From assembly GCF_020520425.1 (NCBI RefSeq), contig NC_079491.1:22931449-22995448 (forward strand): a DNA stretch of 64,000 nucleotides, in the 5' to 3' direction. A program made the position numbers and the translations under genes. The DNA comes from Spinacia oleracea. Its lineage: Eukaryota; Streptophyta; Magnoliopsida; Caryophyllales; Amaranthaceae. Positions 1 through 64,000 of this stretch are shown here, one piece after another (within the stretch, counting starts at the first letter, position 1; every line of letters begins with the position of its first letter). Below the pieces are notes generated by a model. The model saw only the letters and a program-made list of their open reading frames with translations, made no database searches and had not been told where the DNA came from.

Positions 1-2630
1 ATCCATCTAAATCAATTATATGCAAATATTCATACTTAAAGTTTTGCTTATTACTTAGAAATGAGGGAATATATTTAAAAATGATTAAACTATTCAAGTT
101 GCTTAAAATTATTAAGATTCTTGACTTATTATTGCAATTTGCAAAATATACTGTAATTGTTAAAATTATTTGCATCAATAATTGAATGTGTAAGAAGTCA
201 ATGACCGCGCAATATACGACTAAGATACCAAATTCCAAGATTATTCTTACTATAAGTATAATTAAAAAATAGGCGTACTCCATTAATGAACATCAAGCCT
301 AGCTTAGAAGACTATGTTAATGTTAAAGCAAAGAATGTGAATAGTCACGTGTCAAATACTAACTCGTGGATATATGGCACCCAATAATTTGCTAGCTAGC
401 TTGTCATTATGCGTTTACTAAGTAGGAGTAGCTATAGCAAGATGAATATTAAGTAAACAAACACCTTACATATGTACTAATAATGTTTTACTTTTTCCTA
501 TCTCGGGCAACTATACAGGTTAATATTTGAGTCACTTTCAAGCATAACGCAGTTGAGAGAGGTCGACCTTTTAAGTATAAGGTGAGTTCCCGATCAACTA
601 CATCTAACTTGTGTTAAGGTTTTTGAGTGGCCACAATAAAACGGTAGCCACTACAATATATTAGATCAGAGCCCTTCATTATTATTGACTTATCTGAACC
701 ATTGGTTACGTAGACTTTTTATATTATTAAAAAAAAATGTGTCAAATAAAAAAAAATTAAAAATCCTCCATCATATTCTTCTCTCTCTTCAACCTTTTTC
801 TTGTTCCTGTTTGAAAAAAATCGCCTCATCCATTTTCAAAACATCAATGAATACTCCATCTTTTTCTTGGTATGGATGATGAACATATTTTTCTCAAAGT
901 CTTTCCTGTAAATTATAAAAGTTTCTATATAATTATCTTATCATTTAGGAACTTCTCAAACTTCTTATTTTGACTTGGCAATTTCGTAACTTTTCATAAA
1001 TTTGGAAATTTAAATATCCGATTACTTCTTACTGAGTAGGATATATGCTTGATGATGATGATGATGATGGTTATGACAATAATTTCCTATAAAACGAATT
1101 GATAAAATATATGAACTCAGTGTTGGTGACATAATTTGTTTTTTTTTTTTTTCCAATTTAACCAATTGATGAAAACATGATATATATGAATTCAATGTTG
1201 GGACTTATTTTTCCAACTTAATTCTGGCAAGACCACCATGAATGAAATCGAAGCTTTTCAGAAATTTGTTTATTTTTTACAGACGAAACTGCTCTAGATC
1301 ATGGATGAAAGTGGGTATTTTTAATGCATTTATTTTTATTAACTTATTTTAATTAAATTATAAATTGCAGTAAATTAAAAGTCACAAAAATCAATGATTT
1401 AGATTAGTCAACTTTTATTTAATGGTTGAGATTTGTTGTATTATAATGGCTACCATTTTATTGTGGCTATTGTAAAATCATCATTATTCATGAGAGTTCA
1501 ACAAATATTCTCTAGTAGAATACGCAGTATATTTTAAATATCCTATTTACACAATATCTACGAATTATTTGTGCGTTAAATGTATGATCATACGTTCGAT
1601 AGAAAATATGTAGTTAATACTTTGTCTGTCCAAATTATCATTTTTCTGATAAATTTACAACTTTAGGGAAGTGGTGTGGCCGTGTGGCAACATTTTTAGA
1701 AAGAATTATCAAGGCAACCAAGCTAGATTTGACTTCTAATATTTTTATTTATAACATCTCTTTTCCAATTAACAAGGTTGAAAGAAAGACACAACCAGAT
1801 TCCGGGTCTTAGATAACTAGAATAAATAAGGTTCAAAACATAAGAAGTTATGTGTCTTTGGACATAATTCCGTACATCATATTCTCCTTAAAATATACTT
1901 CTAATCTTGGATGTATATTTTCCCCGTTGAATATTATCTTCATATTTAGACTTTTACTATTTCTTGCACTGTTTATCCCCTTTATCATCGATTTATATTT
2001 AGGAAAAATGTAGTCATATATGTGAGATCTTATTAGGATCCGACCTTAGATATATAAGTTTAAAATAGAATTTTTTTTCTTATAGTTATTAATGGTTAAA
2101 TAGTTATTCGTTTATAGAGCTTAAAACTCTACGTGTTACAAGTAATTATATGGAACAAGCCGGGGAATTATATAGGTACAAGAACATTATAATCCTAATT
2201 GTTTTATGGAAAGAAAATAATCAGTTTAAAATTATTCAATTATATATTATGGGTTTAATTTGTCGATCACTAATTGTAATGCATAATCAAACTCATTTCA
2301 AGAGCATTTAGTCTAGTTCAGTTTCAGGAAATTAAATTAATTTGAGTATAAGATAACATGACCTTACTTAAACAAAACCTAGCTAGCTCATTTCAGCAAA
2401 GCTTACCCAACTATACATGTGAGCAAAGATACCAAAATGCATGATGAAGTTATAATTAATTTCTTCAACATTTGTAGCTAGTTGAACATTTTAGTTAATT
2501 AAGATGGGGTTTGATCAACATGCATGCATTATTTGTGAACAATGTAAGTTTAATTCAAGTTGGCATACAATATACAATAAAATGAACGTGCAAAGATGAC
2601 AAATTGAGAAGCAACGTACTAATCAAGACT
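1..2630. other. Non-coding stretch, probably CHX20 intron 2
   Basis: There is no coding sequence of any length here. Because the antiporter exon at 2697-3725 ends on a good donor site and the C-terminal half of that protein is not found, this DNA is most simply the 3' part of a large second intron (at least 2.7 kb). It holds one old inverted-repeat element (about 626-1482) and otherwise AT-rich simple sequence. Confidence 0.5.
626..1482. mobile_element. Old non-autonomous element with terminal inverted repeats
   Basis: The left arm (about 630-661) contains GCCACAATAAAACGGTAGCC. The right arm (about 1438-1480), read on the opposite strand, gives GCCACAATAAAATGGTAGCC, so 19 of 20 bases agree. 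The interior is AT-rich and non-coding. I could not identify a clear target duplication, so the superfamily is open. A diverged relative of one arm may lie at 57260-57300. Confidence 0.5.
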
Positions 2631-2696
2631 TTAACAATACATACTAAAAATGTAATAATAATAAAAATTAATAAAATGGGAGGTAATTATACAAAC

Positions 2697-4465
2697 CTTT
2701 TTTTCCTTGCCAATATTGAGAACAATGAGCTCAACTAGCCCCTTTGTATTCATCAAGATGCCAAGGGCTAACGCCTCCCGGCCCTTCATTCGGCATAACT
2801 TAGCCACCACAAAGGTCCCAAAGATCTTTCCGAAGCACGCGATAGCGATGACAAGCACTAGTAAACCCCACGCCACGGCCCCTTGGATCTTGGTCACGTC
2901 GGTTTTAAGTCCGCTAGATGCGAAGTATAGTGGTAATAATAGTCCTGAAACAAAGTCTTCAATTCTTTCTAAGAGTTTCCCTGCAAACTCACCTTCTTTA
3001 GGGATTATTAGTCCAAATATGAAAGCCCCAAATATGGAGTGAATTCCTATAAAGTCGGTTATAAACCCGGCCACCAATACCCCGGCTAGGGTTATGGTGA
3101 TATACAGCTCATCCACCACCCCTTGTTCGGCGGAACACCGTTTAACCATCCACCCCATGAGTGGTTTTATAGCCAAGAACATAAAGGCTACAAACCCAAC
3201 TCCGGCTAGCAACACCCATAACGAGACCAACGGGCTGACTTTATGTCCACCTTCCCCACCGGTCCCTGCAAGAGCAACGGCGAGGGCAAGGAGGATCCAT
3301 GCAGCCACGTCATTGAATGCGGCCGCGGCCATGGCTGTTTCCCCAACCTTGGTTGTTAAGAGCTTGAGTTCAGCCAAAATACGAGCTAACACCGGGAAGG
3401 CGGTGATAGAGAGTGAAACTCCCATGAAGACAAGAAACGGGGCATAACCGGCATGGTCTGCTCCCTCGATGGTTCGACGGAGGATGACAGCTACTGCAGC
3501 GCCACCGATGAAAGGGAGGCTGATCCCGGCTAGTGCAATGCTGAAGGCTTCCTTGCCACTACGGCGAATCGAGCCTAGATCCAGCTCAAGTCCTACTAGG
3601 AACAAGAAGAATAGTAAGCCAATGCTGGCAACGGATTCTAGGATTGGTGTGCTCCATTTGGGGAAGACTTTATCCATGTATTGATGGCTCCTGCCCAACG
3701 CTGATGGCCCCAGTAATATTCCTCCCTAGCCATGGTTACAAAAACATTGTACAAAAATTTAAACTTATTAGACTAATCTAAAAAATTAATTTTGTACAAT
3801 TTTTTAGAAGGTAAAATGACGGACAATACTAAACTGGTATCTGTACGGGTATTTTCAACCAGCTTTGCAGGTCAGGGGATTATAAGAGAAATTATCACCC
3901 TCCAAAGAGCCTCTAGTAAGGGTTTGATCCCAATAGGCCAAATCTTTACCACTAGGCAAAATTTTGTTTTTTTTTTGTGGTGCGAATGAGCCACAAAGGG
4001 CAGGGATGAGAATCGATCCCATGATCACTTGGAACCAGGATGGAAGCTCTAACCAACTGAGCTATCCATCACTCTCAGACAAAACTTTGTTTGGTAGGCA
4101 TACATTGTACATGGAACGTAAATATATAGAAAATATTAGCTATACACCAGGATATACCATGCCCACGGTCCACGGACATACCCCATGTTATTTGCTTATT
4201 TTGAAAAATGAGCAAAAATGTACGGTACACCCTGATATAACGAATATTAAGGGGTGAATATTATTAACAAGTAGCACGTACGTACCACAATTTCGGCAAT
4301 GACTTTAGGTTGACGGAGGGGCTTGAAGGCGAAGGCGAGAAGGCGGGTGACAACAAGGATTAAGGTGGTTTGTATAATGAGTAACGGAAAGGCAGTATGA
4401 AGGGCGTTATCACCTTGCAAAATGCCGTCGGAGGCGGTTTTAATGGCCGTAATATTAAGGGCCAT
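2697..4465 (-). CDS. CHX20: CHX20-type cation/H+ antiporter, exons 1-2 (5' part of gene)
   Basis: This is the N-terminal 403 residues of a CPA2-family cation/proton exchanger, a polytopic membrane protein that moves K+ and H+ across endomembranes; Arabidopsis CHX20 acts in guard cells. Exon 1 is 4286-4465 (start MALNITAIK, ending KVIAEIV). The intron is 3726-4285, with donor GTACGT and an AG just before GGILLGPSALG. Exon 2 is 2697-3725. Both junctions are phase 0. Exon 2 holds about nine hydrophobic segments, the AAAAFNDVAAW motif (the Asn-Asp pair of plant CHX proteins) and NTKGLVELIVLNIGKEKK, after which a donor GTTTGT follows. Family members run to about 800 residues, so the last transmembrane segments and the soluble C-terminal half are absent. 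The missing exon is either beyond the left edge or lost. CHX20 is chosen over other CHX genes from remembered similarity along both exons. Confidence 0.88.
3971..4079 (-). mobile_element. tRNA-derived SINE in CHX20 intron 1
   Basis: Read on the minus strand, the element opens with a tRNA-like head containing GATAGCTCAGTTGGTTAGAG, a good A box. A B-box-like GGATCGATTCTC follows about 40 bases later, and the element ends in CTCATTCGCACC plus an A-rich tail. It is flanked by CAAAATTTTGTTT (3958-3970) and CAAAACTTTGTTT (4080-4092), a 13-bp target duplication with one difference. It lacks a foldable tRNA 3' half, so it is a SINE and not a tRNA gene. A second copy of its 3' half lies at 57478-57550. 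Confidence 0.8.
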
Positions 4466-4622
4466 GGCTTTGATTTGAGGGGGGAGACTGGAGAGTATAA
4501 TACGTCTTAAGGAAACAATTATATAATAATAAGTCTTCATTTGGCCGACTTTCTTTAAATAATACGTCATTCATATAAATTGGTACGTGTCACCTTAAGG
4601 GTTTTTTGTTGTCAAATTTCAT

Positions 4623-4878
4623 ACTACCTCCGTTTCTAAAAGTTATTTACACTTTAGAATATGTGTTCAAATTATGGAAACTTTGACCGTAAATTTTCAT
4701 CATTGTAAACATTAAAACGTTACATGTAAGATCTTGTTTGATTGGTCTCGGTGTGTATTTTCAGAATATCAACTTTTTATTATTTTTTCACCTACGAAAT
4801 TGGATATATTAATAGTTCAATATTGCATTGGAGTTCGTGCAAATAATAACTGTAAAGAACTTTCTAAAATGGTTGTTA
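4623..4878. mobile_element. Decayed MITE upstream of CHX20
   Basis: The left end reads TACTACCTCCGTTTCTAAAA, followed by GTTATTTACACTTT. The right end carries a worn inverted copy (TAACTGTAAAGAACTTTCTA). The better-preserved element at 9414-9683 has the same ends. It is a non-coding Stowaway/mariner-like MITE lying about 160 bp upstream of the antiporter start, where it could form part of the promoter region. Confidence 0.45.
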
Positions 4879-5917
4879 ACCATACAATTGACACATTTTT
4901 AATTAGGTAAATAATTAAATAAATTATTATTGGTTAAATAACTTGATATATGGTTCTTTCAAAAACAAGTTTTGTTTTACTTTACTAACGGAAAAAATAA
5001 AATGATAAGGTAGTTGATATTGAAAAGGTTGCATTTAAAATTGATACAGTCCATAGGGTGCTAATTATTAAAATCTATATTCTGTAACAAAACTCTCGAG
5101 GGGTTGGTGTCCCCTTATGCAATTTATGCTACTCCTTTACTAACGTGTTAAATTTGTTAAATAAAAACAATAATATTTCTTTTGTACCATAACAATACAC
5201 ATAAAATGTAACACACGTATCTCGTGCATAAACGATATTTGATATATAAGGTAGGCTTGATATATAGCTGATTGAATGAGTACGTTGTTGTTTGGAACAA
5301 ATACGTACTCCTTAGAATTGATTAGGTTCAATAAGTTCGGTTCATGTCCGAATAATAAGTTCAGCTCCTTTCAGTCCAATACACTCTGGTAAAAAAGATT
5401 ATCGCAAATACTTGTAAATTCTCCCAAAACAAAAAGGATCTATAAGTGTTGGAATCCACTACTTTCTATACATAAGTGAGTTGCCTAACATTGGAGAAAT
5501 ATTAGAGAATATTCACCTTATAAGCTAGAGCAGTTACCGCTTCTACTATCCTCGATCAATTTGTTTTTAGTAAGAAACGAGCTCGTCGTTTGGGCTTGTG
5601 GGTGGACCAAATTCTTCTCTTAAAGAAGAAATAACTATCTGGCTGATTAATATAATCATTTATTAATATAATAGGGTTTAGGGTTTATAATTTATAATAT
5701 TCATTATTATTTATTTATTAACATTACAATTTATTATCTATAATTTATTTTATTCATTACCATGCATTATATTTATTATCTATAAGTATATCTTATTTAT
5801 TAATATTTATAATTTATATTTTATTATTCATTATCTATTATTCATTATTTACCAACGCATTACAACACCAAAGCAAAATTGAATCAAGCGCGCTGATGAA
5901 ACACACCTACACCTAAA
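4879..5917. other. Intergenic AT-rich DNA
   Basis: No gene is seen. From 5641 to 5870 the sequence is TTATTAATA-type low-complexity DNA containing one short run of telomere-like AGGGTTTAGGGTTT. It separates the divergent-looking CHX20 5' end from the 3' end of the GRF zinc-finger gene. Confidence 0.5.
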
Positions 5918-6614
5918 CTAACCAAACACTTTAATATAAATTGCACTAACCACAACGGATATAACATCGCATAAACTAAGAAGAATATAGACATTATCGT
6001 TCTTAATCTCTGTCTTCGACCTTCCTTCTGCAATCATGCTCATCTTCTCATACTTCATCTTCTCATGCTCCTCATTCACCTTCTTATTGGCATGTTTCAA
6101 GAATTCAACTCTTCCCTTCATAAGTTTGATGTCCATGAGAAGCCTCTGCTTTTTCCCAAAGAAGATGATTAGTAACGTCCTTTTGCCAACCAAGAATGTA
6201 TTCATCAACCCAATCAAATGCATTACAATCCCTTTGCCCAGTTTCAAAGTTGTAGAATTTGCAACCTTTGAATTTCCTCCCAGGATTCTCATGTGTCCAC
6301 GATGTTCTTTGAACAACGGGAAATCCACAAGCACAAATTTCCGTTTTCTGTTGAGACAAAGACATGGTAAACCACACAAACATTACGAAATAGAAAAACC
6401 CCAATCCGTGTTGATGAATAATCGAAAAACCCTAATTCTTGTGAGGCAAAATTCAGAAAAATGGGTATGAATTTGAGAGGGAAAAACATCGTACCTGATT
6501 CGCGTTGGTGTTATTTACAATCCGTGGAACTTGAACTGGAGAAGGTTGTTTGCGTTGCCTTCGAAATTCCTCTGTTCCTTGCAACGGCGTCGAGCAGAGA
6601 GAAAATGAAACCAT
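5918..6614 (-). pseudogene. GRF-type zinc-finger small protein gene, frame broken
   Basis: Exon 1 is 6495-6614 (MVSFSLCSTPLQG to NNTNANQ, 40 codons), with donor GTACGATG. Exon 2 begins at 6347 after CTCAACAG. Exon 2 encodes KTEICACGFPVVQRTSWT, then NPGRKF, GCKFYN and CNAFDWVDE: the C-x-C, Cys and Cys ligands and the NPGR motif of the plant GRF zinc finger. In the opening frame the protein stops at 6105. One base out of phase the expected continuation runs on to 5918: a coiled-coil segment (QRLLMDIKLMKGRVEFLKHA) and a C-terminal hydrophobic segment (LLSLCDVISVVVSAIYIKVF), as in full-length relatives. The frames cross near 6165, at CTTCTTTGGGAAAAAG. Either this is a real one-base lesion or a sequencing error. 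The role of such proteins is unknown; single-stranded nucleic acid binding is inferred from GRF domains elsewhere. Confidence 0.75.
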
Positions 6615-6679
6615 TTTGTTTTTTTTTTGTTTTTTTGGTATTAAATAGGCCAGTTGGGATTTGGAGGGAAATGGGAAAT

Positions 6680-6900
6680 TTTAATTTAATTTGTTTTAAC
6701 GAATATCATGCCACGTGTGCAAGTCAAGGGGTCAAACACGAGTCAACTCCAAAAATCCGACAAGTGGTCCTAGTCAACAAAAAAAATAAAGTTTCAGGTC
6801 CCAAAATGCAACTTTTGTTATATAAGGTCCTTTGTCACACAAACAACCTTTTATAAGGTCATTTCTAACAAATAATCCTTTTTTTATTTTTTTTATTATC
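6680..6900. repeat. Half-copy of the foldback repeat family
   Basis: This stretch contains ATATAAGGTCCTTTGTCACA, TTTTATAAGGTC and CCACGTGTGCAAGTCAA. The same word order is found in each arm of the large palindrome at 36283-36838. It lies in the 5' flank of the GRF gene. Only one arm is recognisable, so it is a fragment or a very diverged copy. Confidence 0.4.
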
Positions 6901-7002
6901 ACAATAGTGGGATTTGGTCCAAAATTTAAAGTCACCATTGACTCATTGTGTCTTCCTTTTGGCTATTGAGAGTTTCAAGTTTTTATTTAAAAATAAATAA
7001 TA

Positions 7003-7281
7003 ATCCCTCCGTCCCAGATTAATTGTTACACTTTCCTTTTTCGTTCGTCTCAGATTAGTTGTTACACTTCTAAATTAAGAATGACCCCACAATTATTATA
7101 TTGTCTCTCTTTTCCCACTATTTTTTTTCCCCACACCCTCTCTCATTCAATTAAAAAATACCCCACTGACTCCTATCATATCTATTTTTTCAATAAAATA
7201 ACAATTGATAACCAAAAAACCATTTATCACCTAAAACTTTATACAAAGATAAGTGTAACAATTAATCTGGGACGTAAGGAG
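7003..7281. mobile_element. Stowaway-like MITE
   Basis: The ends are near-perfect inverted repeats. The left is ATCCCTCCGTCCCAGATTAA then TTGTTACAC; the right is GTGTAACAATTAATCTGGGA then CGTAAGGAGT. The dinucleotide TA flanks both sides. The 279-bp interior is non-coding. Confidence 0.75.
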
Positions 7282-8570
7282 TAAGTTGATCTTATAAATA
7301 AGATCGTCATATACAAAGTACTATAATTTTTTTGTAAATATGTTACAGTAATTTATTTATTTTTTTGTAAAAAACAAAATTAGTTAAGTTGACAAATATT
7401 TTAATTTCCATGTATTGATACTTAGATAATGTGACAACTCTTTATAACACCGAGGATAATGTAAAAAAATCTATAAAAGAGCTAAAACGCTAGAGTTGAC
7501 AAAGAAAGAGTTATACCCTGTTAAACTTGAAATGGATCAATGCATCTGATTTTTTATTTTTATTTTTTATTGCATTATTGATTCTATAATAATGTTATAA
7601 CTTGAGAAAATAAGTGCAATAATTTATCAAAATATTGAGTTACACGTATGTTTTCCGTTGGCTATGCTTTCTTGCTAGTTGACCTTAGTTTTTATTAAAC
7701 CAAAAATAATGCATTTTTAAAGTCGTCCCTCTTAGAAGTTGGCACGAGCAATAATTCAATATATTCTATTTTAATTTACTTATTATCAAACTTCAAAATG
7801 GTTGAAAAATAGATTGTGTGACTATATCTCGTACCCAACGATATTACTTTTTCTTTTGAATACGTTATTTTGATGTTGTTGTGTTTGACGAAAAGGCCTA
7901 GACAATGACATTTCTTAGGATAATTGTCTATCGAGTCGAAACTTGATTATCTTGGATTAGTCCGGTAAAATTAGTAGCCTAGACTCTTTGAAATTCAGTA
8001 GAGGATGTCAAAAATTGACCTGTTCTGATTGACATCTGACAAAGTTGAAGTGATTCAAAAATAACAAAAAAAATACACATTTAATCCGCATGTATATAAT
8101 AATCCTGCATAAAACATTATACAATTTGACCCGAACCGATTATGCTCGATCTTTAATCGATTGATGACTCGATTTGACGAGCTTGCCGCAAGGGCAGTTG
8201 GATTCCAAATTCAAAATGTCCCTGATAGAAATATTCTATACTTATCGTAGGGTGTTTTCATTTTTACTAGTCCACTAGATCATCAAATATACTGTAACTT
8301 GGTATTGACAATGACTTGGGGATACCAAGAATATACATGATATATACTTGTACATTTTAATAAGTGCTTTTTTAGGAGTGTTCCTATCTTTGAAATTCGT
8401 CAATTGCAATTTAGACCTTGATTATTAAAGATACTTAACAGGCCAAAATAAATAAATAAATAAATAAATAAATTGAGGGGGTATTTTTTAGGGTTATAAA
8501 ATGGTACGATATTGAGTGACACATAACTATTCATTTTTTGTTTGTTTATTGATTGCCACAAATATATATA
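7282..8570. other. Intergenic, no gene seen
   Basis: AT-rich sequence without coding signal. A short AAAT microsatellite occupies about 8448-8472. Nothing else could be assigned. Confidence 0.5.
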
Positions 8571-9016
8571 CAGGGCCGTCTCCCGTAATTTGGAGATCCT
8601 GTGCTAAAATACAGATATTGAGCCCCTATAAATTTTTACGGGTAATTATTTAATGTAAAACACATAAGTATTATATTAATATTGTTTTATTTATACAAAA
8701 TATAGAGTCAAATTAATAATGTGGTTTAATGTTTTATTTGTGATGGTTAGAGAAAAATGATGTAAAAGTTTGATACACATGGAAAAAGCAAATAAAAAAA
8801 GGGGCAGGAAAAAGTCAAACCCTGATGTCAGCGACCACACTTATGAGTCCCTACCAACTGGGACAAAGATTACATAATGCATAATAAAACGTAATTGTTA
8901 AATATATAATATATGTTCTTGTGGGTTTAACCAACATATATAGTTTCTTTTTAGGGCCCCAAAATTTTGTGGCTCAGTGCTGTAGGTCCGCCTGAACCTC
9001 CCTTTAGTCGGCCCTG
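8571..9016. mobile_element. Non-autonomous hAT-like element
   Basis: The element starts CAGGGCCGTCTCC and ends GTCGGCCCTG, giving hAT-type inverted ends beginning CAGGG. The inner right end holds GGGCCCCAAAATTTTGTGGC, typical of widespread plant hAT MITEs. The flanking octamers are TATATATA and TATATCGA, compatible with an aged 8-bp duplication. It is 446 bp long with no transposase. Confidence 0.7.
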
Positions 9017-9413
9017 TATATCGATATATATGGGGACAAGTCTCCTACTACCTCCTTTACAAAATGATCTTTACGCTTTCACAAAATCTTATTTACATGG
9101 GGTGTGCGATAAATATTGTACACCGAAGTCAAAGTTAACGTAAAATGCTTAAAAGTTACCCTTATATATGTAAAAGTTATCTATTTTTGAGTGATAAATT
9201 TTTTCAATTTAATAAAAAAAAATCTTCAAAATTACTAAAAATGTATAAAATTAATCATTTAACCCTTTAAAATGTTTATCTATCAACTTTTTTTTAATAA
9301 TATAAAAGTTGGAGAAAACTGGGTAAAAGTTAGAGAAAACTGGGCAAAAGTTATGTTGGTGTACAATAAATTTATTGTACACCTTGTGCATGCAAGACCT
9401 TTTGTTACACTTT

Positions 9414-9683
9414 TTGTTTTAGTCCGTTTCATAATGTTATTTACACTTTGCTTTACTCTATTTTTTAACATGAAAATTTACTACCTTACCGTTCTTACCC
9501 CCATAATATTTACATTTTCCCACTCACTTTCTCTTACTTCTTTTTTTTCTTCTTACAACCACCTATCTTTTTACACATTTCTCTTACTCTATCCATTTTT
9601 ATTATATTCAACCAAAATTTCTACTTTTGTCTTAATATTTGTGCAAACAGTAACTGTAAAGATCTTTATGAAACGAAGGTAGT
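9414..9683. mobile_element. MITE, same family as 4623-4878
   Basis: The left end is AGTCCGTTTCATAATGTTAT then TTACACTTTG. The right end is GTAACTGTAAAGATCTTTAT then GAAACGAAGGTAGTA, its inverse. The interior is pyrimidine-rich on plus and non-coding. A fragment of a further left end (TACTACCTCCTTTACAAAAT) lies at about 9046. Confidence 0.6.
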
Positions 9684-10247
9684 ATGAGACAACTAATGTC
9701 ATTATTAAAAAATATAATAATACGATGACAAAGTGTAAATATTTAATTAGAAAGCATAACTATTTGATATTTTTTTGGTGTGTATAACTAATTGAGAACA
9801 ACTTATTTAATTTGATCACAAAAGATAACTACTCCAAGTATCACTATTTGATTAGAGAGTATAATTAACTTGTAAACTCCCGTGCAACGCACAAATTCAT
9901 TTAAAGTTTTTTAAAAGCATGTTGATTTTAAAACTGACATGAAAAATTGGGAACTATTTTTTTTTGTAGCATTCATATTTTTGTTTTTAGTTTCTAAAAA
10001 ACATAAAACCAGAAAAAAATAATATCAAAACTGGCCTACAAAATTTTGAGTAAAAGGTGTTGCATTCAAATGCAATAAAAAATTCTACAAAATTTGTGGT
10101 CACTTTGTAATTTACCCACAATAAATATTTTAAAATCATTATTATTTTCAAGAAGAATTTATTGTACAACTTAGCTTATAAATAAAAATTAAATTAAAAA
10201 ACAAAACATGTAAAGTTTTGCAGGGAAAAAACATTTGTGACTTAGTA

Positions 10248-10503
10248 TAATACTTCCGGAAATATCGCACCATTTGTTTTTTACACTATTTACACTACAA
10301 CTTTGGCCTTTTACGTGATTCGTACCTAAGGAAATTTTAGTCATGTGAGGTCATGTTAGATTCGTATCGACATATATATTTTAAATATTAATTTTTTATA
10401 ATTTTACTTGCATACGATTTGAGATATTAAGAGTAAAAGTAATGATTAGAGGAGTAAAAGTCAACCATGGTGCGATATTTCCGGAACAGATGAAGTATAT
10501 AGA
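10248..10503. mobile_element. MITE with CCGGAAATATCGCACCAT ends
   Basis: The left arm reads ATACTTCCGGAAATATCGCA then CCAT. The right arm reads ATGGTGCGATATTTCCGGAA then CAGATGAAGTAT, the inverse with a small internal gap. The interior is about 180 bp and non-coding. The ends resemble mariner-type MITEs, but the target duplication is not certain. Confidence 0.65.
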
Positions 10504-10584
10504 TTGAACACATAACTATTTCATCGCAAAATACAATTATTGAATTATGTATTTGTATCAAATACTTATTTTTTAATAATGGTT

Positions 10585-10695
10585 ACTCCCTCCGTATTTT
10601 TTTTAGGGTCACAATTACTACTTCCGGCCGTTTTTTAGGGTCACAATTACTACTTCCGGCCGTAGTTTTTTTAGGAGTCACAATTCATTTTTGGT
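10585..10695. repeat. Stacked MITE left ends
   Basis: ACTCCCTCCGTATTTTTTTT begins the stretch. The block TTAGGGTCACAATTACTACT then TCCGGCCG is repeated about twice in tandem, with a third, shorter match (GGAGTCACAATT). No right-hand partner was recognised. It looks like a slipped or repeatedly targeted MITE terminus. Confidence 0.45.
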
Positions 10696-10754
10696 AACTG
10701 TTACACCCACTTCCCATTTATTTATTATTTTTACTTTCCTATGAGTCCACTTAA

Positions 10755-10981
10755 GGCCCTGTTCTGTTCACCTTATTTTCACTTATTTCAGGAAAAATAA
10801 GTTTAGATAAGTTTAGTTAAGTTCAGATAAGATAAGTTCAGGAAAAATAAGGGTTGGCCAAGTACAATTTATAACTAAAATAACTTTTGATAAGTTCTAA
10901 TAAGTTCAGATAAGTTCACTTAAGTTCAGATAAGATAAGTTCAGGAAAAATAAGTGGAAATCAGGTGAATAGAACGCAGCC
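10755..10981. mobile_element. PIF/Harbinger (Tourist-like) MITE
   Basis: The 227-bp element is bounded by TAA on both sides (10752-10754 and 10982-10984). The inverted ends are GGCCCTGTTCTGTTCACCTT and, on the other strand, GGCTGCGTTCTATTCACCTG. The interior is made of iterated AAGTTCAGATAAG-type words and has no reading frame. Confidence 0.8.
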
Positions 10982-11514
10982 TAAATCATAAATAATTTCA
11001 CTTTTTGTAACTTTTACACCCCACTTGTTTTTTTTTTTTTTATATTTCTTTATTGTCAACTACCTAACTTGTATCATTATTGTATCAAATTCAACTATGC
11101 TTCTTTTATATTTGTGTTTGTCAATACGTGACTTCTAAAAAATAGGGAGTATATAGCAACAATAGTAGATACTCCATAGTTATTAGGTACTGCATAATTT
11201 ATATAGAATAAATAGGAAAGTATATATAGCCAATTAACAGTTACGCATTTGTGTCTTGTCAAATGGTTGTAGTGTACATCCACATGCTAAAAAGTTAGTG
11301 TTATGCATAAGACCGTTATATATAACGGAGTATAAATTTTTGTAAATATACGAATGACGAACATATTGCTTTTATTACACTCTTCTCTACGAGGAAGTAA
11401 AAATCTCATGTTGTGATGTATCACCAAAAACATAACACCAACAAAGAGACAAAATAGAGAAAAGACAAAACTGATTGCTGTCATATTTTTTTGGACCGCT
11501 TATGGATCGAACAA

Positions 11515-11700
11515 ATGATGTAATGGTACAAAAAATGAAATGAAATGGTATTTTTTTAAGTAAGAATGGCATTTTGTAAAAAACAAATGGTGTTTTGTTA
11601 AAAAATGGTACTTGTTTTTTAAAGAATGGTACATTTTAAAAGAAAATGGTACTTCTTTTTTAAAGAATGGTACATTGTAAAAGAGAAATGGTAGTTCATG
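11515..11700. repeat. Short degenerate tandem array
   Basis: A unit of about 35-40 bp around AAAGAATGGTACATT and AAATGGTAC is repeated three to four times with drift. It is AT-rich and non-coding. No link to a known element could be made. Confidence 0.5.
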
Positions 11701-11986
11701 TCACTTTCTCTCTCCTCTTTTTCTGTCATTCTCTTCTCTTTTATTTATTAATTTTGTCCTTTTCCTATTGTCCTACTCATTTTGTCATATTCCTAATTTG
11801 TTTGATATTGGTGTAAATTTACGGAAATAACCCTGTGAGGTATTATGAAATACCTCACAGACTGCCGCTACACCAACCTCCTATTCTCTAATATCTTTCT
11901 GGGATATGCCCAAACGCAAATGTCTTGCAGATATTTTGGTGTAATTTTCCCAAGGGTTTCGGATCAACTAGCTAAGAATACTCTAA

Positions 11987-12657
11987 GAGCACATGCAACT
12001 TTGACATGTAACTTGGGTCAAGTGATAATTGACAGGACAAAATGACTACAATGTTGACAGTGTACAAGGGTCAAAATTTAATTAACTTGACCCGAGTCGC
12101 ATATGTGACCCAAGGTCAAGTGCATTAAAATTGGAGGTGGGACCGACTTCAACTCCACTTGCAGTTGCATCGGCTATTTGCATGCAAATATTTAATGCAA
12201 TTTTTACCGTGATTATATTACTGTATGCATGCAACAAATATTTCAAGTTGTTGCGCTCATGTGAACCTGCCACGCATGCAAGTATGTAATTAATTTTTTT
12301 TTTGTTTTTCATTTTGCATGATAACAATCCAGTTATGTATCAATTTTACTTCATTGTGTTATATATGTATGTTTAAGATTATACGTTACATTTTTTTATT
12401 TATATGTAATGTTAATTTAATTTCATATTTTTTCGTTTGTTTAAATTAATAATTGTGTTTGGAGGTTGAATTTAAAATGGAGTATATGTAAAAGTAAAAA
12501 AGTAGTGGCAAGAGAAATTAATGACCTTGAGTCAAGATTGTAGAAGCAAATTGAGAGATTTAAGTAAGTGATATGTCAAGTTAGTGGAATATGAGGTGGA
12601 AGAAGGAGAAGGATGAGAGGGAAATTATTTGACCTAAGGTCAAGGATGCAAATGCTC
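11987..12657. mobile_element. PIF/Harbinger-like non-autonomous element
   Basis: Ends GAGCACATGCAACTTTGAC and, inverted, GAGCATTTGCATCCTTGACC are flanked by TAA at 11984-11986 and 12658-12660. It is 671 bp. The interior includes repeated GACC(C/T)(A/G)AGGTCA-type words but no transposase. Confidence 0.75.
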
Positions 12658-12664
12658 TAAAGGA

Positions 12665-13172
12665 ATAAACCTAGGACTCACGATCTGCAAGCCACGAACC
12701 ATGAAGGTCGAAAGTTAAGCGAAAATCTAGCAAATTTCGGAGAACACAACATGTTTGGGCTCCCAATTGGAAACTAATTGGGCCAGCAGTCTAAAGGCCC
12801 AATGACCTCTAACAACAACATATCAAGCCATTTACCCCTCCAAAGGTTATTCAGCCATCAACAAAGCCCAAGGCCCAACGGGTAATAAATGACATATGAG
12901 GCATTTATTACACAAACACTATAAATAAGCCGTCAAAGCTCACACCTCAAGGTACATCCAATTTATTGCCTTAAGACTACTCTCTAGATAACTCTCTCTA
13001 GAATCTGAGTATTATATTGTTCTTACTTAGGCATCGGAGGAGCTTTCCTCGGAACACCCCCGAGGCCAGTTACATTGTTCATTGTGCAGGTAAATTCGGA
13101 CACAACTCATTCAAGCTAGCAAGATCTTCCACATCAACGAATAGGGCCTTCATCCGAAAACCATTGTTTTAA
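12665..13172 (+). mobile_element. LTR-retrotransposon terminal-repeat fragment
   Basis: A fossil LTR-like sequence. A TATA-type motif (CACTATAAATAAGCC, about 12919) is followed by a transcript-leader-like stretch with CTTACTTAGGCATCGGAGGA and CCCCGAGGCCAG, then a run ending TTTTAACA. This order is usual for plant LTR promoters and R-U5 segments. No matching partner repeat or coding part was found, so it is a solo or partial LTR. Boundaries are approximate and family is not assigned. Confidence 0.5.
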
Positions 13173-14619
13173 CACCGGAGCAATAGTCATAGATCAAGAT
13201 TAATTAATCAAAATAATCAAATTATTTTATGCATTAATTTTGAATGGTCTAGACTGCAGGCTATTAATCAAGTAGATTAAACATGGAAAATCCAGTATTT
13301 TCAATGTATTAATATAATTTATAAAAGAAATCAAATTTATTGCACGAGTTATTTAAACAACTTTTAATCTAATAAGTATAACACAAAATCTGATATTTAA
13401 TGTATACACATGTTTTATACAAGAAATCACATTTATTGTATAAACATATACGAAGTAATTCAAATTAGATTTCTAGGCATATACTTTTCGAATTATTTCA
13501 ACCAAATAATTCGAATTATAATTCAAACAATGCAAGCATGAAAAATCAATTATTTTTAATGCATGACCAAAATTTTATACAAGAAATAAATTTTGTTGCG
13601 TAAAATTATCAGTATGAATGAATTTTAGGGCACATTTAAGCAACAAAATCAGATATTTTAGGGCTTCAGATCTATAGGCCAAAATTCAAGTGTGAATATG
13701 TGTATAAAGATCATATTTTTTTTACATCCAATCAATTAAAATACGTTATTTTAATCATGCAATTTAATCCACATAGTAAAACTTCCCCTTGTGAATTTAA
13801 ATAATCAAGAATATGCATCAATTATACAATATTAATCATGACCAAAATTAATATATATATGCAGGAGGCTAACTGATATCATTGTAGGATTAGATGTTAA
13901 TAGCAGAATTGCAGAAAACACTTTTCTCACATCTAACAGGATCGCAAGCATACATTAATATGAATCATAATATAGGAGTTAAATATAACTTTGATGCGTG
14001 ATTCCCGAGTATACAAACAAGGACCAGTTCGAAGACAGAATCCCAAGCGTGATTCCTCTACTTAGTCCACACGAGCACGGATCAAGATCTCCTTGCGTCG
14101 TTTGCTAGAACGGATGGAGAAGATGGAAATCTCTCTCTCACTTTCACAAGAAAGGGACCGGATTTGGAGTACTGAATAAGATTAATGATTTATTCAACTT
14201 GTGTTTGATCATATGATCATTATGTCTATTTATAACGTTTATAATAACTTGATGACCAATCCTAGTAGAACTACTAAACCTTAACTACTCCAAAAAAAAC
14301 CCTATCCAACACCAAGAGCCCATCTTGGGCCTTGGGTCATATTGATCATATTCAATACTCTATTGTGAATGACCTTATAGGACCCGGTTATATTAGCAGT
14401 AGGCCAATATTAATTAGCCCACGTATCATAATTGGTTTCTAGCAAAACATTATGACCACCAAAATAACCGGATTATTAATCTCCATTATTAATCCTAATC
14501 TATATTTAGTGATTGTCATCTTGATTAAAGGACATATTACTTCAAATAATACTTCCAAGTTGACTTCTTTGGAAACCTGCTACTTGGGTAAATTTCCTTG
14601 TTGTATTTGTCTCCTAACA
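13173..14619 (-). mobile_element. Copia-like LTR retrotransposon remnant (one LTR plus leader)
   Basis: A fossil on the minus strand. The putative LTR is 13883-14619 (starts TGTTAGGAGACAAATAC, ends ATCCTACA) and contains a TATA-like TTATAAATAGAC. Directly downstream lies TGATATCAGTTAGCC, which resembles the primer-binding site complementary to initiator Met-tRNA. About 700 bp of AT-rich leader follows, down to about 13173. No gag or pol coding part and no second LTR are present, so the copy is incomplete. The outer edge at 14619 is the less certain one. Confidence 0.5.
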
Positions 14620-15578
14620 TCCTCAATTCTCTCTGAGAACTCCCTTTATAGCGATATCAAATGTTTCTTCAGTTGTGTTCAACTTATGGCACGCATTCAC
14701 GCATATATGATTCTTGGAATCAGTCCTATTACCTTCTCTCTCAAAGCTGTAAGGAATCTGATGCAGAGCCTCCTCAACACGAATAGTCTCATTTTTAATC
14801 CCCTGTATTGGTATGAAAACCGAATAGCTGGTGTAATTCTTAGGCAAATGCCACAAATATTGGGTGTAAGATGGCATTAAAAGTGGAACTTTCCCGAACG
14901 TCAAGAACACGGGGTTGGCTGAGGTTTCCTATCCACTCTGGTAGGGCTCTTAAGTTAAGTCCTTTTATTTTTAATCCTAATGATTAACTATGGTTAAACT
15001 ATTTAATGATAAAACTCAGAATACACGGAAGTTAATAGTTAAATGTACTATTGATAATCCTAACACTTATAAAGCTTCATACTTTGATTATTATTCACCC
15101 AATAGTGTATTTACGTGCATGCCCCTCATTTCATTTTTTGTAAAATTTTGTCTTATTCTTAACAATAGAGCATTTACGGTTTCACCCTTCCATTGCTATA
15201 CAAAATGTATTGTTTTCTTTGGGTATAATTTTCTATATATTGTACCTTCGAACTATCAATTAAAACGCATATGGTTTCTATTTCCTGTTACATGTAAATC
15301 CAACATCTAACTTTAACATATCATTTCTAGCATTTACCATAAATTGTAAGTTCCTAGCTTTTAAGTAACATTTTTACAAAAATAATTTTGTATACCTTGG
15401 GGGATCCAACAACTAGTATAATGAAAAGTGAGTATATCATTGGCAAAAGTCAATAATAAGAGTGTAGTAATGGGAATTCACATTCTAAAAGTAAACCACA
15501 TTCTAAAAGATTACACATTCTACACTCTAGTGTTCTGTAGTTACACCAAACCACTATTGGAGCTGAAAATAAAGAAAG
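14620..15578. other. Intergenic / upstream region of the lyase gene
   Basis: A minus-strand reading frame at 14623-14910 is open for 95 codons but matches nothing I recognise; it may belong to the adjacent retroelement. From 15300 on, the sequence is AT-rich flank leading into the 5' untranslated region of the gene starting at 15579. Confidence 0.4.
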
Positions 15579-18500
15579 ATGCAGCAACTCCAACTCTCAT
15601 TCACAGTAGCTACAGACTGCAATGTCCAACGCCCTCTCTTACCGTCCACCATGACCGCCGCAGCTCCCGCCGCTGCTAAACCACTCTATCCAAAGAACTC
15701 GATTAACTCCAATTTCTTCACCAGTAGAAGAAGAGCAGCCGCAGCGGGACCAAGACGATGTTCACGAGGATTCACACCAATTGCTTGCACAATCAATAAC
15801 GAATCATCTGCAGGGGGAGGAGAGAGAGAGCCGGCAAAGGCTCTTCGAAGATTGCTCGATTCCTCTGGCCTACATCAAGGTCCCGCCTGCTTCGATGCTC
15901 TTAGCGCTAAGCTCGTCCAGGATGCTGGTTTTCAGTTTTGTTTCACTAGTGGTAATTTCTCTTGTTTCTCTATTTCATTTTTTTTCGATTGTTCTGAATT
16001 ATATAATTGGAATTGGGAATTTGCATGATTTTGTTTTTGTTTTGGCAAATTCTAATTTTTGGGATTCCTTGGTTTGATACTTTTATTTGTTGTTGGTGAT
16101 GAAATTGAAATATTGGTTAGGTGTATTTTACTTATGTGGTTATATTCAAGGATAAACACCGAATAGTTGCTAGCAACGTTGGAGAAATATGCAATTGAGA
16201 AACGAGAAGAACGAGAAGGGAAAAGGTAGTGGGAAGTAATGAAGCATTTGTGATTGAGGGAATACAAAATTGATACATGATCAATGCGTATTATTGAGAT
16301 ACAAGGAAAATTCCAATGATCTAATTCCATATTTCATGGAGGGATGTGCTTCAAAGGGTAATGATGAAGAAGGGTATAACACGAAAATATATTAACCTAG
16401 TTAAGGCTTCGTATCAAGGCATGGAAACAAATTTCAGGATTATAGAGAACTAAGGAAGGATTTTCTTATTAAGATTGGACTAAACCAAGGATTTGCGTCA
16501 AGTCCGTTTCTCTTTGTAGGTAGTTTTGGATGAATTATCTCAATTTTATCTAGGGTGAGATATCGCCGTATTTGTTGTTTGTGAATGATATTGTATTAGT
16601 TGATTATGGATGAGGTTAGAGTTGGGGTAATGCTAATATGGAGAATGTTAGAATCTCGAGTTATAGGCTAAGTCGGAGTCAAAGTGGGAATGCCATCTTT
16701 TTATCGGGAGCCTAGCCAAGATGTGTTAGATGGTAAGGAGTTACCCCTAAATGAAAGTTTTGAGTACCTTGGAACAATTTTACAAAAAAATGGATATATG
16801 ACCAAGATGTGACTATAGCAAGCCTCATAGTTCCAAAGGAAAATTCTGTAGGATGACTGTTAGACCATATTATTATATGGGTAGAAGGCATTTAGGAAGG
16901 ATTTAGAGCATGAGTGTAGCAAAGATGTGTATGTTTGAGCTGGATTTGTGGGAACACTTCAAGGAATAGAATTCAAAATGAGGATACCTGAGGTAAGGTT
17001 GGAGTTGCAATTATTAAGAATACGATAAAGGAGAACAGAGAACTACCACTTCGGTTTGGGCATGTGTGACGGCAACTAGTAGATGCACCGGCGAGGAAAG
17101 TGGAGTTGGGTTATGGGGACTGTAGAAGAAAGCCGAGGGAGGTTAATGATGACTTTGTGTTGACGGAATAAAAAATTACTTGACAAAATGGGTTTTTAAG
17201 TCCTATATCATTAGATAGAAGTGAACTGAAGAAAGGGACCTTTGTGGACGACCGTCGACCGCAGAAGATGAAATTCTTTCTTATGCAACTCAGGTGTTAA
17301 GGATTTTGTATTGTTTGTTTGAAATAGCTACGTTCAGTTTGTTGTACATACACAGCTATGTATTATGAAAGATATGCTCATATCCATATAGGTTACTCAT
17401 ACTTGAGTTATTAAAAGCTAAGTGACACCGCATTATGGGGCTTTCTGGTGCTATGTGTGTTGATGGTGACTTGCGTTAAGTAATAAGTTTCAGGGTCTAG
17501 AAGCACTGTGAATTGTGAAACAGGTCTTGTTGACTCCGGGAGTAGAGCAGCACTCTCGAATTCAGTGAATTTTTGGAAGGCTGAACCCTCTTGCTTATAT
17601 GATATTGAGTACTTCATGTTAGCTAATATGGCATAGGCGAATTGCCTATGGTAAAAAGTACTTAATATCAAATTAAGTCTCTGTTGGAATGTAGGTGATA
17701 CCAATCCAGCATTACATTTGTTGCTTGAAACTATCACCATAAGAATATTGATTTAATTCTCATTATCTTCACCCGCTAATTTCTGTTTGTCTTCCCTACT
17801 TTCTAGGGTTTTCGATATCAGCTGCTAGATTGGGATTACCTGATGTTGGTCTCATATCATATGGGGAAATGCTGGATCAAGGGCAGAAAATCACAGACGC
17901 CGTGTCAATACCTGTGATTGGGGATGGCGATAATGGATATGGGAATGCAATGAATGTGAAGAGAACTGTAAAAGGATACATCAAGGCCGGCTTTGCTGGA
18001 ATTATTCTAGAAGATCAAGTTTGTTCTACTGCTTTGGTGTCTGAATCTATATTTGAATCTTTGTGTTACCCTTTTACCTTACCTTAAAAAAGTAGCCTCT
18101 ATTGCTTGTCAGTTATTTTTACCCAAATGAATACATATCTTTATATCAGTTTTCATTTTGCGCTTATTGGAATATGTAGGTTTTAGGCATGAAGTGCAAA
18201 ATTTCTATAGAACTATGTGTGACGTGTCCCTCTACATGCTTTCTTTTTTTAACTGAAATCCGTGTAAGGAGATTTGTATTGACATTTTCTTTAAATGTTG
18301 ATTAAGAGAATTTTGCTATTGCTTGAAACTTTCTCTTTAATATTTTCTTATAGGAACCAATCTCAAGAACTTTTATAACTTATAATTTTCTGTGATGACT
18401 AGGTGTCTCCTAAAGCTTGCGGTCATACACGAGGCAGGAAAGTTACCTCCATAAATGAAGCAGTAATGCGGATAAAAGCAGCTATAGATGCTAGGAGAGA

Positions 18501-21500
18501 AAGTGGTTCAGATATTGTCATTGTGGCAAGGACTGATTCTCGTCAAGCAGTGTCTTTTGAAGAATCATTGCGAAGATCTCAGGCCTTTGCTGATGCTGGA
18601 GCAGATGTTCTGTTTATCGATGCACTAGCTTCAAGAGATGAAATGAAGGCCTTCTGTGAAATATCTCCTTTAGTTCCGAAAATGGTGAGATATTATTGTT
18701 TCTCTGTATTGAAAATCTTGACAACTTACTGGCTGTGTGTTTATATGGTTAGTGGCCTCTTTTGATGTTATGGATGTCATATGACTCAAATCGCTTCATA
18801 AAATTATACTGTCACCTCCACTCACCTGCACTGCAGGACTGTAGTACTTTAGCGTAAACTTACCAGTAGTTGATGATTCAGTGAGACCAAAGTTTTGCTT
18901 TTTACTGATGATACCAGATCTGTAAGGTCTCTTTAACGTGAAACAGGCCAGGAAAACTTGCCATTGTTTTGTTGAAACTTACCAAGTACTTTGATGTTCA
19001 AAAAGAATTATGATGCATAGTTACTTTCTATAATACACTCTTCTCTGTTATGCGGTCTTTTCATGGAAAAACGGTGTTTTCTAATAGTTATGTGGGAAAA
19101 AGTTATTAGCTTCTTTCGTAAAAGTCTCAAACTCTTTTTGCAGTTTCCTGATTTTTTATTACAACTTATATGTTGCAATGGTAGGTATAGGCATTGCAAT
19201 CTGTCTAAGCTCCGGTTTTTTTTCTTATTGAAAGAAACATCATTAATATGTATATGGATCAGTAGTACATCAAGGGAGTTACAAAGTAGCCCTTTCAAAA
19301 AAGCAAGAATCTCCAGCGTTTAGCAGATTTGAGTCTCATTAGAGTTTGACTGGTCAAATTGCTAGTTTACCCCTTTGGTTAGGCAGCGAATTCAAAGAAT
19401 TATCGAAGCGCTCCCATCCCCAACATCATAGGGGATAGAGGATTAGACATCTTTTGGCAAAAAGATATCCATACTCTATGCGAAAAGTTACTAACAACCA
19501 GCATAAATATAAATTTATTTAGATGGCAAAGGCAAAGTGGCAAACTATTATTTACCTGTGTGTTGACTTACATGCATAGAAGTGAATAAGGTAAAGGGAG
19601 TTTACCGTTAGTAAAAAATGATTGGGTGTCATGTGAAAGAAGTCGCTTGTTTGATCTCACCATGGAAGTTAAATTTGATATCTACAACATGACTTAAAAA
19701 CTCAACTTGCAAGATGTGCTGTATATATTGCTGGCATCAAAGGCCATTTGTAGGAGTGTCTTGTCGAAAATGATATCCTTGGAGGTTTAGGCGTAATTAG
19801 ACATACTGAGTTCAAAGAGATGTGAAAGTTTCATTTCGTATGAGAGCTTATGGTCTTCTTGTCTAACTTGGCTCGAGATCTTGAAAATGATGAATGGATA
19901 CACTACTTAGGCTGAAGGAAGGTCGGAGAGGGAGTATGAGACTCCTTGTAGCATATTTACTTTTAAGTGAGTAGTGTAGGACGTAGGTGCTGGGTACTTG
20001 GGTAGGGTTTGCCAGGCTAGTTTCTTAAAAAATGGGGTCATGCATGAATGTTGTTGTTAGCAACAAACGTATAAGCTAACTAAATTTGACAGAATTTGTC
20101 AAAAAGAAAAAGTAACCTGGAAAATAAAATTTAGTGAACATATTATTGAAGGTAAAAGTTACTTTTGAAAGTTATAATTCCACTATATATGTACTAGTGT
20201 GTAAAGTTCGATGGCTCCAAAACAAAGTAAAACTCGATTTAATAATTACCTAATTAAAAAGAATATAACAAGTATAAATCACACTCTTTCCCTTGTGTAT
20301 GATTTTGCAACTACCATGACCTACTAGTTAACTAGTTTCTCCCTCTACCCCCTTTGTTTGCCCAATTGGGGTTTGATTATTATTATTATTTATTTATTTT
20401 TTGGTTGGATAGAGTTGACGATAGACAAAATCAGTGGGATCGTATGTAGAGAGTCTGAGAGTAAAGTGGTGGTCTCTCATAGACGGGCCAATCTTTAGGG
20501 ACATCCCAAAACAAAAACAGAGCCAACAAAAGTGAGCGGATGAATTAATAGCTACATGCTAATTTGACTATCCAACTTCAGGCAAATCATTAAACATTTG
20601 GTCAAATTATCATATAAAATCAGCAGCTGAACACTAATAACTACTAGAATGGTAATAACCATTTTCAAAAGGGGCCGACATGCCACAGCCTGATGAGGCC
20701 CTTATTTCAGATATTTAATTTTGAATATGTACTACTCTAAAAGCCTTTTTTACACTTCAGTAGTTTAGTTATTGTAACTTGTAACTACTTGTGTAAGATA
20801 TACACAGGGCATTGTGGGATATGGTCAAATGTTTTTGGAGTGGGTTATGATGGTTCTCTTGAGATTCCTGATCCTGTCTTTGGTGCTTTCTCCTTTCACG
20901 TCTGCTTATGGATGCATGTAAACTGCTTATGCTTATACTTAACATGAACTACTGTTTGACTCACTGTTTATCTCTTCTGTAAAATTGGTTTCTGTTAAAG
21001 AGATGGTTGGTATTGTTAATCAAAATCCAGTGTCCTAGTTATTAATTAAAGTACAGTTCTTTCTTGAAGGCCAACATGCTTGAAGGAGGAGGAAAAACAC
21101 CTATTCTCACTCCAATTGAACTTGAAGACATGGGGTACAAAATTGTTGCTTACCCACTTTCTTTGATAGGGGTCTCTATTCAAGCAATGCAGGTAACTAG
21201 TCTCAACTTCAAAGTCTATCCTTCAAATTGATTCTGATTTGGACAATAAGTTTAACTTCTAGCCTTTGATCAACAATTTGTTTGATGAACTATCTCTAGA
21301 ATTTGTTTTGAGCTTGTTCTTTTGTACTATAATCACCTTAACTTTGCAGGTAATACAGTCGATAAATGTAGTGTGTTAAAGGAGCACAACCCCATAGTAA
21401 TTGTTGAAAACCAAATGTGAAAGAGCTCGATTTAGTTTAGAAAATCGTTACCGGGAAGATGGTAGTAATCCATACAAGGATTCACGAAAACGGCATATTT

Positions 21501-24500
21501 TCTGTGACGGACACGTGTAAACATCATACAAAGATCACCCTGAAGAAACGCCTTTTGTAACCAAAGAAAAGTGTCATGGAAGTTAACTCCTTGACTTTAA
21601 TGGTCCCTATGACTTCAACTTGGGTCTTGATACCACTAATACCACCACGCTGATACTTTGTATGATATAACCATTTGATGTGAACAAGCTTTTCTTTCAG
21701 GAACTCCTTAATGTGATGAAGTGTTACTGGTTTCAAGAGCCTGAATTTCATTTTCTATTTCATAGCTCCGGCTTGAATGAGAAAGTATAATTGAGTCTTC
21801 AGTTACAGTGGCTATAGATGTGTGTGTGTCAGAAAATTAGCCTGTGAAAGGTAATCGTTTGGTTATGTCTACCTTGCGACTCACAGGCAGATGAAACTGC
21901 AGGTAGCGTAGAACGAAGAGCTGTATGACATAAATTATCTTGAAGATGAGTATGATACAAGATGTCCATGGCCAAGTCGAGTTGTTCATACTTTGAGAGG
22001 GCAGCCAATGAGTACAAACATCCTTTGTTTTAGTTACTGCAGCTGCTATTCCTAATTACGCCCAAATACTATTTACATAGTATGCGCATTGCAATATCTA
22101 CTGGAATACAATTAGTTTAATTAACCATGTTATTTAATCCATATAAATCTATAATAATACATAAACCTTAACTGGAAATGGATAGTTTGTGCCCTGACTT
22201 ATATATTAGTTTTAGCACCCACTGTGTCTGTCTGTAAATTTTATGCAGACTCTCACAGTAGTCTCGCCACAATCTTAAGCTTACCAAATCCAAGGTTGGT
22301 TATACTAAAACAAAGTCAAGACATTATATAACACTCAAGCCCATTTGGGCTTCTAAGTCTCAACTTTAGTCCTGGATAGCTCATAATTGGCTCTTTGCAT
22401 TCTTTGGCCAGTAGATTGTGGGAATGTTGAAGGGACTTTCTAGAATAATTGGTGGTTTGAGTGTTTGCTGACCATGTTCATTAACTGCTGCAGGATGCCC
22501 TGAAGGCTATCAGAAGAGGCCACATTCCTTCTCCGGGAAGTATGCCTTCGTTTGAGGAGATCAAAGATACTTTAGGCTTTAATGATTATTATGAAGAGGA
22601 AAAGCGGTATGCCTTAACCATGGCTCCACAACCTTCTCCTGAAGGTTAGTTGATACATGATTTCACATTGAAAGAAGCATCTCTATCCCAAGAAGCGGGT
22701 TTATACGTTCTCTGATTCTTGGTTGCCTTTTTTAAAATTTTATGTTGTTGCCAGAGCAATTGTTTAGGTGTGAACAGTACAAAACAGCTAGTTCAACAGT
22801 TTGGTCTATTAGCACGGTAGCTATGCCTAAAATAGATTGTGCTGTGACTAGGTTGTCGATGGAAGGAGGTTAGGCCACGAAATCTCCCTGTAGGGAGAGC
22901 GGTCATGGGCGCATGGTTATAATTAGAAGCATTGTAAGGAGATTACTTCATAGAAATAGATGGTAAAAGGCATCTTAGAGCACAAAAGTGATACTGAAGA
23001 TAGCATTATGGTCTTTGTTTCTACTACAACTTAAAAGAGGGGATAAAAATGTAGCCACGATTTAATGATTATCATCGAAAAGGGCGAGAAATCATCAGAA
23101 TGAAGTTTAGTTGACCTGGATGATTATTTTATTGCAAAGATGCCCTAGGTTACATTTGTGTAGTATGCTTGAATAGTTGATGTCATCATGTTTGATTAAT
23201 AACAAAATGGATGGTATTTCCTAACCTGTATAGAACTATAGATTATAGAGGGCATCAAAGTGGAATTTCGCCTAACCTTTAGTACGTAGTATCTGTATTC
23301 GAAATATTCCTTATCTCTAGTAGAAGAAATTTTAATTCTTTTAGCCCAAGTTTAAAACATATAATTTCCTTCTACCCTTCTTCTTATTATTATTTTGAAA
23401 TACAGTTTCATTAATTATTAATGCTTATTATTGTTGGTTATCTGCAGCTGTTGACAGTGGGTACAAACTCACACAGACTGGACTAGATAGCTCGAACAAG
23501 AGCGGACGATCTTCACAAGATCCTCCCATTGAAGTTGTAGTTCCTGAAGTTTATACTGGTCCAGAAGGCTCAAGGGGAGCTTTCGGAAATCTCTGGTCTC
23601 GGACATTGAGAATAAAAATTACAGGAAGGGATGGTATTGAAAAACTGGATGTCAAGATTCCTGTAAGCCACATGCTTTTATCCTTCATCTTATCTAGGTT
23701 GCTGAATTCCTCACCCCCTCCCCTGTATGTTGGTATCTGGTTTGTGTGTACTAACTTTTATGCCATCGGTTTATGAGTTTGTCAGTTAACACAATCTAGT
23801 ACTCCATATCTGCTGTATCAAGGTCTGCTGCTAATGGTTGGACAGTTGGAGAATAAACGGGTGAAAAATACTACTATAAAAAGATGAAGATTAGAATTAC
23901 TAGCTCAGTTGCTAATGATGTCCTAATTTTCTTTTCATATTTTAAATAAAGTGAATCATAACATACTACATCTCCGTGGTTGAGGATACTAGTAGTGAAA
24001 ATTTTAACATATAAATTCCTTGTGAGGTGTATATGGCGTATTTGAACTACTTTCGTGACCCAGACCACGATTTCTTCTCGCTGATCCTTCTATACTTCTG
24101 TGATTGGTTCTCGTGTGAGTATGTGCATGTCAGTATGTCCAAGTGCATATCGGAACTGTTACTTGTCTACATCTTTTGTCATTTCCACCAGGTGCATCAT
24201 TGGCTCCGACATTATTGTCTTTTTACTTTTGAAATGGCTTTCTATGTTGTGTGGGTATATATACTTCTCCATGAAGCCTCTTAAGAATCCTGCTAACAAG
24301 CTTGTGCATAGGCCTACATTTGTTGCCTTTTGGCAAGGTGGTCTTGTTTATCTTTGAATTGACTGGCTTCGTTGATATTCCCTCTGTTCACAAAGATTGT
24401 TAGCTTTCCATTTTAGACCATTTCACAAATATTGTTACACTTGCACTTTTTGTATTTTAGGATACTTGGGCCACATTTTTTAATTTACTTTTTTCTCCAC

Positions 24501-25856
24501 TTTTTCTCCATTCACCTTGTTTTATTATCCTTTTCATACAACACCGCGCTACTACACACTGTTTTATTATTCTTTTCTTACAACATTCCACTACTTGCAT
24601 TACTTGATTCTTCATTTCTTACAACATTCTCTTTTTTTTCTTGGTTTATGCGAAAAGTGAAGTGTAACTGTCTTTGTGACGGACGGAGTGTGTTCTTACC
24701 TTGAATGAGAATCTTATGTGATCTATTTGAGTATTCTGTTGAAATATTAACATTTGACTGTAACCCAAACCACCACTCTGTAGTGCTAGTATTTTTTTGA
24801 TTGAGTTTAGAGGCAAGAATTACTTTGTTGCAAGGCATCCATTTACTTTTCTCATTGATAGCTGTAATGGTCTAATTCATCATTATCATTATCATTACCC
24901 CAATGTCTCAAAGAGGCTCCCGCAAGAAGCGGGGTAAGGGGGGGTCGAACGTACACAACCTTACCCCTGCAATTGCAGAGAGGTTGTTTTCAATTGACCC
25001 AAAAGCGATAACGGGACGACAACCGGATGACCATCTTCTACTTCATGGAAAGGAAGCGAAGAGGTTTTAAGAGCCATTTTGATTTAGTCCATTACATCCC
25101 ACAGCCAAAGAACAAATGAATCTTTGGCTCCATCGGAAATGGACAAATTGAGTACATAAAATTTTGTTAGGTGAAATGTTTGGATTTTGAGCTTGTGCAA
25201 TTCCAACAGCCCTCTATATTACTCCATATTTGCTTCCATTTCCGTAGATGTATGGGAGGAGGGGCTGTAAATATTAAATTTTTTGCTTCATCTACCTAAA
25301 TGAAGTTTCTCTTTGATACATCCACTTCTCTTGCAGGCTGGATTCTTGGATGGGATTACAAATATAGTTCCAGGTATCATTTCGTCATAACTTGTTCAGT
25401 TCTTCAGCTTCTTTGGCTTAGTGTTTACGAATCTTTTGTGCAATTGGCACTGGCAATGTTTTATATACCTGAAAAGGAAAAGAGGAAGAATAAGGAGAAA
25501 GGGGGAAAACAAGGGGTAAACCTGGGTGGAAAATGGGTTCAAACTACTCCTAAATCGTGACAGAAATGTCACTAATCAAGTAGCAACTAGAAAGTGACTT
25601 GGTAAAACAATACTTGGTATTACTTTACGTCTTTGACGAAAAATATGGATTTTACATGCCATCTGTCATTAATGTTGGTCCTTGTGGCCCTTTGAACCAA
25701 TGATTTCATGATCTTAATTTTAGTGTTGTGTGTTAAACAGCTTTAGTGGGTGTAAACCTCAAGGAGCTTTTAGACAATGCTGCTGATGGGATGCAAGGGT
25801 CACTGTTAGACTTTAATGACAACCTTGGAGACAGGATACAAGTCTTTTTGGAGTAA
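15579..25856 (+). CDS. PEP mutase/isocitrate lyase superfamily protein, plastid-type, long form (502 aa)
   Basis: Eight exons join in frame: 15579-15951, 17807-18018, 18403-18684, 21070-21192, 22494-22644, 23448-23662, 25337-25373 and 25741-25856. All have GT-AG borders; the sum is 1509 nt. Residues 1-70 are Ser/Ala/Arg-rich with few acids, like a plastid transit peptide. The catalytic barrel follows. GDGDNGYGN puts likely Mg2+ ligands at D164 and D166, and ILEDQ puts one at E193; the 27-residue spacing from D166 to E193 is that of PEP mutase. SPKACGHTRG has the C-G-H active-site loop at 201-203. Relatives are annotated as carboxyvinyl-carboxyphosphonate phosphorylmutase or dimethylmalate lyase-like; the substrate cannot be told. 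About 130 C-terminal residues (from about 372 to LGDRIQVFLE) extend beyond the usual barrel, as I recall for Arabidopsis At2g43180. Start chosen as the first in-frame ATG; ATG at the MTAAAPAAAK segment is an alternative. Confidence 0.92.
16320..17290 (+). mobile_element. Decayed RTE-like LINE (reverse transcriptase region) in intron 1
   Basis: Broken plus-strand frames resemble the LINE reverse transcriptase of the RTE type. In order they give: KGITRKYINLVKASYQG; KIGLNQGFASSPFLF (the LxQGxxxSPxLF motif); LDELSQF; a worn FADDIVL-like stretch; an EYMGC/GSEYLG-like stretch; MCMFELDLWEHFK; and near the end LKKGTFVDDRRPQK. Frames shift repeatedly and several stops are present, so it is long dead. 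The upstream endonuclease and the tail were not identified. It lies in the same orientation as the host gene. Confidence 0.6.
18685..21069. other. Intron 3 of the lyase gene
   Basis: 2.4 kb with valid donor (GTGAGA) and acceptor. I see no conserved frame. Parts around 19360-20070 look like worn repeat sequence but could not be assigned to a family. Confidence 0.5.
24378..24690. mobile_element. Stowaway-like MITE in intron 6 of the lyase gene
   Basis: The left end TTCCCTCTGTTCACAAAGAT then TGTTA is the inverse, with gaps, of the right end TAACTGTCTTTGTGACGGAC then GGAGTG. The interior is T-rich with repeated TTTTCTTACAACATTC words. TA is present at the left border. Confidence 0.55.
24874..25040 (-). 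mobile_element. SINE-like element in intron 6
   Basis: On the minus strand the sequence contains ACAACCTCTCTGCAATTGCA, GGGGTAAGGTTGTGTACG and TTACCCCGCTTCTTGCGGGA, and ends in a (GATAAT)n tail next to 24874. The block with GGTAAGG-TGCGTACG, TTACCCC and GCGGGAGCC is a recurrent 3' module of plant SINEs. The tRNA-like head was not clearly seen, so the 5' border (about 25040) is approximate. Confidence 0.5.
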
Positions 25857-27545
25857 CTTGAGAAATTTGGAAAGGTAAGTAACTTAAGAAACAATATGAA
25901 AAACATCATTATAGAAGCTGATATCATACCATACACTTTAATAGTTGGTATTGTTTATGAATTTATCCCAAGATGCAGCAGTTCATGAAGTCCTGATATC
26001 TAGCTGTAGCAGTCACATGAAGCCATTAGCAAGCAGTTTTGTCGATTGTTGAAAAATATTCTTGGTATCTCCCTCTTTCACCTTCTGTGGTGATTTTGTA
26101 AAGACATATTGAGACGACAGATTCTTGCATGTATTACTAGGATCCTGAACTGTTGTAAGTTCAAAGTGTAATTGTAGTGGGCAAAGCATCAATCAATAAA
26201 TGTATACGGTCTTCTGAATAAGCATGCGAAAAATGTTCAATAAATGTGTACAGTTTTCTGTTGCGATGAACTGATATGACCTTGCCCTTTTCGCCCGTCA
26301 TCTCCTCCATCAAACCATTCACTAATGTAATCTAGATAAAGCTAAGTAGGCAATGTAGCTCGCCTATTGAACTTGGAAACCAAGTTTCAGATTCATGTAT
26401 GTTAACACAGTTGTTTACTGATGAATGAAAAAACATTTTATATGTAAAATAGACAAATTAAAGGTGTACTACGTAGTAATTATTCGAAATTATTTTCAAT
26501 GATGGTGAGAAAAATAAATTTTCTTGCAATCACTTGTTATAAAAATTTAGCAAATAACATAAAACAAATTAGCAAATAACATAAAACGTGTGAAAATAGT
26601 ATCAATAGTAGCACACATTGATCCTATCCAACTTAAATATATTCAAGTAGAGTCAAAATGCATAAACTTTTCCCGTCAAAAAAAAAAAAGTTAGTGGTCG
26701 TGATGGGTAAATAAAATACTTTTAGTAATGATAGTCTCTTTCCATAGTTGTTCACTTGTATAGTTGTGTGCCAATTTTTCCAAATGGCCAGAGAAAAAAA
26801 AAATTGTATCACTTACTTCGAAATGGAGGGAGTAAAAGATACATCCCATTCCAATTTTTTGAACCAAATCACCCTAACTGTCCTACAGTTTTCAAGCCCT
26901 TGTATCGTATGCAGAGACTTCTCCTATCCCCCTTATTCGGCTATTCCCCTAAAATTAAATAAAAAAGGAAACAATAGAGATAGTAATCATCCATTGCAAC
27001 GGTTGTTTCTACAACCATTGTTGATCTTAATAGCAAACACCACATAACAGAAGCAAGTTCAGCAGGAAAATGTAGTTACAATTCACAGCCAAGTCGACAA
27101 CGGAACAATTTTCTTCGTTAATAAGTTTTATTGTCTGACTGGGAAACCACATCTCAATATTATGTGATCCAAGAATATAACAAATACTATGAAGCCTGAG
27201 GGAGGCTAACTCTCACCATACAAAAAAATAATATAATAATAATAATAATAACAAAACTCAATCAAACAGATTTGGACTTCCCTGTCTCTCTATTCTCTAA
27301 TATAAGTGTATAACAAAGTGAATCCTTGATGCCATCAGAGGGAAGTGAGTACAGTTGTTGCCAGCATCAAACAGTGAAAATGAGAAATCCTGTATGAGAA
27401 TTGAGAATAGAGGGGATTCTCATGGCTATTAACTTCTCACCAGCTATTCAAGCTCGTACAACTTCACAGAAACAATAACTGCACGTATCAACAGAATACC
27501 CAATCGCTTCGGAATTGCAGATGTATACAGAGAAGAAGACTACAG
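25857..27545. other. Convergent intergenic region
   Basis: 3' flanks of the lyase gene (plus) and the epsin gene (minus). AATAAA-type words near 26195-26240 may serve lyase polyadenylation. A MITE-like end (CTTCGAAATGGAGGGAGTAA) lies at about 26816, without a recognised partner. No gene is seen. Confidence 0.45.
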
Positions 27546-30500
27546 TCATCGATATGAACCACCATATGGTTGTTGTGGATAGCCACCTCTTCCCATCATA
27601 GGATTATAATTGTTCATGTTTGGTCCAGGGGCTAAACCGTTGGGTTGTTGCATCGATACTCCTTGACCCATACCCATATTCATTCCCATGTTCATGCCCA
27701 TTCCACCGCCCATGCCCATGCCCATGCCCATACCCATTGGCTGTTGATTCATAGACCCGTAACTTCCCATACCCATACCAACACCAGGTCCACCAGGACC
27801 ACCACCCATACCCACACCCATGCCAGAACCCATCATGGCGTTAGGCGAAGGCCTCACCACAGCCCCACCAGCACGACCCATTCCAGAACCAGATCCCATG
27901 GCCTTGCCCATGGTGATATTGGAAGTTGCTGGAGTTGCACTAGGCTTCTCCATCCTCTTTTCCTTGCGATTAAGGGATTCAAAATCAATACCTATGTCTG
28001 ATAACGGATTAATTTTAGCTGCAAAAACAGGCAAATCTTTTTTAGTACATAGAAAAAGATATATAGATGACATATTGAACTTAAGAAATCCAGTGCATAA
28101 TTTACTTACATCCAGAAATGTTGAGGTTAACTAAACCTTTGCTCAATGTATCAGCCCAAACTGCGGACTTAGGCTCAAACTTCTTAGCAGGTTGTTGTGG
28201 AACAAGGGCCAATGGACCTGCAGAACTTGAGGAAGCTAATTGTGAAGATTGCGGGATTGTAGCACCAGATTGTGGAAGAAAATCACCCATGAAATTATTG
28301 TTTTGATGACTTAATGCTCCAGCTGGTGCCTGAGGTGCTAAACTTGAACTTAAAGCGGGGGGTGGAGCGGAGTAGGGAAGCGAGTAATGGTGGCTGGCAG
28401 CCGAGTTCTGAGAAGGAACTTGGGAAAATGGTGTTGATGTTGGTCCTGCTTCGGTCATAAAACCAACGCCTGCTGAAGTGTGAGATGTTGGAGGAAAAGC
28501 TGCTTGTGAACCACTTGGAGTATGCATGCCCGAAGAAGTGGGATAAGGTCCAACAGAAGCCGTCGGGGGAAGAGGTCCAGAAGGAGGTAAAATACCAGCA
28601 AGTATATCATCATCGTGCATAGATTGTGGCTCTTGAGGCAAATATTGCAGACTTGATGGAGTTTGTACGTTGGGATTGAAAGTTAAACCTGAAAAACCGT
28701 CTGCAAACCCCACATTCGGAGCTGTAGGATATGAATGCTCTGAAGGATTCACATCAGGCTGGAAAGGCGAGGGGGAGGCAAAATTTTGGGGTTGAGTTGG
28801 TGCCTCATCTGACGGAAAGGCCTTGAAAGGCGAATCTCCAAATGGATCTTCGAAAGACTGTCATCACAAAAACTATGTTAAAAAATGATTTAATCAAGTA
28901 AAGCTTAACTAAAATGTGAAGATCATTTTAGGACAAAGATCAAGTATATTTGTTAAACGCCAAATACAAATTCGAACTGTCTCGAAAAAGAAAAGAAAAA
29001 CAGACTATAGATTGATTAGACAGAAAAATGAGGAAAGGTAATGAAGTGTAAGTTCTTTTGGGGACACCCGGCAATGGGAAGTGTGAAGTTGATTTTTGGG
29101 ACAGGAAGTATTGTAGAAAACATATCCAGAGGGAATCAGTGCTCAAAATGTAAATGTCTTGAGACACATTAACAATACAGTAGGAAGTCAAATTCAATTA
29201 CACAAATCTCCAACACTAAAAGTTGTGCATTTATCAAAAAAAAATTGAAAGCAATGCTGCTTAACTTCCCTTTATACAGTTAGATTCGAAGGATATCTCA
29301 AACTCTTATTGACTTCTGGAATGAGATCAATCTTATAGAAAAATGTGTGGGTCCATTCACAAATCCACTAAATGTTTACCTGGTTAACAACATTAGTCTC
29401 TGATGTTGCAGTGAAGGAGGGATTAGAAGCAGTGTTTCCAGAATCAGATTGAAAGTCTGAAATGTCAGATGGAGCTGGCATGATTGCTAACGGACTGGGT
29501 GAAAATGCATCAGAAAGAGACCCAAACAAGTCCATCTCGACAGTGTTTGATGATGTAGTTGGTGCAGCTGTTGCAAAAAGAGAAGAATAATATAACTCTT
29601 CATGATAATTGACCGTAAGACCAACCAATATGCATGGTCATTAATAAGTGTGCGCTTTGGCAGATGTAAAATGGGAATTTTATAGGCACCAGGACTCCAA
29701 AATCCAAATAGTGTTTTCTAAAAACAAGACATTTCACATTGGACACATACAACACATAGCTAATTGATACTCCCTTCATCCCAAAAAGTTGTAAGACTTT
29801 GAAGACAGGGTAAAATATTACTGCATTATATTCCATTGATTACTCGCATTTAGTGCTCACATACATCTTGTTTATGCACCAATCTAGTGAAATTTAACCA
29901 TGGTTCGGATGGCTATAGATATAAAATGTTACATCTTATTTGGGACTGACGAAATGCATTAAAGCTGTCAATGTCAGCACTGATAGAAATATCAGAATAT
30001 ACCAATAAGGCATCTTCTAAGACATGATTACATGAATGCAGTTATTAACTTTATTGGGTACCTGGAACAGAACCACGAGGATCAAATTCATCAAAAGCAT
30101 CAGCTTCCATATTTGGATGAGATGGAACACCGTTCTCAGGAGTTACTTGAATAGGATTAACAATATTAGCAGGAGATGATGATTGAGGAGTGGAGTTAGT
30201 AACGGGGGATGATGACTGAAGAGCAGCATTTACAGTGGGAGGAGATGATTGAGGGGCTGACGCAGCTGGTGCTTCTCCATCCCTACAAGAGGGGAAAAAA
30301 AGGTTTGGCAACTTCAAAATGAAATGTATATAATATATCAAAATTTGTGGCGCGCAATACCTGTCACTGTAAGTAGGGCTTCTAGAAACACCCACAGCTT
30401 CTTCATAGCTTGGAGGAGCACCAATATTTTGTTCAGAAAACTTACGCTCAATTGTCCTGCAAAACGAACCGACGCACCGCACCACAAGGTGGGGAAAGGA

Positions 30501-31818
30501 AGCCAATAATATCAAGTTACGGAAAAGGAAAATAAAATTGATTTCATAGCATTCGAAGTTGAAGAACAAAAAAGGAGTTAAAATCAACATTCACTGTGAA
30601 ATGAAACTGAATAGGCAACTAATATACCTTCCATCCGTATGATCTTCTGCTTTACCAGTACTTCCTCTGCAGCAGGAAAAGAAGTTACTTAGCAATTTCA
30701 TCAGAATGCTTCATATAGCTAGGACTTTAGAAACTAACATACCGAGCTGAATGACGGTCATCATCATTGTAAGCACGATCTCCATCTCTGTCAGAACTCC
30801 TACCCCTTGATCCATACTGATAGTCATCAACACTTCGAGCTCTTCCCCTGGAGTCATCATCCCCATACCTATCTCTCCCATATTGTTCCTCAGATTCTCT
30901 CCCATAACGATCTCCCTCTCTACTATAGGAGTCCCCATACCTTTCATCATCTCTAGAGCCCCATTCTCTTTCCCTTCCATAACCATTGCGTTCATCTTGT
31001 CCTTCATACCGATCATCGCCGTATCCTCCTGAACCAGGTCGATACATTCCACCCACTGCAGATGTGTTGCGAAACCTATAGAATGATTCAATTTAGTTAT
31101 ACACGTAAGCATACAAAATTGTCTAAAAGCAGCTAAGCAAAATAACCACCCTGGTAGAACAAACACAATTTCCACCCAGCGGTGGGCATTTATACATACA
31201 CTGTAATTTAATTAAGACAGTAGCTGAAGATAGAGTGACCACCATACAACTTGTAAGCCATTTTAACCATACATGATATCTGGACTCGTTGACGACGAAA
31301 GAGAATAAATATATATATTTATTATTTCAAACTATCATAGACAGCCAGTCATATTATTATTTTCAGCCCGATATAAAGCCCATACCAAGAGCGCTTGCTG
31401 ACTGCCTCATATTAGTTATACCCTAGCAGTTACGTGCGAACAAAGTAAATAGGTCATTGATTTATCACAGCCTGTCAGCTTCCACTGGGGGAAGAGATAC
31501 TATGCATCACCAGCCGCATAAAGGCAGGAGAGAAAAGCACGAAAACAGACACCGGCGGAGGCAACCAGAGTTCCGACCATCTCATCAATCTTCCAAGGAC
31601 AGATTCACATCCAGATTTCCCTTCCTTTACTCAGATTCTTGGTTTGTATGGAGAGTCGTATCCAAGTGCTAACTGACGTACCCGACGGGGAGCAGTGTCG
31701 ATTTCTATTGACACTGGCACGACGGAAAATTCCCGTGTCCGAGTAACATAGTCCATATCTCAGTACGTAAAATATTTCAAAGTGAACATAAAACTTCACC
31801 AAATACAAAAAAGCTGAT

Positions 31819-31875
<57 letters not shown>

Positions 31876-34809
31876 GAGAGATGTGGAAAAGAGATATCTA
31901 GTAGTTAAGTTGAAAACGGTGACTACTTCAGAATTTTGCACAGCTTCAAGTGCCTAAAACGAATTCCAAGGAGTATAAAAATATAAGTACCTAGGGAAGG
32001 GCTGTGTTGGAGGGTGGGGGTAAGTTGGAGGGTTGGGGTGGGGGAGTTCACATAAAACTCGCAGAAAGCATGAATACGTAAGGCCCTGGCACTATTGACC
32101 TGCAGTAGCACAATCGCAACTGACAACTTGTCCTAAAACAGCTAGAATCACCAGATATTTAAACCAGCAGGAAAGAGACAGCAAGTCAGCAAACATATAC
32201 CCTCCAGAGTGAGTTGCTTTTGCATCCAAGAAATAATTTTCATTCTCCACCCAAATCTATAATCACCAGCTTTAACATTACCATAAGAAGAGCAGCTACA
32301 TTTTTCACATCCATGTATTAGGTGCTCACTCATACCAGGGAGAAACTAGCAAAGCAAACTTGGAAACCATGAGAAAATGTCTTCCAGGAATCCAGGGTAA
32401 ATTTTACATGGAAATCTTTCCACATCCAGAAATCTTTTTTGTTTTGTTTAATGATTAGCATAGGAGCATTATCTGTTAAATCAGGAACAGTTATTAAGAA
32501 GTATAATAATACCCAAGATTTTTCCAAACCTTCAACAGCTAAAAATTTCCATGTCACAAGGTTTGATCATTCCAAGATTTCGAAAGACTACAATTTCAAC
32601 CTCTATATTCAACATTGAAACAAAGAAAAGCTTCATTAATATAAACATTTTGTATAAAAGCACATTCAAGGGTAGCACAAAGCATTTGTAAGAACATCAA
32701 GCAGCATTGACCACACAACAACTGAACTTCAATGAACATTGTTTTAGGAGCAGAGTTGACCATGAATCTTCATGCAAAAGTATCCCACAGAAATAGAAGA
32801 CACTGAAAAATAGAACTCACTTATCCCTATTAGAAGCAGCCTTTTGCCGAACTTCTAGTATCCTTTCTTTGTCATTCACTAATTGTACAAGGCTCTGAGA
32901 TTTCCTTCGCACGTTGTTTCCTTGATCCCTCCCACTGGAGTCAATGTATTGAAAATCGGACAATGTCTACAGAAAGAAGTTCAGAGCAAAACACACAAGT
33001 AAGAGAGACCCTCTATTGATAAAGATCGACACGATCAAAGTGAAAAACAGTGGATATAAAAGACTTGAAGATTGAATGTTTACTGATATTTGGTAAGCAT
33101 GTTCTTTTATTTCATCTATAACACGCTCAGACCCATGTGCCACCAAGTACTCCAAAACTGTCAAAGCCTGAAAACATCAATTATGGATACAGGATTCAGT
33201 CAATGCAATAAATAGAAACTAAAATTAGATCAAGCAGCAGCATTAGAAAGATATATTATTTGACCTTTTAACGTCACCATTTTTACTCTTCAGCTTGAAC
33301 ATTCAGTATCTAAATCTAATACATAAAAAAGGAGAAAATAGGATGATCAAACCCTAGAGCGTTAAAAAAAAAGCTCTCATCTGCTTTACTTCTTTCCCTT
33401 TTATGTTGACACTATCACCTATTTTCAAATACTGAAATACACAAGCACAATTCTCCTCTATCCCCCAACTCCATCCTTTTCCCTCTCTTGTGCTAAGAAG
33501 TATCCAAGGCCGCAACCAATGTTTCACAATTCACTAGTTCACCTCTTACATGTCAGCCTCCCCTCTGTAAATGATGTAATCCAAAGTCCGGTAATATAGT
33601 GAAAAAACACACTCATAGTTTCCTAATTGTAGCAGAAAGTGAGTCAAAACTCAAAATACTAACTTCCAATCGTTAGGTACTCAATTGACTTAACAACCAA
33701 CACTAATGCACAGGCCAATTGTCCGTTATTTCAATCTACAAAGTTTGACTTCCACGCTTGCCAACGTACCACTTTAACCATTAATATCTACAAAAAAAAA
33801 AAGTTGATGCTTTGAAAATAAATCTAAAGAGATCCAATCTAAAGAGATCCAGCATGGCTATGCTTTTCCTGACATATAAATCACCAAACTCCGAAGATGG
33901 TCAAAGTGGCGTACGTGAATAGTGCAAAAGTACAAAGTGTAACAATTAAAAAATACAGAGGCAGTACAAATTTTTTAAAAAAAAATTGTATTTGGCAAAT
34001 TCCGCACCTTATAAACATGCCGCCAGTTCTTGCCGGTATCATTTAACCTCCTCCATAATACTGCCATGATCATTTGGTATTCATGACTGCATAAGTATGC
34101 AAAATGAACCAAATTTAGCATTATTCAAACAAAGAACACTGAAAAGGAAAATAGAGAGATTTGTCATGCAGTTATGTGACTTACTAATTTCTTGTAGCCC
34201 CTGCTATATCTGCAAGAAGGGATCCATGAGGACCCCAGGACTCATTGCTAGTAGCATCAAGAACCTATAGAAGTCATGAAGCCAACCAAAGGGTGTCTTG
34301 GTTAGATTTATGTAAAAAACTTTCAGAAACCAAAGGCTCAAATTAGCAACACCTGTATCTGTTAGACTTCCATAGATATGGACTGGACAGAGCTTTAGTG
34401 ATAAAATTTCTAAAAAAAATCGAGGAGAGGGTTTACCTTCTGCTCTACCGAAGGAACTTTAAGAACTTTCTTATTGACCTCCCTCTTTCTGCAAGGGAAA
34501 ACAAAAGTAGCTTATTAGTTAGCATGTGCCACTTGTTACGGAGTACCTGTTATCAAATATTGAAGATCTTGCCCAAATTTTGGCATTAACATAACAAAGA
34601 CTCATAAACAGTGTTCTAGTAATCCACACACCAACCAGCAATTGGCAATGCACATTTATAGGACAAGGGCTGGTATTTAAAGGTGCTATTTAAGTAAGAC
34701 GCCAATGTTTTTTAAAATCTCCAAGGAGCATCTTCATAGAGGAAGCAAGGAAATGGGGTTTCGAAAAAACTTACAAGTCCCGAATAGTTTGGTCAAATGC
34801 CTTCTTCAT
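27546..34809 (-). CDS. EPSIN2: EPSIN2-type ENTH-domain clathrin interactor (857 aa)
   Basis: Thirteen coding exons join in frame (2574 nt): 34775-34809, 34437-34488, 34185-34264, 34008-34086, 33084-33167, 32821-32966, 30743-31075, 30628-30666, 30361-30456, 30062-30282, 29380-29567, 28110-28857 and 27546-28018. Exons 1-6 encode the ENTH domain, which binds phosphoinositides ([67 protein letters not shown]). Exon 7 is an Arg/Asp/Gly/Tyr-rich linker. [15 protein letters not shown] follows. A long Pro/Ser/Gln region carries a DPF motif (about residue 455) and [11 protein letters not shown]. The tail is Met/Gly-rich and ends QPYGGSYR. Plant epsins of this class work in vesicle budding between Golgi, trans-Golgi network and vacuole, with clathrin and adaptor complexes. 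It is close to the remembered Arabidopsis EPSIN2 along its whole length; EPSIN3 is the alternative name. Confidence 0.93.
29767..29957. mobile_element. Small MITE in an EPSIN2 intron
   Basis: The left end CTCCCTTCATCCCAAAAAGT then TGTAAGA is matched by an inverted right end near ATGTTACATCTTATTTGGGA. It is about 190 bp with no coding. Confidence 0.4.
31821..31870. repeat. (AT)n microsatellite
   Basis: An uninterrupted AT dinucleotide run of about 50 bp in the intron between EPSIN2 exons 6 and 7. Confidence 0.95.
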
Positions 34810-36050
34810 TGACATGCTCCAACTCTCTCCCCTTCAACAGACACTGCACAAAATAATCTTCTTAGATACTGTATGCAACAAATGATCATGCAGCCGACCA
34901 CTGAGATCATGCAACAGACCTTGCTAAATGGAAGGTGCTAGAATAACAGACAACAAAAAATACACAAGCACACATACAATGCAGGATTACAAAAAATGTT
35001 GGTGTCCTATCGACATCTCAATTCTCAAAGCAATGATGAAGCATTAGTAAGATAAACAAAATGTTAAAAACAATACCCGCGTAACTAAAACAGCATCCTT
35101 GAGTATTCGTAAAATAGAATTGAATAATTAAAACTTTCCTACAGTATATCTTTTCAACAAAACTCAACTAAACCAAGCTCAATTTGTAGTAACTCAAAAC
35201 ATTTCTAGAACATCAAGCATTACCTAAAAGCCCGGTGATATATCTTCTAGGGACAAAGGACACTCGAAAGAATCCAATCACAATTCTCAATTAAGTTTAA
35301 GTACACAAGCTGAAGTTGATACCCAACAACCTATCCAACAGAATCCAGAAACCTCTATAACAAATCACCGCTATCACGATCCTCACCAGTATCTATCAAA
35401 TTACGACACAATAACACGCTTATGATGATCTGAAATTGCACAAAACGCGTGGATCTTTATCTTAGCTCCTCATCTAAACCATAATTTTACAAGCCACAAT
35501 TCGAATCATTCAAACTCAACCCTAAACCTAAAATGTGAAATTCTCGCACACAATGGGAACATACAATCAAAATTACAGCATCAAAAATAAGCAAATTATA
35601 ACCCAATTAACAAAATGACAAGCAGAATCAAATGCAACATACATATTGCTGATCAACCACAAATTAGAGTAATACCGCAGCAGCAGATTGAGACCAAGTC
35701 TAATTTAAATTTTCCAAACAAAAAACCCAAGAAACTGGATCTAAAAATAGTCAAAGAAATGAAGGAAATTCAGAATTTTGAAAAGTATAAGATCCCAAAA
35801 AAATGCAAAAATAGAATTAAAAAAAAAACGAAAGAAAAGAAGAAGATGAAATAAAGAACCTGAAAGTTTGGTCAGATCTGACTGCTGATGGTAGGAGAGA
35901 GAAATATAGAAATGGGGAAGAAATTTAAATGTGGTGAAAATTAGAAAGAAAAAATATTTAAAAAAGACAATTTTGGGGGTGGAAGAAGAAAAGGAAGAAC
36001 AACTGTGCCTTTTCTTTTTCTTGTTTGTGTGTCTCCCTCCCCTCCCCGAC
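34810..36050 (-). promoter_or_regulatory. EPSIN2 5' untranslated region with a 1-kb leader intron
   Basis: Upstream of the start codon, a short leader (34810-34843) follows an acceptor (TTTTGTGCAG). A donor, CTTTCAG then GTTCTTTATTTC, lies at 35860/35859, giving a leader intron of about 1016 bp with AT-rich sequence. The first exon is the pyrimidine-rich stretch from 35860 to roughly 36050. Its upper limit is a guess, because no clear TATA box was found. Leader introns of this kind often raise expression in plants. Confidence 0.6.
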
Positions 36051-36282
36051 GTTTCTACGAGTTGAGTTGGGGATGAGAGAGAAAATGGACAGAGGAAGAC
36101 AGCTCACCTTGCTACCCCACATTTTTTGGGAATTTATTCTTTTTTCACTTTTTATTATGACAGTATACATTACGTTGTATTGTATGGAATACATCGCCCT
36201 ATTTGAAATGGGTATTCATTTCGGTCATAAGTAACCGATTCACCTGTGTTAAGTGTTCGTTCAGTATAATCATTTTTTCTTG

Positions 36283-36838
36283 GCCAATTTGTTAAAAAGG
36301 ATCTTTTATAACCCAAATTTTGCGAGAAAGGACCTTATATAATTTTTTTTGTGAAATCACACCTTAACGTAAATTTTTTTGCGAGAAAGGACCTTATATA
36401 ATATTTTTTTTGTGAAATCACACCTTAATGTAATTTTTTTTTGCGAAAGACAACCAAAAGTAAATTTCCGGCATTGACTGAGCTTTTTCGGCCATTGACT
36501 TGCACGTGAGAAGCACGTGTGACTTTATTTTGCTAATCACAGCCCAATTTTCCTCCAAAATTCTAAGCTTTAAAACCTAAAGTTGAAAAAAAAAATCGAA
36601 ATAAAGTCAAGTTTGAAAATTCAAGACTCGGGAAAATCAATGTCTTTAGCCAACGTAAGCCACACGTGCTGCTCACGTGCAAATCAATGACCGGAAAAGC
36701 TCAATCAATGCCGGAAACTTCCCTTAGGTCCTTTCTCGCAAAAAATAATAATTTAAGGTGTGTTTTCACAAAAAAAATTATATAAGGTCCTTTCTCGCAA
36801 AATTTGAGTTATAAAAGGTCCTTTTTGACAAATTTGCC
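36283..36838. mobile_element. Large foldback (palindromic) element upstream of EPSIN2
   Basis: The two halves are inverted copies. The left outer arm, TTTTATAACCCAAATTTTGC then GAGAAAGGACC, mirrors the right outer arm, GGTCCTTTCTCGCAAAATTT then GAGTTATAAAAGG. The inner arms also mirror each other (left CCGGCATTGACTGAGC, right GCTCAATCAATGCCGG). Arms are about 240 bp around a short AT-rich centre. Four CACGTG G-box cores lie symmetrically at 36503, 36514, 36663 and 36674. The left arm additionally contains a local direct repeat of GCGAGAAAGGACCTTATATA. It is non-coding; a MITE of foldback or Mutator type is the likeliest class. Confidence 0.75.
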
Positions 36839-37199
36839 TTTTTTCTTATCTATTAAAAAAGGTAGCGTAATTTATTTTAAAAAAAAAAAAAAGGTTGTCT
36901 AACATGTGTTAGGTGTTGGTTTAGTAAGTTTCTTCTTACCTATTAAAAACGATCTCTTCTTCTTGCCTATTGAAAACAAACAAAAAAAACAACATAAGTT
37001 GGTGAAGTTAGTGGGAATTCACCTTGTGACTGTAGGTCATAGGGTCGAGCCTTATCAGCTGCTAAATGTTTGGGAGTGACTCAAGCGAAAACTTATGTAA
37101 CTGAGTTGGTTAACATGTGTAGGCTCTCTTCTTCTTACCTATTAAAAAAATTATTTCGGTCGTATAAATAAGTGCACTATACATTAGTTGAGCGCTAAA

Positions 37200-37710
37200 T
37201 CTATCTATCTATCTATTAAATTATACTAAAACAGACACCAGGAATGACACATGTCACTTCCTGATGCAAATTTTTCCCGCCAAAAACCATTTCCTAAAAA
37301 AACATAGCTACTTTATTTTTATTTTCTCTCCTTTTGTATAAATGTTTATCCATGGAAAAAATTATAGGATTATGGAACATGACATTATTAGAAAATTTTG
37401 CTAATATTTTATTCAATTCGTCATATTAATAATAATAATAATAAATCGTACTCAATATTTTGGTCAAATTAGCATATTAATCATATCAAATATTTTAGTC
37501 AAATCACCATATTAAACATATAAAATCTATAATACGTAGTAGGGCGAAAATTGTATATTATATGATAAAATGATATGTTCAAGATTTATTAATTACGCAA
37601 TAGATTCAAGGGATAAATATTTCAGTTAAATATTTTCTAAAAATACGGTCTAATAATAATTTTCAAATATACGTGCGTGCACGAGACCTAATTTAGTTTC
37701 ATATAACTAG
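37200..37710 (+). mobile_element. Non-autonomous Helitron
   Basis: The 5' end starts TC in an ATCT run and continues TCTATTAAATTATACTAAAA then CAGACACC, a usual plant Helitron start. Near the 3' end a small GC hairpin (CGTGC-G-TGCACG, about 37671-37683) precedes two possible CTRR ends followed by T: CTAA at 37688-37691 or CTAG at 37707-37710. No target duplication is expected. The interior is non-coding. Confidence 0.55.
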
Positions 37711-38945
37711 TTTGTGGCCTAGATGATGTCCTGAATTTGGATATTGTGTCCCAAAATTTATACTACAAATGAAAATTAGAAGCAAACAATAAAAGATCTC
37801 ATATCAAAAGCACAAAAAGGAGTAACCACTAAAACAAATAATTAATGTTGTTTCTTTAAGTTGTTTTCCTTGACGGGGGAATAAATTTGCATTCCGTTAT
37901 TTTTCCCTACAACAAAAGTAGCACGAATTGTAAAGAATAAAAAGCTTGGTTCTTCATCATAAAGTAAAGAAACAGGTTGGTTATTAATTCAATTTGGATA
38001 CCTCTAAGTCTAACCTTTGATCTCAACGTATAATGATTAAGCTTCCTCAGTGGAGCATTAGGTTCGATGAATTGACATTTTAGACAATTCTCCTCTCTGC
38101 AATGTGCAAGTTTAGTCATTCGTACAAAAGAGCTTGGTGAAATGCAACATTTACAACACATCCTTCTCATTTCGGCTTAACATCCGGTTTCTCAATGACT
38201 TCGATTATTGCACCATAACCTAACTACAAGTGACCAATAGTAACCAAAACAACGATAACTCAACTTACTTAACAAAAAATACTACTCCGTACGTTACAGA
38301 AATGATTAACAAACATGTTTATACTCACTAGTTAAATTACATTTTTATGCCCATCTAGATGACTAATATAATGTATTTCCAATCTCCAATCTCCCATTAG
38401 AAATTAAATTAGTTGAATATCATTTTTAATTTTCATAAGATTTCAAGGAACTAATTAGAGATCATAAATATAAAAAGTTCACTAGAAATACCCTCTACTG
38501 TAAATAAAACACAGAAAAATACCCAAAAACGAAAAGCACAGCCAGGATCGATCTCAACAATAAGAAATATTACAAAAATACGAACAAAGACATCCATCAA
38601 ATCAACTACGGAGTAGTCATATTCCGCAAACTACATTTTTACTATACGAGGGGAATTGCTTCAAGTAGATACTACATTCACTAATCAGAGCAAGTTTACA
38701 CAGATTACGGCAGGTGAACAGTTCTCAATGGCATTCAGACCAACAATCTCAACACTGCTGAACAAATGCATATAAGCTGGGCCTCATTTCCCCCTGCACA
38801 GATATACAGACAAAGAAACCGCTATAATTTACCAAAAGAGGGTTCAAAGGAATACTACAACAGAAAGATCAGAGAAGCACAAATGACAAGGAGATTGTCA
38901 GAAAAGAACAAATGACAAGGAGATTGCCAGAAAACCAAATCGGTC
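37711..38945. other. Region between Helitron and the SmE gene
   Basis: No coding signal. The part next to 38946 should hold the SmE 3' untranslated region. A 25-bp direct duplication (CAAATGACAAGGAGATTG twice) lies at about 38880-38932. Confidence 0.45.
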
Positions 38946-41906
38946 TTACGTATTCATCATCAGAGTAATATTGTCTCCTTTCAGAAGAATCCTCCCTAAA
39001 CAAAAGGCAACAATGATTAGAAAGTGGGACTCAAGATCAAGTAAGAGAAACTAATCAAGAGATTAAAACATCGACTGTTTAATTTACCAAGTGATTTTCT
39101 GGTCTTCTTTTTGACGTTCACCTCTTCAGCATCATCTAAAACTAAATTCATGTACTCGTCAAACCCCTAAAGAAGAGATATGAATCAAAATATATAAATA
39201 CACAACAAGTCTGGAGTAGAATCATATAGTATAAAACTTTTTGAGGTGGAAGCAAAATATTTCTGCATTGCTATATTCAACAAATCACAGTACCCTTTAA
39301 GCATAAAAGCAACCCCAGGTCCTCAGTTCAACATACTATAAAACCAGTTGATTAATTTGAATATCAATTATTTCAATTACAGGAATGCAGTTCGAAGGCC
39401 GATAAGCATAAAAGTAACAGGACCCCAATAATTTAAATTATTTGAATAATTAAGAAGATCGCCACAGAATAACCTGCAGTCCGAAGGCCCAGGTTCCCCA
39501 ATATACTGTATACCAAGGCCCACATCATCTCACCCCTCCAAAGTCAACTAGGTGAAGCATAATATGTGTTTCTCCTTTAGCTTGAACATGGTAAGCATAT
39601 CCCAACATATTAACAAAATTGGCCGTGTTTACAAAGAAACAAATTGAGTCAATATGGTAACTGGACCATTGACCAGGATGTATGTTTATTGAGAAAGAAA
39701 AGGTACAGACTAAAAATTCATTGTCTAAAAAAAATGAAAGCATATTTTTAAACTACATGCTAGCTACTCATTCCTAAACTAGATGGTAGATCTTAAACAT
39801 GAAAACATATTTTTTACACTGAGCGAATTATGTGACAAGTGTCCTTGAAAACAACTTTCAAGTTCAGCAAGGTATACTAATAAGTAATAACTAACTAATC
39901 AGACACCACGGAAATGTTATGAATGAGAATCCTAAATGCCTCACGGCATAATCTCATAGGAAAACACACACTATCATTTCCAAGGAGATTCTTTTATAAT
40001 GAAATACTCCGTACTTCGTATACTATAAGTAGACACCAAGGGGGTGTCAAGTACAAGAGGGCAAAAGCCAAAAGTATCATGCCTTCGTGCTATCATGTTT
40101 AATTCAATCAACTAAGTCGAGGACTGTTAAGTGTCAATCAAATCAAACACTTGAATCCCAAGTCCTATACACTAGCCTAAAATAAGGGGGGGGGGGGGGG
40201 GGGGTGACGGGTTCCTTAGAGTTCAACTGGCTCCTTTTTATTTACGTACCACCAGACTGCTAACAGAAAGAGACCCCCAACAAATCACCAATCCAACCGT
40301 CCTTCACATGTTTCCAAGGTGATCTACATGTTACCTCGAAAATAGTTGATATGAGAAACGTTTTTATATTGATACTAGTCGCGACAAAAGGTATTGTTAC
40401 CATATCTATTTTAGGAAAAATTAACATTAATAACCCAATTATGGACAGTCTTCTCATTTTTATTCATACCACAATTTAGCTTAGAATAATCCTAACTATC
40501 ATAGTGTTAGGAATTAACATAGCTTGAGCATCAATAACGGCAGAAAATAGGGAGATGTAGATGATTTGATTACTAAACTAGGATAACAGCAAAATGTAAA
40601 GGTATTCAATCTTTCGAGGGGCTTGACTATCTCTCTTGTGAACCCTTAAAAGCTCAACATAATCCTCAATCAATATTCAACAACATAATGCTTTCACTCT
40701 CTAATCGGTCTATATATAGAGCTTTACTTCTAACAAACTAATTAACTTCTCAAGCTACTAACTCTTAATTGTAATGCTATTCCTAGAATGCCCCTCACCC
40801 TAACATTGAGTCATAGCACATAGTACCCTTCTCATAACCGTCCCAATAACCTTTTATACCAGTAAATATAAAGATATCTTTTTTAGACTTTATAGATCTA
40901 TTCAAGTCTTCTTTCTTTCTTTAGAAAGAACATAGCCAATCTACCCCTTCCAACATCACCAACCAACCCCTTCCAACATCACCAACCAACACCTGCCCAC
41001 TAATACCTCCTCTTACACCACCACCCCCTGCCCATCCGTCCTCCAACAGTAAAACCCAAACCAGACAACAACTTCGCGGGCAGAGATGTAAAAGTATGCA
41101 GGTGAAGTGTCACTGTCCTCTTTCCTTACGAAAGACACCAAGGTCACTCAAAAATGAGTAACTGATTCAAACGGAATTGGGTACACAACACCAAGGTCAC
41201 AAACCAAATAATTACAGATGACCTTGAGTCAACATTGTGGAAGAAAAGAGGGATTAAAGTAAGAGCATGCAGATGATCTAATAATGAGCAAATTAATCTG
41301 CGCCGTCAACATTTTCTAAAACAATAATTTCATCGTTGTTTTTCCCTAATTTTCCGGTGAATTAATACATAAAATGAAATTCGCATTCTTTCAATTGAAA
41401 AGGTTACATCAATCTGTACAACCCACAAACAAATACCCTCAAGCTTTGCAGGGGAAAAAAAACCACATATAAATAATAGTATGAAAATGGAGCAAACCCT
41501 AAAAATGCGAATAAATTCAATTTTAAGTCTGAGCTAGCCAATAATAATAAAAGAATAATATCGGGAAATCTTACAATAATACGGCCTTCAATCCTGGCAT
41601 CCTTCTGCTCAAACAACCAAATCTGGATACGGGCTTTCTGAACAACACCACCAAAAAATCAGAAAATATAAAGCAATAAATATTCGATAAATGTGAAATT
41701 TAGAATTATCAATGAGCTGAGGGCTTACACTTTGGAGAAACCTGAATATCAGGTTCTGGAAGATTCGAAAGTTCATCAACAAGGAGATGAGTTAGATTAT
41801 AAATTCAAGAAGAAGAAAAGAAACACAAAAATTGAGAATGGAAGTGAAAAGGCAGTGAATTTACGATAGGCTGGGTCATAATCCTCTGAACTTTGGTGCT
41901 CGCCAT
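38946..41906 (-). CDS. SmE: Small nuclear ribonucleoprotein SmE (86 aa)
   Basis: Five exons join to 261 nt: 41865-41906 (MASTKVQRIMTQPI), 41729-41755 (NLIFRFLQS), 41575-41637 (KARIQIWLFEQKDARIEGRII), 39088-39166 (GFDEYMNLVLDDAEEV and on) and 38946-38995 (RILLKGDNITLMMNT, stop). This is the complete Sm fold: Sm1 motif with the GFDEYMNLVLDDAEE strand pair, and Sm2 with LLKGDNI. SmE is one of seven core proteins forming the ring on U1, U2, U4 and U5 snRNAs in the nucleus. Length agrees with relatives (about 88 aa); the usual final Gly-Lys after MMNT is absent, because ACG is followed directly by TAA. Intron 3 is long (39167-41574). The start codon lies only about 210 bp from the left border of the 18-kb MULE. 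Confidence 0.95.
39167..41574. other. SmE intron 3, with a poly-G run
   Basis: A 2.4-kb intron with no recognised gene. It contains a run of 19 G at 40186-40204. Around 40921-41041 there are repeated CCTTCCAACATCACCAACCA words. Confidence 0.6.
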
Positions 41907-42129
41907 TGTTGCTGCTTCAAAAAGGTCTGCTCTGCTTCTGTTTTGAAATTGGTCTGCTCTGATAAAACCCTCCGTATTAGAGAAACCCCGTAGTATAGTG
42001 AATTTATAACATCGTATGAACATCGTACATTCGTACCCGTAAAACTGAAACGATCCGACCCGAATGGTACGATTCAAATCGAACCGTACCAGACTCTTAC
42101 CCAAACTAAAGGGTTCTCTTCACCTTATT

Positions 42130-42245
42130 CGCAATTTTTTGGTTGCCCTCGGGTACAGCCAAGCTGGCTGTACCCCTAACCAAACGACGTCGTGTGATGC
42201 GGGTACAGCCAGCGCTGGCTGTACCCCCGAAAACGACGTCGTTCA
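42130..42245 (+). repeat. Left terminus of the MULE: two palindromic modules
   Basis: Two copies of GGGTACAGCC-n-GGCTGTACCC (42151-42175 and 42201-42226) are separated by CTAACCAAACGACGTCGTG. The second is followed by CGAAAACGACGTCG. Each copy can fold into a short hairpin, so every module is itself symmetric inside the terminal inverted repeat. Confidence 0.8.
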
Positions 42246-42377
42246 GCATCTTTTTCCTAAGTTTCCTAAGTTTTCTAACTTTTTTTTTTTGTTACTTCTT
42301 CTTCAAGTTGCGCAATTTTTGTTCTTAGGGTTTATTTCGATTTTCTCTCTCTCCTATTTTCTCTCTCCTCTGTTTCG

Positions 42378-45300
42378 ATGGAGCTCGCAGTTATGGATAA
42401 TTCTGAAGCTCTTTTTGAATCTAATTCTGGAATTTTAAGTACATTGATGTCAGAATGTAAGTTTACATTTTTATTATTTTTATTTATTTGTTTTGATTTC
42501 AATGTTTTTGGTTTTGATTGTGTTCGATTTTATATTTTGATTTTGGATAAAATGTGTTTAGAATTTTGTTATTTTTCGTGTTTTCGCTGGATATTTCGAT
42601 TTTGATTTGTATCTTTGTTTTGGTTTTCTGCAGAATTTCTTATTTTTTTGCAATTGTACGTTAGTTTTTTGTTCGATTTTTATTCATAATTTTATTTATT
42701 ATCAATGTATATAATGTTAATGAATTTTTAGCTCAGATCTTATGAACATTATATATTTTGATAAAATACATATTATGTTATGAATTTTTGAATTGTTCTG
42801 TCCTAAAAGAAAAAATTGTTCATTGTTTAGTTATGACATTCTTAACAAATTGTGAATATTCAGTTCAAGGAAATTGAATATTGTCTACAATAATAATGAA
42901 CATTTTATTTAATGACTTTGAATGTTACGTATATTAGTAATGAACATTGCATTGAAATGTATTGTGTCTTTTTTATTTAGATAATGAACATTCTATTGTA
43001 TTATATTGAATTTTCTATTAAGATTTATTGATCATTATCTATTTTACAATGAACATTTTATTTAATATTTTTAATAATACCTATGTTCGTAATGAACATT
43101 TTACTTAAGTACATTGAACAACACCTATTTAAACATGGACATTCTATTTTAATATTTTTAACATTATTATTTTAATATTGAACATTTTATTTAAGGATAT
43201 TGAACATTTAAAATTTCAAAATGTTAGTTATTATTGAAATTGATCATTCACAATATTAACATTGAACAATCACTAATTTAACATTGAACATTTCTTCCAT
43301 TCGCAGTGAATAAGGAAGTAAGTCTTTTTGTTGAAGGGTCAGAATCTATGTTAATGATGAAGGAAGCTAAAAATGAAGACGAAGCTTATGATTTGTATAA
43401 TGAATATGCTTTTAGTAAAGGTTTTGGTATTAGGGTTGGGAAAGGTCGGAAACGTCAAAACAGTGAACTTTATACTATGAAACGGTTCTTGTGTAGCTGC
43501 GAAGGGGTTAAAGATGAAAAAAGGAAGAGAACAAGGTCTTATGCTAGATTGGATACGCGTACTGGGTGTACTGCTTTTGTTCAGTTTTCTATCGGTAAGG
43601 ATGGTGTGTGGACGGTTGTGAATCATAATATGATTCATAATCATGCTATGGTTCCTCTAAATAAGAGGCATTTGATAAGATCACAAAGGAAGGTTAGTAA
43701 GGAGACTCTTTACTTTATGTCTACTTTAAAAGCTAGTGGTGTTAAAGTGTCTGATACCTTGAGGGTTTTGAGGAAAGAAGTAGGCGGATCTCCTATGGTT
43801 GGTTTTACAGCTAGTGATGCTTATAATGCTTTATCACGTGCAAAAGCTAATAAACTTGAAGGTCATGACTGTCATCAGTTAATCAAGTATTTTGCTCAGA
43901 GAAATTCCAGTGAAGAAGGTTTTTATTATGACTTTGAGCTTAGTGAAAAAGATGGACTTTTAAGTTTCTTTTGGCGTGATGGTAGGATGAAGAGAGATTA
44001 TGATTATTTTGGGGATTTATTGGTTTTTGATAAATAAATATGATATGATTTGTGCTCCTTTTGTTGGTATGAACCATCATGCTAATAATGTTATGTTTGG
44101 AATGGGTTTTGTTATCAATGAAAAAACAGAATCTTTTAATTGGCTTTTTCAAACTTTCCTTACATCAATGGGTGGAAATCCTCCAATAACCATTATGACA
44201 GACCAAGCTCCATCCATTGCTGCTGGGATAAGGAATGTTTTTCCAGATACTAGACATAGATTATGTACGTGGCATATTGGGGAGAATTCAAAGAAGCATA
44301 TTGGGCAGTATAGAGCTTTAGATGGTTTTTCTGACATATTCAATTATTTTCTGAAGTATTGTGAAACTGCTGCTGAATTTGAATATCATTGGCCAAGGTA
44401 ATTAATTTGTATTACTTATTTACTTCAAATTAATAAATAATGTGTACTTGTAATCTTATGAGTATTTACTTATAAAGAAATGAACATTTTATTATTTCAT
44501 GTTATTACCAAGTTATATGCTTTTTCTGACTCTGAACAAATAGGTATATTCTGATGAACAAATTTGATTTTTATATTGAACATTTTGTTTTTCAGAATGT
44601 TGACTCACTATAAATGCGTTGAAAATCCATGGTTGAAGAATTTATATACAATCAGAGAGATGTGGTGTCTTGCTTATTCTAAGAACTATTGGTCTGGTGG
44701 TGTGTTATCATCACAGCGTTGTGAAACTACCAACAAGTCAGTTTCCCATCGACTTGATAAGACACAAGGCTTATGTGATTTTTATCATGTTTTTTTGGAT
44801 GTTATTTCTGAGTGGAGGAGCAAACAGAATGGTCATGACTACAGAAATTGGAAAGGTAGACCAGAAGTTGCAGCTGCAAATTGCGGAATTCTTCTTCATG
44901 CGAGAAAGATTTACACTATAGAGCATATGTTTTGTTTGAAGAACAATTTCTTAAAGGTATGGCATGTTCTCAAGAAGAAAAACGCGGAAACACGGCTACA
45001 GAGAAAAGTTATTATGTGTGGAGGCCTAAAAAAGACTTGATTAAACATGAAGTTCAGTTTAACCAAGAGACTTTTGCAGTGGATTGTACTTGTCAGTATT
45101 TTACTGAAATGGGTTTTTTATGTTCTCATGCGCTTCGTGTTTATCATGTGCATTGTGTCCCAGAGATTCCCAATCTCTATATATTGAAGAGGTGGACAAA
45201 AGCGGCTATGTGCAGTCATTTGGTTGAAGATGATGGTGAAAAGTCCAATATAGTTGCGGCTTCTGTTTGGAGGGCACAAACCCTTAGGAATTTTGTTAAG

Positions 45301-46618
45301 CTTGTTATGTCTAGTCAAGATTCTCTTCAAGCTAGGGCTGAGGTTGATTCTGCCTTTGGTCTTTTAAAAGAAAAAGTGGAGAGTATTAGGGGTACAATTG
45401 ATTTTTCTGATCCTAAAGAGGGTGAAGATATCTTTGTGCCCTTAGTAAAAAAACCCACAGAATTTAAGGAAAAAAGGTGAGAGGGATGACAGATTGAAGA
45501 GTACAGTTGAGAAAATCTACAATAAAGCTAAAGGGAATTGGAGGAAGAGAAAAGCAATATTTACAGATGCAACAAGGTTTAAGGCTCAATCTGCAGTCAT
45601 GGTAAATATTTATTAATATTGAACATATATGTTTTATAAATTGATCATTTGCACATAACTAATTGAACATTCTTTTTTTTGTTTTTTTTTTTTGCTTGGT
45701 TTTTGCAGGAGTTGGATGAAGTTGGTGCTCCTGTGATTTTCTCTAATTCTCTTAATGACTCATCTGATCTAGTTGTACTAGATCCTTCACTATTTCAGGT
45801 TGTTATCCTTGCAAAGTTTGATCATTTAGTTATAAATATATTAACATTATTATCTGATAAATGATCACTATTAATTTTTCAGGTTGATGCTTCTTTTCCG
45901 AAGCCACCTCCAAAATATTTTAGAAGAGGTGCTGTTGTTGATAAAAATGTAGAATCATCGGACAAGGTAGATAGTAATATTTAATTCTTTAAAATGAATA
46001 TTTAAATTTCTGTTTTTGAATGTCTTTTCATTTTGTGTCAATTTTAGGAAAACAATTCAACAAATGAAACCTCAAATGATTCATATGTTCATGGAAGTAC
46101 TAAAATCGATGCATGTACAAAAGTTAATGCATTATTGGCTACTAAAGCACCATCGGCTACTAAAGCACCATCGGCTACTAAAGCACCATTGGCTACTAAA
46201 GGAACATCAGCTACTAAAGCAAAAAAGGATCAGCAGAGATTTGAGTATGATATCAAGAGTGCATTTGACTTGGGACTTTCACCATCACCAATGGTTACTA
46301 AAGTTTCATCTGTTACTAAAGCTCCATCTGTTACTGAAGGTTAAGTTCAAGGACATGTTCATGCTTCAGAAATTATTCAAGTAGTACCTAAAGTTCAAGG
46401 ATCTATTCAGGCTGAAAAAATTACTCAAGTTGGATCTAAGGTTCAAGGACCTAAAGTTTCATTGGTTACTAAACCTCCGTTGGGTACTAAAGGATCTCAT
46501 CAATCTGCTAATGATAAAGCTTATTTGAAATTTAAGTATGATTCTTTTTTAGCTCTTTTTGATGAATCAATGGCTGCTGAAAAAGCCATTAAAAGTCAAG
46601 GATTTAGTAACTATTGAT
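42378..46618 (+). pseudogene. FAR1-type Mutator transposase gene, decayed
   Basis: Exons: 42378-42456 (MELAVMDNSEALFES), 43307 to about 44034, about 44038-44399, 44595-45601, 45709-45798, 45883-45966 and 46048 on. Domain order: FAR1 zinc finger (FLCSCEG, then RTGC, then HNMIHNH); MULE transposase with the first Asp in LLVFD, a second in IMTDQAPSIAAG and the RCETTNK segment; SWIM finger CTCQYF-x-CSH. The C-terminal tail has five ATKAPS-like repeats and the peptide EYDIKSAFDLGLSPSPMV. Lesions: a stop plus frame change after VFDK (about 44035), a frame change near 44915, one in an A-run near 45472, and an in-frame stop at 46342 beyond which the frame continues to 46618. The transposase would bind the element ends and cut in the nucleus. 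The tail after the SWIM finger is longer than usual for the family. Confidence 0.85.
46132..46230 (+). repeat. 18-bp coding minisatellite in the transposase tail
   Basis: The unit GGCTACTAAAGCACCATC is repeated about five times in frame, giving ATKAPS repeats. Related TKAPS/TKVSS words recur at 46290-46340 and 46450-46500. Confidence 0.75.
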
Positions 46619-47413
46619 TATTGAGTTGAAAATTTGTACGTGCATTTATTTGTACTGAACATTTAGTTTAAATAGAATGATCATTGAGGTCAAACGTTTT
46701 GATCATTTATTTATAATAGAATGAACATTTAGGTAAGGTAGTACGTGCTCTTATTGTGTTTGAACATTTAGTTTTAATAGAATGAATATTGAGGTCAAAC
46801 ATTTTGATCATCACTATTTTTCATAATATTTTATGTTTGAATTTATTTTATGTTTTTTTAAGACATCCTTCTGAAGTTTATGAACATTTTAGTCAAATAT
46901 ATTCAACATTATCTACTTTTGATTTTGAACAATACACATTTGTCAATGTGTTTCTATTTAAAGATTTTGAACAATACGAATTTCAAAGTGAATATTCTAT
47001 ATGAAAATTTTGAGCATTAAGTATTTCTAAAATGAACATTTTATTGAAATACAATGAATATTAGTAATTTTAAAATTGAACATTATATTGAAATACAATG
47101 AATATTAGTAATTTTCATATTGATTATTACTTATTTTCTCAATGAACATTATTTAACGATATTAATCTTTATATATAATTTTCATAAAATCAAGCAGTTA
47201 ATAAATATTTATATTGTATGCATTATTGAGTTGCAAATTTTGTTGTGCATTTGATTCAATACTGCAAAGGAAACTGAATATTAAACATAAAAGAAATGAA
47301 CACTAAGTCATATGTTTTTGAACAAACCACCAAAATACCCAAATATTTACTTTACATTGTACTAAAAATCTATCTTTGTTTGTTAACCTTCTTACTATCT
47401 GCTTAATTTTTCA
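46619..47413. repeat. Space between the convergent MULE genes, TGAACATT-rich
   Basis: About 0.8 kb between the 3' ends of transposase and protease genes. It holds dense TGAACATT, TGATCATT and TGAATATT words on the plus strand and no reading frame. No obvious terminator or polyadenylation signal stands out. Confidence 0.6.
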
Positions 47414-50400
47414 TTAACTCCTCCATGCTTCATTTATGTTTGACTCATGCTTTTCAATTTGCTTTGAAAGCATTAGGAGACCACAGAAAGTGACACGAAG
47501 CTTCCTTATTTGATTTGTCTGTATATCAAAAATTAAAAAAAAATTAAAAATGTTTTATGAAATCCAAATATTAAATTATAAAATTAGGAATATAAAAGAA
47601 ATTCAACAGACAGAACACTAAAACAGAAAAGACAAAAACAATAAAAATAATGAATAAAATACGAAAGAAGAATGAACAAAATTAAATTTACATCATTTGC
47701 CTTCAAGTCACAGATCCATTCATGTCTTGGATCACCAGTATAGGTCTCCATGTGCTTCATGACATACACACCGCAGTTTGTATAGTCCTTCGTGCTTCTC
47801 CATTTCATCTTGAGCAAATTCATTTCATACTTTTGCATTGGTTCTACGTCATAACCAAATGTGCCCATATATTTTGCAAAAGCATCCAACTGGAATTTTG
47901 GTTCAAAATTGTAAGATAATTATCTTTTGACGTTTCAAATATACATTTATGAAGGATTTATTTCTTACCACAACTTCTGGGTGTCCCTCGTATTTATCTT
48001 CAAATTTTACATTTCTTGGTAGAGGCCTGTTGTCAATTACATCCACAGTTGCATTGTAATGGTTGATGACTAGGAGATAGAAGTGTTTTGCAGCAAGAAC
48101 GGGAATGAATATCTGAAAAAGAGGTAATTATTTAAGTTAAAAACAATGAATAATAATATACATTAAAATGAACATTAAAGTTTTAGGAATGGGTTAGAAG
48201 TTATATAGGTTTACCTGTTTAAATTGATGAATGTTTTTGAAATTATAGTTATTCAGTTCATCGTTAATCCTGCTTTGAAAATCATCAAGCCTTTTTTCGT
48301 AGGAGGATCCTGCTGGACATACCTTGTTTGTGCACATAATATGCTGCATTTAAAGATAATATCATTCAATTAAAAAGATATGTAAAATTATTTACAATGA
48401 TAATGAACATTTCAATTTAATCATTCGTACTTTTTATCTTAATTTTGTTGAACATTAATTATTTCAATAATGAATATTCCATTTCAAACTTTTGAACATT
48501 ATGTGTTGTAATTATGAACATTCTATTTAAATATATTAAACATTACTTGTTTTTATATAAACAACATGAACATTTTAAATAACATCAATTATTATACTTA
48601 CATATGGAACTGTTGAAAGAAAGAGTTTATCTTTATGGTCCTTTGCATTTAGATACTTCGACCATGAATCAATCACACAGTCAACCACTTCCACTTCATC
48701 AACCAGTGTTTTCATGTCTTCTCTATTGATGTAGTTATATCCATCAAAATAAAGAAGCTCACTACAAAAAGGAAGTAAATTAGGAGGAAGTATTCGAATT
48801 TAAATTTTAAATTACTTTTACGTGAAATTAAAGAAAATACCTGTTGTCCTGACCACTTAACACATAATCTGCTAGGCTTTGATGCATTGTGTCCAGATTT
48901 TTGAACAAGTCTCGATACTTGACCAAATATGGAGAAGAGAAGGCAGCCGGTAGTTTGTGAATCCTCTGAGGTCTTTTTCCTTTGTCACCTTTCTCATTTC
49001 TGTATATACAAAAAAATTAACAAAAAATCGACTTAATTATAAAAAGAACATATAAGATTAAGAGTATGAACATATAAGATTAAGAGTACGAACCTATAAG
49101 ATAAATAAAGAGAAAGAATATAAAATTCCAGAAGAAGAACCAAGAAGTTAACAGGTTTGAACAAGAAAGAACAAATAATTTTAAAGTATGAACATATAAA
49201 GTAAAAGAATGAACAAAAAGTACAAAAAGAAAGAACATAACATTCCAGAAGAATGATCCAAGAATTTAACAAGTATGAACAAAAACTAGAAGAGTATGAA
49301 CATATTAAACAAGTTTGAACAAAACTTATAAAAAGAATGAATATTAACGAAAAACAAAAAGATTAAAAAGTTAAATCATGACATTTTAAATAACCAAAAC
49401 ATTATTATGTCTTTAAAATAGTTTTCATAATATAACCAAAGTTTCACAAATACAAATTCAGTCTGAATACAGTTAAAATTTACCCTTCTCCTTCATCTTC
49501 TTTTTCCTCTTTGTCTTCAAAAATTTCGTCCAATTTCAAATCTGTTTTTGTGCTTGAAATTAATGTTGATATTGAGACTTCATTCAGTGGAGTTTTTGGT
49601 GAAGGAAGAGAAGATTGTCCTGCACCAACAGATTGTTCAGCTTCCACTGCTATTTTCACCTGTAATTTTGTAGGAGTATGAGGTTCTACTGGCTCCTCAG
49701 CCATTTGTGTTGCAACCTTGTTCTCAAGAACTTGTGGTTCAGCATTTTCATTTGTCTTTTTTGTTGCAGGCTGCTCCTCAACCCATCTGGTGTAACCTTC
49801 TTCTTAATCACTTGTGGTGCAGGATCCTTTTCATTTCTCACTTCTGGTGCAGGCTTCTCTTGAATTATATTAGTTACATGCATCATTTCTGATACATGCA
49901 ACTCGGGCTCCACTGTAGTTGCATCCAAGCTCACAGTCTTCTCTTCTTGTACAACAATGTTCTCCACTGTTGTTTTTTGTTCTTCTGAAGCTGGTTCACT
50001 CACTTGTGATTCTGCTTGGATCATTTTCTTAGCTTTTGCATTTTCATTTTCTTTTTTCTCTTCCTCCCTTCTTTGTTTTAGATTCAGCATAGCAGAAGCC
50101 AAAGATTCATCTATTTCTTCCAGTGACAAACTTGGCGTAGAGGTGGATGTACCAGCTTTTTGACCTTTCAACTTGTCATCATCTACCATCGGTGATGGTG
50201 TAAGTCCCAAGTCGAAAGCTTTCTTGATATTATACTCATATCTCTTGTTATCCTTTTTTGCTTTCTTTTTCTCCAGATCAATTGCATCCAACAACTCTTT
50301 TTCTTTCTCCAATAGAGCCTTAATGAAGTCATCAGACCACTCATCTTGGCTTAATGATGGTTCTTTTGCCATTTTAGACAAGAACTCTTCCACTTTAGAT

Positions 50401-53344
50401 ACCAACTCATTTCCTGTGAAGAATTCTTGCGCCTTCTTCAGTGAATCAGAAAGCTTTGACAAATTGTCACCAACAGCTTGAATTATACCCACAAACTCAT
50501 CCATAAACTCCTGTGTTTTAAAACCCATTGACATACATTAGGGAATAGTAAACTTTTAGGTGTTTCAGTTTGAACATTAATAATTAAAATTATGAACAAC
50601 TATATATACTGAATGACACTTGTTCACATACACAATATATAATTAAAGAGGCTTAAACACTTATTTTTATCATTTATTGATACAGTTTGAATAAATAACC
50701 AAAGAGGTTTGAACATTTTATTACATTCTGTATATAATGTACTAATTCTTCATTATGTTATCATATGGCTTAGAGAGGTATGAACATTATATGCAAAAAT
50801 AAAGAACATTTAAGCAAAGGGTTATGAACATTTATTTATATATGTTCTTAAAGTATTTTTTAACATATTAAAGGAAGGAACATAAAATTAATATTACACA
50901 TATTTATATTTTGCAGAATTATTAACTTTAATCTATTAGAATGTGATGTATTTAGGAATACCTTGCGAGTTTGTTTTTCTTCAATATTGATTTTGGGTAA
51001 CACCTTCCCCAATCCAAAGCCACTTTTCTCCAATTCATTCCGTTTTTTTCCTATTTCCTTTGTATAGCAGGACACAAGTGGAATTCGTCTTGGAGGAAAA
51101 AAGTTCATTCTTTGAACTCTGTCAAAATAGAAAATCTGACATAAAAAGTATAAATGTTAGAAAAACCCTATGATTGATCAAGTAGATTAAAATCATAAAT
51201 TTAGAAGGTGTAAATGATGTTATACCGTCAACAACGGCAATGGTCCTGTGAAAAATGTTGCTATGTCATTTAGTTTCAGGTTTTTTTTATACTGTGCAGT
51301 AGTTGAGAGCAGTGCCTCCCACACATACTTGCACCAGTTCAAGCTCTGGATCTGCTCATGATCCATCATTGAGAACAAAAATTTGAAGTATGCTTGGTTT
51401 GACAATGTGCTTTTGATCAATGTGTTGACAGTCACCACCAAGAAGCTTGTAATGAAATTTGCATCCGGTCCAACCTCAATTTGGTCTTCTCGACTGTAGT
51501 ACTTCAAAATTTTCTGAACTGATGGGACCTTATTCCCAAGAGGATTCCACTTTGAATCTATAAAGATCTTTTTCCAACTGTTTTTTTAATGAACAAAATC
51601 TAATTAAGATAAACATTCCCAAATAGAAAGGACAAACAATATAAAAAGAAAGAACAAACGCAACAAGAACTATGAACAATAATGAACAATTATATGAATC
51701 AGGGTTATAAAAAAAGAACAACCATATACAAATGAACAAAATTTAATTAAGAAAAACAAAATTTCATTAAATATGAACAAAATTTAATTAGGATTTCACT
51801 TTTCATGTATTAATGTCTTCTTCAATCTGTTTTTTGAACATATGGCTGAAAACTTTGAACATAAAGGAAACAAACTTTGAACATATTGGAGAAAAGCTTT
51901 GAACATATTGGAGAAGCTTTAAACATAATAGGGAATTGTTTTGAACATAATTGATAAAAACTTTGAACATAAGGAGGAAAAACTATGAATAATTGTATGA
52001 GATAAACGCAGAAAAAACTTTTTCTCATTATAATTGTATGAGATAAACTTTCAAATTCTGAATGTATATTAAGCCATACACAATTGAACAAATAACTTTA
52101 AGTAAAAGAACATTTATAGTACATGCATAATGCAGTTAGATTTTTGAACTCTATAACATATTAAAAATAAAAGTATAGACTTAAGATCATTTACCTTGCC
52201 ATGAATGCAGAAAATTCTTCACTAGCCTTGTCAGACTTTGCCTCAACTATCTCTACTTCACCGCTAGGAAGGCCATATATCTTTTTCACGTCCTCAAATT
52301 CTATCAGAATTTTCTCATTCCTTGGCAGATAAAGATTTTGGCTGTTTTCCTCAAAGTTGTTACACAGCCATGTAACAAATTGTTGGGATGAAGTAGGTAG
52401 CTGGAAATCTAGCAATGCTCCTAGACCAATATTTCGAACGACCTCCTTCTTCTGTTCATTCATCATGGAAATGAATGTGATGAATTTTCCGTGTCCTCCT
52501 CCAACACCGGTTTTTTCTTCCTCTTCTTCTTCTACTCTCTCCTTGTAAACAGCGATTGATTTCATTGGTTTCTTTCTTGCAGGAACTTCTTTGGTAATCA
52601 TCGCCAAAGGGGAAGCCTCCCGTTCCACAACTAAATCTGATTAACAAAGCCAAAAATTAATGCAGGAATAATAAGAATAAAAATAAATTACATAGATTCA
52701 TTCAAGTATTTTTATTTTTACCTTTTTCTGATTTGTGAATATCATCATTTTCATTCTCTTCCTTCCCTTCCCAATCCTCATCCGCTATTTTCCTCTTTCG
52801 TTTCTTTTCAGCAGGTAGGTTTGCTTTTGGTGTTGTTCTTTTTGATGCTGGAAAAGGAACACATATAAGTGAGTTTTAATAACAATCCTAGAATATTTTA
52901 TCTTATGGAAAACAAATAAATTTTAATCTTACCTATTTCTTGTCTTTGTTTTTCGAACATAAGCAACCTATCCTTCACCGGTACTGTTTGCTCTGTTAGA
53001 GAAGAACATAGAATTAAGAAGTTTTGATAAATATGTAATACAATGTTTAACATTTTATTATACTAAATATATATATACCTTTTTTCATCTTTTTTTGTTG
53101 TTTCACTTCTTCTTCTTTCCATTCTTCGTCTTCCTCATCTTCCTCATCTTCCTTATCTTCTTCCTCTTCTTCCTCATCAACTTCCTCTTCTTCCTCTTCT
53201 TCTTGAACCTCTTCTTCTTGTTCCTTTCTTTTCTTCAAAGTTTCTTTCATTTTCCTTTTCCCTTTAGCTATGACTTCTGCAAGTCCTGTCAATAGAACAA
53301 AATTGAAAAATTGTTTGAACATATGACCAAAAAACTTTGAATAA

Positions 53345-53825
53345 TTGTAAATTTTAACATATGTCCAAAAACTTTGAACATATGATAAAAAACTTCAAAC
53401 ATAATATAAAAAACTTTTGATCATGATGGAGAAAAACTTTGAACATATAACCAAAAACTTTGAATAACTGTATGAGATAAAAACAGAGAGAATTTTTATC
53501 CAAACAAAAATAACATTTTATGATAAATAAATGAACATTCCATGAAAAAAAATTGAACAATGTTAAATTTTATTAAGTTCAAAGTTATTTTATCATATGT
53601 TCAAAGTTTTTTGAACATATGATAAAAAACTTGGAACATAATTCAGAAAACTTGAACTTAATATAGAAATATTTTGAACATGATGGAAAAAAACTTTGAA
53701 CATATAACCAAAAACTTTGAATAACTGAGATAAAAACAGAAAGAATTTTTATGCAAACAAAAATAACATTTTTGATAACCAAATTAACATTCCATGAAAA
53801 AACTTTGAACAATGTTAAATGTAAA
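53345..53825. repeat. Intronic direct duplication in the protease gene
   Basis: Two tandem copies of about 225 bp (53345-53570 and 53590-53825). They share CTTTGAACATATAACCAAAA, ACTTTGAATAACTG, AGATAAAAACAGA, TTTTTAT-CAAACAAAAATAA and ACATTCCATGAAAAAA. Diverged a few percent with indels. Confidence 0.7.
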
Positions 53826-54231
53826 ACCTGTTTTCTGTTCATCTTTCAATTCTTCAGTATCCTTTTTCTTGTTTCTTTTTGTTGCAGTCCTAAGAGGAAG
53901 AATTCTTCCTTTAACAGATGCTTTTTTCTCAACTCCTGTAAAAAAGATAATAATGTATTTAATATATTAACATTTTATCAAATAACTTATATTATTGCTT
54001 AACATTTTTTTTGTATGTATATTTATCTTTTTGCTTTTTTGTTTTTGTGATCTCAACATCCAAAGGCTCATCCTCAACTTCTTTCTCAGCCACTTTCCTT
54101 TTCTTTGGAGTATTTGTTACTTTGGAAGTAACTTCGGAAACATCTACATTAATAACAAATACTAAGTACAACTTACATAATAATATATTTGATCATTTAT
54201 TGAAATAAGATTGAACAATGTAAATATTTAC

Positions 54232-55100
54232 CTTTTCCATCAAATTCTTCCCTGGTAACTATTTCAGCACAAACATTTTCTTGCACTTTCACCATTGATC
54301 TTGTACTTCTTCTCGGATTGTATGAATCTGATATGTTGTGCAACTTCTTTTGTAGTGCTTCATCAATATATATACTTTGAATGACTTTCTTCTTGTTAGC
54401 AGTTGTCTTCCTTCCTTTTCTTGTTCCATTACCACCATTGGTTGGATCTGCACTCTCTGAAGCATTTACATTTTCAACCACCTTGGCAATTGCTTTTGTG
54501 GCATCATCATCTTCTTTTTTCTTTCTCTCAGCTTCTCTTTCCTTTCTCTCAGCTTCTTTCCTTTCCGCTTCCTCTATCAACGCTTTGTTGTTTTTAGCAA
54601 TAAGCTGACTCATTTTATCTTCATATTCTTTCTTTCTTTCCTCAATATCCTTCTTCTTTGCTTCAGCTTTATCTTCTTCTTCCTTTTTCTTATTAGCCTC
54701 CATCCTCTTGTTTTCAGCTTCTTTCTTCCCAGCTTCTCTTTCGGCATCAGCTGCAGATGCCTTTTCCTCAGCCAATCTTCGGGCTTCTGCGTCAGCTGCA
54801 GATGCCTTTTCCTCAGCCACTATTTGGCTTCTGCATCAGCTGCAGATGTCTTCTCCTCAGCCAGTCTTTTGGCTTCTTTCTCAGCTGGAGATGCCTTTTC
54901 CTCGGCGACTCTTTTGGCTTCTGCATCAGCAGCAGGTGCCATTTTCTCAGCTCCTATTTGTGCAGATACAGCAGGTGTAGTTATCCTTTCCTCAGCTTCT
55001 TTGCTGGCTTTTGCAGCAGCTGCAGCTACCATTGCTGCAGCCTTTTTTTTGTTGTTCTTCTTTATGCTCTTTGCTAAAAGTTGTTTCACTAACATATTGC
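54232..55100 (-). repeat. Coiled-coil repeat region coding AEEKASAADAEAK units
   Basis: Part of the protease gene. About five to six repeats of a 14-residue unit (AEEKASAADAEAKR and variants with P or T) are followed by uninterrupted charged helix (KKKEEEDKAEAKKKDIEERK and on), then a Lys/Arg-rich segment. The composition is that of a long rigid helix, superficially like TolA-type linkers. One frame change lies near 54822. Confidence 0.8.
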
Positions 55101-55798
55101 CCCTGATATGATAAACAAAGTACAAAAAAATTCTATAAATTAAACCAAAAAAAGTGTGATCATATATATGAAAACGTATGAACAATATCATTTAAATATA
55201 AACTTACAAATAAACAAGAAAGAAAGAGTTGTTCAATAATAAAGAATAACCCATAAAAAATAAAGAACAAACAATTCCAAATGAATGAACAAACAATGAA
55301 ACAATTATGAACAAATATGCAGAAAAAAATGAATTGTTAAAAAAAAGTAAAATTGTACCTATTTTTTGTAGCAATCTTTTTTTTGTACCATAGATTTTGA
55401 AGGATCTTCTTGATCTACTTCACTGTTTTTTGAATAAGATATTGTTAATATACATGCTATTTTATATAAAATTAAGAACGATTCAACTAAATTGAAAATT
55501 CATATTATTTTTTACCTTGATGTTTTTTGAACTTCAGACTGGGATTTTGATGAAGATTTCTCAGTAACTTCAAGCTGGGATTTTGATGAAGATTTGTCTT
55601 CTTCTTCTCTGTAATTTGAATAGTAAGGTGTAAACGTACAAATCATTTTATATAAAATTAATAAAAAAAATCATTCAAAAAGCTAAAAATAGACATTATA
55701 TTATACCTCAATGATTTTTGAACTTCTGTCTCAGAAGTTGTAGATGCCTTCCCATCTCCTTCACTGTATTTTTTATTAATATGATGTTAATGGACACA

Positions 55799-57626
55799 TC
55801 TAATATATATATATATATAAAGGGGAGTTTTTTAAAGAGCATTTAGAGCGTCCACATAGGATTGTACAGTCATCACGTATAAATATTATAAAAATAGATT
55901 ATAATAATGTTATAAAAGATAGATTACCTAAGATTAAATATCTTAGGAGTTATACATTAGATTAAATAAGTAAAAGATAGATTATAACTTCACCAAATTT
56001 ATCTTTATAATAATGTTTATTCATAATTTTTAGATTACGTAAGTGATAGGTGAAGATTATTGTACTCTGATCTTTTACAAAAGTTATACGTCTAATTTTA
56101 TCTTAGGACTTTTCCAGTAGACGTCAAACTCTATTTCTACGTGTGTAAATTTTACGTTTACATTAGAATTCTACTTGCATTAAACTATATTTTTTCCGGT
56201 TATAAATATATGACTTTATATGTTCAACCCATATCTAACTATCAACATAATAGTTTACAAAAAAAAAAAACTCAAGTTTGTGTGATCATGGTTGCGTAAA
56301 TTTATAAAACTATACTCCTCTTTTATTATATTTGATTTTCTTTTTACGGGTTTATACCCTATAGTTATTATGATGATTTAAGTACTCTGTATGTTTATTT
56401 TTCATAAATATTTCATTGATTCGAGCAATTAATTCAAGCAAAAACGATTGGAAAATAAATGTACGTGTTTCAAGAATTATTGATGTGCTAAACTTCCGTA
56501 AACAAAATAGTGTCATTAGTCTGGACATGGTCATTGACGAAGAGGTATATAATTGATCTTATATAATTGTGGCTTCATAATTTTTTCCTTCTTTTTAACT
56601 TTTAATAATAATTTTACAATTGCAGGGTGATTATGTACATGCTTCAATCAAAGGAAAATATGTGCAATAATTTCGTCAAATATTGGCGGAAGGCAACGTC
56701 TACACAATAAGATATTTATTTATTTTGTGGCTTCAGTTATTTTTTTTTTTAATTTACCCTAAGTCAACTTGGTGAAAAGGATAAGTAACCAAATTTATAA
56801 TCAAATAGACGGTTGTTGGTGACAAAATTAGGGGGTAAGAATTAAATTGGATGAGACGATATTATTTTTTCTTTTGGACATAGGAGAGTTCCATTTATTA
56901 TTACATTAATAGTTCATTTAACATTAAAGGAAACTGAAACCAAAATAAAAGAGGTTAATGGGGAAAATAAAATACAATATACGAAAATGAAACAATTTCT
57001 AAGGATTGACTAAATAGAATATGGGGTGAAAAAATAAGGATAGAGGGAGTCTATACTTATACAATTTATATGTAATGATTTTGTTTAGATTACATGAATA
57101 ACCAACTACTAATTCAAGTGGCTACGTTTATTGATCGCTAGCAGTCCGGAATGATTAGTAAATTGTTTTAAAAGAAAACCCCTATAAGAATTCAGTTTAA
57201 ATGTTAGTTGAGTATATGAATGGTCAAGGTTAAATATATTAAAATGACAATACATATTGGAGATGGTTACTATGACTACAATTTTAATGTAGCTATTGTA
57301 AAATAATCCTAAAAACAATTTAACAATAAGAACTGAATAAAATATATTGATTAAAGATAGAAATTTGGTGTAAAACTAAACAAAATGAAATTAGTTTTAA
57401 ATTAAGAGATATCCATAGTAACTTAAATAATTAAAAACAGATATGTGCATCACACGTCTATCTTTGTACGATGATATTATCCCAGTTTCAGGTGATCCTG
57501 GGATCGATTCTCATCCCCGCCCTTTGTGGCTCATTCGCACCAAAAAAAAATATACTTTTCATTACAAGCCCGTGCGCTATGTACTTTTCATTACAAATCC
57601 GTGCATCGCACGGGCTTCCATACTAG
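55799..57626 (+). mobile_element. Helitron nested in the MULE
   Basis: The element starts TCTAATATATATATATAT just after A (55798) and ends TTCCATACTAG before T (57627): the 5' TC, 3' CTRR, A/T insertion rule. A 3' hairpin CCGTGC-ATC-GCACGG lies at 57599-57613, about nine bases before CTAG. A paralogous intron at 55438-55510 of the same host gene reads GTTAATATACATGCTATTTT where this one reads GTTAATGGACACA, Helitron, TTATATTATAT; it therefore represents the unoccupied state. It is 1828 bp and non-coding. It contains a SINE 3' half (57478-57550) and a short duplication of TTTTCATTACAA plus CCGTGC near its end. Confidence 0.78.
57478..57550 (+). mobile_element. 5'-truncated SINE copy inside the Helitron
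   Basis: GATCCTGGGATCGATTCTCA, CCCGCCCTTTGTGGC, TCATTCGCACC and A(9) match the 3' half of the SINE at 3971-4079. The tRNA-like A box is missing. Confidence 0.75.
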
Positions 57627-58875
57627 TTATATTATATAATATTAAAAATTATTCAAATTTAAAACAAAATTGATATTATCTTATACCTTAATACTTTCTG
57701 AACCTCTGGCTGGGATTTAGTTGGTCTTCGCTTAAATTTGAGTATTAACCTTTGTGGTTGTTCTCTAGATTTTATAAATGTATAACTAATGAGTGTCCAG
57801 AGCAAAATACAGTTTGAAGAAATGAATATTTTATGAAAACAAAATGATCATTTAACATAAAAACAGTTATCATGAGTTTTAATATTAAAAAGGACTGAAG
57901 AAATGAACAAAAGTTCAAACATTGAAATTATGAATATAGCAGTTGAAATAATTGAACATTTTATAAACCAAACTTAGTATATCAGAGTAAATGAACATTT
58001 TATAAAAAGGAATTGAACATTTTACCAAAATGAATTGAATATTTTACCAAAATGAGTGTAGTTTTAAAATTTTACGATAGAAAAATTGAATATTAGTACA
58101 AAGAACATTTCCATTATGAATATAATTCTAGAAATAATTCATAGTATATTCAAAAACAAAACTCAGTAACAAAATATATTCCAGAAAAAAATTGAACATT
58201 TTTGAAAAAAGAAAATGAATATTTTATAAAAATATATTGAACATTTTATAAAAAGAAAAATGAATATTTTATCAAAGTATTTTGAACATTTTGCAAACAG
58301 ACAGTTATCAAGAGTTCTGGACTTATTTTTTTGGACATAGGAATGAACAAATGATCGAATCATTTTAATTATATATATAACATTCGAAATAATTCAGTAT
58401 TCCTAGAGAAAACTCAGTAGACCAAAAAGGATATCCAGTTTGGAATATATGAACATTTTTCAAAAAGATTTTGAATATTCTGCTATAATCAATTGAACAT
58501 TTTGCCTAAGATAGTTATCATGAGTTCTCGAGTTAATTTATTTTACAGAGGAATGAACAAAACTCAGTAGACCAAAATGAATATTTAGCTTAAACAATAT
58601 GAACATTTACACATAAGTTGAACATCTAACATAAGGATAGAAAAACTCAACAAAAGTTCATCACATTTACATTATTATAATAATATTTGAAATAATTGAC
58701 ATTCCCTATCCAAATTTTAATCATCAATAAGATTATTCTTAAATCTCTATGAATATTAACGGCACATTCGTAATTTAAATAGAAATTGATATTCAATAAC
58801 ATAAAAATTTACTTACTGGACTTTGTCTATTTGTTTTTTAGTTTCAATTTCATTCTCAATTTGGTATTGTCCAGT

Positions 58876-59200
58876 TCTGTGACCAAAAAACCAATAGTTA
58901 GGGTTTGGTAAAATCACTTCGCAACGAAAATGAATATTAACATAAAATTGATTGATCATTAACATAAAATTGATTGAACATATGTAAATTAAAATGAATT
59001 TTATCTACGAAAAATTAAAATAACATACTCCGTCATGTCTGTGACCAAAAAACCAATAGTTAGGGTTTGGTAAAACAATTCGCAACGAAAATGAACATTA
59101 CATAAAATTGATTGAACATTAACATAAAATTGATTGAACATATGTAAATTAAAATCAATTTTATCTACGAAAACTTAAAATAACTTACTCTGTCATATCT
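58876..59200. repeat. Tandem duplication of an exon-intron block in the protease gene
   Basis: Two adjacent copies of about 160 bp (about 58876-59038 and 59039-59200). Each begins with GTGACCAAAAAACCAATAGT and TAGGGTTTGGTAAAA, continues AAAATGAACATTA and ATTGATTGAACATATGTAAA, and ends TTTATCTACGAAAA then TAAAATAAC. They are near-identical, so the duplication is young relative to the element. Confidence 0.75.
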
Positions 59201-59939
59201 GATTGCTTTTCACTGCCGATTTTTGGCTATTCACTAGATCTTCCAGTACTATAGCAAAAAAATCAGAAGTTAGGGTTTGTTAACATCATAAACCAAAAAA
59301 ATTGACCATTATAATGAAATTATTTGATCATTATAATGAAAAATACTGAAAATAACTAAATTAAACAGATATTTAACTATTTAAACAGTTGCATGTACGC
59401 AATCTGAAATTAAATTACATACGTTTCTTTTTCTTTCTTTCGGCATCTTCGTTTTTCTGAAATAGAACGAAAATAAACAAAATTAGATTTCATATTTAGT
59501 TCGAAAATAAAATCGAAATATCAGAATCATTTCTAATTACTTACTTTTTGCTTTTCGTTGGATTTTGTAGCTTGTTCATGTCAATTTCATCTCGAACATC
59601 CATTTTTCTCCTTTTCTTTCACCAAAAAGAAGGCACAAATTTCTTCTCTTGATATTTTCTGCAAATTCAGCTTAAATAATGAAGATTAGTAGCGGTTTGA
59701 AGAGAGAGAAAGTAAATTGAGGTGGTTGCAGGAAGTTTAATGGCGGTTTTAGGAGAGAGAAAGCAATCAACGTAGATGAGTGGGCGGAGGAGAGAGAAAA
59801 TTTTTTGCGTGCTGAGAATTTGAACGGTTTTCGAAATGATTTTTTTTTTTTTTTTTGTATTTATAGGCCATTCCTGCGCGAAATTATTACCCTCACGTGC
59901 CATTTTTTTTTTCAAAATTAACTACCCGCGCGTGGGATT

Positions 59940-60073
59940 CACGCGCCTAACAATGGTAGGGGGTACAGCCAACTTGGCTGTACCTGGGTAGTTTATGAAA
60001 AAAGACGCTGCGCGTCGTTTTGGGCAGCGGGTACAGCCAAGATGGCTGTACATGGGTATAGCAATTAGGGGTA
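59940..60073 (-). repeat. Right terminus of the MULE: two palindromic modules
   Basis: GGGTACAGCC-n-GGCTGTACC at 59961-59984 and GGGTACAGCC-n-GGCTGTACA at 60029-60053, separated by a stretch including GACGCTGCGCGTCGTTTTGG. The order mirrors the left end. It sits about 340 bp upstream of the protease start codon, so it also contains that gene's promoter region. Confidence 0.8.
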
Positions 60074-60101
60074 TCACCTTATTTCTTTCGAAAATTTGGT
60101 A

Positions 60102-60372
60102 CTCCCTCGTGTATTTATTTAAGAGATACAGAAAAATTGATTAAAATAAAATAATAAAACAAGTGGGGTTGGATAGATATTCATTTTGGGGGTGGGAGGT
60201 GGGATGAGTTTATGAAATTATTTGTTTAATATAATGGTGAGTCATATGGTAAATTAGATGTATTATTTAATTAGATGGTGAGGTTGATAAGTTAATAAAT
60301 ATGGCAAGTGTATCTCTTAAATAAATACAGCCGGAAAAGGCAAGTGTATCCCTCAAATAAATACGGAGGGAG
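60102..60372. mobile_element. Stowaway-like MITE
   Basis: The left end CTCCCTCGTGTATTTATTTA then AGAGATACA is the inverse of the right end GTATCCCTCAAATAAATACG then GAGGGAG. TA flanks both sides (60100-60101 and 60373-60374). The right terminal block is doubled (CAAGTGTATCTCTTAAATAA, then CAAGTGTATCCCTCAAATAA). Confidence 0.75.
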
Positions 60373-60373
60373 T

Positions 60374-62357
60374 AATATTAATCCGTCCTTTTGGCCGATT
60401 ACCTTTTATTAAGTCCACCTACGACATATTTTTTAATAATCTCATATTCTCATATATACTATACAACGACTTTTATTGGGCCCAACAGGTCATAAACTTG
60501 TTGTAAGCGGTGATATATCCACAGTACTCTCTCTTTTCTCCTAATCATCATATCATCAATTCACGCAAATTTTTGGCTATACCCGGGTACAGCCAAAGCT
60601 AGCTGTACCCCCATCCAAATCGATGTCGTTTTGTCTTGTTTAAAATGAACATTAATATACTGGTACAAAAATGAACATTTACTATTTCGGAAATGAACAT
60701 TTATTTATTTATTTGGAATGATCATTTACTATTTTGGAAATGAACATTTATTTATTTATTTGGAAACAAACTACAAAAATGAACATTTACTATTTCGGAA
60801 ATGAACATTTATTTATTTATTTGGAATGAACATTTACTATTTTGGAAATGATCATTTATTTATTTATTTATTTGAAAATAAACAATATAGGCGCTTGTAA
60901 AAACATAAAAAGACCAATGAAGTGAACAATTTCATTATGAACATTAACCATATATTTATTGTGAACAAACAAATAAACAAGAAAGAACAAATAATTCAAC
61001 AAAAAAGAACAAACAATATAAAAAAGAACATAAAATTCCAGAAAAAAGAACAAACAATACAAAAATTATGAACAATTTTATGATGAATTTTAAAGCCAAC
61101 ATGAAAGAACAAACAATACAACAAGAAAGATCAAATACTGGTACAAAAATGAACATTCACTATTTCGGAAATGAACATTTATTTATTTATTTGGAATGAA
61201 CATTTATTGGAAATGAACATTTATTTATTTATTTGGAAATAAACTACAAAAATGAACATTTACTATTTCGGAAATGACCATTTATTTATTTATTTGGAAT
61301 GAACATTTACTATTTTGGAAATGAACATTTATTTATTTATTTGGAAATAAACAATATAGGCGCTTGTAAAAACATAAAAGACCAATGAAGTGAACAATTT
61401 CATTATGAACATTAACCATATATTTATTGCGAACAAACAAATAAACAAAAAAGAACAAATAATTCAACAAAAAAGAACAAACAATATAAAAAATAACATA
61501 AAATTCCAGAAAAAAGAACAAACAATACAACAATTATGAACAATTTTATGATGAATTTTAAAGCCAACATGAAAGAACAAACAATACAACAAGAAAGAAC
61601 AAACAATAAAGCAGATAATTATTATGAAGAAACAAATAAACAAGAAAGAACAAATAATTCAACAAAATAGAACAAACAATATAAAAAAGAATATAAAATT
61701 CCAGAAAAAAGAACAAACAATACAACAATTATGAACAATTTTATGATGAATTTTAAAGCCAACATGAAAGAACAAACAATACAACAATAAGTTTGATGAA
61801 TGAATTTTAAAAACAACAAGAAAAAACAAACAGTATAACAAGAAAAAACAAACAATATAAAAAGAAAGAATAAAAGATTAATGAAGAGTTTAATTATGAA
61901 CATTAACCATATGATTATTATAAACAAACAAATAAACAAGAAAGAACAAACAATATAAAAAAGAACATAAAATTCCAGAAGAAAGAACAAAAAATACAAC
62001 AATTATGAAAATTTGATGATGAATTTTAAAAACAACAAGAAAGAACAAACAATACAACAAGAAAGAACAAACAGTACAATAAGAATGAACAAACAGTACA
62101 ATAAAAAGAACAAACAGTCGACAAGAATGAACAAACAATATGAGCGCGTCGTTTTTGGGGGGTACAACCATAGCTGGCTGTACCCGGGTACAGCAGTTAG
62201 CGATTGGTGATTCATCACCATCTCGTTGACTTTTTCGCTGAGTAACGGTCACTTAAGCCCACTAAAAATCATTGGGTAATAAAGATGAGATTATTAAAAA
62301 ATATGCCGTCAGTTGGATTAATAAAAGAAAATCGGCCAGAGGTCAGATTAATATTGC
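60374..62357. mobile_element. 2-kb non-autonomous element related to the MULE
   Basis: The outer arms are long inverted repeats. Left AATATTAATCCG, TTGGCCGATTACCTTTTATT and CATATTTTTTAATAATCTCA match, inverted, right AATATTAATCTG, GGCCGATTTTCTTTTATTAA and CATATTTTTTAATAATCTCA. Inside, at about 60583-60610 and 62160-62198, are MULE-type palindromes (CCCGGGTACAGCCAAAGCTA, GCTGGCTGTACCCGGGTACA) with ATGTCGTT and GCGCGTCGTTTTT words. Between them are only AATGAACATTTACTATTTCG and AGAACAAACAATA arrays. Either one long-TIR derivative or a small MULE relative nested in another element. No target duplication was identified. Confidence 0.6.
60645..62130 (+). repeat. Tandem higher-order array of GAACAT words
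   Basis: A unit of about 485 bp is present twice (about 60658-61138 and 61139-61618). A shorter third block (61622-61800) and a fourth (61880-62060) follow. Within a unit, a first half iterates GGAAATGAACATTTATTTAT and a second half iterates AAAGAACAAACAATA. No coding. Confidence 0.75.
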
Positions 62358-63389
62358 CAATTTATCCTATTTCTATTGATTGAGCCAAATCAAAATAGAT
62401 TTTGGTCATTCTCTGATGAATTAAAAAGTGATACCGCAAGTGCACGGTGTCTGTTGTTAGCAGATACTTAGCAAATACGGGTCGATCCCACAAGGAGACA
62501 AGTTCTATTAGTTTTTGCCCAATTATACGAACTATTCAATAACGAAAGTTGATTTTGAGTATTATCTAGCAAAAACTAAAGCAATAACAAAAATGTGTAA
62601 TTTATCAAAGAATTAAAGATCTAGGGCGTCTGTTCGGTTCACCATGCTTATACCAATCCAAGAACACAAATCAATTCGACAATGAATAGGCTAGGCCGAG
62701 TAATTAAAGTATATGTTAATCCTACGGTCGGGTCTTAACACTTTCAATCAAACATATGCAGTACGGTCGCTAACATAATCAGAATTGCCAATTGCACAAA
62801 GCCTCTAAGAATATGATTTTTCAATTCTAATTCCTCTTTGCTAGATAATCAATCCACGATATTGGCCAATTACATGAATCAACAATTAAAACAAATCAAT
62901 TGGAATCACTCAAGCAATAATCTATAAATTAACAAACTTTAATGCATATCAATCATGGTATAAACATGGCTTCCCTTACTTAGTCCTAGAATGAAACTAC
63001 TCACTCATAATTGAATTAACAAGCATGAAATATGAATTAACAATGAATTTCATAATGAACAATAATAAGAAACGATAATTCAAAGCAAGAAAAGCAAGAA
63101 GAATCATGAAAATACCTCTATATTGATCGATCGAATGGAGTGTACTAGGGTTAAATAATATGAACTTATGAAGAGAGAAAAATAAAACTAAGCGTTTAAA
63201 AGAATTCTAAGGAAAATATAACATAAGGGTAATAAATTAGTTCCCTTGAGTATTTATATGCTCCTATTTTCTAAAATAAAATAAATAAATAAATAAGAAA
63301 ATAAAAATAAAAGTCGTCGATGATTGGTCGATGGAGCGATGACGTGGCAGCCAAACCCGAGCACGAGCAGCGCACACGGCAAGAGAGAT

Positions 63390-63660
63390 GGCGAGGCATG
63401 GGCAGCGAGGGATCTCGCGCACCATCCCTCGCTGGCATGATGATGAGCGACTAGCAAGAAAGTAGAGCAGGGAGGGAGCTAGCGAGCCATCCCTCGCTGC
63501 CATGCGCGTGTGTGTAGCAAGCTAAGCAACGAAGCTATAGGCAGCGAGGGAGCTAGCGAGCCATCCCTCGCTGGCCTAGTGAAGTGCAGCAAGACAAGCA
63601 ACAGAGCAACGAGGCAGCGAGGGATCTCGCGCACCATCCCTCGCTGGCCTAGTGAAGCAA
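63390..63660. repeat. CpG-rich hairpin repeats
   Basis: Four copies of a self-complementary block, GCAGCGAGGGA(T/G)CT-GCG-CCATCCCTCGCTG(G/C), lie at about 63400-63435, 63472-63502, 63540-63575 and 63612-63650. They lie within the LTR-like element and differ sharply from the AT-rich surroundings. Confidence 0.75.
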
Positions 63661-63687
63661 GCAACCATGAAGCGATGAGGCACGACG

Positions 63688-63828
63688 GTAGATGTAGCGA
63701 GCCAACGATAGATGTAGCGAGCCAACGAGGGATCTTGCGAGTCAACGAGAGATCTTGCGAGCCAACGAGGGATCTTGCGAGCCAACGAGGGATCTTGCGA
63801 GCCAACGAGGGATCTTGCGAGGCTATGC
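63688..63828. repeat. 20-bp minisatellite
   Basis: The unit GCCAACGAGGGATCTTGCGA is repeated about seven times with few changes, just upstream (on the minus strand) of the hairpin repeats. Confidence 0.85.
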
Positions 63829-64000
63829 ACAAGCGATACATCGAGCTAATCATCCCCGGAAAGCTCAATTCTCCGATCAAACACTCCGTCTCCGACTCAA
63901 ACCATCCGGTGATCATTCGATCCACCTCCAAACACTCCGAAAGCACCCAAATGATTGTAAAATCACCTGAAATATCAAAGAAAACACAAACGGAGCGTAA

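Follow-up and report, generated by a model that had tools for sequence, protein, structure and literature searches.

Phased TGAACAT arrays in a non-TIR, FAR1-type MULE of spinach carrying a convergent DUF1985-like/C48 gene: a candidate VANC-type anti-silencing system

Introduction

That a transposon protein can remove DNA methylation in a sequence-guided manner is already known from the VANDAL elements of Arabidopsis. The sites of VANC21 in Arabidopsis are described, in the part of PMC5735166 available, as dense, non-coding motifs of the same orientation that are arranged in tandem repeats, also within introns, and an excerpt of PMC13317346 states that KIU-carrying Vandals recognise motifs that lie in other Vandals of this kind. 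Jittery-like MULEs with ULP genes are likewise already known, from melon and grapevine (PMC2528002, in part), while the FAR1 domain is attributed to Jittery of both dicots and monocots and to half of the plant Hop subgroup (PMC6446971, in part).

Here we describe an element of Spinacia oleracea lying in a stretch of 64,000 nucleotides of contig NC_079491.1 (the window), to which all positions refer. Its gene content and motif layout suggest that a non-TIR MULE of Hop/Jittery type (FAR1), together with a convergent DUF1985-like/C48 gene, on balance probably forms a VANC-type anti-silencing system acting on TGAACAT arrays.

Borders, copies and age of the element

The element, its target-site duplications and a nested insertion were placed as follows.

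42130..60074, + strand: whole element, non-TIR MULE, 17,945 bp, ends CGCAATTTTTTGG...AATTAGGGGTAT
42121..42129, no strand: left target-site duplication CACCTTATT, 9 bp
60075..60083, no strand: right target-site duplication CACCTTATT, 9 bp
55799..57626, + strand: nested Helitron, TC...CTAG, with A and T as its flanking bases, 1,828 bp

The initial annotation had proposed a 17.9-kb element flanked by an identical 10-bp duplication. The length holds, with the nested Helitron contributing 1,828 bp of it, so that the element without this insertion measures about 16.1 kb. The flanking match is perfect at both ends, at 9 bp and not 10: a 10-base match, TCACCTTATT, is seen at 42120-42129 and 60074-60083, but the base after GGG[A/G]TA is T in every one of the 32 copies, among the 34 paired, whose right end is intact, and the T at 60074 is therefore element sequence. 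The 10-bp duplication was accordingly dropped, its tenth matching base being a coincidence. Among the 29 copies in which both ends fit the terminal patterns (5 of the 34 paired copies were left out because one end was off pattern), 21 are flanked by an exact 9-bp duplication, compared with 0 of 812 in the cross-pairing control. The other eight comprise one with a single mismatch in 9 bp, two with an exact 10 bp, two with 10 bp and one mismatch, and three with no clean fit; the exact duplications, of 9 bp in 21 copies and 10 bp in two more, lie within the 8-11 bp by which MULEs are defined.

That a MULE bearing Ulp1/C48 could be bounded here was borne out, 34 of the 40 scored left ends being paired with a right end elsewhere in the 894-Mb genome. 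It had been set beforehand that these exact borders should be common to other copies, and the exact 31-base left terminus was found at 35 sites genome-wide, whereas its reversed control was found at none. When the joined flanks were compared with the spinach genome itself, no contiguous match (empty site) appeared among the 40 scored of 1,455 candidates.

The annotated inversion of the ends stands for the outermost 120 bp (inverted score 26, shuffled maximum 14) but not for the outermost 30 bp, whose score of 7 falls inside the range of 200 shuffles (up to 10), the scoring having used 60073 as the right end. The inverted similarity is confined to the subterminal GTACAGCC...GGCTGTAC palindromes; true terminal inverted repeats are absent at the very ends, and the element is a non-TIR MULE.

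42153..42173, no strand: subterminal palindrome GTACAGCCAAGCTGGCTGTAC, beginning at element base 24
42203-42224, no strand: looser left subterminal palindrome
59963..60051, no strand: two subterminal palindromes GTACAGCC...GGCTGTAC, whose starts lie 112 bp and 44 bp inside the right end

The family is recently mobile, with its most similar copies reaching 99.7% identity. Over aligned bases the window copy is 98.8% identical to copy c7 and 97.8% to c5, which fits the earlier suggestion that its insertion is not ancient, and the nested Helitron is missing from c7, c5 and c8. From the 1.2% divergence and an assumed rate, the insertion of the window copy would date from within about the last million years, and the copy would then have gained the Helitron and lost both reading frames. 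Copies of 26-28 kb were considered as longer autonomous forms, which was rejected for the six inspected: these carry LTR-retrotransposon inserts at differing sites, those of c1, c6, c8, c19 and c27 belonging to one family to which the insert of c24 is unrelated.

Transposase and protease genes

As annotated, a transposase gene (+ strand) and a protease gene (- strand) lie convergently inside the element, and the frames of both are broken in the window copy; in the sister copies c32 and c33, all tested segments of both genes are open. The segments of the transposase gene are listed below.

42378..42455, + strand: probable first exon (MELAVMDNSEALFES...), with a match in 15 of the 16 sequences scanned, all but the short relative
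43306..44031, + strand: FAR1-bearing exon (E 1e-19 in Pfam, with a second value of 6.5e-19)
44033..44398, + strand: exon part with MULE domain (PF10551, E 9e-24; 1.3e-23 in c32)
44597..44923, + strand: first part of an exon, with a frame break ahead of the SWIM part in the window copy
44935..45477, + strand: exon with SWIM zinc finger (E 1e-4)
46156..46599, + strand: repeat-rich coding segment downstream, with one stop in the window copy and open in c32

The frames of the FAR1 and MULE parts disagree in the window copy and agree in c32 and c33. SWIM scored 22.1 bits in the window copy and 19.2 bits in c32, slightly below the cut-off of 19.6, and no Pfam match to the MuDR domain was obtained in the transposase up to E 10. 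The combination of FAR1, MULE and SWIM without MuDR points, by domains, to the Hop/Jittery type, and the likening to KI/Kaonashi made in the initial annotation is thus unsupported as stated.

The protease gene was resolved into the following segments.

54823..55080, - strand: Lys/Glu-rich segment U1, with a frame break before the next segment
54215..54778, - strand: Lys/Glu-rich segment U2
52194..52541, - strand: globular exon U3, giving with U4 a weak DUF1985 match in c32
51223..51582, - strand: globular exon U4, forming the latter half of the DUF1985-like region
49483..50525, - strand: acidic linker segment(s) U6/U6b, with an internal frame break and dN/dS near 1
47692..48989, - strand: C48/Ulp1 domain in five exons (48843-48989, 48602-48760, 48212-48322, 47966-48109, 47692-47898)

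The DUF1985 match of U3+U4 in c32 has E 0.0019 and 18.6 bits, under the Pfam cut-off of 35.1. The window copy's own sequence gave no Pfam match to DUF1985, and in a genome search (893 candidates, 150 scored) none of the 149 matches listed lay, as judged by eye, at a known family copy. The structure model of exon U3 was unusable (pLDDT 37), and U3+U4 had no meaningful match among solved structures, with which the C48 part matched SENP7 weakly (E 0.47, 0.57). For C48, the Pfam score is 21.4 bits in c32 (cut-off 20.7) and 20.1 in the window copy. In C48/Ulp1 peptidases a Gln is expected six residues ahead of the catalytic Cys. The His, Asp and Cys of the triad are kept in all eight copies compared, but the Gln position holds Thr or Met in the same eight, which makes peptidase activity doubtful.

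Comparison between subfamilies yields dN/dS values of 0.17-0.19 (transposase), 0.18-0.26 (U3+U4), 0.20-0.25 (C48) and 0.91-1.13 (linker), all being point estimates that rest on few changes. Between the window copy and c5, dN/dS ranges from 0.54 to 1.30 by region, a weaker constraint that would suit the initial annotation's idea of a copy mobilised by another one's enzymes and is also consistent with decay after insertion.

Distribution and phase of the TGAACAT arrays

The main feature of the element, its phased TGAACAT arrays, is absent from the initial annotation. TGAACAT occurs 60 times on the + strand and 4 times on the - strand of the element, compared with a mean of 3 and a maximum of 9 in 300 first-order Markov simulations. 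Splitting at gaps over 300 bp gives eleven clusters along both genes, which share this one orientation (occurrences in brackets).

42743..43291, + strand: cluster (9) lying 5' of the FAR1 exon segment
44481-44583 and 45620-45670, + strand: two clusters (2, 2) between mapped exons of the + gene
46656..47149, + strand: cluster (7) between the convergent genes
48169..49303, + strand: two clusters (6, 3) in the protease gene, between its mapped exons
50571..50831, + strand: cluster (4) in the protease gene, between its mapped exons
51835..51970, + strand: cluster (6) in the protease gene, between its mapped exons
53316..53703, + strand: cluster (7) in the protease gene, between its mapped exons
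57953..59141, + strand: two clusters (10, 4) in the 5' part of the protease gene (intron or leader)

The orientation is alike on the transposase side (20 on +, 2 on -) and the protease side (40 on +, 2 on -), and is therefore tied to the element and not to the transcript. The wider form TGAWYAW gives 52 pairs with 22-bp and 25 with 44-bp spacing. The 22-bp pairs number 30-56 on the + strand and 0-1 on the - strand in 13 full or long copies (including c11, of 10.5 kb); genome-wide, where they are partly located in short relatives, they number 4,249 versus 133 for the reversed pattern, and at 27-bp spacing the counts are 103 versus 31. Phased spacing reportedly matters for VANC, according to work by Sasaki in 2022.

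One short relative with related ends neighbours the element.

60564..62207, + strand: short relative, right border and target-site duplication provisional

It contains TGAACAT 17 times on the + strand and never on the - strand, and has no stop-to-stop frame over 126 aa. Left ends of the short type, allowing up to 1 mismatch, were found 335 times genome-wide (control 0), and same-strand 22-bp pairs lie just inside all six zero-mismatch ends of this type listed in C1:1-27 Mb.

The arrays could instead be neutral, AT-rich minisatellites that spread in introns by slippage and unequal exchange, with the C48 gene acting otherwise, for example in the deSUMOylation of transposase or host chromatin proteins. 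TRF does find tandem arrays with units of 21-23 bp and multiples, and the C48 dN/dS of 0.20-0.25 between subfamilies suits such a separate role. The motif sites also carry no extra constraint: between the window copy and c32, divergence is 7.4% at motif positions defined by c11 and 7.8% at other non-coding positions. Positions defined by c5 or c21 diverged by 4.7-4.9%, but both references are kin of the copies compared; between the window copy and c11, motif divergence was 4.8% (c5 reference) or 6.3% (c21) versus 5.6%. Of 12 permuted 7-mers, 7 equalled or surpassed TGAACAT. Against this explanation, the orientation (60 versus 4) is common to all eleven clusters, and none of the 60 occurrences falls within the mapped exon segments (5,825 bp) or the nested Helitron. 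The eight spacers inside the 22-bp TGAACAT pairs of the window copy are 45% alike, where composition predicts 35%, yet the 7-mer and its 22-bp phase stay constant, and in the neighbouring short relative both are identical to those of the window copy although the spacer is a different one. We therefore regard a purely neutral origin as unlikely.

A distinctly less probable explanation is that TGAACAT is the binding site of the FAR1-type transposase itself. In En/Spm, subterminal repeats are the binding sites of the TnpA protein; here, Pfam calls FAR1 a DNA-binding domain and the short relatives retain the arrays. In the 13 full or long copies, however, the first TGAACAT lies 591-736 bp inside the left end and the last one 737-939 bp inside the right end, with others spread through the interior, and the ends hold other candidate sites, namely the GTACAGCC palindromes and, 126-146 bp from the right end, CACGCGC (15 of 15 family copies) and GCGCGTG (14 of 15). 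It is least probable that this is an ordinary ULP-carrying MULE whose protease gene is a captured host fragment without function for the element, since, although excerpts of PMC2528002 and PMC13317346 treat the captured ULP regions of MULEs as transduplications and the gene is broken in the window copy, the globular and C48 parts have a dN/dS of 0.18-0.26, near that of the transposase, between subfamilies, and the tested segments are all open in c32 and c33.

A possible anti-silencing module

Under the anti-silencing reading that we prefer, the product of the protease gene would act as a VANC-type factor. It would attach to one face of the DNA along the helically phased TGAACAT arrays and, once bound, would strip DNA methylation off the element, allowing expression of the transposase; the short relatives, which retain the arrays, would benefit as well. 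More tentatively, the sequence comparisons raise the possibility of a motif-guided module of VANC type on a FAR1 MULE apart from VANDAL, whether exchanged between MULE branches or of repeated origin, that may support a larger crowd of gene-less short elements in which the ends and 22-bp-phased target arrays are present. If anti-silencing does operate on this distantly related type of MULE with a different motif, it would be a portable module and not a peculiarity of VANDALs. In TGAACAT, sequence alone yields a target that can be tested; its 22-bp phase hints at the way in which the protein may read it, and the genome holds copies in which every tested exon segment is open.

Relation to described MULE groups

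KI/Kaonashi, with the KIU genes of Arabidopsis, resembles the spinach element as a non-TIR MULE with a ULP domain reverse to the transposase (PMC2528002, in part), but KI has a mudrA gene where the spinach element has, by domains, a FAR1-type transposase. In melon (van Leeuwen 2007) and grapevine, Jittery-like MULEs have a ULP region next to a Jittery-type transposase; compared by description, they come without mention of phased motif arrays in the part of PMC2528002 available. The Hop and Jittery groups (35 and 36 in the survey of 2019) share the N-terminal FAR1 and C-terminal SWIM, and some Jittery members are without TIR. The same survey, in the portion available, gives the plant Hop/Jittery subgroups one reading frame, as opposed to two genes in the spinach element, and gives Jittery a duplication of 8 bp or none indicated, as opposed to 9 bp (PMC6446971).

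VANDALs differ in the features given for them, which are SWIM and CCHC, PMD and/or DUF, with FAR1 absent (PMC6446971, in part), and in their motifs, YAGTATTAY or AGTTGT[CA]C versus TGAACAT. With respect to VANC, DUF1985 is only weakly recognisable in the spinach family, where anti-silencing is a predicted role. The likenesses to VANDALs are the 9-bp duplication (PMC6446971, in part) and, for VANDAL21/Hiun and VANDAL6, degenerate terminal inverted repeats and an additional gene beside the transposase. The trait typical of VANDAL/VANC, a dense motif of the same orientation in tandem repeats within introns and other non-coding parts (available parts of PMC5735166 and PMC10398659), has its counterpart in the spinach element, whose non-coding parts carry such a dense motif in one orientation.

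Borders and target-site duplication

The features discussed here lie at the following window positions:
42130-60074: MULE with convergent transposase (+) and protease (-) genes
55799-57626: nested Helitron with a TC start, a hairpin and a CTAG end, between A and T; absent from family copies c7, c5 and c8
60102-60372: Stowaway-like miniature element, CTCCCTC...GAGGGAG with TA at its sides, 18 bp past the right duplication of the MULE
60564-62207: short relative of 1.6 kb that adjoins the element and has similar ends
63697-63821: about six copies of the 20-bp unit GCGAGCCAACGAGAGATCTT

The window element is a well-bounded, recently mobile non-TIR MULE. The genome (894,210,420 bases, 242 contigs) was searched for both ends of the element, using 201 terminal bases on the left and 200 on the right, and 40 of 523 candidate places were scored for the left end and 40 of 81 for the right. 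A right-end partner on the same strand, 3.3-38 kb away, was present for 34 of the 40 scored left ends, and the exact 31-base left terminus occurred at 35 genomic places (control, 0). The flanking sequences given for both ends in the initial annotation were recovered when the window sequence was re-read. Among the 34 pairs, T follows GGG[A/G]TA in all 32 copies with an intact right end, so the T at 60074 is element sequence; the identical duplication is indeed present on both sides, with a length of 9 bp (CACCTTATT) instead of the 10 bp first reported. With the border including this T, the 9-bp duplication is exact in 21 of 29 usable copies and has one mismatch in one further copy, whereas none of 812 control cross-pairings matches, even allowing one mismatch. 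A 10-bp duplication is exact in two copies and carries one mismatch in two others, while three of the 29 have no clean fit; five copies with an off-pattern end were left out of this count. The ends had also been described as inverted, which holds for subterminal GTACAGCC...GGCTGTAC palindromes, where inverted similarity starts about 22 bases inward; between the terminal 30-base stretches no inverted repeat was found.

In the window, GCGCGTG (59928-59934) and CACGCGC (59940-59946) stand 126-146 bp from the right end. These words are conserved in 14/15 and 15/15 family copies, respectively. CACGCGC is the sequence bound by FHY3/FAR1, which are domesticated relatives of the element's transposase.

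Family copies and their inserts

The full-length copies, of about 16.4 kb, fall into groups A (window, c7, c8, c5) and B (c32, c33, c21, c24). Over aligned bases, the window copy is 98.8% identical to c7 and 97.8% to c5, and window, c5 and c7 are 93-94% identical to c32 and c21; c32 and c33 share 99.7%. Internal deletion forms near group B are c9 (4.2 kb) and c17 (3.3 kb). All six examined copies of 26-28 kb (c1, c6, c8, c19, c24, c27) contain an LTR-retrotransposon of about 10.4 kb, at differing sites. Five of these inserts belong to one family, and the unrelated one, in c24, has frames that look copia-type by eye; LTR pairs are 96.8-100% identical in the five inserts measured (c1, c6, c8, c24, c27). 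All six lie within 6.3 kb of the element's left end, a small sample in which an insertion preference for that region is possible. The 45 kb at C5:115071373-115116020 contain four right ends of the family and one left end that was scored, which suggests a tandem group of copies.

Transposase and protease genes

The plus-strand gene encodes FAR1, MULE and SWIM domains. In the minus-strand gene, a C48 domain spread over five exons is joined by Lys/Glu-rich segments, a globular exon pair (U3+U4) and an acidic linker. In the window copy the frame of each gene is broken twice and a plus-gene segment has one stop, whereas in c32 and c33 the 17 segments tested are free of stops and adjoining segments show no frame change. 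The C48 part scores 21.4 bits in c32, above the cut-off of 20.7, and 20.1 bits in the window copy, slightly below it. U3+U4 of c32 aligns to positions 26-140 of the 141 of DUF1985 with E 0.0019 and 18.6 bits (cut-off 35.1), a DUF287 match is below threshold (E 0.0099), and the window copy's sequence gave no DUF1985 match. Among 150 scored genomic matches to exon U3, 106 have 23-45% identity and the 44 others at least 67%; no overlap of the 23-45% relatives with the listed genomic DUF1985 matches was seen by eye.

dN/dS by gene part (point estimates, few changes behind each). A vs B pairs window, c5, c1 and c6 each with c32; c19 is a divergent, partly broken reference for c1.
Part; A vs B; window vs c5; c1 vs c19
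Transposase; 0.17-0.19; 0.54; 0.35
U3+U4; 0.18-0.26; 0.96; 0.23
C48; 0.20-0.25; 1.30; 0.45
Lys/Glu-rich; 0.68-0.72; 0.68; 0.63
Linker; 0.91-1.13; 0.82; 0.72

These values fit selection on both genes along the transposing lineage, with constraint relaxed after insertion.

Strand-polar TGAACAT arrays

The element contains TGAACAT 60 times on the plus strand and 4 times on the minus strand, against an average of 3 and no more than 9 in 300 first-order Markov simulations. All 60 fall in 11 clusters, none in the nested Helitron and none in the mapped exon segments (5,825 bp of an incomplete exon map), which hold 4 of 103 occurrences of the wider TGAWYAT. A role as splicing signal is disfavoured because orientation is tied to the element, not to the direction of either gene: plus and minus counts are 20 and 2 on the transposase side and 40 and 2 on that of the protease. 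Spacing is phased: the wider form TGAWYAW makes 52 pairs at 22 bp and 25 at 44 bp, and across 16 sequences examined there are 6-56 pairs at 22 bp on the plus strand and 0-1 on the minus, with 0-2 plus-strand pairs at 27 bp. Genome-wide, TGAACAT-N15-TGAACAT occurs 4,249 times and its reversed pattern 133 times, compared with 103 and 31 when 20 bases separate the motifs.

No sign of single-site constraint on TGAACAT emerged from comparisons of window, c32 and c11 or from 12 permuted 7-mers, 7 of which equalled or bettered it. Between window and c32, motif positions defined by the independent copy c11 diverge by 7.4% (19/256) and other non-coding positions by 7.8% (639/8,170); positions set by c5 or c21, both kin of the compared pair, give 4.7% or 4.9%. 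Between window and c11, motif divergence is 4.8% (c5 reference) or 6.3% (c21), vs 5.6% elsewhere. VANDAL motif arrays are reported to contract and expand as tandem repeats (PMC10398659, Discussion). Arrays behaving in this way need not show site constraint, and the null result is no help to a functional reading.

The short relative carries 17 TGAACAT on the plus strand and 0 on the minus, a 468-bp internal tandem duplication and no stop-to-stop frame above 126 aa; at the right ends tried, no target duplication of 8-11 bp with up to two mismatches was found. Its left end, with at most one mismatch, occurs 335 times in the genome (control, 0), and at least 100 exact short-type left ends compare with 35 exact ones of the large element. 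Among the matches listed for C1:1-27 Mb, all six exact short-type ends are closely followed inward by same-strand TGAACAT pairs at 22-bp spacing. About 2.5 kb from the family copy at C1:6543569-6562519 there is likewise a short-type array, as in the window; a common insertion preference, or chance, may explain this proximity.

Comparison with known systems

The anatomy of the element is like that of Arabidopsis VANDALs with their VANC anti-silencing proteins, except for its FAR1 transposase and barely recognisable DUF1985. KIU genes, which are ULP-bearing VANC genes, are said to act as VANC proteins do (PMC13317346), and a table in PMC6446971 lists FAR1 for Jittery and half of the plant Hop subgroup, not for VANDAL. 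VANDAL membership is not claimed, as a transposase with FAR1 may lie outside that group; nor is KI membership, because the mudrA feature of KI was not found when judged by domains. The combination of ULP with a Jittery-like MULE is not new, since melon and grapevine have ULP regions on such elements (PMC2528002). The element is ordinary as an ULP-bearing MULE, and what stands out is its phased, strand-polar, target-like arrays. Within the open-licence papers searched, we found no description of phased target arrays on an ULP-bearing Jittery-like MULE. Sasaki and co-workers (2022, EMBO J) reportedly examine helical periodicity and the gain and loss of domains across eudicots, and their study may already include such elements. 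We consider it somewhat more likely than not that the element would work like a VANC system.
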